This document shows, in pieces, positions 1-38,168 of a stretch of 38,168 bases of DNA (its first letter is position 1; the number at the start of each line of letters is the position of its first letter). Below the pieces are notes generated by a model. The model did not search any database. It saw nothing but the letters and a program-made list of their open reading frames with translations, and had not been told where the DNA came from. The position numbers and the translations under genes were made by a program. Source of the stretch: Nitrospirota bacterium (lineage in GTDB: Bacteria > Nitrospirota > Thermodesulfovibrionia > Thermodesulfovibrionales > UBA1546); NCBI GenBank assembly GCA_016208915.1, contig JACQXE010000019.1, positions 1-38,168 on the forward strand, given 5' to 3'.

Positions 1-1
1 C

Positions 2-130
2 CTTAAAAGAAAACAGGACGGACTGCCTTTTAGAAAGGCTGTCATGGCTACTGCTCATAAGTTGATTAGAACTATTTTTGCTATGCTTTCTCATAAAACT
101 CATTTCCGTGTTAAGGAGAATTCTTTATAG
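2..130 (+). mobile_element. IS110/IS116-family transposase, C-terminal end (partial at window edge)
   Basis: An open frame enters from the left edge and ends at TAG 128-130. The 42 visible residues include KAVMATAHKLIRTIFAML and end in FRVKENSL. This resembles the C-terminus of IS110/IS116/IS902 (DEDD) transposases, where a K-A-[IV]-x-A-x-A-[HR]-K-[IL]-[IL] segment precedes the last helix. The catalytic part lies outside the window, so the family call rests on this tail alone. The frame stops 18 bases before the stop codon of the ferredoxin gene on the other strand, so the element probably inserted just behind that gene and may separate it from former downstream partners. Confidence 0.6.
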
Positions 131-148
131 TTGACTCCCTTGATGAAT

Positions 149-358
149 TTATTCTGCCCAGACTTCTATTGCAATCTCAGGGCACATCTGGGCGCATAAT
201 GCACACCCTGTACATTTATCCATGTGCTTTGCAGCAGCAGGGAAATAACCCATCTTATTAAATTTCTTTTCTGTTATTATCACTCCTTTTGGACATGATG
301 TCACACAGTATTTGCATCCCTTGCATAGTTCTTTATTTATAGCAATCCTGCCTTTCAT
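149..358 (-). CDS. 2x[4Fe-4S] ferredoxin, KorD/VorD-like (2-oxoacid:ferredoxin oxidoreductase delta-type subunit)
   Basis: This small soluble electron carrier has two complete cluster motifs: CKGCKYCVTSCP near residue 12 and CTGCALCAQMCP near residue 49. They are separated by the FNKMGYFPA stretch and followed by an IEVW tail, a pattern typical of the delta subunit (KorD) of 2-oxoglutarate or branched-chain 2-oxoacid ferredoxin oxidoreductases. The ATG at 358 gives 69 residues and starts MKGRI, as family members do; it lies 8 bases after the recN stop, suggesting translational coupling. A GTG at 388 would add 10 residues but has no better ribosome site. The alpha and beta subunits are not visible. 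They would be expected downstream, where the window ends in an IS remnant. Confidence 0.85.
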   Translation of the reverse strand: MKGRIAINKELCKGCKYCVTSCPKGVIITEKKFNKMGYFPAAAKHMDKCTGCALCAQMCPEIAIEVWAE

Positions 359-365
359 TCCTTGA

Positions 366-2006
366 TCATGCCCTGCTAAGCAGTTCACCGGCGTGTCTTA
401 AAGATACATCTGTTATCTTGCCGCTCAGCATCCTTGCTATCTCAGCCTTTCTTTCCTCTGCTGAAAGTTCTTTTATCTTTACATATGCCCTGTCTTTTTT
501 CTGAATTTTTTCTGTCATAATATGAAAATCTGCTGCCGATGCTATCTGCGGCAGATGAGTAATGCATATCACCTGATGCTTCTTTGCCAGCTTTTTCAAT
601 TTCGTACCTATGCTTTCAGCAGTTCTTCCCCCTATGCCTGCGTCAACCTCATCAAATATTAACACAGGTATCATGTCAACATCAGCAAGTATATTTTTAA
701 TCGCAAGCATTACCCTTGAAAGCTCACCGCCTGATGCGATCCGCGATAGGGCTTTAGGCTGTTCACCCGGATTTGCAGAGAACAGAAACTCAACGGTATC
801 CGCTCCCTTTGAAGACAGAGGAGACGGCTTTAAGTCTATTATGAATTCCGCCTTTTCAAGTGCAAGTTCTCTCAGAATTTTTTGAACAGCCCTGCCTAAT
901 TCCACGGCTGTCTTTTTTCTCTTTTCAGAAAGCTGATTTGTCTGCTGAATTAGCATGTCTTCTTTGCCCCTAATCTGGCCTTCTAAGAGGTCTGTCCTTT
1001 CATCTGCCTGCCCGAGGATGAGAACTTCTTTATCAGCCTTATCCCGGTATTCCAATATTGCCTTAATAGTATCTCCATATTTTTTCCCGAGTTTTTTCAG
1101 GTTCTCAAGCCTTTCTTCTATAGCGTCCAGCCTCTGAGGATCAAGGTCGTATTTCTCTCTGTAGCCCCTGAGAGAAACTGATGCGTCTTCGAGCATGGGC
1201 ATTGCCTGTTCGAGAAGGCTCAACGTCTCAGTCACGCCGGGATCTATTGATGACATTTCTCTGAGCCTTGAGATGACAAATGAGAGTTTCTCAACACACG
1301 CCCCTTCGGCTTCATAAAGCGTTGAATATGCTGTCTCTGTAAGCGAATTTAATTTATTCAGGTTTGAAAGAATGACCCTTTCTTCTTCCAGTGCAGTCTC
1401 TTCTCCGATGTTCAGGGATGCGGCATCTATCTCATTTACCTGAAACTTCAAGAGATCTAATCTATGAGACCTTTCCTTTACGTTTGCCTTAAGCTCATCG
1501 AGTTCTTTTTTCAAAGACTGCACCTCGTTGAAAAGTATCCCGACCGCTGCTGCCTCTTCCTGAAGCCTTCCGTAAAGATCGAGCAGCATCCGCTGATTAT
1601 CAGAAGACAACAGACTCTGATGTTCGTGCTGCCCGTGCATGTCAACAAGAGAACGCCCTATCTCGGACAGGCTCTGAAGGTTTACCATCGTATCATTTAT
1701 ATATGCCCTGCTTTTGCCTGCGGATGATACATTCCTCCGTAAAATGACGCCATCATCAGAGAGAATGCCCATATGTTCAAGCAGCGGATGGCCTGATACC
1801 TCAAAGAATGCCTCGACAGATGCCTCCTCTCTGCCTGTCCGTATCACATCGCTCTGTGCCCTCTCGCCGAGCGCAAGCCCGAGTGCATCAACAATGATTG
1901 ATTTGCCTGCTCCTGTCTCTCCTGTCAGGACATTCAGGCCTTCTTTAAATCTTATGGTGAGGTCATCTATTATGGCAAAGTTTTTTATCTTGAGTTCTTT
2001 GAGCAT
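366..2006 (-). CDS. recN: DNA repair protein RecN
   Basis: RecN is an SMC-like ATPase acting in recombinational repair of double-strand breaks. The 546-residue length is normal. The N-terminus carries the Walker A sequence GETGAGKS at residues 29-36. The middle is a long charged coiled coil, about residues 150-390. The ABC signature SGGELSR is near residue 425 and Walker B VLIFDEVDAGIGG near 448, followed by the ICITHLPQ switch histidine region. The gene lies 18 bases after the DUF72 gene on the same strand and its stop is almost joined to the ferredoxin start, so the three are probably one transcript. No clear Shine-Dalgarno precedes the ATG at 2006. Confidence 0.97.
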   Translation of the reverse strand: MLKELKIKNFAIIDDLTIRFKEGLNVLTGETGAGKSIIVDALGLALGERAQSDVIRTGREEASVEAFFEVSGHPLLEHMGILSDDGVILRRNVSSAGKSRAYINDTMVNLQSLSEIGRSLVDMHGQHEHQSLLSSDNQRMLLDLYGRLQEEAAAVGILFNEVQSLKKELDELKANVKERSHRLDLLKFQVNEIDAASLNIGEETALEEERVILSNLNKLNSLTETAYSTLYEAEGACVEKLSFVISRLREMSSIDPGVTETLSLLEQAMPMLEDASVSLRGYREKYDLDPQRLDAIEERLENLKKLGKKYGDTIKAILEYRDKADKEVLILGQADERTDLLEGQIRGKEDMLIQQTNQLSEKRKKTAVELGRAVQKILRELALEKAEFIIDLKPSPLSSKGADTVEFLFSANPGEQPKALSRIASGGELSRVMLAIKNILADVDMIPVLIFDEVDAGIGGRTAESIGTKLKKLAKKHQVICITHLPQIASAADFHIMTEKIQKKDRAYVKIKELSAEERKAEIARMLSGKITDVSLRHAGELLSRA

Positions 2007-2024
2007 TGAGAGAGCTGATAGGGT

Positions 2025-2768
2025 TTACTTTTTCAGGATATTTCTGAGTTCTCTTGCATTCTTAGGGGCATGGCCAAAGGCGTCATTGTTGAAATACATA
2101 TAAACATCCTTTCTTTCTTTTATAAATTTCTTTATTGCCTTTGTATCACATCTGAGATGTTCTGTGTTGTAGCATGAGTTATACTTTCCGTCAGCGCCGT
2201 GCCTCCTTATATAAACAAAATCAGCTGTAACCGGCAGGTCAGCAAGAAAATCAGGCCAGTCAGCCATGCAAAGCGCCATATTATTCTTTTCGAGCAGGGA
2301 TATGATTTTTTTGTTTATCCATGTCTTATCCCTGAATTCGAATGTGTTCCTGGCCTTATATTTGCTTAAAGCCTCTATGAAATCCTTTAGCTTTCCTATG
2401 TCTGCCTTGAAATCAGGCGGAAACTGCCACAGTATTACCCCGAGTTTTTCCCTCAGTGCGCTTGTTCTCGAAAAGAATACATCCAGAGGTTCCATAGGCG
2501 CTTTCAGTTTTTTGACATGGGTTATGAATCTGCTTCCTTTTAAAGAGAAAGTAAAATCCCCGGGCGTCTCGCTGTACCATTTTGAGAAGGTTTCTTTTTC
2601 AGGAACCCTGTAAAAGGTGAGATTAAGTTCGACTGTAGAAAATTTTTTGCAATAGAATTCGAGCCACAGTTTTTTTGAAAGTTCGTCAGGATAGAAATTG
2701 CCTTTCCATTCATCGTAGACAAAACCACTGCAACCTATCTTCACACAAGGCATGAAATAGTATATCAT
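2025..2768 (-). CDS. DUF72 (YecE-like) family protein
   Basis: This 247-residue protein matches the DUF72/YecE family, a TIM-barrel-like fold of uncertain biochemical role. Visible family features are the start VKIGCSGFVYDEWKGNFYP, the ELNLTFYRVP segment (usually VEINSTFYRLP), the LWQFPP motif, the TFEFRDKTW motif, and a late YMYFNND segment before a short basic tail. The ATG at 2768 has an AGGGCGG ribosome-site-like stretch; an internal ATG at 2753 would start MPCVKIG and also fits. It is the first gene of the minus-strand group with recN and the ferredoxin and is divergent from pgk. The sequence does not define its function. Confidence 0.9.
   Translation of the reverse strand: MIYYFMPCVKIGCSGFVYDEWKGNFYPDELSKKLWLEFYCKKFSTVELNLTFYRVPEKETFSKWYSETPGDFTFSLKGSRFITHVKKLKAPMEPLDVFFSRTSALREKLGVILWQFPPDFKADIGKLKDFIEALSKYKARNTFEFRDKTWINKKIISLLEKNNMALCMADWPDFLADLPVTADFVYIRRHGADGKYNSCYNTEHLRCDTKAIKKFIKERKDVYMYFNNDAFGHAPKNARELRNILKK
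2740..2768 (+). promoter_or_regulatory. Sigma70-like promoter for pgk-pfk
   Basis: TTCACA at 2740-2745 and TATCAT at 2763-2768 are separated by 17 bases and point at pgk. The -10 matches five of six consensus bases and the -35 five of six. A start near 2775 would leave a leader of about 33 bases with a GGAGG site just before the ATG at 2808. The promoter overlaps the start of the divergent DUF72 gene. It is predicted from consensus matching only. Confidence 0.55.
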
Positions 2769-2807
2769 ATAACCGCCCTATATAGAAAGATTTTTCGGAG
2801 GCACAAC

Positions 2808-4103
2808 ATGGAAAGACAAAGACTTGACTCAAAACTTCGTTTGATTCAGGATGCAGATCTTAACGGAAAGGTCGTGCTTGTCAGATTTGACCATAATGTC
2901 GTAAAAGAAGGAGAGATTAAAGACCCGTACAGGATTGACAGGACATTCGGTACCCTTTACAACATTGTCGAGCGCGGGGGAAGACCCATACTAATGACCC
3001 ATATCGGAAGGCCAAAGGACAAAAAGACCGGTGAGATCAGATGTAAGGCAGGAGAATCTATCGAGCCGATTATCGAATATCTAAGCCATAAACTTCACAT
3101 AAGATTTCATGTCCCCCAATTCGATATAGATCCTAAACTGGGCATTATTGGCGTTGACACTTCCATAAACCTTGCAATAAAAGAACTGAAAGAAAGGAGA
3201 ATCGGCGGTATCTATCTTCCAAACACGCGCTGGTTTCAGGGCGAGGAGATAAATGGAAAGGCAAGGGAGAACTTTGCGCTTCAGCTCGCAGGTCTTGCAG
3301 ATATATTCATAAACGATGCGTTTGGTTCATGGCAGCCCCATGCCTCGACTTATGACATCGCAAAACTTCTGCCGTCATATGCAGGGTTTCTTATGCAGCA
3401 GGAGATTGTCAATCTCCACTCTGTTTTAAATCCCGAGAGGCCCTTTATTGCTGTTGTCGCAGGCTCAAAATATGACACAAAGATAAAGCCCCTGTATGCT
3501 ATATACGATAAGGTTGACAAACTTATATTAGGGGGTGTTATATACAACACATTTCTGTGCGCAAAATACGGGATTAGTATTGCCGGCGTGTCTGAAAGTG
3601 ATATTGAAGCAGCCAAAGATTTGGTGGATAAAGACAGCAAGAAACAGAAGATTATAGAACTCCCGTATATCGTCGAGTCCGACACTCTCGAAGGCAGGGT
3701 TGAAGGTAAATACAGGACGATTTCAATAAGGGATTTTAAACCAGGCAATAAATACAATTATATCCTTGACATAGACCCGAGGTCTTTTGAAGATAAGTCA
3801 GTATACGATAACCTGTCAAATGCAAAGACAATATTTGTCAATGCTGTAATGGGCTTTACCCCTCATTTTTCTGCCGGCTCTGCAGCTCTTGATAACACGA
3901 TTGACCACAACAGGACAGCCTTAAAGATGTATGGCGGCGGGGATACGCTTCAGGAATTCAAAAATCTGTGTCCAGGTCTTTACCTCTCAGTTCTCGACAA
4001 TAACCAGTATTATTTTTTCACTGGAGGAGGAACTGTTCTGACTGCAATAGAACAAGGAAGCCCTTATGGACTTAAACCAGTGCAGGCTTTGATGGGGCAG
4101 TAG
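2808..4103 (+). CDS. pgk: Phosphoglycerate kinase, divergent member
   Basis: The 431-residue protein aligns along its length with phosphoglycerate kinase, which interconverts 1,3-bisphosphoglycerate/ADP and 3-phosphoglycerate/ATP in glycolysis. Family landmarks are present: VLVRFDHNV (usually R-x-D-F-N-V), THIGRP, NTRWFQGEE (usually E-N-x-R-F), FINDAFG, GSKYDTKI (nucleotide-site lysine) and GGGDT, then TGGG near the end. Several usually invariant positions differ. The arginine of the DAFGTAHRAHAS segment is absent (DAFGSWQPHAST) and the GPMGVFE loop reads AVMGFTPHF. A good GGAGG site fixes the ATG. It is followed after 40 bases by the phosphofructokinase gene. Family assignment is secure, but full PGK activity is not, because 3-phosphoglycerate contacts look altered; a second, canonical pgk may exist elsewhere. 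Confidence 0.85.
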   Translation: MERQRLDSKLRLIQDADLNGKVVLVRFDHNVVKEGEIKDPYRIDRTFGTLYNIVERGGRPILMTHIGRPKDKKTGEIRCKAGESIEPIIEYLSHKLHIRFHVPQFDIDPKLGIIGVDTSINLAIKELKERRIGGIYLPNTRWFQGEEINGKARENFALQLAGLADIFINDAFGSWQPHASTYDIAKLLPSYAGFLMQQEIVNLHSVLNPERPFIAVVAGSKYDTKIKPLYAIYDKVDKLILGGVIYNTFLCAKYGISIAGVSESDIEAAKDLVDKDSKKQKIIELPYIVESDTLEGRVEGKYRTISIRDFKPGNKYNYILDIDPRSFEDKSVYDNLSNAKTIFVNAVMGFTPHFSAGSAALDNTIDHNRTALKMYGGGDTLQEFKNLCPGLYLSVLDNNQYYFFTGGGTVLTAIEQGSPYGLKPVQALMGQ

Positions 4104-4143
4104 AACAATAAAAGATTTTGCAATTTTTTTACAGGAGGTTTTT

Positions 4144-5358
4144 ATGGCTGATATTAAAAGAATCGGTATCATCACAAGCGGGGGAGACTGCGGGGGATTG
4201 AACGCAGTCATCAAGGGAATTGCGCGAGAGGCTTATTCAAAAGGGATTGAATCGGTTGTAATTCCCAATGGATATGCAGGTCTTTATAACCTTGTAGATT
4301 TAAAAGATGTTGTAGTGCTCACAGCAGAGCGTGTTAGCAGGATCGAGGCATCCCTTGCAGGCTCTGAGGCAGGCCACTCGAGGGTGAAGCTAAGCAAGAT
4401 AAAAGACCCGAATACATATCAGAGGATAAAAGACGGACTGAAAAAATTTAAGATAGATGCCATGATTATCAGCGGCGGCGATGATACAGGAAGTGTTGTT
4501 GTTGATCTCGGCTCTCATGGGATTCCGTGTATTCATGTGCCAAAGACAATGGACCTTGACCTTCAGCCTTATAGTGTAGGAGGCGACTCTGCAATCAACA
4601 GAATAGCTGTTTTTGCGAGAGACCTGAAGACTACAGGCATGAGCCATAACCGAGTTCTTGTTATCGAGGTATTCGGCAGATATGTGGGGCATACAGCGCT
4701 GAGAGGTGGCATAGGCGCAGAGGCAGACTGTATCCTTATCCCTGAAATACCAGTTAATTTTGATGTTGTATATGAACATATGAAGACTACATATTTTGCA
4801 CGCATAGAAAGAAGCGATGTTAAGGCAGGGACATATGTAATGGTTGTTGCTGAGGGGATAAAAACAGCAAGCGGTGATCTTCTTTATGACGAGTCTGCCG
4901 GCGTTGATGCATTTGGTCATAAAAAGCTTGCAGGAGCAGGCAAATATATACGACAGCAGCTTGAAAAAAGATTGAAGAACGATCCTGACGTGAAAGAGTT
5001 TATGCAAAGGACAGGTATGTATGCGCCAGGAGTCTATGAGATACCTGAGGTGAGGGAAGTAACACCAGGCCATCTTGTGCGTTCAGGGCATTCATCTGCG
5101 TATGATGTTAATTTTGGTTACAGGGCAGGCTCAGCAGCAGTAGCCCTCCTGCTGGAAGGCAAGGCAGGAAATACAGTGGTTAATGTGGATGGCAACAGGA
5201 TTTACTATATGCCGACGCCAGAGGCAATAAAGAGAAGAGAAGTTGATACTGATGAAATTGCCCTCTTCGAAAGTCTGGGCATATGTTTTGGAAGAAAACC
5301 ACAGAAGTATGAGTATCAGCTTATAGAGGCAAAAATGCCCATAGAAAGGCATTTGTAA
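4144..5358 (+). CDS. 6-phosphofructokinase, probably pyrophosphate-dependent
   Basis: This 404-residue group-A phosphofructokinase has the N-terminal SGGDCGGLNAV loop. It has GGDDT near residue 110, where ATP enzymes have GGDGS, and PKTMDLD near residue 133, where ATP enzymes have PGTIDND. The Asp in GGDD and the Lys in PKT are the established markers of PPi rather than ATP as phosphoryl donor. Both catalytic aspartates of the T-x-D-x-D motif remain, although the asparagine between them is leucine here. A fructose-6-phosphate-binding segment EVFGRYVGHTAL follows. Translation starts at an ATG behind ACAGGAGG. PPi-PFK is reversible and could serve glycolysis or gluconeogenesis with the upstream pgk-like gene. 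Confidence 0.92.
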   Translation: MADIKRIGIITSGGDCGGLNAVIKGIAREAYSKGIESVVIPNGYAGLYNLVDLKDVVVLTAERVSRIEASLAGSEAGHSRVKLSKIKDPNTYQRIKDGLKKFKIDAMIISGGDDTGSVVVDLGSHGIPCIHVPKTMDLDLQPYSVGGDSAINRIAVFARDLKTTGMSHNRVLVIEVFGRYVGHTALRGGIGAEADCILIPEIPVNFDVVYEHMKTTYFARIERSDVKAGTYVMVVAEGIKTASGDLLYDESAGVDAFGHKKLAGAGKYIRQQLEKRLKNDPDVKEFMQRTGMYAPGVYEIPEVREVTPGHLVRSGHSSAYDVNFGYRAGSAAVALLLEGKAGNTVVNVDGNRIYYMPTPEAIKRREVDTDEIALFESLGICFGRKPQKYEYQLIEAKMPIERHL

Positions 5359-5669
5359 GGAATATTAAACAGGCAGGATATAGTATGTGAGCGGCATTAT
5401 TTTGCCGATTTTCCGACAGACGACCCCCCTTAATTCCCCCCTTGCCAAGGGGGGAACAAAAGAGGGGTAGGCAAAATACCTCTTCGCCTCGGCGTCTCCT
5501 CGGCGACCCGCCCGAGGCGGGAATCCGCCTGAGGCGGAGGAGGCACTTCGATCCGACCGACCTGCCTGCCGGCAGGGAATGAGCGAGAATACTATATCCT
5601 GCCTCTACGAAAATATCTTGAACAATAAAAAATCCGATAGACATTATGCTCGACTTAGGATTAACAATA
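5359..5669. other. Intergenic region between convergent genes
   Basis: This 311-base gap contains copy A of the palindromic repeat and a few flanking bases. No credible coding frame is present; the short minus-strand frame across it is low-complexity translation of the repeat. Confidence 0.7.
5371..5604. repeat. MITE-like palindromic element, copy A (enlarged by nested repeats)
   Basis: The element begins with AGGCAGGATATAGTAT (5371-5386) and ends with the inverse (to 5604). Relative to the copies at 29749 and 31757 it lies in reverse orientation: its right half reads CTCGCTCATTC on the minus strand and its left half carries the GCGGCATTATTTTGCCG hairpin. The middle is expanded by a separate C-rich/G-rich palindrome (about 5425-5467) and by GC-rich inverted repeats (about 5488-5575). 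It lies between the convergent ends of pfk and the dgkA-PAP2 gene and could form a bidirectional terminator. Confidence 0.8.
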
Positions 5670-6368
5670 TTAAGAAAATATCCGAAACAATAAAAAGGTC
5701 ACTACTGCTCCCATGATACTGCCGAGCATGACCTCCCATGGGCTGTGAATCTTTGTTGTAACCCTGCTTTGTGCGATTGCTACAGCGAGGATAAAACACG
5801 ACAGGGATACAATAAAATTTTCAGTAATATATGTTATGGCCGTCCATATTGAAAATGCGAGCGCAGCATGCCCGCTTGGCATGCCTCCTCTTAATGGCAG
5901 TCCTTTGCCAAAGGCTGCTTTTGTTATTACAACGAGTATGAGCACAATTACGAGCGCTATTACTGTAATCTCCTCGCCCGAGTGTTTTGTTATATAAAGT
6001 CCTTGATGGAAAGAGCTGAGCAGATATGGAAAGAGGATTATATAACCTATAATCGCAACTCCGAATGCGGTTACGAACACAGCTCCGGCAGCTATATCTT
6101 TTACTATGCGCGCCTGTTCGCTATAATCAGGCGACACTATATCAACCATTGCTTCTATCGCTGTATTTAACAGTTCGGCAAGAAGGACTATAATCACGGA
6201 AAGGGCAATAATCAAAAATTCCATGCGTGATATTCCGAGGGCATAACTGAGAAGGAGCACGACAGCAGCGCTGTAGAAATGATATCTCAAATGCCGCTGT
6301 GTCTTTGCTGCATGGAGTATTCCTTCTATTGCAAAATTAGCGCTTCTGAGCCATTGGCGTAAAGGCAT
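5670..6368 (-). CDS. Diacylglycerol/undecaprenol kinase (DgkA) fused to PAP2 phosphatase
   Basis: This 232-residue integral membrane protein has two domains. Residues about 5-125 are a DgkA-type lipid kinase with the ELLNTAIEAMVD motif that marks the active site. Residues about 130-232 are a type-2 phosphatidic acid phosphatase: KGLPLRGG and GMPSGHAA match motifs 1 and 2, and SRVTTKIHSPWEV matches S-R-x5-H-x3 of motif 3, with Glu where Asp is usual. Such fusions are thought to phosphorylate and dephosphorylate undecaprenol or diacylglycerol in the inner membrane. Six or seven hydrophobic segments are visible. It faces pfk convergently across a repeat. Substrate choice cannot be read from sequence. 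Confidence 0.88.
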   Translation of the reverse strand: MPLRQWLRSANFAIEGILHAAKTQRHLRYHFYSAAVVLLLSYALGISRMEFLIIALSVIIVLLAELLNTAIEAMVDIVSPDYSEQARIVKDIAAGAVFVTAFGVAIIGYIILFPYLLSSFHQGLYITKHSGEEITVIALVIVLILVVITKAAFGKGLPLRGGMPSGHAALAFSIWTAITYITENFIVSLSCFILAVAIAQSRVTTKIHSPWEVMLGSIMGAVVTFLLFRIFS

Positions 6369-6465
6369 TTCAGCTAATATTCTACTGAAATTTTTTTCAA
6401 TAGCAAGTGCTGGTGCATTATATCTTTCTGATTTCAGAAGATTTTGACATAAGAAAAACAGGTTT

Positions 6466-7620
6466 TTAAGGGATGGAGAGTTTATATTCTCTTTGTGCCT
6501 GTTTTATGCCTACAAGTGTTGAATATGTCATGCCGTCATCGAGTGTTACATTTACTTTCCAGGTTCCTACAGAGAGGTTCTCGGTTGACAGGTTATATAT
6601 ATACTGGTTGGTTACGAAGTCGTACCAAAAAGTATTCCCCGAGTCTGCTAAAACACTACTGTTATCGATAGGGTATTCTTCGGGTTCTTCGCTCGAAACC
6701 TTTTGAATATAAAGTGCAGCAACAGCATCTGAAACAAAATTTTTACATCCATCGGTGAGCACAAAGGCAATAGGAATGGCGCTTCCCAATGTAAAGGGTT
6801 TACGGAAAGTGGTCGGCGGTTGAAAGCCCTCAAAGGCATAAATGCCCCGGTATGATATGCGCTCAGTTGCCGTATTTCCTGCGTTATCACTGGCTGTGAC
6901 AGTATAGGTAAATGTACCAACCCTGTTTTTATTGCCCCCACTTCTATTTTCGCTGCTCTCTTTGATTCCGGAAATGTCATCTGCCAAGAGGGAATTTGGA
7001 GCAGGGAGATTACAGATAGAATAATTCTCGGCCTCCCGAGGTCCTGTGGTAATAATCTTCGGGGGCGTTTTGTCGATACTCACGGTTACTGATGTTGTAG
7101 CGGCGTGACCAGCCTTATCAACAGCAGTATCGCTCACTACCTGCTTTGCTCCCTCAGTCCTGACAGTAACAGGAGAGGGACATTTTTGCACACCCGAGAG
7201 CATGTCACTACAGGTGAAAGAAACAGTCACGTCGGTATTATTCCATCCGGCTGTATTGGCAATAGGAGTTGCCATTGCAGTGATTGTCGGAGGTTTCATG
7301 TCTATATAAACTATCGCTGTTTTTGGTTCTTGCGGATTCCCAGCGCTCTGCTTAATCCTGTACGTTATTAACGTAGTGGTGCATAACTCAAAACGCTCGG
7401 TATAGAGCTTCCATGTTTGCCCGCCATCGAAGCTGTACTCTATTCCCTCGGCTCCTGAGGATTGTAAGGTTACTGTGACGCAAGATACATAATAGCCACC
7501 GCTTCCTTCAGTTCCTGAAACTGATACGACAACAGGCTGCGAAGGCTGGCTATGCGCAAACCCTGCTACGCTAAGCGCCATAAGAAAGAAAGTAGTTAAT
7601 CCTGTTGCTAACCTTGCCAT
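6466..7620 (-). CDS. Secreted Ig-like repeat protein with C-terminal PxKF domain
   Basis: This 384-residue exported protein has a signal peptide of about 24 residues (hydrophobic core TTFFLMALSVAGFAHS). An OmpL47-like segment with the YSFDGGQTW motif follows (about 60-75). Next are bacterial Ig-like modules with the CSDMLSGVQKCP and VDKAGHAATT patterns and PP-I/T linkers, then a DNAGNTA module near 245. The last 120 residues match the PxKF-type terminal domain (GFQPP, FTLGSAIPIAF, NQYIYNLST, LSVGTWKVNVTLDDG). These are extracytoplasmic modules, often in surface or adhesive proteins. Partners are not visible; it stands alone, divergent from ribH. Confidence 0.85.
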   Translation of the reverse strand: MARLATGLTTFFLMALSVAGFAHSQPSQPVVVSVSGTEGSGGYYVSCVTVTLQSSGAEGIEYSFDGGQTWKLYTERFELCTTTLITYRIKQSAGNPQEPKTAIVYIDMKPPTITAMATPIANTAGWNNTDVTVSFTCSDMLSGVQKCPSPVTVRTEGAKQVVSDTAVDKAGHAATTSVTVSIDKTPPKIITTGPREAENYSICNLPAPNSLLADDISGIKESSENRSGGNKNRVGTFTYTVTASDNAGNTATERISYRGIYAFEGFQPPTTFRKPFTLGSAIPIAFVLTDGCKNFVSDAVAALYIQKVSSEEPEEYPIDNSSVLADSGNTFWYDFVTNQYIYNLSTENLSVGTWKVNVTLDDGMTYSTLVGIKQAQREYKLSIP

Positions 7621-7700
7621 AACATAGTTCTCAAAGAAAACAGTTTTTAAACACGCTTTACAAAAGGATACTGCAAATTTTAGTACTATTTCAAGTTTTC

Positions 7701-7729
7701 TTCACAATTCATTTTTGAAAGTATATAAT
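7701..7729 (+). promoter_or_regulatory. Sigma70-like promoter for ribH
   Basis: TTCACA at 7701-7706, a 17-base spacer and a perfect TATAAT at 7724-7729 form a strong consensus promoter ahead of ribH. The -35 is identical to the one ahead of pgk. The predicted leader (about 7736-7785) contains only a 5-bp CCTGC/GCAGG hairpin and no FMN-riboswitch signature. Confidence 0.65.
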
Positions 7730-7785
7730 AAGTGCATCCCTGCATCAGACACGCAGGCAATGTAAAATATGTAGGAGGATTTGTT

Positions 7786-8247
7786 ATGAAGATGATCGAA
7801 GGTGAACTCCAGGCAAAGGGGTTAAAATTTGCCATTGTTGTCAGCAGATTTAATGACTTTATTACAAGCAAACTCCTTGAAGGCGCAATAGATGCCCTGC
7901 TGCGTCATGGGGCAAAGGAAGAAGACATAGATGTTGCAAAGGTTCCCGGCTCATTCGAGATTCCTTTGATTGCAAAAAAAATGGCGTCAAAAGGCGCATA
8001 CAATGCTGTTATATGTCTGGGGACTGTTATCAGAGGCGCAACGCCGCATTTTGAATATATCTCAGCAGAGGTATCAAAAGGGATTGCGTCAGCTTCGATG
8101 GAGACAGGCATCCCGATGGCATTCGGCATTATAACATCAGATACAATTGAACAGGCAGTAGAAAGAGCAGGGACCAAGAGCGGGAACAAAGGCTGGGATG
8201 CAGCCATAACAGCCATTGAGATGGCGCAACTTCTCAAAAAATTATAA
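7786..8247 (+). CDS. ribH: 6,7-dimethyl-8-ribityllumazine synthase
   Basis: Lumazine synthase condenses 3,4-dihydroxy-2-butanone 4-phosphate with the ribityl-aminopyrimidine in riboflavin synthesis. The 153 residues show VSRFNDFIT (substrate aromatic and Asn), [25 protein letters not shown] with the catalytic His at about 88, [11 protein letters not shown], and [13 protein letters not shown]. Length is normal. The ATG at 7786 is chosen because GGAGG lies seven bases upstream; an in-frame ATG at 7732 would add residues the family lacks and lies on the leader. The gene heads a plus-strand run towards nusB, a frequent ribH neighbour. Other riboflavin genes are absent from the window. Confidence 0.97.
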
Positions 8248-8286
8248 CAGTGATTAGATATAGGCAGTGTATGTTTAAATTTTTTG

Positions 8287-8322
8287 AAGCGCAGAAGCGC
8301 AGAAGCGCAGAGGCGCAGAAGT
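8287..8322 (+). repeat. Short tandem repeat between ribH and nusB
   Basis: Four near-perfect units of AGCGCAGA (spacing 8-9 bases, one with AGG for AAG) are followed by a second imperfect series of ACTTCC-like units to about 8371. The array fills most of the gap between ribH and nusB and encodes nothing recognisable. It resembles low-complexity intergenic repeats scattered in other genomes. Confidence 0.75.
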
Positions 8323-8383
8323 TAAAAACTTCCGAGCTTCTGAACTTCCTATCTTCCGAACTATTAACACCTGTCACTGCCTC

Positions 8384-8797
8384 ATGAAGCGTCGCAAGGC
8401 AAGAGAATACGTGCTTCAGTTTCTTTTCCAATCTGAATTTACGGATAAAGAGCGTATTAAAAATGGATTGAAACAGTTCTGGGCCGGCAAGGAATCAGAT
8501 CCTGAGATAAAGAAATTTGCATCAGAGATTATTAAAGGCACATTGTCCATGCTCGAGGATATAGACTCTGTAATAAAAAAGGCAGCAGAACACTGGGTGC
8601 TCGAAAGGATGGTGGCAGTTGACAGGAGTATCCTGAGGTTTGCGGTTTATGAGCTTTTACAACGCACAGATATACCACCAGCAGTCACCATAAACGAGGC
8701 GATAGAAATCGCAAAGAAATATTCCACTGTAGAGTCAGCATCATTTATAAATGGCATACTGGATAAGATCGCCAGAGAAAATCAAAAGGCAAATTAG
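8384..8797 (+). CDS. nusB: Transcription antitermination factor NusB
   Basis: NusB, with NusE (S10), assembles on boxA RNA for rRNA antitermination. The 137-residue all-helical protein begins MKRRKAREYVLQFLFQSEF, the family's RNA-binding N-terminus. It carries RMVAVDRSILRFAVYEL and a late AIEIAKKYSTVESASFINGILD helix, both diagnostic. The start has no evident Shine-Dalgarno, since the tandem repeat lies upstream. The stop TAG shares its last base with the GTG start of the next gene, so translation of the phosphoesterase is probably coupled. Confidence 0.95.
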   Translation: MKRRKAREYVLQFLFQSEFTDKERIKNGLKQFWAGKESDPEIKKFASEIIKGTLSMLEDIDSVIKKAAEHWVLERMVAVDRSILRFAVYELLQRTDIPPAVTINEAIEIAKKYSTVESASFINGILDKIARENQKAN

Positions 8798-9522
8798 TGC
8801 ATTACGCAGTAATCTCAGATGTCCATGCAAACCTTGAGGCGCTTGAGGCTGTTCTAAATGATATAGAAAAGAGAAAGATCAAAGATATACTTTTTTTGGG
8901 TGATGCAGTCGGTTATGGGCCTAATCCGAATGAGTGTATCGAAATGCTGGAAGCCTGTTGTAAGATTATGCTTGCAGGAAATCACGACTTCGCTGTTTTG
9001 GGATTTACTGATATAAGCCGTTTCAATGAATATGCGCGCAAGGCAGTAGAATGGACATCAGCAGTTATAACAGAAAAAAATCTTAATGTGCTTAAGGAAC
9101 TGCCTGCAGTAAAGGTATTAAAAAAGGCAGACATGCTCCTTGTGCACTCAACGCCAAAAGAGCCTGAGGAATGGCATTATCTCATGACATTATGGGATGC
9201 TGAAAACAACTTCAATTATTTCGAACAGAGGATATGTCTGCTGGGGCATAGCCATCAACCCTCTATAATAGAACGACTCCCTTCAGGTAAGATGCTCACA
9301 TACAAAGACAATGCTGAACTTAAAAAAATTGAACGATATATAGTAAATGCCGGCAGCGTCGGACAGCCGAGAGACGGGGACCCGAGGGCATGCTATGCAG
9401 TTATAAATGGTGAAAATGTTGAGATAGTCAGGGTAAAATATGACATTCAAAAGACTCAGAAAAAGATGCAGAACGCAGGATTGTCTCTGCTTTTAATTGA
9501 GAGACTTGAAAGCGGGCTTTAA
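8797..9522 (+). CDS. Calcineurin-like metallophosphoesterase (YfcE/MJ0936 type)
   Basis: This 241-residue protein carries the metallophosphoesterase motifs in order: ISDVHAN (D-x-H) at residues 6-12, GDAVGYGPNP near 35, GNHD near 61, a VHSTP motif near 113, and GHSHQP near 150. It should bind two metal ions and hydrolyse a phosphomonoester or diester; the substrate is unknown. The start is a GTG overlapping the nusB stop by one base. It lies between nusB and purB, and purB begins 15 bases after its stop, so the genes from nusB to purB look cotranscribed. Confidence 0.9.
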   Translation: MHYAVISDVHANLEALEAVLNDIEKRKIKDILFLGDAVGYGPNPNECIEMLEACCKIMLAGNHDFAVLGFTDISRFNEYARKAVEWTSAVITEKNLNVLKELPAVKVLKKADMLLVHSTPKEPEEWHYLMTLWDAENNFNYFEQRICLLGHSHQPSIIERLPSGKMLTYKDNAELKKIERYIVNAGSVGQPRDGDPRACYAVINGENVEIVRVKYDIQKTQKKMQNAGLSLLLIERLESGL

Positions 9523-9537
9523 AGCAAGGAGGATAAC

Positions 9538-10830
9538 GTGATACCACGGTATACAAGGCCTGTTATGGGCAAACTCTGGGAGCCGGAGAATAGATTTCAA
9601 AAATGGCTTGATGTGGAAATAGCCGCATGTGAAGCATGGGGTGAGATTGCAGCGATACCTCTTGATGCAGTTACAGTGATAAAAAAGAAGGCGAAGTTTG
9701 ATACCAGAAGGATTGACGATATCGAAAAGGTTGTAAAGCATGATGTGATCGCATTTCTCACATCTGTTGCAGAACACGTGGGTCCGGAGGCAAGATTTAT
9801 TCATAAAGGGCTTACATCATCGGATATTGTTGATACTGCGCTATCCATTCTTATGAGAGAGGCATCCGACATCATAATAAGAGATATAAGGGAGCTGATG
9901 TCTGTCATCAAGAGACAGGCATATACATATAAAGATGCAGTCACAATAGGACGCAGCCATGGAGTCCATGCAGAACCAATGACATTCGGGTTAAAGTTTG
10001 CCCTCTGGTATGAAGATATGAAGAGAAATCTTCAGAGAATGAAAAAAGCCAAGGATGTAATAAGTATCGGAAAGCTTTCAGGCGCTGTCGGCACATTCTC
10101 CAACATCCCCCCGAAGATTGAGGAGAAGGTTTGTAAAAAACTCGGACTAAGGCCTGAACCCGTCGCAACACAGGTAATCCAGAGAGACAGGCATGCTGAA
10201 TATCTAACTGCGCTTGCGCTAATTGCCGCATCCGTAGAAAAGATAGCAGTCGAGATAAGACACCTGCAGCGCACCGAAGTCCTCGAGGCAGAAGAGCCCT
10301 TTTCAAAAGGACAGAAAGGCTCATCTGCAATGCCTCATAAGAGAAACCCTGTTGGGTGTGAGAACCTGTCAGGAATTGCAAGGCTCGTGCGTTCAAATGC
10401 AATGGCAGCCCTTGAGAATATTGCGCTCTGGCATGAGCGGGATATCTCGCATTCATCTGTTGAACGTGTAATAATCCCTGACAGTACCATTCTCGTTGAT
10501 TATATGCTGGACAGGCTAAAAGGCATACTTGACGGCCTGCAAGTGTATCCTGACAGGATGAAGAAGAATATGGGCAGGAGCTTTGGCCTTTATAACTCGC
10601 AACGGGTTTTGCTGGCACTGACAGGGAAAGGCATGAGCCGTGAGAATGCGTATGAGGTAGTCCAGAGGAACGCGATGAAAAGCTGGAAAAGTAGCATTGA
10701 GTTCAAGGCTCTATTATCGAAGGATAAGGATGTAAAGAGATATCTCAAGTCAAAAGAACTCGAACAGATATTCGATCTTAAGTATTATCTGAAGAACGTG
10801 GATTATATATTCAAAAGGGTTTTTAAATAG
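9538..10830 (+). CDS. purB: Adenylosuccinate lyase
   Basis: PurB cleaves SAICAR to AICAR and adenylosuccinate to AMP plus fumarate in purine synthesis. The 430-residue protein begins IPRYTRPVMGKLWEPENRF, has HDVIAFLTSVAEHVG and the TSSDIVDTA segment, and contains the fumarase/aspartase signature GSSAMPHKRNP at about residue 261. GRSHGVHAEPMTFG carries the catalytic histidine region. A GTG start is placed six bases behind AAGGAGG. Gene length is typical of the short bacterial form. The gene ends 10 bases before copy B of the palindromic repeat. Confidence 0.97.
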   Translation: MIPRYTRPVMGKLWEPENRFQKWLDVEIAACEAWGEIAAIPLDAVTVIKKKAKFDTRRIDDIEKVVKHDVIAFLTSVAEHVGPEARFIHKGLTSSDIVDTALSILMREASDIIIRDIRELMSVIKRQAYTYKDAVTIGRSHGVHAEPMTFGLKFALWYEDMKRNLQRMKKAKDVISIGKLSGAVGTFSNIPPKIEEKVCKKLGLRPEPVATQVIQRDRHAEYLTALALIAASVEKIAVEIRHLQRTEVLEAEEPFSKGQKGSSAMPHKRNPVGCENLSGIARLVRSNAMAALENIALWHERDISHSSVERVIIPDSTILVDYMLDRLKGILDGLQVYPDRMKKNMGRSFGLYNSQRVLLALTGKGMSRENAYEVVQRNAMKSWKSSIEFKALLSKDKDVKRYLKSKELEQIFDLKYYLKNVDYIFKRVFK

Positions 10831-10840
10831 ATTTGGCTAC

Positions 10841-10915
10841 AAGGCAGGATATAGTATTTTCGCTCATTCTCAGTTGCCCGCCTCAGGCGGACGCTCAAAT
10901 ACTATATCCTGTCTT
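10841..10915. repeat. MITE-like palindromic element, copy B (short)
   Basis: This 75-base copy keeps both termini (AGGCAGGATATAGTAT-type at 10842 and its inverse to 10915) and the CGCTCATTCTC segment, but the middle is reduced to a CCGCCTCAGGCGG hairpin. It lies between convergent purB and ytxH genes. Its last bases overlap the ytxH stop codon. Confidence 0.8.
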
Positions 10916-11267
10916 ATTTCTGAATTCTCAGGGCATCAATAAGTCTGTCTCTTTGTTTTGCTAATACCTTCTGGCTGTATTCAAAGGCACTGACAATCTC
11001 TTTCTTAGCGCTCTCAGAGAGTTCAGCGCCCTGTTCTACAATATCAGACGTTATGTCTTTCACATTGTCTGCAAAATCTTTTATATGATCAATAGTATCG
11101 TCAACCATCTCCAATGACCTTTTCTTCATTTTCTTTGCTGTTTTTGTTATATCCTTTCTTGTCTCACGCCCTGATTGTGGCGCATAGAGAAGCGCTATAC
11201 CTGCACCGATTAACCCGCCAATTAACAAAGCCAGCGCTACTTTTTTTCCTTCACCCTTATCATCCAT
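10914..11267 (-). CDS. YtxH domain protein
   Basis: This 117-residue membrane-anchored protein begins with a short charged stretch, then one hydrophobic glycine-rich segment (VALALLIGGLIGAGIALL, about 10-27). The YAPQSGRETRKDI motif that defines the YtxH family follows, and then an amphipathic helical tail rich in Lys and Asp. Family members are linked to stress responses, but a biochemical role is not established. It is divergent from polX. Its stop codon is supplied at the edge of the palindromic repeat copy B, so the C-terminus may have been set when the element inserted. Confidence 0.85.
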   Translation of the reverse strand: MDDKGEGKKVALALLIGGLIGAGIALLYAPQSGRETRKDITKTAKKMKKRSLEMVDDTIDHIKDFADNVKDITSDIVEQGAELSESAKKEIVSAFEYSQKVLAKQRDRLIDALRIQK

Positions 11268-11363
11268 ATAATAGCCTCCTATGTGCTTTTACATTATAAT
11301 CTAAGAGTAGCAAGAATAAAGCTGCAAGTCAAATTCCATTTTGTTTTTTGATATACTTTATTT

Positions 11364-13088
11364 ATGAAAAATCAGGAGATAGCAGGTATATTTAATGAGA
11401 TCGCTGACCTCCTTGAGATAAATGGAGAAAACCCATTCCGCATCAGGGCATACAGGAGGGCTGCCCAGAATATAGATGGCCTTCCGAAGGATGTCGCAGA
11501 GTTGCCAAAGGAAGAACTCTTAAAAATCCCTGGCATAGGACATGACCTTGCTGACAAGATAAAGGAATATTTAAGTAACGGAAAGATTCAAAGCCACGAG
11601 GAACTGAAAAAACAAGTCCCCGTGGGTCTTTCAGTTCTCCTTACAGTCCCGAGTCTCGGACCGAAGACAGCTAAACTGCTCTATGAAAGATTAAAGATCA
11701 AGAATGTGGATGAACTTGAACGTCTTGCAAGAGAGCACAAATTGGCAGGTCTTCCGGGAATAAAGGATAAGACAGAAGAGAATATTCTCAAAGGCATTGA
11801 GATGATCAAAAGAGGTAAGGAAAGGCAACCCCTCGGAAGGGTTCTGCCAATAGCAACAGATATCGTCGAACATCTGAAAGAAAATAAGAATGTTAAAAAG
11901 ATAAGCATTGCAGGCAGCCTGCGCAGGTGGAAGGAGACTGTGAGGGATATTGATATCCTCGTAACATCAACAAACCCTAATGATGTCATGAAGTCGTTTG
12001 TGCACCTTCCCCACGTTAAAGAAGTATTGATGCAGGGGCCGACAAAATCCAGCATCATTATCAAAGAAGGACTTCAGGTTGACCTGAGGGTTGTTGAGGA
12101 TGAGTCTTTTGGGGCTGCCCTCGCTTATTTCACAGGGAGCAAGGAACACAATATCAGACTCAGGGAGATGGCTGTTAAAAAAGGGCTTAAGATTAATGAG
12201 TATGGAATATTCAGAGAAAAAGACAATAAAAAGATGGGAGGCAAGAATGAGGATGATATTTACAAAGTGCTTGGTCTTGCATACATCCCGCCTGAATTAA
12301 GAGAGGATACAGGAGAGATAGAGACTGCGCTGAATAATTCCCTTCCGGAACTTGTTGAGCTGGAGGACATAAAAGGAGATCTTCACGTGCACAGCAGATT
12401 TAGTGATGGAAGCCATACATTCAAAGAACTTATTGATGCTGCAAAAGAGAGGGGATATGAGTACATTGCAATCACAGACCATTCAAAAGGGCTCGGTGTT
12501 GCGAGAGGATTAAGCGAGGAGAGGTTAATGGAGGAGAAAAAAGAGATAGATGCCATAAATAAAAAGCTCAGGGGCTTTAAACTCCTTATGGGTATTGAGG
12601 TTGATATAAGGAGCGACGGCAGAATGGATTTTGAAAATGATATTCTGTCGAAAATGGACATTGTTGTTGCCTCAATACACTCAGGATTCAGACAGAGTAA
12701 AGAACAGCTCACAAAAAGAATTGTCTCTGCCATGAAGAATCCCTATGTTTCAGTAATTGCGCATCCAACAGGAAGACTTATCGGAGAAAGAGATCCTTAT
12801 GATATAGACTTGGAACAAGTCCTTAATATGGCAAAAGAAACAGGCACTGCCATTGAGATAAATGCATATCCATTGAGGCTTGACCTTAACGATATTTATG
12901 TAAAAAAGGCAAAGAAATTTGGAGTTAAATTTGTTATAAGCACAGACACGCATGTGATAACGCAGTTTGATTTTATGCACTATGGTGTTTCGATTGCAAA
13001 AAGAGGATGGCTTGAGAAAAAGGATGTGCTGAATACGCTTGGTTACGACCAGCTTATAAGGGAACTGAAGAAGAAAAGGGCGAGGTAG
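11364..13088 (+). CDS. polX: PolX-type DNA polymerase/3'-5' exonuclease with PHP domain
   Basis: Bacterial PolX fills short gaps in repair and its C-terminal PHP domain provides nuclease activity. In the 574 residues, an 8-kDa-like helical region and helix-hairpin-helix motifs (KIPGIGHDLADKI about 52; VPSLGPKTAKLL about 93) come first. The polymerase nucleotidyltransferase motif GSLRRW...RDIDILV is near 183-197 with VDLRVV near 239. The PHP domain starts near 338 with GDLHVHSRFSDG, then ITDHSK, GIEVDI, SIHSG, AHPTGR and STDTH metal ligands. No Shine-Dalgarno is visible before the ATG, and TATACT lies only about 8 bases upstream, so a leaderless transcript is possible. Confidence 0.96.
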   Translation: MKNQEIAGIFNEIADLLEINGENPFRIRAYRRAAQNIDGLPKDVAELPKEELLKIPGIGHDLADKIKEYLSNGKIQSHEELKKQVPVGLSVLLTVPSLGPKTAKLLYERLKIKNVDELERLAREHKLAGLPGIKDKTEENILKGIEMIKRGKERQPLGRVLPIATDIVEHLKENKNVKKISIAGSLRRWKETVRDIDILVTSTNPNDVMKSFVHLPHVKEVLMQGPTKSSIIIKEGLQVDLRVVEDESFGAALAYFTGSKEHNIRLREMAVKKGLKINEYGIFREKDNKKMGGKNEDDIYKVLGLAYIPPELREDTGEIETALNNSLPELVELEDIKGDLHVHSRFSDGSHTFKELIDAAKERGYEYIAITDHSKGLGVARGLSEERLMEEKKEIDAINKKLRGFKLLMGIEVDIRSDGRMDFENDILSKMDIVVASIHSGFRQSKEQLTKRIVSAMKNPYVSVIAHPTGRLIGERDPYDIDLEQVLNMAKETGTAIEINAYPLRLDLNDIYVKKAKKFGVKFVISTDTHVITQFDFMHYGVSIAKRGWLEKKDVLNTLGYDQLIRELKKKRAR

Positions 13089-13107
13089 TTATTTCGAACG
13101 ATGAGGC

Positions 13108-13837
<730 letters not shown>

Positions 13838-13902
13838 CATTTAACAACGAGTTGAGGGGCGGGCGCTTCTTGCCCGACCCTCTCGAACGATTCGTTAACA
13901 TT
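13838..13902 (-). other. attC-like integron recombination site 1 (predicted)
   Basis: Read on the minus strand, this 65-base site starts with GTTAAC and ends GTTAAATGC, matching the core GTTRRRY exactly (GTTAAAT). Folding gives R box TTAAC/GTTAA, an unpaired central spacer of 3-5 bases, and L box GTT-C-GAG against CTCAAC with an extrahelical C. Then come an extrahelical A, GGG/CCC, an extrahelical T, and CGGGC/GCCCG around a 7-base loop. The extra bases are all in the 5' arm, as in true attC sites. It follows the stop codon of the secreted-protein gene by about 12 bases. Confidence 0.58.
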
Positions 13903-13913
13903 TAATATTAATA

Positions 13914-14435
13914 TTAATCACTCATCCAAATTCGAGTAAATTCATTTTTATGTGAATTCCAATAAAAAACAGAATTGGCACTTTCAAACGCAAAGAAATT
14001 TATGCCAGGGGTATTAAGCTTTAAGATTTCCGTCTCATCGTCTTTGCATTCCCAGTAGCCTTTTCCACATGCAGTTTTATATTGTCCGGGCTCCAAAAGG
14101 GAAATGCCCATGAATATTTTCTCTGTTTCCCTCTTATGTTCGTCAAGCATCATCATTTTGTAACTGCCATTCTCGGCTCCTAGAAATACAAATACACCGA
14201 AGGCCTTTTTTGAAGTGTTAATAAGAATCCAAGCATGGTCTTTTATGCCGTCGCCATTGAAGTCAGCTTCAATATGATTCGGGACCTGATTCTTCCTGAA
14301 TGATAAGTTCTCATCCGAATAATCGGACTTGGTCGCTGGTTTCCATCCGGCAGGGAATTCCGGCATTGATTGGGCCTGTGCCAGAGAAGTCAGTGCAATA
14401 AATACGAACGCGACCGTTAAAATAGATTTTCTCAT
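13914..14435 (-). CDS. Small secreted protein with a DxNxDG segment, unknown function
   Basis: This 173-residue protein starts MRKSILTVAFVFIALTSLAQAQS, a clear signal peptide with AQA cleavage. The mature part has EADFNGDGIKDHAWIL (about residue 55), a D-x-N-x-D-G calcium-binding-like or FG-GAP-like element, followed by a strand-rich region and a single pair of cysteines (TACGKGYWECKDD). An upstream in-frame ATG at 14705 would make 263 residues, but those extra residues look non-coding and would bury the signal peptide. GTTAACT lies 11 bases before the ATG, which could be a cassette 5' boundary. With the attC-like site right after the stop this looks like a cassette gene. No family was recognised. 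Confidence 0.7.
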   Translation of the reverse strand: MRKSILTVAFVFIALTSLAQAQSMPEFPAGWKPATKSDYSDENLSFRKNQVPNHIEADFNGDGIKDHAWILINTSKKAFGVFVFLGAENGSYKMMMLDEHKRETEKIFMGISLLEPGQYKTACGKGYWECKDDETEILKLNTPGINFFAFESANSVFYWNSHKNEFTRIWMSD

Positions 14436-14673
14436 AATTGGGCCACAGTTAACATATAATATACGAAGTTCATTTTTTCTGACGATTTTATAAAATATAG
14501 CACAAAGCGAAACATTAAAGCAGTTAAAAAAAATCGATAAAATCAATATCCCGAGTTTTCGTCGTTTCACTTTTTGCACTAATAATAAGACGCATTGCAT
14601 TGCACAATAAAAATCGAATTGCTGTGGTACTTTCCTGTCAACCTTCTCCTCTGTTATGTTATTATTAACAACT
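14436..14673. other. Divergent upstream region of the secreted-protein gene and M16 gene
   Basis: These 238 bases are AT-rich and hold the upstream regions of both divergent genes. No convincing -35/-10 pair, riboswitch or attI-like structure could be identified, and no attC-like hairpin is present next to GTTAACT at 14447-14453. Confidence 0.4.
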
Positions 14674-15981
14674 ATGAAAAAAATCCTTTCCATAATATTT
14701 TTCATAATTCTTATCCCAGTCTCACTTTACGCTGAGGTAAAGGAGTACACTCTGAAGAATGGTCTAAAGGTGATTGTTGTTGAAGACCATAAAGCGCCAC
14801 TGGCCACATTTCAGATATGGTACCGGGTCGGTTCGAGGAATGAGCTTGCAGGCAAAAGCGGAATGAGCCATCTTTTAGAACACATGATGTTCAAGGGGAC
14901 TCCTAAATATGGCTCTAAGGCATTCTCAAAGATAGTGCAGAAAAACGGCGGCATTGACAATGCCTTTACAACAAAAGATTACACAATGTATTACCAGAGC
15001 CTTGCATCAGACAGAATAAATCTTTCAATAGAGCTGGAAGCTGACAGGATGAATAATCTTATTATGGATCCAAAAGAGGTTATTGCAGAGCGGAGCGTTG
15101 TTATGGAAGAACGAAGGATGAGATATGAAGATGACCCGCAGACCTCATTATACGAAGAGGTTGTTGCTACTGCATTTAAATCTCATCCATACCACTGGCC
15201 TGTTATAGGCTGGATGTCTGATCTGTCGTCAATAGAGAGGGATGACCTGTACAGTCATTACAGGGCATACTATTCCCCTGACAATGCAGTAATAGTCGTC
15301 TCAGGGGATATTGCAGCTGATGAAATCATAAAAAAAATAAAGGCTTTGTTCGAAAATATTCCTCCTGTATCCGGCAGAAAAAATGTGCTGTCAAAAGAGG
15401 CTGAACAACAAGGTGAAAAAAGGGTGGCGCTGAAGAAAGAAGCAGAACTGCCTTATATAATTGCTGCATATCACACGCCAAGTTTTCCTTCTGAGGACAG
15501 TTATGCTCTTGAGGTATTGGGAATGATACTGTCAGGAGGTAAAAGTTCGAGACTCTATAAGTCGCTTGTGTACGAGAAAAAACTCGCCCTCTATGCATAT
15601 GCTGACTACAATGGCTTTAATAAAGATCCCTATTTGTTTTTATTCGGAGCAACATCATCCCCTGGCAGGGATGTAAAGGATCTGGAGAATGCGCTTTATG
15701 GTGAAATAGACAGGATTAAAAACGAGCTTCCGTTGGAGAAAGAGGTTCAGAAGGCAAAAAACCAGATAGAGGCATCCTTTATCATGGGACTGGACTCAAT
15801 ATATTTTCAGGCAGAGATACTCGGAATGTTTGAGATGATTGGTGACTGGAAGATGAAAGAGCAATATCTTGAAGGAATAAGAAAAGTCATGCCCGATGAT
15901 GTTAGCAGGGTCGCAAAGAAATATCTCAATGAAGAGAACAGGACAATTGGAATATTAATTCCAATGAAGAATTCAAAATGA
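14674..15981 (+). CDS. M16 family zinc peptidase, catalytic subunit
   Basis: This 435-residue exported peptidase starts at the ATG 14674 with a signal peptide (MKKILSIIFFIILIPVSLYA). It carries the inverted zinc motif HLLEH near residue 71, followed by KNGGIDNAFTTKDYT and the third ligand region SIELEADRM. A C-terminal M16 domain follows with the GGKSSRLYKSLVYEKKLALYAYA motif. M16 enzymes degrade peptides in the periplasm or process membrane peptides. The stop overlaps the ATG of a second M16 gene by four bases, so the two probably form an active/inactive heterodimer, as described for other bacterial M16B pairs. Confidence 0.94.
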   Translation: MKKILSIIFFIILIPVSLYAEVKEYTLKNGLKVIVVEDHKAPLATFQIWYRVGSRNELAGKSGMSHLLEHMMFKGTPKYGSKAFSKIVQKNGGIDNAFTTKDYTMYYQSLASDRINLSIELEADRMNNLIMDPKEVIAERSVVMEERRMRYEDDPQTSLYEEVVATAFKSHPYHWPVIGWMSDLSSIERDDLYSHYRAYYSPDNAVIVVSGDIAADEIIKKIKALFENIPPVSGRKNVLSKEAEQQGEKRVALKKEAELPYIIAAYHTPSFPSEDSYALEVLGMILSGGKSSRLYKSLVYEKKLALYAYADYNGFNKDPYLFLFGATSSPGRDVKDLENALYGEIDRIKNELPLEKEVQKAKNQIEASFIMGLDSIYFQAEILGMFEMIGDWKMKEQYLEGIRKVMPDDVSRVAKKYLNEENRTIGILIPMKNSK

Positions 15982-17321
15982 AAAATTCAAAATTCCGGAA
16001 AATACTATTTTTTTTATTAATTTTTAATTTTGCATTTTTAATTTTGCACTTTCCTTTATACGCCCTTGATGTACAGAAAAGGGTGTTAAACAATGGGCTG
16101 ACGGTTCTGCACTCTGAAAAACACAATATCCCAATCATTATGGTAACCATGATCGTAAAGGCAAGCCCGTTAAACGAGCCGCAGGAGAAGGCAGGACTCT
16201 CAAATCTCGTCGCAGAGCTCCTTGATGAGGGAACCAAAACCAAAAAATCTTCGGATATAAGCGAGGAGATAGAGTTTATAGGCGCATCTATAGGCGCTTC
16301 TGCAGGAAGTGATTACACAACAATAACACTGTCAGTCCTTAAAAAGGATGTTCAGAAAGGGTTTGAACTTTTCTCTGACATAATTCAGAATCCTGCTTTT
16401 CTGCAGGAGGAACTCGAAAGGAAAAGAGAACTTATAAAAGGCTCATTAAAACACAGGGAAGAAGAACCGTCTTTTCTTGCAGGACGGGCTTTTCATAAGG
16501 AGGTATTTGGAGAACATCCGTACGGCAGGCTTGTGGAAGGCACGCCTGAAACTATATCATCGATAACAAGAGAGGATCTTGTGGAATTTCATTCGAGATA
16601 TTTTATCCCGAATAATGCAATACTCTCTGTTGTCGGAGACCTGACAGGCGCTGAGCTTGATTTGTTGATTAAAAGATACATGGGTGACTGGAAAAGCACA
16701 GGTATGACTGAGAAGCAGATAAACCCCATGCCCGGAGAGAAGACACGAAAAGTTGTCAAGATAGATAAGGATGTTACTCAGGCAACAATAATTATAGGGC
16801 ATATGGGGATAAGCAGGGATAACCCCGATTATTATGCTGTCTCTGTTATGAACTACATACTTGGCGGTGGAGGGTTTTCATCGAGGCTTATGCAGAAGAT
16901 AAGAGATGACATGGGGCTGGCGTATGATGTGCATAGTTTCTTCACCCCCAATAAGGAGAAGGGCGTGTTTCAGGCAGGTGTGCAGACAAAAAATGAATCA
17001 GCGAATACAGTTATAGAAGAAATACTAAAACAGATAGAACGGATAAGGAAAGAAGAAGTCTCTGATGAAGAGATCTCGAGCGCAAAATCTTATCTTACCG
17101 GGAGTTTTCCGAGAAGGCTTGATACCAACAGGAAGATTGCAGATTTTCTTGCGAGCGTTGAATTCTATAATCTCGGGCTTGACTATGCAGAAAAATATCC
17201 TTTATATATCAATTCTGTCACAAAGGCTGATGTCCTGAGAGTTGCGAGGAAATATCTCGACCCTGAAAACTTCGTGCTTATTTCTGTAGCCAATCAGAAA
17301 AAGGCAGAGCTGAGATATTAA
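15978..17321 (+). CDS. M16 family protein, non-catalytic partner
   Basis: This 447-residue M16 homologue lacks the HxxEH zinc site: the equivalent position reads AGLSNLVAELLDEG. It keeps the C-terminal GGGGFSSRLMQKIRDDMGLAYDVHS segment with the Arg/Tyr pair typical of the inactive subunit. The start ATG overlaps the previous stop. The leader peptide, about residues 1-26, is translated from an AT-rich repeat (about 15970-16055) of AATTTTGCATTTTTAATTTTGCA-like units found as intergenic filler in many genomes. It still gives an acceptable signal peptide ending at about LYA. Confidence 0.92.
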   Translation: MKNSKFRKILFFLLIFNFAFLILHFPLYALDVQKRVLNNGLTVLHSEKHNIPIIMVTMIVKASPLNEPQEKAGLSNLVAELLDEGTKTKKSSDISEEIEFIGASIGASAGSDYTTITLSVLKKDVQKGFELFSDIIQNPAFLQEELERKRELIKGSLKHREEEPSFLAGRAFHKEVFGEHPYGRLVEGTPETISSITREDLVEFHSRYFIPNNAILSVVGDLTGAELDLLIKRYMGDWKSTGMTEKQINPMPGEKTRKVVKIDKDVTQATIIIGHMGISRDNPDYYAVSVMNYILGGGGFSSRLMQKIRDDMGLAYDVHSFFTPNKEKGVFQAGVQTKNESANTVIEEILKQIERIRKEEVSDEEISSAKSYLTGSFPRRLDTNRKIADFLASVEFYNLGLDYAEKYPLYINSVTKADVLRVARKYLDPENFVLISVANQKKAELRY

Positions 17322-17326
17322 CCTGT

Positions 17327-18319
17327 ATGTCGCTTAAGGACGTTATCGGACAGGAAAAGGCTATCAATATCATACAGGGATCTATTAGCCGTAACAGGAT
17401 TCCTTCAGCATATCTCTTTGCAGGCGAGTCAGGCATAGGGAAAAAGTTCACTGCCGTAAACATGGCTAAGATTCTTAACTGCCAAAGCATTCAGCATTCA
17501 GCCGTCAGCTGTCAGTTTATAGACTGTTGTGACGAATGCGCATCATGCAGGAAGATTGATGCCCAGATACATCCTGATTTTCTTATGGTGGCTCCTGAAA
17601 AAGGAGAGGTCAGAATTGCCGAGATACGGGCAGTTGAAGAAGTTCTCTCATTTGCTCCATACGAAGGACAAAGAAAGGTTGTAATTATTGATGATGCAGA
17701 GACGATGAATTCTGCTGCTGCAAATGCATTCCTTAAGACCCTTGAGGAACCCCCGTCTTTAAGTCTGATAATACTGATATCTTCAAGCCCTGACAGACTG
17801 CCAGAAACGATCAGGTCGAGGTGCTCACGCATAAATTTTTCACCTTTGCCGTTTGAGATGTGCGAAGAAGTCATAAAAAAGGCTGTGAACCAGCAAGCGG
17901 CGAGCAGCAGTCTGTACAAAACTGTTGCGAGGCTTGCGATGGGAAGGCCTGGACTTGCTGTATCCGGTGATCTGATAGAAGAAAGGGAATGGTTCATTAA
18001 ACTATTGCAAGAGATGATTAGCGGCAGGGATAAAGAGATATGGACAGACAAAGAGGAAATTGGAAGATGGTTCGACTCTGCATTTGTGTTATTAAGGGAT
18101 CTGGCGGTCTTTAAGATAACAGGCAGGGGTGATATGCTGATAAACATAGACCTTATGGAAAAAATTGCCGGCCTGAGCAAATCAGTTGGGTTAAAAGATA
18201 TAATAGAAAGCTATTCCAAGCTCTCTTTTTTGAGAGGATATGTTGATTTTAACCTTAACAAGGCGATTACATGGAATTACACAAGTTTTATTATGAGCAG
18301 GTTCAAAAGGAGCTTATAA
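17327..18319 (+). CDS. holB: DNA polymerase III subunit delta'
   Basis: Delta' is the rigid stator of the clamp-loader complex. In 330 residues: IGQEKAINII and AYLFAGESGIGKK (degenerate P-loop, Lys where Ser/Thr is usual), a zinc-binding CDECASCRKIDAQIHPDF near 66, VVIIDDAETMNSAAANAFLKTLEEPP near 121, and an SRC sensor (IRSRCSRI) near 166. The segment between LNCQ and DCCDEC is longer than usual (SIQHSAVSCQFI). It is encoded by a CATTCAGCATTCAGCC-like repeat at 17488-17516, so a repeat has been inserted in frame. It begins six bases after the M16 gene and ends one base before ricT, suggesting one transcript. Confidence 0.93.
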   Translation: MSLKDVIGQEKAINIIQGSISRNRIPSAYLFAGESGIGKKFTAVNMAKILNCQSIQHSAVSCQFIDCCDECASCRKIDAQIHPDFLMVAPEKGEVRIAEIRAVEEVLSFAPYEGQRKVVIIDDAETMNSAAANAFLKTLEEPPSLSLIILISSSPDRLPETIRSRCSRINFSPLPFEMCEEVIKKAVNQQAASSSLYKTVARLAMGRPGLAVSGDLIEEREWFIKLLQEMISGRDKEIWTDKEEIGRWFDSAFVLLRDLAVFKITGRGDMLINIDLMEKIAGLSKSVGLKDIIESYSKLSFLRGYVDFNLNKAITWNYTSFIMSRFKRSL

Positions 18320-18320
18320 G

Positions 18321-19277
18321 ATGCCGGATGTTGTCGGAGTAAGATTTAAAAGAAGCTGCACGATATACGACTTTGAGATCAATGGAGCAGATACAGAGTA
18401 CAAGGCAGGTGACCTCGTGGTTGTTGACTCTGAACTCGGTCTCGGGATAGGCAGCGTGGTTACAGAAAGTCGTACAGTCGAGAAGCCTGCCGGTGAACTC
18501 AAAAAGGTGCTGAGAAAAGCAACAGACGAGGACCGGAAGCAAAAACAGGAAAATGAAGGTTTTGAGAAAGAGGCAAGAGATTACTGTTTTGAGAGGATCA
18601 ATGCGCGCGGACTCCCGATGAAGCTTATTTCAACAGAGACTACGCTCAACAAAAAACGTATAATTTTTTATTTTTCTGCAGAAGGAAGGATAGATTTCAG
18701 GGAGCTGGTGAAAGACCTCGCTGCGAAGTTCAAGACAAGGATAGAGATGAGGCAGATCGGAGTAAGGGATGAAGCTAAGATAGTTGGCGGATTCGGCATG
18801 TGCGGCAGAGAATTCTGCTGTAATACATTTCTTGTATCATTTGCCCCTATATCGATAAAAATGGCTAAACAGCAGGACCTCGTTCTGAACATGAACAAAC
18901 TCTCAGGCGTATGCGGCAGGCTTATGTGCTGTCTCGGTTATGAATCATTAGAGGAAACGCAGGAAGAAACCAGCAGAATTGTCTCTGATAAAGATTCAGC
19001 TGATAAAGATTCAAATGTTATTGATGGAGGCGCTGAGGCTGAGATAAGCAATCAAGTTTCTCAGGAGGTCGCAGTTCCAGAACCAGAGCTTTCAGAGACA
19101 AGGCAACTGAAGTCTGAAGACTTGGAGACGAAACAGATTGAGCCTCCAATATCCGTATCTCCGCCTGACACTGTTCCTTCCGGAGCCTCTCAGAAGGAAG
19201 AACCGAATGAACAGAAATCAGGCCAGCGGAGTAAAAAGCGCAAAAAATGGCGCTGGAGGAAATTCTATAAGAAATGA
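18321..19277 (+). CDS. ricT: PSP1 domain protein, RicT/YaaT-like
   Basis: This 318-residue protein has the PSP1 C-terminal fold, with VVGVRFKRSCTIYDF at the start, FYFSAEGRIDFRELVKDLA, and the conserved cysteine sets GMCGREFCC and SGVCGRLMCCLGYE (about 153-210). RicT in Bacillus binds Fe-S clusters with RicA/RicF and supports RNase Y function. RicT orthologues downstream of holB are common in bacteria, and the one-base gap here fits this. The last 100 residues form a low-complexity acidic linker with a basic, tryptophan-containing end (KKRKKWRWRKFYKK), which may bind nucleic acid. Partners RicA and RicF were not seen. Confidence 0.88.
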   Translation: MPDVVGVRFKRSCTIYDFEINGADTEYKAGDLVVVDSELGLGIGSVVTESRTVEKPAGELKKVLRKATDEDRKQKQENEGFEKEARDYCFERINARGLPMKLISTETTLNKKRIIFYFSAEGRIDFRELVKDLAAKFKTRIEMRQIGVRDEAKIVGGFGMCGREFCCNTFLVSFAPISIKMAKQQDLVLNMNKLSGVCGRLMCCLGYESLEETQEETSRIVSDKDSADKDSNVIDGGAEAEISNQVSQEVAVPEPELSETRQLKSEDLETKQIEPPISVSPPDTVPSGASQKEEPNEQKSGQRSKKRKKWRWRKFYKK

Positions 19278-19343
19278 GGCAATGGGCGGGGCAAGATATC
19301 ACTCATTTTTGGTCTAATCACGACCTTTATGGGTTTTAAGTAT

Positions 19344-19420
19344 GTCATTCCGCACTTGATGCGGAATCTATAGATTTCTGTTGGAATTTGCCTCTGGATT
19401 CCCGCTTTCGCGGGAATGAC
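19344..19420. repeat. Palindromic GTCATTCC...GGAATGAC repeat
   Basis: The stretch opens with GTCATTCC and closes with GGAATGAC. Inside are two hairpins: ATTCCGCA/TGCGGAAT (8 bp, 5-base loop) and ATTCCCGC/GCGGGAAT. This resembles a repeat class, GTCATTCCCGCGAAAGCGGG-like, scattered between genes in many bacteria. It fills the gap between ricT and metG and may act as a terminator or RNA stabiliser. Confidence 0.8.
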
Positions 19421-19451
19421 GAAAAGTGCAAGGATAACTTATTAATTGAAT

Positions 19452-21083
19452 ATGGAAAAAAGATTCTACGTTACAACACCTATTTATTATGTTAATGATG
19501 TGCCGCATATCGGCCACGCATATACAACGATTGCAGCAGATATGCTTTCAAGGCATAACAGGCTGATGGGGAGAGAGGTTTTTTTTCTGACTGGCACTGA
19601 TGAACACGGGCAGAAGGTTGAAAAGGCAGCGCAGGAAAAAGGCAGAACTCCCAAGGAACACGCAGATATCCTCGTAGAAAACTTCAAGCGTCTTTGGATA
19701 AAACTCAATATATCACATGACGCATTTATAAGAACCACTGACAGGGAACATATAGATACAGTTCAGGAACTCATGCAGATGCTCTGGGACAGAGGCAAGA
19801 TAGAAAAGAGGTCTTATGCCGGCTGGTACTGCACTCCTGATGAAAGGTTCTGGACAGAAAAAGATGTTGTTGAAGGAAAATGTCCTGACTGCGGAAGACC
19901 TGTTGAACAGATAAATGAAGAGAATTACTTTTTTTTGATGTCAAAGTACCATGATAAGCTCATAAAACATATTGAAGACAATCCTGACTATATCCTTCCT
20001 GAAACACGCAGGAATGAGGTTCTGGGTTTTCTTAAGAACAATGCCCTCGGAGACCTCTGTATTTCAAGGCCCAAAACAAGGCTTTTATGGGGAATTCCCC
20101 TGCCGTTTGATGATAGATTTGTTACCTATGTCTGGTTTGATGCGCTGGTGAATTATTATTCCGCAACAAGATATCTCGCGCCCCCCACCCATCCCTCCCC
20201 CTCGAGGGGGGAGGGCAAGGGAGGGGGTGAAACTCTCAACTCAGACGACTGGTGGCCTGCATCACATCATCTTATCGGAAAAGACATTCTTACCACTCAT
20301 GCTGTTTATTGGTCTGCAATGCTCATGGCGCTTAATCTCCCTCTGCCGAAAAATATCTTTGCGCATGGCTGGTGGACAATTGAAGGGAAAAAGATGTCCA
20401 AGTCTTTGGGCAATGTAGTTGACCCCAATGAGATGGCTGAAAAATACGGAGTCGATGCATTCAGGTATTTTCTTTTCAGGGAAGTCCCATTTGGCCTTGA
20501 TGGAGATTTCTCTGAGAACGCATTAATAAACAGGATAAATACAGACCTTGCGAATGACCTTGGCAATCTTCTGAGCAGATTTCTCGCAATGGCTGAAAAA
20601 TATTTTGAAGGGAAAATAGAGCCTGCTGTGTCAGTTTCTTCTTTAAGCGATTTTTCGAATCATTGTATTAGAGCAGTCAAGGACGCAAATGATGAACAGG
20701 GCTGGTCTCATCTGCGTTTTAACCTTATACTCGAAAATATATGGAGTATTGTAAGCGAGACGAATAATCTTATAGCGAAGGAAGAGCCATGGAAACTTGC
20801 AAAGAGTGATATGGGAAGGCTTAAGGATATTATGTTCCACATCTGGAATGCCATTAGGGTAACAGCTCTTCTTATTTATCCGTTTATGCCGTCTACAGCA
20901 GAAAAAATGTGGAAACAAATCGGACTAAAATCCCTAATAGAAGAGACAACAGATACACTTTCAGGTGAAGAAAAATATCCACAGATTATCGACTGGGAAT
21001 GGAGGCCGGATTATGAGATAAAGGTTTCAAAAGGAGAGCATCTTTTCCCGAGGATTGAAACTAAAGAGGCGAAGAAGAAATAA
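19452..21083 (+). CDS. metG: Methionyl-tRNA synthetase
   Basis: MetRS charges tRNA-Met. The 543-residue protein has PHIGHAY (class-I HIGH) near residue 19, GTDEHGQK, the zinc-knuckle region WYCTPDERFW...CPDCGRP, YVWFDALVNY and KMSKS at about 314. The anticodon-binding domain has IAKEEPWKLAK and IYPFMPSTAEKMW. Residues about 244-260 (PPTHPSPSRGEGKGG) are not part of the family. They are the in-frame translation of a C-rich/G-rich palindromic repeat (20181-20230) placed between the catalytic Rossmann halves, before WWPASHHLIGKD. The frame is intact, so the enzyme is presumably functional. A TTG at 19446 is an alternative start. No C-terminal tRNA-binding domain is fused. Confidence 0.95.
   Translation: MEKRFYVTTPIYYVNDVPHIGHAYTTIAADMLSRHNRLMGREVFFLTGTDEHGQKVEKAAQEKGRTPKEHADILVENFKRLWIKLNISHDAFIRTTDREHIDTVQELMQMLWDRGKIEKRSYAGWYCTPDERFWTEKDVVEGKCPDCGRPVEQINEENYFFLMSKYHDKLIKHIEDNPDYILPETRRNEVLGFLKNNALGDLCISRPKTRLLWGIPLPFDDRFVTYVWFDALVNYYSATRYLAPPTHPSPSRGEGKGGGETLNSDDWWPASHHLIGKDILTTHAVYWSAMLMALNLPLPKNIFAHGWWTIEGKKMSKSLGNVVDPNEMAEKYGVDAFRYFLFREVPFGLDGDFSENALINRINTDLANDLGNLLSRFLAMAEKYFEGKIEPAVSVSSLSDFSNHCIRAVKDANDEQGWSHLRFNLILENIWSIVSETNNLIAKEEPWKLAKSDMGRLKDIMFHIWNAIRVTALLIYPFMPSTAEKMWKQIGLKSLIEETTDTLSGEEKYPQIIDWEWRPDYEIKVSKGEHLFPRIETKEAKKK
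20181..20230 (+). repeat. Palindromic repeat inserted in frame in metG
   Basis: The stretch is a near-palindrome centred on CCCTCGAGGG (about 20199-20211), with CCC-rich left and GGG-rich right arms and outer CACCC/GGGTG. The C-rich/G-rich composition and hairpin are very unlike the surrounding codons. It resembles the nested palindrome in copy A of the MITE-like element (about 5425-5467). Confidence 0.75.
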
Positions 21084-21167
21084 TGGGTATTGCAATAGAC
21101 TAATGGCAACAGCGATTATTTATTGAAGTGGATATAACATGTAATGAGCGAAGGATAGGGAAACTTA

Positions 21168-21731
21168 ATGTCTACGAAGCTGAACGCCGCCACAAAATTT
21201 AAAACAAATCAAGTCAAGAAAAGCAAAGAGGGCAATAGAACAATCTCGGACTTCTGGCAGTGGGCATACTCTGATTTGACGCAGAATATAACAAGAGGTG
21301 TTTTAGCGGAATTTCTGGTCGCTTGGAGCCTTGGGTTGGATGGTAAGGCAAGAGATCCATGGCAAAGCTATGATTTAAAAACCGTTAAAGGGAAAACGGT
21401 AGAAGTTAAATCGGCAGCTGATGCTCAAGCATGGGCTTACGGTAATCATCCTCCTAAATTTATCGTCAAACCGACACGAGGTTATGACAGACAAAAAGGA
21501 TATGGGAAGGATAGGAAATTTCAGGCCGACATTTATGTGTTGGCTCATTTGATGGGGCAAGATATTAACAAAGTCAACCCGATAGATACAAACCACTGGA
21601 GATTCTGGGTGCTGACAAAAGAGGAACTTATCTCGTTGCTTGGAGATAGGCAATCCATTTCAGTATCGATGTTGCAGAAGGCAAAAGAATCTTTAAGTTT
21701 TTCTGGACTCAGAAAGATCAATGAGATATGA
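21168..21731 (+). CDS. Putative PD-(D/E)XK nuclease, orphan restriction-endonuclease-like
   Basis: This 187-residue soluble protein has the pattern RGVLAEFLVAWSL (Glu, about residue 46), then PWQSYDLKTVKGKTVEVKSAA (about 64-84). Asp and E-V-K fit a PD-(D/E)XK nuclease core (E...D...ExK). A strand-rich middle with QADIYVLAHLM and HWRFWVLTKEEL follows. These features are common in type II restriction endonucleases and related repair nucleases. No methyltransferase or other restriction-modification partner is next to it. An AGGG ribosome site precedes the ATG. It opens an accessory block after metG. Function is inferred from motif only. Confidence 0.6.
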   Translation: MSTKLNAATKFKTNQVKKSKEGNRTISDFWQWAYSDLTQNITRGVLAEFLVAWSLGLDGKARDPWQSYDLKTVKGKTVEVKSAADAQAWAYGNHPPKFIVKPTRGYDRQKGYGKDRKFQADIYVLAHLMGQDINKVNPIDTNHWRFWVLTKEELISLLGDRQSISVSMLQKAKESLSFSGLRKINEI

Positions 21732-21780
21732 GTAAGCGACGATTATTCTTTAAGGTAAGGCTCCCTGAATATCTATACAG

Positions 21781-22200
21781 CTAATATGTGCCGCGAATGT
21801 TCTTGTTGAACTCAAACATTGCATTAGTATCACCCTCTTGTAATTTTTCAAAAGCTATCTTCGCATCTTCTATGCCACGCGTAAAATCTTTGTCTGGATT
21901 GCTCATGAATCTATCCACCTTCTGAACTATATCGTGTGCATCCATTTCAAGCGCGATTGCGACAGAATTTATGAGAACGAATCCTCCTTCTTCAGGGTCG
22001 TCGGTTTTGCCTTTCACAGCAAAATGATACAGATGAATGCACATCATATAGTGGAATCCCAACACATAATTGTTAGTCTTGAGCGCATCCGGTACATTGC
22101 CACCGTTCATTTGACGAGGAAACGCTAATATGTCGCGGAGTTGCATTCCAATACTGTCCCACAACTTTTTCATTCGTGACTCTTTATTAAAACCAAACAT
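21781..22200 (-). CDS. Conserved-looking cytoplasmic protein, unknown function
   Basis: This 139-residue soluble protein begins MFGFNKESRMKKLWDSIGMQLRDILAFPRQMNG. It is helical and rich in Met and acidic residues, with LGFHYMMCIHLYHFAVKGK in the middle and EEGGFVLINSVAIALEMDAHDIVQKVDRFM behind. No signal peptide, membrane segment or known motif is visible. A GGAGG-like site (AAGGAGGGTAAATATG on the minus strand) supports the start. It lies in tandem with the HEAT-like protein upstream on the same strand. I do not recognise a family. Confidence 0.7.
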   Translation of the reverse strand: MFGFNKESRMKKLWDSIGMQLRDILAFPRQMNGGNVPDALKTNNYVLGFHYMMCIHLYHFAVKGKTDDPEEGGFVLINSVAIALEMDAHDIVQKVDRFMSNPDKDFTRGIEDAKIAFEKLQEGDTNAMFEFNKNIRGTY

Positions 22201-22249
22201 ATTTACCCTCCTTTTATTTGTATGAAAGCTTAAATGACAAAGTGGAGTA

Positions 22250-22825
22250 TTAAGTATTCTTCAAATAATTATTAAATGAATCACTATTCATAAGGTTGCG
22301 CGTGAAATCTCGAATAATCTGATTCTCATGATTACATAATAGACAGAGGATGGTCCAAGACGCACTTGAAACCTTAGCCATCTTGGATACGGCTGTTATG
22401 GCGTAAAGCTGTAGATTAATATTGTTTTGCGTGTAGATATACGGCCAAACACTTTTCTCCGCTAGAATTAAATCCTCTTCAAAGTTTGCAATAGCCCCTA
22501 AAGCAATTCTCAGCCATGGCTCTGATATCTCTGCCATTGAAGGTTCTCTGCCTACATCTAAGGCAGCAATTAAAACAGGAATCGCATCAGCAGGGAATGA
22601 AGCAGTGCGGGACAATGCCTCAGCCGCAAGTATTCTAATTGCGCTATCGCCTTCATAAATTAATCTTCTTAACTCATCTCTTGCTGCTTCAGAATCAATA
22701 GCAAGCTGTCTAAGCTCTGTGAGCCCATTTGTCTGACAGGAATAATCACTGCTATTAGCGGTACGAAAGTAAGCAAGTATCGTTTTGGCCTGAACTAAGA
22801 TATTGTCTTTGTCAGAAGGAACCAT
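22250..22825 (-). CDS. HEAT-repeat-like helical protein
   Basis: This 191-residue soluble protein looks like paired helices: ELRQLAIDSEAARDELRRLIYEG, AIRILAAEALSRTASFPADAIPVLIAAL, WLRIALGAIANFEED and LQLYAITAVSKMAK, with spacing like HEAT or PBS-lyase-type repeats. Such proteins are scaffolds or binding modules. No catalytic motif is visible. It lies in the accessory block, about 70 bases after the frameshifted membrane-protein gene on the same strand, and the two plus the next gene could be one transcript. The biological role is unknown. Confidence 0.6.
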   Translation of the reverse strand: MVPSDKDNILVQAKTILAYFRTANSSDYSCQTNGLTELRQLAIDSEAARDELRRLIYEGDSAIRILAAEALSRTASFPADAIPVLIAALDVGREPSMAEISEPWLRIALGAIANFEEDLILAEKSVWPYIYTQNNINLQLYAITAVSKMAKVSSASWTILCLLCNHENQIIRDFTRNLMNSDSFNNYLKNT

Positions 22826-22893
22826 ATTTTTATAAAAACTCCTACCGTCTGAAATCGGCGGCGCAGTAGCACCGCATTAGCTCAAATTGCGCT

Positions 22894-23710
22894 TTAGAAC
22901 CCTATCTGAAATAATTTCCAACTACTATATTTTATTAATAGCACTAATGCAGTCGCTCCAAAAGCAACTGGCAATGCAAGCTCAAAAGCAAACCACCTCA
23001 GATTCTGGCTTCGGAGAAAATAGTGGAACCATGAATCAAACCTCTTTAGAGAACCAGCTATTCGAACCGACGATACTGTTTTTTGAGCATTTTCAACTGC
23101 ATTTTTTAATTGGTTAATATCAGCCCTAGTTGCACTGATTTCTGAACATCCATTGGCAATGTTAAGACTGTCGCCTCTTGAACTCATGATTTCTTTAAGT
23201 TTTTCTTCCCATAATTTAAGGTTGTTCTCAATGGTAATGAGTTTATTGCCCAGATTTCCAATTTTTGTGGCCTGACGCGACCACCAATAGTAAAGAGTCG
23301 ATTGCCTTGGATCGTTTGGATAATCGCCGTGTTCGCTTGCGAGTTTCGCAGTTGTCACAAAAGCTAATCTAGTTCCAGTGATTCTTATCCTCCATTCCGT
23401 GAACAAATTCAAAACTACACCACAGGAAATGAATGAACAGGTAAAGAGTTATAAGGGTAAGCCCGAACCTTATGAAATTATCGGTAAGACCTGAAAATTT
23501 CAATCCGAAAACCTCCGAATTAGGATTAATCTGCAATCCACCTAAAGATACGGCAACTGAGAGAAGGCTGACGATTAAAAGATTTCTTCGAATTTTTATT
23601 GTGTTTTCTGTGAATTCGCCAATGACAGGCTCGCCTAGAGCTTTTTCTACCGCTTTAATTGTCTTTTCATCTTTTTCTTTTTCATCCATTGATATATCTC
23701 CTGAACTCAT
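22894..23710 (-). pseudogene. Membrane protein gene split by a frameshift
   Basis: Two overlapping minus-strand frames appear to be one gene. The first (23710 to 23369) encodes 113 residues with two hydrophobic segments (LLIVSLLSVAVSLGGL; FGLTLITLYLFIHFLWC). The second (to 22894) has no ribosome site, would need a TTG start at 23412, and continues with FTEWRIRITGTRLAFVTTAKLASEHGDYPNDPRQS, a coiled stretch and a C-terminal membrane helix (FELALPVAFGATALVLLI). Joining the frames near 23400 gives one protein of about 270 residues with three or four membrane helices. The break may be a real mutation or a sequencing error. No family function is known to me. Confidence 0.65.
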
Positions 23711-23833
23711 TATTTGAGCTGATTTTAGGGCAAATCAATGGAGTGAGTCAAGCGAAGTTTTGATTTCGAAGTTTTGATTTTTGTTACGCCAATTTAGAAA
23801 TGTCCCCTCTTGTGAGTTGTTCCTTAATGCAGT

Positions 23834-23908
23834 TGTCATTTCGACTTGTTGGGAATCCCTCTGCGATTCCTGACTAGCAGGAAGGACGCTGGACAAGCCA
23901 GCATGACA
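23834..23908. repeat. Degenerate TGTCAT...ATGACA intergenic repeat
   Basis: The stretch begins TGTCATTTCGAC and ends GCCAGCATGACA, with inner GGGAATCCCTCTGCGATTCC and CTGGACAAGCCAG hairpins. It appears to be a decayed relative of the GTCATT-bounded repeat at 19344-19420. Confidence 0.5.
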
Positions 23909-23963
23909 GATAGGGATAGTCCCACTTGCCTCGGCGAGTTAATTCGTAACAGTCCACAGGTAA

Positions 23964-24005
23964 TTGTCTTTTATCAAAAAACTGTGGTAGTATTTATTCA
24001 TACTA
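23964..24005 (+). promoter_or_regulatory. vapBC promoter with overlapping operator palindromes
   Basis: A -35 TTGTCT (23964-23969), an 18-base spacer and -10 TAGTAT (23988-23993) point at vapB. The -10 is part of a perfect palindrome, TAGTAT-TTATTC-ATACTA (23988-24005). A second inverted pair, CCACAG (23954-23959) and CTGTGG (23982-23987), brackets the -35. Such sites fit autoregulation by a VapB ribbon-helix-helix dimer, the usual mode for these modules. Confidence 0.5.
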
Positions 24006-24015
24006 AGGAGGCAAT

Positions 24016-24252
24016 ATGGCAACTGCTGTTAAAAAGACAATCTCTCTTCCGCCGGAGCTTGCTAAAGAGGCAGAGGAGATGGCTGCAGAAGAAGGGAAGA
24101 CCCTGAGCGGCGTTATTCAGGAAGCCCTTCGCATCGCAAAGAGGGAGAAGCTCAGAAAGGAATTTAAGGAGATTCAGGGCTACTGGTCAAAAAAGGCAAA
24201 AGAAAAAGGAATCCTTACAGAAAAAGACCTTCACAGATACCTTAAAGGATGA
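24016..24252 (+). CDS. Ribbon-helix-helix antitoxin (VapB-like)
   Basis: This 78-residue protein begins ATAVKKTISLPPELAKEAEEMAAEEGKTLSGVIQEALR, a canonical ribbon-helix-helix DNA-binding domain (T-I-S-L-P strand, two helices). A flexible charged tail (about 40-78) would contact the toxin. AAGGAGG lies just before the ATG. The stop overlaps the start of the PIN-domain toxin by four bases, the classical coupled arrangement of antitoxin-first modules. Palindromes overlap its promoter, suggesting autorepression. Confidence 0.88.
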   Translation: MATAVKKTISLPPELAKEAEEMAAEEGKTLSGVIQEALRIAKREKLRKEFKEIQGYWSKKAKEKGILTEKDLHRYLKG

Positions 24253-24647
24253 AGGTCGTATTCGACACGAACATCTTCATCTCTGCCTTTATCTTTCCGG
24301 AAAGTCAGGCTGAGAAGGCAATAAGCAGGATAGCGGAAGGGATAGATACCCTTTTAATATCAAAGCCGATAATAAACGAAGTCCTGTCGGTTCTCTCAAG
24401 AAAGTTCAGCCAAAATGCCGAGGCAATAAGCCGTGCGGCTGTTTACTTATCGGAACTTGCAATAATTGTCCATCCCCAAAAAGCCGTTCATATCTTAAAG
24501 GATGAATCCGACAACAGAATTCTTGAATGTGCCATAAGCTGGGGAGCAGACGTTATAGTTACGGGTGACAAGAAGATGCTTGAGCTGGATGAATACCTTG
24601 GGATAAAAATAATCAGTCTCAAGGAATATCTGCTGGAGAGGGGATAG
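24249..24647 (+). CDS. PIN-domain toxin (VapC-like ribonuclease)
   Basis: This 132-residue PIN-domain protein starts MKVVFDTNIFISAFIFP with the first catalytic Asp at residue 6. It continues SKPIINEVLSVLSRKF (Glu near 44), has DESDNRILECAISWGADVIVTGDKKML with the Asp pair near 88 and 106, and ends with IISLKEYL. These acidic residues bind Mg2+/Mn2+ for endoribonuclease cleavage; VapC targets are usually tRNA or rRNA, though its target is unknown. Its pattern is that of the PilT-type 'putative toxin-antitoxin toxin component, PIN family'. It overlaps the antitoxin gene by four bases. Confidence 0.9.
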   Translation: MKVVFDTNIFISAFIFPESQAEKAISRIAEGIDTLLISKPIINEVLSVLSRKFSQNAEAISRAAVYLSELAIIVHPQKAVHILKDESDNRILECAISWGADVIVTGDKKMLELDEYLGIKIISLKEYLLERG

Positions 24648-24659
24648 AAGGAGATTGTT

Positions 24660-25970
24660 TTGCAGAAAGCTGATTATATAATTCGCGGTGATTATGTCCT
24701 TCCAATGGACGAAAACCAGACCGTTATTAAAGACGGTGCAGTAGTAGTTCAGGGAAACAAAATTGCTGATACAGGCAGTTTTGACGAGATATCAAAAAAA
24801 TATTTCTCTGAAAAAATAGTCGGAGGAAAAAACAGAGCAGTACTACCTGGTCTAATCAACACCCACACTCATGCAGCAATGGTCTATTTCAGGGGAATGG
24901 CTGATGACCTTCCGTTGAAAGAGTGGCTTGAAGAACATATATGGCCTGCTGAGAGCAGATGGCTCAGCCCTGAATTTGTCTCGGATGCCACTGAGCTTGC
25001 ATGTCTCGAGATGCTCAAGGCAGGAATAACAACGTATAATGACATGTATTTCTTCGAGGATGCTTCAGGCAGGGCAGCAAAAAAAATCGGTATGCGGGCA
25101 GTTTTAGGCGCAGGCATAGTTGATTTCCAGACCATAGCAGGCAAGGGCGCTGAAGATTATCTCAGCAAGGCAGAAAGATTTATTAAGGACTGGAAGAATG
25201 ACGAACTGATAGTTCCGTGCATTGCTCCCCATTCTGCATATGCATGCGGGCCTGAGACGCTTAAAAAAGTAAAGGAACTTGCAGATAAGTATAATGTTCC
25301 GATTCATATCCATCTTTCTGAGGCACAATGGGAGGTCGATGATATAGAGAAAAAATATGGTAAAAGGCCGGCTGAATATCTACATGACCTCGGCTTTCTT
25401 GATGAAAAGATAGTAGCTGTTCATTGCGTCTGGCTTAATGATAAAGAAATTGAGCTGCTTGCACGACATAATGTAGGTGTTTCACACTGTATTGAAAGCA
25501 ACCTGAAACTGAGCTCAGGCATTGCGCCGGTGCCTCAGATGTTAAAATCAGGCATAAAGGTCACATTTGGCACTGACGGCGCTGCAAGCAATAATGACCT
25601 GAATATTTTAAGTGAGATGTCAACTGCTGCAAAGGCACATAAAGCAATATCAAATGATCCAACAGTTCTTGATGCAAAAACGGCCCTATTGATGGCAACA
25701 AGATGGAGCGCAGAAGTTCTGGGGCTCGGGAATGTTACAGGGAGTCTTGAAAAGGGCAAGGCAGCTGATTGTGTTATTCTGAATCTCGATAAACCTCACC
25801 TAACTCCGCTCTATGACATTTATTCCCACATCGTATATTCTGCAATGGCTTCAGATGTCGAGACCGTGTTTGTAAACGGGAAGCTTGTTCTGGATGAAGG
25901 AAGGCTCTGTACTGCTGATGAAGAGGCTATAATTTCAAAAGCCAGAGAATGGCGTAAAAAAATAAAGTAA
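24660..25970 (+). CDS. mtaD: 5-methylthioadenosine/S-adenosylhomocysteine deaminase
   Basis: This 436-residue amidohydrolase of the MtaD/SAH deaminase group deaminates methylthioadenosine or S-adenosylhomocysteine to the inosine forms, for methyl-cycle salvage. Motifs run in order: NTHTHAAM (first metal HxH, about 67), GITTYNDMY, PHSAYACGPETL (about 184), HIHLSE (about 217), AVHCVWL, SHCIESNLKLSSGIAPVP and GTDGAASNNDL (metal Asp, about 302). Length is typical. The start is a TTG, supported by an AGAAGGAGA site in front; no ATG fits better. It sits 12 bases after vapC, and its stop is 20 bases from the convergent cytochrome gene. Confidence 0.93.
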   Translation: MQKADYIIRGDYVLPMDENQTVIKDGAVVVQGNKIADTGSFDEISKKYFSEKIVGGKNRAVLPGLINTHTHAAMVYFRGMADDLPLKEWLEEHIWPAESRWLSPEFVSDATELACLEMLKAGITTYNDMYFFEDASGRAAKKIGMRAVLGAGIVDFQTIAGKGAEDYLSKAERFIKDWKNDELIVPCIAPHSAYACGPETLKKVKELADKYNVPIHIHLSEAQWEVDDIEKKYGKRPAEYLHDLGFLDEKIVAVHCVWLNDKEIELLARHNVGVSHCIESNLKLSSGIAPVPQMLKSGIKVTFGTDGAASNNDLNILSEMSTAAKAHKAISNDPTVLDAKTALLMATRWSAEVLGLGNVTGSLEKGKAADCVILNLDKPHLTPLYDIYSHIVYSAMASDVETVFVNGKLVLDEGRLCTADEEAIISKAREWRKKIK

Positions 25971-25990
25971 CTGTTGCTTCTCACAAAAGA

Positions 25991-27181
25991 TTACTTACTT
26001 GTATGACATCTCTCGCATTCTGTTGATTCAAAGGCAACCTTGCTGTTATGACATGAGCCACAGAATTTACCCTGAGACATAGAATCCATTGTCATCTTTT
26101 TTATGCCTTTTTTCATAGGCCAGATCTTTGTGTGGCAGTCATTACATTTGAAAATCATAGTGTGAAATTCATGGCTGAAGCTGGCTGGCGAAATGCCGGT
26201 TACTTTGTATGTTATAGGTTTAGGAACCGGAACCTTAACATGACATGTCTTGCAATCAGCAGGCGCCTTTTTGTTGTTGTGGCACGAATAACATAATTTT
26301 TGCTTGGTATGATCAGCAAATGTTATCTTTGAAGACCCCTTTCGCATCTGGAAGATATCAGGGTGGCATTCGTCACATTTGAACATAGCATTGTGAGACT
26401 TATGGCTAAAGATGACAGCTTGGCCATAGGCATTAAATGTCAAGTCAGACATAGATATCTCAGACTTTCTTTTCTCGTGGCAGTTCACGCAGCGTTCTGT
26501 CTTTACTGTGTTTTTATATTCACCGCCATGAGCAACTCCGAGATGGCAGTCCAGACAATTAATACCTGCATCAAGATGTTTTTTGTGATTAAGGTTCACC
26601 TCAGATTTAAGCTCCTCTGTAAGGATATCCCTCAGCCCTTTTGATTTTCTAAACTCAGGATTTTTTACGCTGTCCATGAGCCTGAATTTAACGCCTGCAG
26701 ACATAATCCTTTCTTTTCTGATCTTCTGGTTGTAGCTGTCTGTATGGCAGAAGAGGCATATCTCATTTGGAACAATCTCTGATGCATATTTGGGATCAGT
26801 GGCTGCCTTTGTGAGGATCCCTGACATATGTTCATGGGAATACATAACAAAACCATAAATATCCCGGAGACCGCCGAATTTAGCTTTCATATAGCCGGTA
26901 AGTCCGGGCTTGCCGTGACAGTCAAGGCATTTTACCTCTTGAGTGGCGTGGATATTCTTGCTCCATGTATAGACCTCGCTGAATGGCCCTGTCTTTTTTT
27001 CAGGGTGACAGAACTCGCAGAACTTGGGCTCGCTGCTAATATGCAATGACTCTACAAAGATGAAGATGAAGATAGCGAGCGAAAGGAAAAAAGCTAATGT
27101 AAATATCAGTATGGCTGACTTGGGATTATTTCGTGCAAATACCTTTATTTTTTCGAGAACATCTTTAATCTTTTTAAACAT
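25991..27181 (-). CDS. Membrane-anchored undecahaem cytochrome c, NapC/c7-like
   Basis: This 396-residue protein has a cytoplasmic basic start, one membrane helix (SAILIFTLAFFLSLAIFIFIFV, about 24-45) and a large periplasmic domain with eleven CxxCH haem sites: CEFCH, CLDCH, CLFCH, CLDCH, CVNCH, CDECH, CYSCH, CKTCH, CNDCH, CGSCH and CERCH. The first four resemble a NapC/NrfH-like quinol-oxidising module. The last six are two repeats of F-S-H-x-x-H-x-x-x-F-K-C-x-x-C-H followed by two more sites, like cytochrome c7-type triheme modules. It probably passes electrons from menaquinol to a periplasmic acceptor. No reductase lies beside it. Confidence 0.88.
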   Translation of the reverse strand: MFKKIKDVLEKIKVFARNNPKSAILIFTLAFFLSLAIFIFIFVESLHISSEPKFCEFCHPEKKTGPFSEVYTWSKNIHATQEVKCLDCHGKPGLTGYMKAKFGGLRDIYGFVMYSHEHMSGILTKAATDPKYASEIVPNEICLFCHTDSYNQKIRKERIMSAGVKFRLMDSVKNPEFRKSKGLRDILTEELKSEVNLNHKKHLDAGINCLDCHLGVAHGGEYKNTVKTERCVNCHEKRKSEISMSDLTFNAYGQAVIFSHKSHNAMFKCDECHPDIFQMRKGSSKITFADHTKQKLCYSCHNNKKAPADCKTCHVKVPVPKPITYKVTGISPASFSHEFHTMIFKCNDCHTKIWPMKKGIKKMTMDSMSQGKFCGSCHNSKVAFESTECERCHTSK

Positions 27182-27433
27182 TTCTGCTCCCCTTTCAGAA
27201 ACTAAAAAGAATTAATAATAATATATCATATCTTAAGCAGTGGTTTTATTTTTTATGTTCAAGCCGCAGCATGAAAAAATCCTTGCTGCTCTCTTCCACC
27301 ACATAACATATTGGTTTTAAACCTACCACAATGAATATGGAAATGTCAAAACCTGCTTCCAAAATCAATTAAGATGTGATAGCATAAGAACACTTTTCCT
27401 TATTTAATTAAGAATCTTAGGGCATGTTTTATT

Positions 27434-28465
27434 ATGAACAGACTTACATATAAAAAGGCAGGGGTTAATATTACCGAGGGCGACAGGCTTGTAACCCTAA
27501 TCTCTCCTATTGTAAAAAAGACCTTCAGGCCTGAGGTTCTGACAGACATTGGTTCATTCAACGCACTTTTTAAGCTGGACCTCAGAAAATACAAAAGGCC
27601 TGTGCTTGTAAGCGGCGCAGACGGCGTAGGCACTAAGCTGAAAATAGCCTTTATGATGGACAGGCATGATACTGTCGGCATAGACCTTGTTGCAATGTGC
27701 GTTAATGATATACTTACAAGCGGGGCAGAGCCTTTATTTTTCCTTGATTATTTTGCAACAGGCAGGCTGAAGCCTGAAAAAGCAGCCAAGGTAATACAGG
27801 GGATAGCAGAGGGCTGTAAACAGTCAGGATGCTCTCTTATAGGCGGAGAGACTGCTGAGATGCCGGGATTTTATTCAGAGGGAGAGTATGACCTCTCAGG
27901 ATTTGCAGTGGGAATTATAGACAGGGACAAGATAATAGACGGATCAAGGATTAAAAAGGGCGATGTCGTCATTGGGCTTGCATCGAGTGGTCTTCACAGC
28001 AATGGTTATTCTTTGGTAAGAAAACTTTTCTTTGATATGAAGAAAATCAATATCAATAAATATATGCCTGAACTCAGAACATCTTTGGGCGAGGAACTAA
28101 TCAGGCCGACAAGGATTTATGTCAAGGCATTCAATGCGATTAAGGGCAAGATTAAGGTAAAAGGTATGGCGCATATAACAGGAGGAGGAATCAAAGAAAA
28201 TCTTCCAAGAATATTTCCTAAAGGCATATCTGCTGTTATAAATAAGGGTTCATGGGGTGTTCCTCCGATATTCAGCCTGATTCAGGACATGGGCAAGGTC
28301 CCTGATGCTGATATGAGGAAGACTTTTAATATGGGGATAGGGTATATTATTGTCATTTCAGAAAGCGAAGCGCATAAGGCAAGGACTATTTTAAAAAACA
28401 CAGGATTTGATTCATTTGTGATAGGCAACATTGAGAAAGGAGGCAAAAAAATAAGATATGAATAA
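27434..28465 (+). CDS. purM: Phosphoribosylformylglycinamidine cyclo-ligase
   Basis: PurM closes the imidazole ring, making AIR from FGAM with ATP. The 343-residue protein begins MNRLTYKKAGVNITEGDRLV and has LVSGADGVGTKLKIAF (ATP-binding, about 57-72), VNDILTSGAEPLFFLDY, QSGCSLIGGETAEMPGFY, GLASSGLHSNGYSLVRKL, HITGGGIKENLPRI and the C-terminal FNMGIGYIIVI. All family hallmarks are intact and length is normal. The gap of about 250 bases upstream contains no further feature I can name. The stop lies within the next gene, giving an eight-base overlap. Confidence 0.97.
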   Translation: MNRLTYKKAGVNITEGDRLVTLISPIVKKTFRPEVLTDIGSFNALFKLDLRKYKRPVLVSGADGVGTKLKIAFMMDRHDTVGIDLVAMCVNDILTSGAEPLFFLDYFATGRLKPEKAAKVIQGIAEGCKQSGCSLIGGETAEMPGFYSEGEYDLSGFAVGIIDRDKIIDGSRIKKGDVVIGLASSGLHSNGYSLVRKLFFDMKKININKYMPELRTSLGEELIRPTRIYVKAFNAIKGKIKVKGMAHITGGGIKENLPRIFPKGISAVINKGSWGVPPIFSLIQDMGKVPDADMRKTFNMGIGYIIVISESEAHKARTILKNTGFDSFVIGNIEKGGKKIRYE

Positions 28466-29294
28466 GATAACTATTTTGTTTAAAAAGGCTTTTACCCCAA
28501 TAACTATAATGGTAATACCTCACAGCAACAGAAAACCTTTCAATCTTAAGATTCCGTCTGTCGGCATATTTGTTTCAATACTCTTATGGTTTATAGGCAC
28601 AGTGTATGTATTCTCCATAGCTGTGGATACGTTTGAATACTACAGGATGAAAGACAAGCTCAGTTATTATTCAAGCCAGTTTTTAGAGATGAAGGCAACA
28701 ATGGCTGCTCTTAAAAAGGCAGATGCAGAATTTAGAAGGCTCTTTTCACTCGGCTCCAAGGAGAAGGTGCTTGAGAATGTAAACACATCAGACAGCGGAA
28801 CGCTTGATATAGAAGCGCTGAAGCAGCAAATAGCGAAGACTGTAGAGAATGTTAGCGCTATAAAAATTTATCTGAGCCAGCAGAGAGACCTTTACAAGGC
28901 AACGCCGAAGGGCTGGCCGCTTACAGGCGCTGTAACCTCATATTACGGCAAAAGAGAGCATCCGAAGACAGGCGCAGAAGATTTTCACACTGGGATGGAT
29001 ATAAGCGCTGCTGTTGGAAATCCTGTTACAGCAACAGCAGATGGCATTGTTAGTTTCTCAGGCTGGAGCGGAGGAAGCGGCAATCTTGTAGTATTGGAAC
29101 ACGGTTTCGGATACTCAACGTTCTACGCTCACAACAAGATGAACATAGTTAATGTAGGGGATAAGGTAAAAAGAGGAGATGTAGTATCATACGCAGGCTC
29201 AACAGGGAATACAACAGGACCTCATCTTCATTATGAGATATGGAAAAACGGAAATTCCGTGAATCCACAACCCTTTATTGAAGGGAGGAGTTAA
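28458..29294 (+). CDS. Membrane-anchored M23 metallopeptidase
   Basis: This 278-residue protein begins in the cytoplasm, has a membrane helix (VGIFVSILLWFIGTVYVFSIAVD, about 35-57) and a coiled coil (about 60-140). The C-terminal LytM/M23 domain has HTGMD (His and Asp zinc ligands, about 175) and HLHYE (about 255), with GSGNLVVLEHGFGYSTFYAH between. These enzymes cut peptidoglycan cross-links. It overlaps purM by eight bases and directly precedes a bactofilin gene. M23 peptidase plus bactofilin is a known cell-shape or division pairing (for example in Helicobacter and Caulobacter-type systems), so they probably act together. Confidence 0.92.
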   Translation: MNKITILFKKAFTPITIMVIPHSNRKPFNLKIPSVGIFVSILLWFIGTVYVFSIAVDTFEYYRMKDKLSYYSSQFLEMKATMAALKKADAEFRRLFSLGSKEKVLENVNTSDSGTLDIEALKQQIAKTVENVSAIKIYLSQQRDLYKATPKGWPLTGAVTSYYGKREHPKTGAEDFHTGMDISAAVGNPVTATADGIVSFSGWSGGSGNLVVLEHGFGYSTFYAHNKMNIVNVGDKVKRGDVVSYAGSTGNTTGPHLHYEIWKNGNSVNPQPFIEGRS

Positions 29295-29687
29295 ATGTTT
29301 TCGAAAAACACTGAGAAATTGGAATCTTTTGTCGGAGCCAACAGCCATTTTAAAGGCAATATAAAAACAAAAGGGACATTAAGGATTGATGGAGAGGTTG
29401 AGGGGAATATAGAGGCTGACTGGCTCATACTTGGAGAAAATGCGCATCTTAAGGGAGATGCTGTTGCAGGCGGAATCATAGTCGGAGGCAGGGTAGACGG
29501 GAATATCAAGGCAGATAAGATTATAGAGATAAAATCAAAAGGGCAGGTTGTCGGCGAGATAGTAACGAACAGGCTTACTGTTGCTGAGGGAGCAATATTT
29601 GAAGGCAGGTCAACAATGCAGAAAGAAGAATCGAATGTTATAGAACTGCAAAAAGAAGAACGTAAAAAGGCAAAAAATCAGCATTAA
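29295..29687 (+). CDS. Bactofilin
   Basis: This 130-residue polymer-forming protein has a central beta-helix with hydrophobic repeats: NIKTKGTLRIDGEVEGNIEA, then LGENAHLKGDAVAGGIIVGG, VDGNIKADKIIEIKSKG and GEIVTNRLTVAEGAIFEG (about 20-106). It has short charged termini, the usual bactofilin design. The C-terminal QKEERKKAKNQH tail is basic. The ATG follows the previous stop directly, preceded by GGGAGGAG. It probably assembles into membrane-associated filaments that position the neighbouring M23 peptidase. It ends upstream of the palindromic repeat copy C. Confidence 0.92.
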   Translation: MFSKNTEKLESFVGANSHFKGNIKTKGTLRIDGEVEGNIEADWLILGENAHLKGDAVAGGIIVGGRVDGNIKADKIIEIKSKGQVVGEIVTNRLTVAEGAIFEGRSTMQKEESNVIELQKEERKKAKNQH

Positions 29688-29748
29688 CAAAAAAAGATGC
29701 TGTGCTTTTTATTGTCAGCTCACATTATTCATAAACTATTATTTGGAT

Positions 29749-29872
29749 AGGCAGGATATAGTATCTTCGCTCATTCTCGGTCGCTTGAGGCGACCTCCGA
29801 GGTTTTTGCCTCTTTATAAATATGTTTTTGGAATATCGGCAAAAAAAACCGCTCTAATACTATATCCCGCCT
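29749..29872. repeat. MITE-like palindromic element, copy C
   Basis: Bounded by AGGCAGGATATAGTAT (29749-) and its inverse, slightly changed (ATACTATATCCCGCCT). The interior matches copy D base for base over long stretches: CGCTCATTCTCGGTCGC, CCTCCGAGG, TTTGCCTCT and ATCGGCAAAA. A further copy of the terminal ATATCCCGCCTAT lies at 29881-29893. It separates the convergent bactofilin and slp genes. Confidence 0.85.
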
Positions 29873-29913
29873 ATCTCCTGATATCCCGCCTATGAACTTA
29901 TGAATTAAGTGGA

Positions 29914-30456
29914 TTAGGGATACGGCGGATAATAATAAGGCCCGTACCACCACGGAGCATACCAACCGTAAGGATACCTGTGCCGGTAAGGCGGATAAGG
30001 CGGATAAAAATAAAAATCCTTTGTCTCTTTCCAGATATAAATCTCTTTTATCTCAAAGAGCGGATATCTGTATTTGACCTCTCCGATATCCTTCTTTCTG
30101 CTGCCAATCAGTTCTCCTGCAAGAGTTATCTCACGCCCTTTTTTATAGATCAGAGGATCGAGATAATCTTTTGTGATTGCAATATAACGTCCTGAAGATA
30201 CATCAGGGTCTATTATCCTTCCGTAACTATCAATAGGAGAATGCATAGCCTCTATCACTGAGCCTTCTTCATTAAGCCTTGTCTCTACAATTACACCTCC
30301 AAGTATGAATATCTCGCCTTTGTATTTTTCCGGATCTCCCTTGATGGCGCTGAACTGGATATCTGTATGAGCCTGATCCCTCATCGGCCTTGAGATTACA
30401 TGTGTGCATGCAGAAATAAGAAAGGAAACTGCTATAAGAAGAACTGCCTTTTTCAT
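29914..30456 (-). CDS. Slp family outer membrane lipoprotein
   Basis: This 180-residue protein starts MKKAVLLIAVSFLISAC, a lipobox with Cys at 17. It has the Slp-type pattern QFSAIKGDPEKYKGEIFILGGVIVETR and SSGRYIAI...LIYKKGREITLAGELIGSR, ending in IGEVKYRYPLFEIKEIYIWKE. Slp proteins are outer-membrane-associated, starvation/stationary-phase lipoproteins in other bacteria. The C-terminal 30 residues are unusual, being almost pure Tyr, Pro, Trp, Arg and His (YPPYPPYRHRYPYGWY). It lies 53 bases after gspF and on the same strand, so may be the last gene of the gsp transcript. Confidence 0.88.
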   Translation of the reverse strand: MKKAVLLIAVSFLISACTHVISRPMRDQAHTDIQFSAIKGDPEKYKGEIFILGGVIVETRLNEEGSVIEAMHSPIDSYGRIIDPDVSSGRYIAITKDYLDPLIYKKGREITLAGELIGSRKKDIGEVKYRYPLFEIKEIYIWKETKDFYFYPPYPPYRHRYPYGWYAPWWYGPYYYPPYP

Positions 30457-30509
30457 TGATGCCCCTTAAATATCTTTTACCACTTTAAGGACAGATATGC
30501 AAGCAAAAT

Positions 30510-31685
30510 TTATTTGACAAGCTGGTTTAGCTGGAACATAGGCAGCAGGACTGCAAATACAATAAAACCTACGATGACTCCCATGACGAGTATTATGGAT
30601 GGCTCAAGCAGAGATAATGCCTTCTGAACACTTCTCGAAAAATCATCTTCGTATGAGTCTGCTGCCTTATTCATCACATCAATCAGCTTTCCTGTTTTTT
30701 CTCCGGTTGAGACAAGCTGGAGAAAAACCGGCGGAAATCCTTCAAGTGATGAAGAAAGCCCTGCTCCCTCAGAGACTCTTTTCCCTGCTTCCTGAATCTT
30801 CATGCCAAGCGCTCTGTTCCCGACAGACCTTGACGAGAATTCAAGCGCCCTGAGCATCGGGATACCGCCTTCAAGAAGAAATCCAAATGTCCTGGCGAAC
30901 CTGGCAAGATAAAGATTCAGGATTATGTTCCCGGGAATTCTCAGAATTATCCTGTCTATGAGGAGCGGATTTTTTTCTTTGAGCCTCTTTAATCCAATGA
31001 TACTGCCGGCAACTACCGCTAAGATTATCCACCAGTAGTTCTTGAAGAAGTTGCTTATATATATAAGCAGCATGGTCGCCACTGGGAGAGAACTCTTTGT
31101 GTCTTCAAATATCCTGACTATCTTCGGGACGACAAACATAAACAAAAAGGAAAGAACAACAAATCCCACGATGACCATAAACAGCGGATATATCATGGCT
31201 ATTCTTATCCTGTTTTTGATTGCATCCTGTTTTTCAAGAAAATCTGAAAGCCTTGAAAGCACGCCTGCAAGATTACCGCTTGCCTCTCCGGCTGTTATCA
31301 TATTAGTATAAAATTTAGGGAAGACATTTTCATGCCTTGACATTGCCTTTGAAAGGCTTGATCCTCCGGCTATTTTCTCGCGAATATCCATCAGGATTTC
31401 CTTCCATAGTCCCTTGCTCTCTTCTGTCAGGGATCTTAAGGCCTCTATCAACGGAACGCCTGAGGAAATAAGTATTGAGAGATGCCTTGTTATTGCAGGA
31501 AGGAGTGCAGCATCATGCCTCTTGAAGAAAAATCTCTTTCCTCTGTGGACATGCTCTGTTACCTCTTTTGGAAAAATCCCTTCATCTTTAACCTTTGATA
31601 CAGCATCCTTAAGTCCTTCTGCCTCGATAGTGCCGGTAGCCTCAGCGCCGTCAGTCTTATATCCTTTATATTGGAAAATTGGCAT
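30510..31685 (-). CDS. gspF: Type II secretion inner membrane platform protein GspF
   Basis: This 391-residue protein begins MPIFQYKGYKTDGAEATGTIEA, the normal GspF N-terminus, then has two homologous T2SSF domains. Domain 1 has LLPAITRHLSILISSGVPLIEALRSL (about 62) and domain 2 FARTFGFLLEGGIPMLRALEF (about 262). Each is followed by a membrane segment (IAMIYPLFMVIVGFVVLSFLFMFVV about 166; YWWIILAVVAGSIIG about 215; LEPSIILVMGVIVGFIVFAVLLPMF C-terminal). GspF anchors the assembly platform for the pseudopilus. It lies downstream of gspE, separated by palindromic repeat copy D. Confidence 0.95.
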   Translation of the reverse strand: MPIFQYKGYKTDGAEATGTIEAEGLKDAVSKVKDEGIFPKEVTEHVHRGKRFFFKRHDAALLPAITRHLSILISSGVPLIEALRSLTEESKGLWKEILMDIREKIAGGSSLSKAMSRHENVFPKFYTNMITAGEASGNLAGVLSRLSDFLEKQDAIKNRIRIAMIYPLFMVIVGFVVLSFLFMFVVPKIVRIFEDTKSSLPVATMLLIYISNFFKNYWWIILAVVAGSIIGLKRLKEKNPLLIDRIILRIPGNIILNLYLARFARTFGFLLEGGIPMLRALEFSSRSVGNRALGMKIQEAGKRVSEGAGLSSSLEGFPPVFLQLVSTGEKTGKLIDVMNKAADSYEDDFSRSVQKALSLLEPSIILVMGVIVGFIVFAVLLPMFQLNQLVK

Positions 31686-31756
31686 GTAATCATTTTACCC
31701 GAATAATGCAGTCATTGCTTAAAATCTGCATTATTTATATTGCATTGTGCTTAATA

Positions 31757-31875
31757 AGACAGGATATAGTATTCTCGCTCATTCTCGGTCGCCTAAGGCG
31801 CCCTCCGAGGTATTTTGCCTCTATTCATACTGTCTATCGGCAAAATAATGCCGCTTAAATACTATATCCTGTCTA
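31757..31875. repeat. MITE-like palindromic element, copy D
   Basis: Starts AGACAGGATATAGTAT (31757-) and ends with the exact inverse (to 31875). The interior has CGCTCATTCTCGGTCGC, GGTATTTTGCCTCT and CGGCAAAATAATGCCG. It is the cleanest copy and lies between gspE and gspF, 7 bases downstream of the gspE stop, unlike the other three that lie between convergent genes. Confidence 0.87.
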
Positions 31876-31882
31876 TCAGTCA

Positions 31883-33403
31883 CTATAACTCTGCAATCTC
31901 TTTCTGTGTTACTCTTAGTACCTCTTCAAGTGTAGTAATGCCTGTCATGACTTTTTCTATCCCATCTGACCTGAGGGTCTTCATGCCTCTGGAAACCGCG
32001 AGATTTGAAATGCTGTGTGCATCTGTCTCTCCTGTAATCATGCTCCGTATCTCATCATTTACAATCAGCAGCTCGAATATCCCTGTTCTTCCAAAATAAC
32101 CTTTTCCATTGCACTTGTCACAGCCATGTCCTCGGTAGAGGATGAAGGATGAAGATTGAGGGATGAAGGATGAAAGTTCGGATTTTGAGGGTTTGTATGA
32201 TTCCTTGCAGTGGGGGCATATGACACGGACAAGTCGCTGGGCCAGAACGCCAACCAATGATGATGTCACAAGGAAAGGCTCAACTTCCATATCAATAAGC
32301 CTTGTCACAGCAGACGGAGCATCGTTTGTATGCAGGGTGCTTAAGACAAGGTGCCCTGTCAGGGACGCCTGTATTGCAATCTCTGCTGTCTCAAAATCGC
32401 GTATTTCACCAACCATAATAACATCAGGATCCTGTCTTAGTATGGACCTTAGGCCTGCAGCAAATGTCAGCCCTATCTTTGGATTAACCTGTATCTGTCC
32501 GATTCCCTTCAACTGATATTCAGCGGGATCTTCAACAGTGATAATGTTCTTTTCCTCTGTATGAATCCTGTTCAACGCAGCATAAAGGGTTGTTGTCTTA
32601 CCGCTTCCTGTCGGGCCTGTAACCAGCAGAATCCCGCTCGTCCTGTGTAAAAGATTTTCAATAACACGCTCATCACTTTTGCTGAGACCAACCTCCCAGA
32701 GACCTATAAGCCCTTGTTTTCTGTCGAGCAGCCTTAATACTGCCCTCTCACCAAAAATAGTGGGCAAAACCGAAACTCTCACATCTATATCTCTTCCGCC
32801 AATCAAAAGTCTTATCCTTCCATCCTGCGGAAGGCGCTGCTCTGAGATATCAAGATTTGCCATTATTTTTATTCTGCTTATCAGTGCATCCTGGATTATC
32901 TTCGGCGGACTCAATACCTTATGAAGTATGCCGTCAACCCTCATCCTTACTTCAAGGTCCTTTTCATAGGGTTCTACATGGATATCGCTTGCCCTTTCCT
33001 TAACTGCCTGCAGAAACAAGGCATTCAGCAGTCTTATTATAGGAGCGTCTTCTGTGAGCTCAAGTATATCGCGCGGTTTTTCGAATTCTGTTGCAACAGA
33101 TGAAAGGTCTTCTCCTGAAATGTCTCCCATTACTTCTTCTGCAGAGCTGAGCTGGCCGTAAAATCTGTTTATCGCATCAATAATAATCCCTGCAGATGTA
33201 TTGAAAGGCAATGGTTCAAGATTGAATCTTTTTGAAAGCTCAATCAAGGCGAGGACTCCGGCTTCATTTGAAACTGCGCACAGGAGCTTGCTTCCTTCTC
33301 TCCTCATGGGCATTATCATATTGCCCTTTGCGAATGAGAGGGGGATATCTTTAACAAGGGAAAGCTCTACATCTTCATCTTTTATGCTGTTAATGTCCTC
33401 CAT
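31883..33403 (-). CDS. gspE: Type II secretion ATPase GspE
   Basis: This 506-residue secretion ATPase begins at ATG 33403, 10 bases after the gspD stop; an upstream start at 33442 would only overlap gspD. It has the N1E/N2E region, then Walker A GPTGSGKTTTLYAAL (about 258), an Asp box, QIQVNPKIGLTFAAGLRSILRQDPDVIMVGEIRD (Walker B and Asp box) and HLVLSTLHTNDA. A four-cysteine zinc subdomain is CPHCKESY...CDKCNGKGY. The linker between these cysteine pairs (SSFIPQSSSFIL, about 409-421) is encoded by a GGATGAAGGATGA-type repeat (32140-32175), in frame. It drives pseudopilus extension with gspF. Confidence 0.95.
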   Translation of the reverse strand: MEDINSIKDEDVELSLVKDIPLSFAKGNMIMPMRREGSKLLCAVSNEAGVLALIELSKRFNLEPLPFNTSAGIIIDAINRFYGQLSSAEEVMGDISGEDLSSVATEFEKPRDILELTEDAPIIRLLNALFLQAVKERASDIHVEPYEKDLEVRMRVDGILHKVLSPPKIIQDALISRIKIMANLDISEQRLPQDGRIRLLIGGRDIDVRVSVLPTIFGERAVLRLLDRKQGLIGLWEVGLSKSDERVIENLLHRTSGILLVTGPTGSGKTTTLYAALNRIHTEEKNIITVEDPAEYQLKGIGQIQVNPKIGLTFAAGLRSILRQDPDVIMVGEIRDFETAEIAIQASLTGHLVLSTLHTNDAPSAVTRLIDMEVEPFLVTSSLVGVLAQRLVRVICPHCKESYKPSKSELSSFIPQSSSFILYRGHGCDKCNGKGYFGRTGIFELLIVNDEIRSMITGETDAHSISNLAVSRGMKTLRSDGIEKVMTGITTLEEVLRVTQKEIAEL

Positions 33404-33413
33404 GAAGATTATC

Positions 33414-35330
33414 TTACTTCCCGAATTTTTCCTGCTTGTCAATGGTTATCTTTTCGAGGCTTTCTGATTCTTTTACGACATGAGGCGTGAGAAAAACAAG
33501 AAGGTTTGTCTTTTTCTTTGATATGCTTTTGTATTTGAAAAGCCATCCTAATAAAGGAATATCGCCTAACAAAGGCACCTTTGTAATATTTTCTTCATCC
33601 TTTTCCTGCATGAGGCCTCCGATAACAACAGTCTGTTTATCTTTGACTACAACAGACGTCTTTGTTGACCTTTTTGTGGTCGTTGGCCCCACGCTGATGA
33701 GGATATCAGTGCTTGCCCCCTGTTTTATGGAAGATATCTCCTGATATATATCGAGCTTCACATAATCACCTTCTGTTATCTGAGGGGTAATCTTGAGTGT
33801 GATGCCCACGTCTTTTCTTTCGATAGTGCTGAAGACAGAAAGCGTCCTTGTAGGGTCAGATTCTTTTTTGCTTATAAAAGGAACATTTTCGCCGACAACT
33901 ATCTCAGCTTCTTTATTGTCTGACGTAAGTATCTGCGGCGTTGAAAGCACATTTATTGCGCCCTCAAAATCGCTGAGGCTGAATATTGCAGCAAAACCGG
34001 GAACAGTAATGTTAGAGGTTGTTCCGCTTGTATTTGTTACAGGCACTGACAGAAAGTTCCCCATGCCGCCTATTGTCAGGCCTGTGAGCCCGCTTATTAT
34101 TGACTGAATAGCGCTGTTATCAATAGTGCCTACACCGCCTATAAGCACTGGCTCGTTTTCATGTCTTGCTATTCCTCTCCACTTTGTGCCTATATCCTTT
34201 AATTTGTCTATGGATGCTTCAACAATCATTGCCTCAACAAACACCTGCCTTCTTCGCCTGTCGAGTTGTTTTATAACCTGAAGAAGGTTCTGATAATCTC
34301 CTGGGGAGGCTACCATCACAAGCGAATTAGTTGCCTTATCAGGCGTAATTGTTATCCCGCCTGTTTCAAACGGGGTTGTCCCGGATGCTGGCTGCTTTGT
34401 CGTCTGAATCCCCCTTATAATTCCTTCCAATACTTTTGCAAGGTCTGTCGCATCTGCATTCTCAAGAAAATATACATTTATCCTGCCCTGCGCTTCAGGC
34501 GAGGGTACATCCAGTAAAGTAATAAGCCCTTTCATTGATTCCCTTCCGCTCTTGTCTCCGAAGAGAATTACAGCATTAAGCCTCTGGTCCGCCACTGCCT
34601 TTGCTTCTTCAACAGGCTGTGGCGCTGGCTTAGTCTTTCTGTTTAGTCCTTCATTTAATATCTTTGCTGTTGAATCCGCACTCGAATATTTCAGTAAGAC
34701 TATTTCAGGTCCTTCCTTCATTACAGGCTGGTCTATGCTTTCCACCAGAGAGAGTATCTTTTCTATGTTCAACCCTGAATCTATTAAAAGCAGGAGGTTG
34801 CCGGGTCCGAAAGCAGATATGTGCCCGTCCCTTGATATTACAGGCTGTAGAAATCTCAGTGCATCATCCGAAGATATATACCTGAGGGAAATCAACCTTG
34901 CTATATAACTCTCATTAACAGGCAGCCTGTCTGTTGTGACCTTCATTCCGCGCTGCTTTGCCTCGCCTGCAGGTATGATCTTATAGGCGTCAGTGCCTGA
35001 GGGTATGACTGTGAATCCTTTCAGTTCAAGAACTGATGTGAAAAGGTTAAATGCATCTTCAATAGATAGTTTTGAGGGCGCTATAATAGTAATCTTCCCT
35101 TTCAGTCTCTCGTCAAATATAAAGTTCTTGCCTGTGATGTCGCTTATGAATTTGGTCACAACTATAAGGTCAACTTCAACGAAATTGAATGTAACCTTTT
35201 CGGCTTTCTTTGTTTCAGCAAAAGAAACATTTACCAAAAAGGATGAAGGATGAAGGATGAGGGATGAAATCAATATAAAAAGGATAAGTGATACAGGATG
35301 AGCGATGGAAAAGAATTTTTTTCTGTTCAT
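33414..35330 (-). CDS. gspD: Type II secretion outer membrane secretin GspD
   Basis: This 638-residue secretin starts at ATG 35330 (a TTG at 35345 adds five residues). The leader (about 1-38) ends SFA and holds ILHPSSF, translated from a GGATGAAGGATGA-type tandem repeat (35241-35268). N0 begins VTFNFVEVDLIVVTKFISDITGKNF; N1 to N3 repeats follow (VLLKYSSADSTAKILNEGL; INVYFLENADATDLAKVLEGI). The secretin domain has VFVEAMIVEAS, VPFISKKES, VGITLKITPQITEGD, KDKQTVVIGGLM and KVPLLGDIPLLGWLFK. It forms the outer-membrane channel. A C-terminal S-domain is not obvious. Confidence 0.95.
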   Translation of the reverse strand: MNRKKFFSIAHPVSLILFILISSLILHPSSFLVNVSFAETKKAEKVTFNFVEVDLIVVTKFISDITGKNFIFDERLKGKITIIAPSKLSIEDAFNLFTSVLELKGFTVIPSGTDAYKIIPAGEAKQRGMKVTTDRLPVNESYIARLISLRYISSDDALRFLQPVISRDGHISAFGPGNLLLLIDSGLNIEKILSLVESIDQPVMKEGPEIVLLKYSSADSTAKILNEGLNRKTKPAPQPVEEAKAVADQRLNAVILFGDKSGRESMKGLITLLDVPSPEAQGRINVYFLENADATDLAKVLEGIIRGIQTTKQPASGTTPFETGGITITPDKATNSLVMVASPGDYQNLLQVIKQLDRRRRQVFVEAMIVEASIDKLKDIGTKWRGIARHENEPVLIGGVGTIDNSAIQSIISGLTGLTIGGMGNFLSVPVTNTSGTTSNITVPGFAAIFSLSDFEGAINVLSTPQILTSDNKEAEIVVGENVPFISKKESDPTRTLSVFSTIERKDVGITLKITPQITEGDYVKLDIYQEISSIKQGASTDILISVGPTTTKRSTKTSVVVKDKQTVVIGGLMQEKDEENITKVPLLGDIPLLGWLFKYKSISKKKTNLLVFLTPHVVKESESLEKITIDKQEKFGK

Positions 35331-35453
35331 CTTATCTATTCCCAACCTTTCTGATTATAGATGTGAAAATTGTTATTAACTTGTTTGTCTCAGAAAGCAA
35401 CAAAAAACTATGGTCTATTCTATCATCAAACAAAAGTTCAAGCCAGTAACCAG

Positions 35454-36317
35454 TTATTTAATCTGATACGTCATTGTCATCCTTGAGCCGCTTCGTATGA
35501 TATCGAGCTGGACCCTGTCCATTCCCTTAAGCGCTGTGAATGCCTGAAGCGCAGTCTCTGGATTAGAGATATTATACTCATTTATCCTCAGGAGTACATC
35601 TCCATTCTGGAGCCCGATGCTCTGGTATATCCCTCCTGATCTTACCTCTCTGAGCACAAATCCTTCCTGAGCGCCATCAGTGACATTTGGCAAAAGCCTT
35701 GCATCAGTCATAATCTGATTAGGATTTGCAAGGGCCTGCTGGAGCCGCTGACCATCAATTATATAAGATGTATCTGCCGTCTTTCTGGCGAATCTGTCGC
35801 TCGGGACAGATTCAGGTTTTGCACCTGATATATGTGTCTCTTTAACAGTAATTATGTCTGCTATCTGAATCTCTCTTGTTTTTCCCTTGTCTTCCAAGAT
35901 GACTCTGTCTTTTTCAACCTTTTGCAGTCTGCCAAGCCCGAAAACAGCATCGCCGGTCTTGAATATTTCCTGCATATTATTCTTATCAGCAAAGATTGCG
36001 TATGCAAATTTTCTGTTTCCTGACACAGTCCCTATAAGCTTTACATCAATGATCGCAGGGGCTATATCTGTTTTTGAGCTTAATTGAGATAATTCTCCTG
36101 CATCAAATCCAAAGGGATTCTTCCTGAGGATTGGGCTGTACTCCATAAACTCTTTTTTCTGTGAAATCCTCTGCTGTGCGGCCGGATTTTGTGTTATTTT
36201 TTTAGGAGGCGCTGTATAAAATACAGCTATTTCCCTTATGAGCAGCAAAAATAATCCTATTATAAGCAAGACAAGGACGATGTTTATGAGAGATATTGTT
36301 TTTTTCCCAATAAGCAT
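35454..36317 (-). CDS. gspC: Type II secretion coupling protein GspC
   Basis: This 287-residue inner membrane protein starts MLIGKKTISLINIVLVLLIIGLFLLLIREIAVFYTAPP with one membrane helix (about 11-27). The periplasmic homology region (about 70-155) has VDVKLIGTVSGNRKFAYAIFADKN and VGLGRLQ-type strands, KTREIQIADIITVKE. A C-terminal PDZ-like domain (about 200-287) has EGFVLREVRSGGIYQSIGLQNGDVLLRINEYNISN and GMDRVQLDIIRSG. GspC links the secretin to the inner platform. It heads gspC-D-E-F. A decayed copy of its first codons and upstream DNA lies at 37814-37880. Confidence 0.9.
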   Translation of the reverse strand: MLIGKKTISLINIVLVLLIIGLFLLLIREIAVFYTAPPKKITQNPAAQQRISQKKEFMEYSPILRKNPFGFDAGELSQLSSKTDIAPAIIDVKLIGTVSGNRKFAYAIFADKNNMQEIFKTGDAVFGLGRLQKVEKDRVILEDKGKTREIQIADIITVKETHISGAKPESVPSDRFARKTADTSYIIDGQRLQQALANPNQIMTDARLLPNVTDGAQEGFVLREVRSGGIYQSIGLQNGDVLLRINEYNISNPETALQAFTALKGMDRVQLDIIRSGSRMTMTYQIK

Positions 36318-36466
36318 TTATAAAAACCTTCAGCCCTATTTTAGCAGATTGGCAAGATAATGGTGCAGAGAAATGCGAAATAAAAAACCTGTTATTTCTG
36401 GGGCGGGTTTCTAATAAAGACTGATTCCTTCCCCTTTTCCTACTGCCTTAACTGATAAAGCGCCAT

Positions 36467-36685
36467 TTACGCAGCTTTTGTGAATATAAGGTTTTCTGTG
36501 GAAAGGTTAAAGATGTCTTCGAGGCTATACCTTTCAGTTGCCCCAATTATTTCAAGTCCGATTATACGGCCTTCAGAATCAAGATCAATATTAATTCCTT
36601 CTTCGATCTCACGTGTGTGAGAAACTTTTTTTTCCTGTATTCTTATATATAATGCGTCTACTTCTTTATCATATTCGATCTTCAT
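36467..36685 (-). CDS. DUF2283 family protein (putative antitoxin)
   Basis: This 72-residue protein starts MKIEYDKEVDALYIRIQEKKVSHTREIEEGINIDLDSEGRIIGLEIIGA, the DUF2283 pattern of short strands ending in an EIIGA motif, followed by a helix. DUF2283 genes very often follow DUF4258 genes and are considered candidate antitoxins, although few have been tested. It lies eight bases after the DUF4258 gene on the same strand. An AGGAGG-like site precedes the ATG. The role is inferred from gene pairing. Confidence 0.85.
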   Translation of the reverse strand: MKIEYDKEVDALYIRIQEKKVSHTREIEEGINIDLDSEGRIIGLEIIGATERYSLEDIFNLSTENLIFTKAA

Positions 36686-36693
36686 AATACCTC

Positions 36694-36915
36694 CTATTTG
36701 TTCTTATCAATAGCAGTGATAATTATTATCCTGTTTTCATCCTGCGTATAAGTCACCTTAAGAAGCTTTTCTCCAATATGCCTAAATGCATTTTTCCTGC
36801 CTCGTATGGAATCCACGACTTTTTCAGGATTAGATATTGTAGTTTTTACCTCCGCTTCATCAATTTCACGCCATTTCATCTGTCGCCTTGCATGTCTGCT
36901 AAAATGGATTTCCAT
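36694..36915 (-). CDS. DUF4258 family protein (putative RelE-fold toxin)
   Basis: This 73-residue protein starts MEIHFSRHARRQMKWREIDEAEVKTTISNPEKVVDSIRGRKNAF, the DUF4258 pattern (F-S-x-H-A-x-x-x-M-x-x-R-x-I) of small RelE-like proteins, and ends with LLKVTYTQDENRIIIITAI. It precedes a DUF2283 gene by eight bases, an arrangement seen often in genomes and suggestive of a toxin-antitoxin pair. Toxic activity has not been shown for this sequence. An AT-rich region with no clear promoter is upstream. Confidence 0.82.
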   Translation of the reverse strand: MEIHFSRHARRQMKWREIDEAEVKTTISNPEKVVDSIRGRKNAFRHIGEKLLKVTYTQDENRIIIITAIDKNK

Positions 36916-37011
36916 TTCATTCCGTTCATTAAATCTATATGAATTAACAAAAATAACAATTAGTAATAAAGTAAGTCAAGGATTATGTTTCATGTAGGCA
37001 AAAAAGACAAT

Positions 37012-37042
37012 AAAAAGGGAGGGCTGAATCAGCCCTCCCTTA
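37012..37042 (-). terminator. Rho-independent terminator (minus strand)
   Basis: A perfect 11-bp inverted repeat, GGGAGGGCTGA (37017-37027) and TCAGCCCTCCC (37029-37039), is followed on the minus strand by TTTTTA. It lies 28 bases after the stop codon of the truncated CARDB gene and should terminate its transcription before the DUF4258 pair. Confidence 0.8.
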
Positions 37043-37069
37043 AGAATCTCGCCAAAAGCAAATGTCCTT

Positions 37070-37190
37070 TTAATTTATCGTTATTGCCTTAGACTTTGTA
37101 TTATTCGTTTCACTTGTCTCAGAAACCACTCCATTAGCATCTGATACTGCAATAATGTAATAGGCGCCAGGCGTTATTCCAGATGAACAA
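37070..37190 (-). pseudogene. C-terminal fragment of a CARDB/Ig-like protein
   Basis: The minus-strand frame SGITPGAYYIIAVSDANGVV...ETNNTKSKAITIN ends at TAA (37072-37070). It matches the last strands of CARDB-type extracellular domains (x-G-x-Y-Y-I-x-A-x-A-D-x-x-x-x-V-x-E-x-x-E-x-N-N). No start codon or upstream domain is present: the upstream DNA is the parE-like toxin gene, which ends inside the fragment in another frame. The gene was therefore truncated, probably when the toxin-antitoxin pair was inserted. A terminator survives downstream. Confidence 0.65.
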
Positions 37191-37488
37191 GAATTTTTAA
37201 GTATCTCTCAATCTCCATTGCATTATGAAAAACACCCAAAATATCAATTAATTCTTTACTTCTTATGAGATAAGCAATACGATAATGCCCAAATAATAGT
37301 ATTCTTATATCCCCTTCTGGTTCCGACCTATACTTATATCCAATTTCAGGAAAATCTTTCAAAATCTGTGCCTTTTTATAAATCCCGGTCGTAACCCGTT
37401 GTGCTGCATTCTTTTTGTCTTGGGCAATATAGCCATAAATATCTTTAAGCCACTTTTCTGCCTCTGATGTCCATCTTGTTTTTGCCAT
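37174..37488 (-). CDS. ParE/RelE-fold toxin
   Basis: This 104-residue protein begins MAKTRWTSEAEKWLKDIYGYIAQDKKNAAQRVTTGIYKKAQIL, and has PEIGYKYRSEPEGDIRILLFGHYRIAYLIR and VDILGVFHNAMEI-like final strand. This is the usual RelE/ParE superfamily layout (two helices, then a beta-sheet with an R-x-x-L-x-G-x-Y-R-I-x-Y core). It follows an antitoxin gene with an out-of-frame overlap of 130 bases. Its last ten codons overlap the truncated CARDB fragment. Whether the target is gyrase or mRNA cannot be decided. Confidence 0.85.
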   Translation of the reverse strand: MAKTRWTSEAEKWLKDIYGYIAQDKKNAAQRVTTGIYKKAQILKDFPEIGYKYRSEPEGDIRILLFGHYRIAYLIRSKELIDILGVFHNAMEIERYLKILVHLE

Positions 37489-37661
37489 GAACGAATGCGC
37501 TGCTCCATTTCCTCATTGATGATAACCCTGCCTTTTCGTGAATCTTCTAATCCCCGCTCAACCATTCGCTCAAATGCAAGTTCACGCATTATTTCTTCAT
37601 ATGACGCGTCTTCAGGTTGTTCTTGAATAATTTTTGTCATCACCTCTTTTGCAATAACCAT
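37359..37661 (-). CDS. Antitoxin partner of the ParE/RelE-like toxin
   Basis: This 100-residue frame begins MVIAKEVMTKIIQEQPEDASYEEIMRELAFERMVERGLEDSRKG and RVIINEEMEQRIRSWQK, the pattern of a common small antitoxin family paired with ParE/RelE-type toxins. Family members usually end soon after the E-E-M-x-x-R-I-x-x-W segment, at about residue 60. Here the frame runs on another 40 residues across the toxin gene, so the stop may have been lost or the extra residues may be frame noise. AAAGGAGG lies six bases before the ATG, and an AT-rich TATAAAAT region is upstream. Confidence 0.75.
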   Translation of the reverse strand: MVIAKEVMTKIIQEQPEDASYEEIMRELAFERMVERGLEDSRKGRVIINEEMEQRIRSWQKQDGHQRQKSGLKIFMAILPKTKRMQHNGLRPGFIKRHRF

Positions 37662-37813
37662 AACTTTCCTCCTTTATATTTTATATATATTTTAACAAAT
37701 TAATATGACTTCCTTCTTAAAAATTTCTGCATGGAAGGGTGATGTATATCTATTAATCTATCCTACCTCAGTTACCTAATTACTGAGCATGAACAACAGG
37801 TCTATTTTTCTCC

Positions 37814-37880
37814 ACGATATTTATCATGGAAATTATTTTTTCCCAATAAGCATTCACAAAAATCTTCAGCCCTATTTTAG
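37814..37880 (-). pseudogene. Decayed duplicate of the gspC start and upstream DNA
   Basis: These 67 bases align with 36277-36344 at about 58 of 68 positions. On the minus strand they spell ATG CTT ATT GGG AAA AAA (MLIGKK, as in gspC). A one-base loss in the A run then gives TAA at once. The rest of gspC is missing. It lies just before the IS256-like element, about 1.5 kb from the intact gene. Confidence 0.75.
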
Positions 37881-37907
37881 ACAATGTTCCTTTAGTTATT
37901 GAAGTAG

Positions 37908-37963
37908 GAAGCGACCTCGATTAAACTATTTCATCCAAAAACTTATTTAAAGGAGGTCGCTTC
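37908..37963 (+). promoter_or_regulatory. Hairpin sequestering the transposase ribosome site
   Basis: GAAGCGACCTC (37908-37918) pairs perfectly with GAGGTCGCTTC (37953-37963) around a 34-base loop. The second arm contains the AGGAGG ribosome site and ends just before the ATG at 37965. In a transcript that reads through from outside, the site would be hidden; initiating inside the loop or past the first arm would leave it open. This resembles fold-back inhibition in other IS elements. Confidence 0.6.
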
Positions 37964-37964
37964 T

Positions 37965-38168
37965 ATGAGTAAAAGATACCGTAAGATGGCAAAAAAGGCA
38001 AATGGAAAGATAAGGGAGATAAAGGAGGGGCAGGTCATATTGGAGATGCCTCTACCTATAGCTGATGTATTAGCAGGCATACCTGAGGCAGTTGAGGGAT
38101 TATCACAGGAGGTAGGTCTAATGCTTGTGTCGGCTGTGATTAAGGCTGAGTGCGAGCAGATAGCAGGC
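37965..38168 (+). mobile_element. IS256/mutator-like transposase, N-terminal part (cut by window edge)
   Basis: The frame is open to the right edge, 68 residues: MSKRYRKMAKKANGKIREIK, then VILEMPLPIADVLAGIPEAVEGLSQEVGLMLVSAVIKAECEQIAG. The amphipathic segment with L-P-L-x-x-x-L-x-G-x-x-E-A-V-x-x-L-x-x-E-x-G-L and the following A-V-I-x-A-E-x-E pattern resembles the N-terminus of IS256 (mutator) transposases. The DDE catalytic domain is outside the window, so the family is probable, not certain. GGAGG precedes the ATG within a hairpin. Confidence 0.6.

Follow-up and report, generated by a model that had tools for sequence, protein, structure and literature searches.

The window, meaning the whole stretch of DNA analysed here, is the entire contig C83 (38,168 bases) of a Nitrospirota genome of 2.5 Mb in 88 contigs that is 98.8% complete. 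It carries a gspC-D-E-F operon on the minus strand (30510-36317), headed by an intact gspC. Between the start of that gene and the contig end lie two small genes of the DUF2283 and DUF4258 families, the 3′ end of a CARDB-domain gene, a parE-type toxin gene with an antitoxin-type open reading frame, one terminal repeat of an IS481-type element, a truncated second copy of the gspC start, and the left end of an IS256-family element (Table 1). Scanning the window for Rfam families and tRNAs returned nothing, and a promoter scan gave a count of 8, compared to a shuffle mean of 6.8 (sd 2.6), which is no excess.

Table 1. Features from gspC to the contig end, in window coordinates.
Feature	Coordinates	Strand	Evidence
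gspC, intact, heads gspC-D-E-F	35454..36317	-	T2SSC Pfam 5e-15; NCBIfam NF041515 GspC 158 bits, cut-off 150
Repeat copy A: gspC leader, start codon, first ~13 codons	36277..36344	-	alignment
DUF2283 gene, 72 aa	36467..36685	-	Pfam 1e-18
DUF4258 gene, 73 aa	36694..36915	-	Pfam 3.6e-9
Terminator-like hairpin of the CARDB remnant	37015..37041	-	12-pair stem and T-run
CARDB-domain gene, 3′ end (remnant)	37070..37185	-	tblastn 2e-11 to C66 protein, CARDB by Pfam
parE-type toxin gene	37174..37488	-	ParE_toxin 2.2e-15; alignment to three relatives
parDE mobile block, probable former integron gene cassette without 3′ attC	37189..37733	-	recurrence in relatives
Antitoxin-type ORF, 100 aa	37359..37661	-	upstream of parE
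Lone terminal repeat, IS481-type element	37770..37797		28/28 identical to end of the element at L090
Repeat copy B: truncated gspC start, MLIGKK then stop	37814..37880	-	alignment, tblastn
IS256-family element, left end and first 68 codons	37880..38168	+	98% to C86, 90% to C12

The two copies of the gspC start have the same orientation and lie 1,536 bases apart. Their local alignment spans 68 columns with nine mismatches and one gap (85% identity), including identical stretches of 19 and 17 bases and a best part, 36300-36344 against 37836-37880, with three mismatches in 45. The alignment score of 84 compares with a mean of 22.4 and a maximum of 40 across 500 dinucleotide-preserving shuffles of both regions, making the repeat significant, and past either of its ends homology is at shuffle level only. 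Copy B contains the leader, the start codon and about 13 codons of gspC, with an A run that is one base shorter and a stop after six codons. A preliminary description of this DNA had reported the repeat, its identity and orientation, and the lost base with the short MLIGKK frame, all of which are borne out by the alignment, the sequence and tblastn. In particular, a tblastn search with gspC on 36345-38168 recovered MLIGKK together with two chance-level matches (E 0.67 and 6), and an interior comparison stayed at shuffle level.

Two other accounts of the repeat were considered and set aside. As a dispersed genomic repeat it would have further copies, and the search across all 88 contigs of its own genome listed copies A and B and no third place. 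As part of another conserved gene, copy B would lie within a coding frame, and no open reading frame of at least 50 aa covers it; nor was a homologue listed in the other 394 of the 395 phylum genomes sampled, with two candidate places scored per genome. Copy B would appear to be a gspC start without function.

The DNA between the copies has several sources, and its genes are those that the preliminary description had named. The DUF4258/DUF2283 pair has DNA matches of 66-73% in four other genomes (G078, G151, G064 and G251) and a partial one in a fifth (G309); overall, 9 of the 395 genomes, its own included, show some match to the pair. Within the paper library searched, none names DUF4258 together with DUF2283. 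Positions 37012-37185 are the 3′ end of a CARDB-domain gene plus its terminator, and the same terminator-like hairpin follows CARDB genes on contigs C66 and C27. The remnant's DNA matches C65 over 37070-37185, with shorter matches at other loci of the genome.

The parDE block is a predicted type II toxin-antitoxin module by the family match of its toxin only, the antitoxin-type frame having no Pfam or NCBIfam match at the limits used. The block recurs in three distant Nitrospirota at unrelated loci (L134, L135 and L136), with identities of 94% in G121, which belongs to another family, and 87% in both G140 and G307. Both of its edges are common to the window, G121 and G140, and in G307 the parE edge agrees within one base. 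The antitoxin-type frame has 100 aa in the window. In G121 and G307 it has 61 aa, ending at a stop codon in the overlap with the parE start, and this codon is a sense codon here. At its parE edge the block joins the CARDB DNA directly, so that the CARDB remnant supplies the last codons and the stop of parE.

The edges of the block in the relatives may correspond to those of integron gene cassettes. An NNATAAC box closes the toxin gene in all three. In G121, a 56-base attC-like site lies at the 3′ edge of the block, with a weak fold score (z -1.22; 23 of 200 shuffles as good), and in G307 an attC-like 60-mer lies at the 5′ edge (z -2.35; 2 of 200 shuffles as good), its GTTATGC end no more than three bases from the block; in the predicted folds of both, the ends pair and a hairpin forms in the middle. 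In G307, a small pair that by eye is toxin-antitoxin-like precedes the block, the 60-mer lying between the two. A home-made attC scan found no more sites in real sequence than in shuffled sequence, and it listed the G121 site and not the G307 one; the case for a cassette therefore rests on the edges, their position and the fold. No attC was found at the block's end in the window, and the scan lists none there.

Further, the genome itself encodes an integron integrase (G000:C64:89120-90055, L130) that scores over the TIGR02249 cut-off, as do one protein in G121, one in G140 and two in G307, compared to none in 14 control genomes. In all four genomes the integrases are on other contigs than the parDE block. 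The parDE block probably originated as an integron cassette, its 3′ attC having since been lost.

On the outer side, copy B is bordered by an IS256-family element within which the contig ends. A copy of this element on C86, also at a contig end, is homologous to the window at 98% from 37880 onward; the copies on C12 and C8 differ at their first bases, so that the first base of the element is placed at 37880-37884. The full element on C12 encodes a 426-aa IS256-family transposase (210 bits, compared to a cut-off of 150 for NF033543); close to its ends lies an inverted repeat of 16 bases, and by eye the copy is flanked by a repeat of 8 bases. The repeat homology stops where the homology to the element begins (37880), and copy B was therefore cut by this IS256-like element. 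C12 is the sole contig that carries the element's right part, and the DNA on its far side is not linkable to the window that way.

These circumstances bear on whether the contig end is an assembly artefact, a chimera of strain variants or of collapsed copies of the element. A contig ending inside an insertion sequence, with the right part of that sequence known from a single contig, would be in keeping with such an origin; however, the divergence of copies A and B reaches 15% and the intervening junctions fall at sensible element edges, making an artefact highly improbable.

On the inner side, 16 bases from copy B, lies the terminal repeat of an IS481-type element. The element that shares it, at L090 in G006, encodes a 319-aa transposase and has, at its opposite end, a diverged inverted copy of the repeat (21 of 28 bases). 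The best family of that transposase is IS481, at 179.7 bits and below the cut-off of 224, with the next family at 78.7. The end motif occurs with zero to four mismatches at all 17 listed places, one of them in the same genome as the window, and several of its copies adjoin GTCCCC. On C71 of the window's own genome, the motif (L106 1986-2013) is separated by some 350 bases from a gene for a Y1/IS200-like transposase (703-1635, by Pfam). Within the window, nothing else of the IS481-type element was recognised and no transposase. A candidate second end near 36411 was rejected as unsupported, its pattern being present in 2 of 390 genomes, namely this one and another with three mismatches.

The gspC loci of relatives show what surrounds this gene elsewhere. 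Among 17 relatives' loci that extend past gspC, gspD is its neighbour in 15, with L028 and L058 as the exceptions; three further loci end at gspC, L068 is without gspC in the same test, and some of the loci may come from one genome. At L028 (JACRHE010000070, 9684-15284), about 5.6 kb with several open reading frames separates gspC from gspD. The upstream neighbours vary and include an efflux protein (L057), ApbE, NusG_II and Hpre genes (L065), a subtilase (G005) and a PMT_2-like protein just below its cut-off (L056). Pseudopilin genes, which the preliminary description had suggested looking for on the far side of the IS256-like element, are not supported as upstream neighbours of the window's gspC, because in three relatives (L059, L063 and L064) T2SSG was seen to follow gspF on its downstream side. 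The genome's own T2SSG genes are on other contigs, and the examined pieces of its pseudopilin contigs C24 and C87 carry neither end of the element and no copy of the repeat.

The comparison of upstream regions to which the preliminary description had pointed gave no second instance of the arrangement: a repeated gspC start was found in none of 19 relatives' loci, over 1.6 to 9.9 kb of upstream DNA, the best match having an E value of 0.05 compared to 7e-18 in the window. This result weighs against one of the two explanations offered there, island insertion with a duplicated end. Spelled out, a mobile island would have entered at the start of gspC and duplicated or re-supplied it, which would make copies A and B its attachment sites. 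Direct repeats of a gene start that flank an interior and share identical stretches of 19 and 17 bases are what such an insertion could leave behind, but no integrase or transposase gene was recognised between the copies, A and B have diverged by 15%, and the interior splits into separately mobile pieces. The 1.47-kb interior is not one island, its pieces having separate edges and distributions, and the island explanation is accordingly improbable. The other explanation, duplication of gspC followed by replacement, is the better supported of the two.

In our reading, copy B fairly likely survives from an old duplication at this locus, the space between the copies having been filled in separate events. 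The gspC promoter and start would have been duplicated locally, probably in tandem; the operon-side copy A would have been kept intact while the outer copy B lost one base; the IS256-family insertion cut copy B on one side; and the gap would have been built piecemeal from the DUF4258/DUF2283 pair, the 3′ end of the CARDB gene and the cassette-like parDE block. A repeat far beyond chance, in one orientation and at a distance of 1,536 bases, that is listed at this locus only (with two candidates per genome in the 394 others) argues for a local duplication, as does the lack of another gspC in the genome and of any gspC sequence other than MLIGKK upstream of copy A. Against a tandem unit, no second copy of the DNA next to copy A was found beyond copy B, where the insertion sequence and the contig end could hide it.

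The local duplication appears to be older than the arrivals of the insertion sequence and the parDE block, since A and B show 15% divergence, whereas parDE is 94% identical to its counterpart in another family and the IS end 98% identical to a further copy in the genome. As a comparison of sequence divergences (15% compared to 2-6%), this order is only suggestive, and the 67 bases that remain of copy B are too few for dating.

The pattern of differences between A and B admits another history, in which copy B began a second gspC that was functional in the past. That gene, belonging to a diverged further operon or derived from a related species, would have come to lie beside the present gspC and then been lost, the present gspC being the survivor or the replacement. 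Two post hoc contrasts lean that way: 4 of 13 third codon positions differ, compared to 2 of 27 other coding positions (Fisher p 0.07, short of significance), and the 22 bases at the gspC-inner end differ more than the 45-base core (six compared to three differences, p 0.05). Both leans would be expected of a sequence that had been under selection as a functional gene, possibly at another place, although neither is strong and the 13-codon sample is tiny. No donor was found, however, as the DNA of copies A and B is unlisted in the 394 other genomes (at two candidates each) and in the genome of L032 and L033. Each of the 25 genomes with a gspC match has one. Among named records, related gspC genes come mostly from Nitrospirae or Thermodesulfovibrionales MAGs. 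The nearest gspC across the full length is 63-65% identical; the 92% match at L033 covers only the last 49 residues, a conserved tail, of a gspC that is broken over two contigs. We regard this history as unlikely.

In a more far-reaching version, the spot before gspC would be a landing site where related species have exchanged entire gspC alleles or operons. If so, copy B would be the last trace of a displaced gspC promoter and start, and the toxin-antitoxin cassettes would fix the swap, but we regard this as very doubtful.

Overall, copy B is a genuine though ordinary scar, and an old duplication most likely left it in a place that mobile genes repeatedly reach. Duplication of a gspC start does not appear in the titles and abstract openings of the ten papers listed out of 27 in a literature search. 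The locus illustrates how, beside a conserved secretion operon, single toxin-antitoxin cassettes and insertion sequences may accumulate layer by layer into a variable spot. Of more use is a side result, the parDE block, whose presence in unrelated chromosomal contexts of several Nitrospirota bears on how integron cassettes settle outside arrays. Work by Loot et al. in 2024 is said to describe cassette insertion at non-classical attG sites.

A study of Vibrio cholerae chromosomal integrons (PMC11023631) speaks of 19 toxin-antitoxin gene cassettes. Similar to the cassettes of chromosomal integrons, parDE is a small gene pair that brings along a 5′ leader, and its edges in the three relatives bear attC-like sites or boxes; in contrast to them, the window's copy is without a 3′ attC, its toxin frame enters the CARDB remnant, and no array or integrase is shown linked to it. 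The IS256-family and IS481-type sequences agree with known insertion sequences in the transposase family matches (below the cut-off for IS481) and terminal repeats of the relatives' copies, whereas the window has just one end of each. Partial tandem duplication of a gene, followed by decay of the outer copy, is a known kind of event in general. The gspC repeat shares with it the direct, same-orientation copies of a gene start, one intact and one truncated, and differs from it in that the outer copy is flanked by the ends of two different mobile elements, with unrelated modules occupying the gap.
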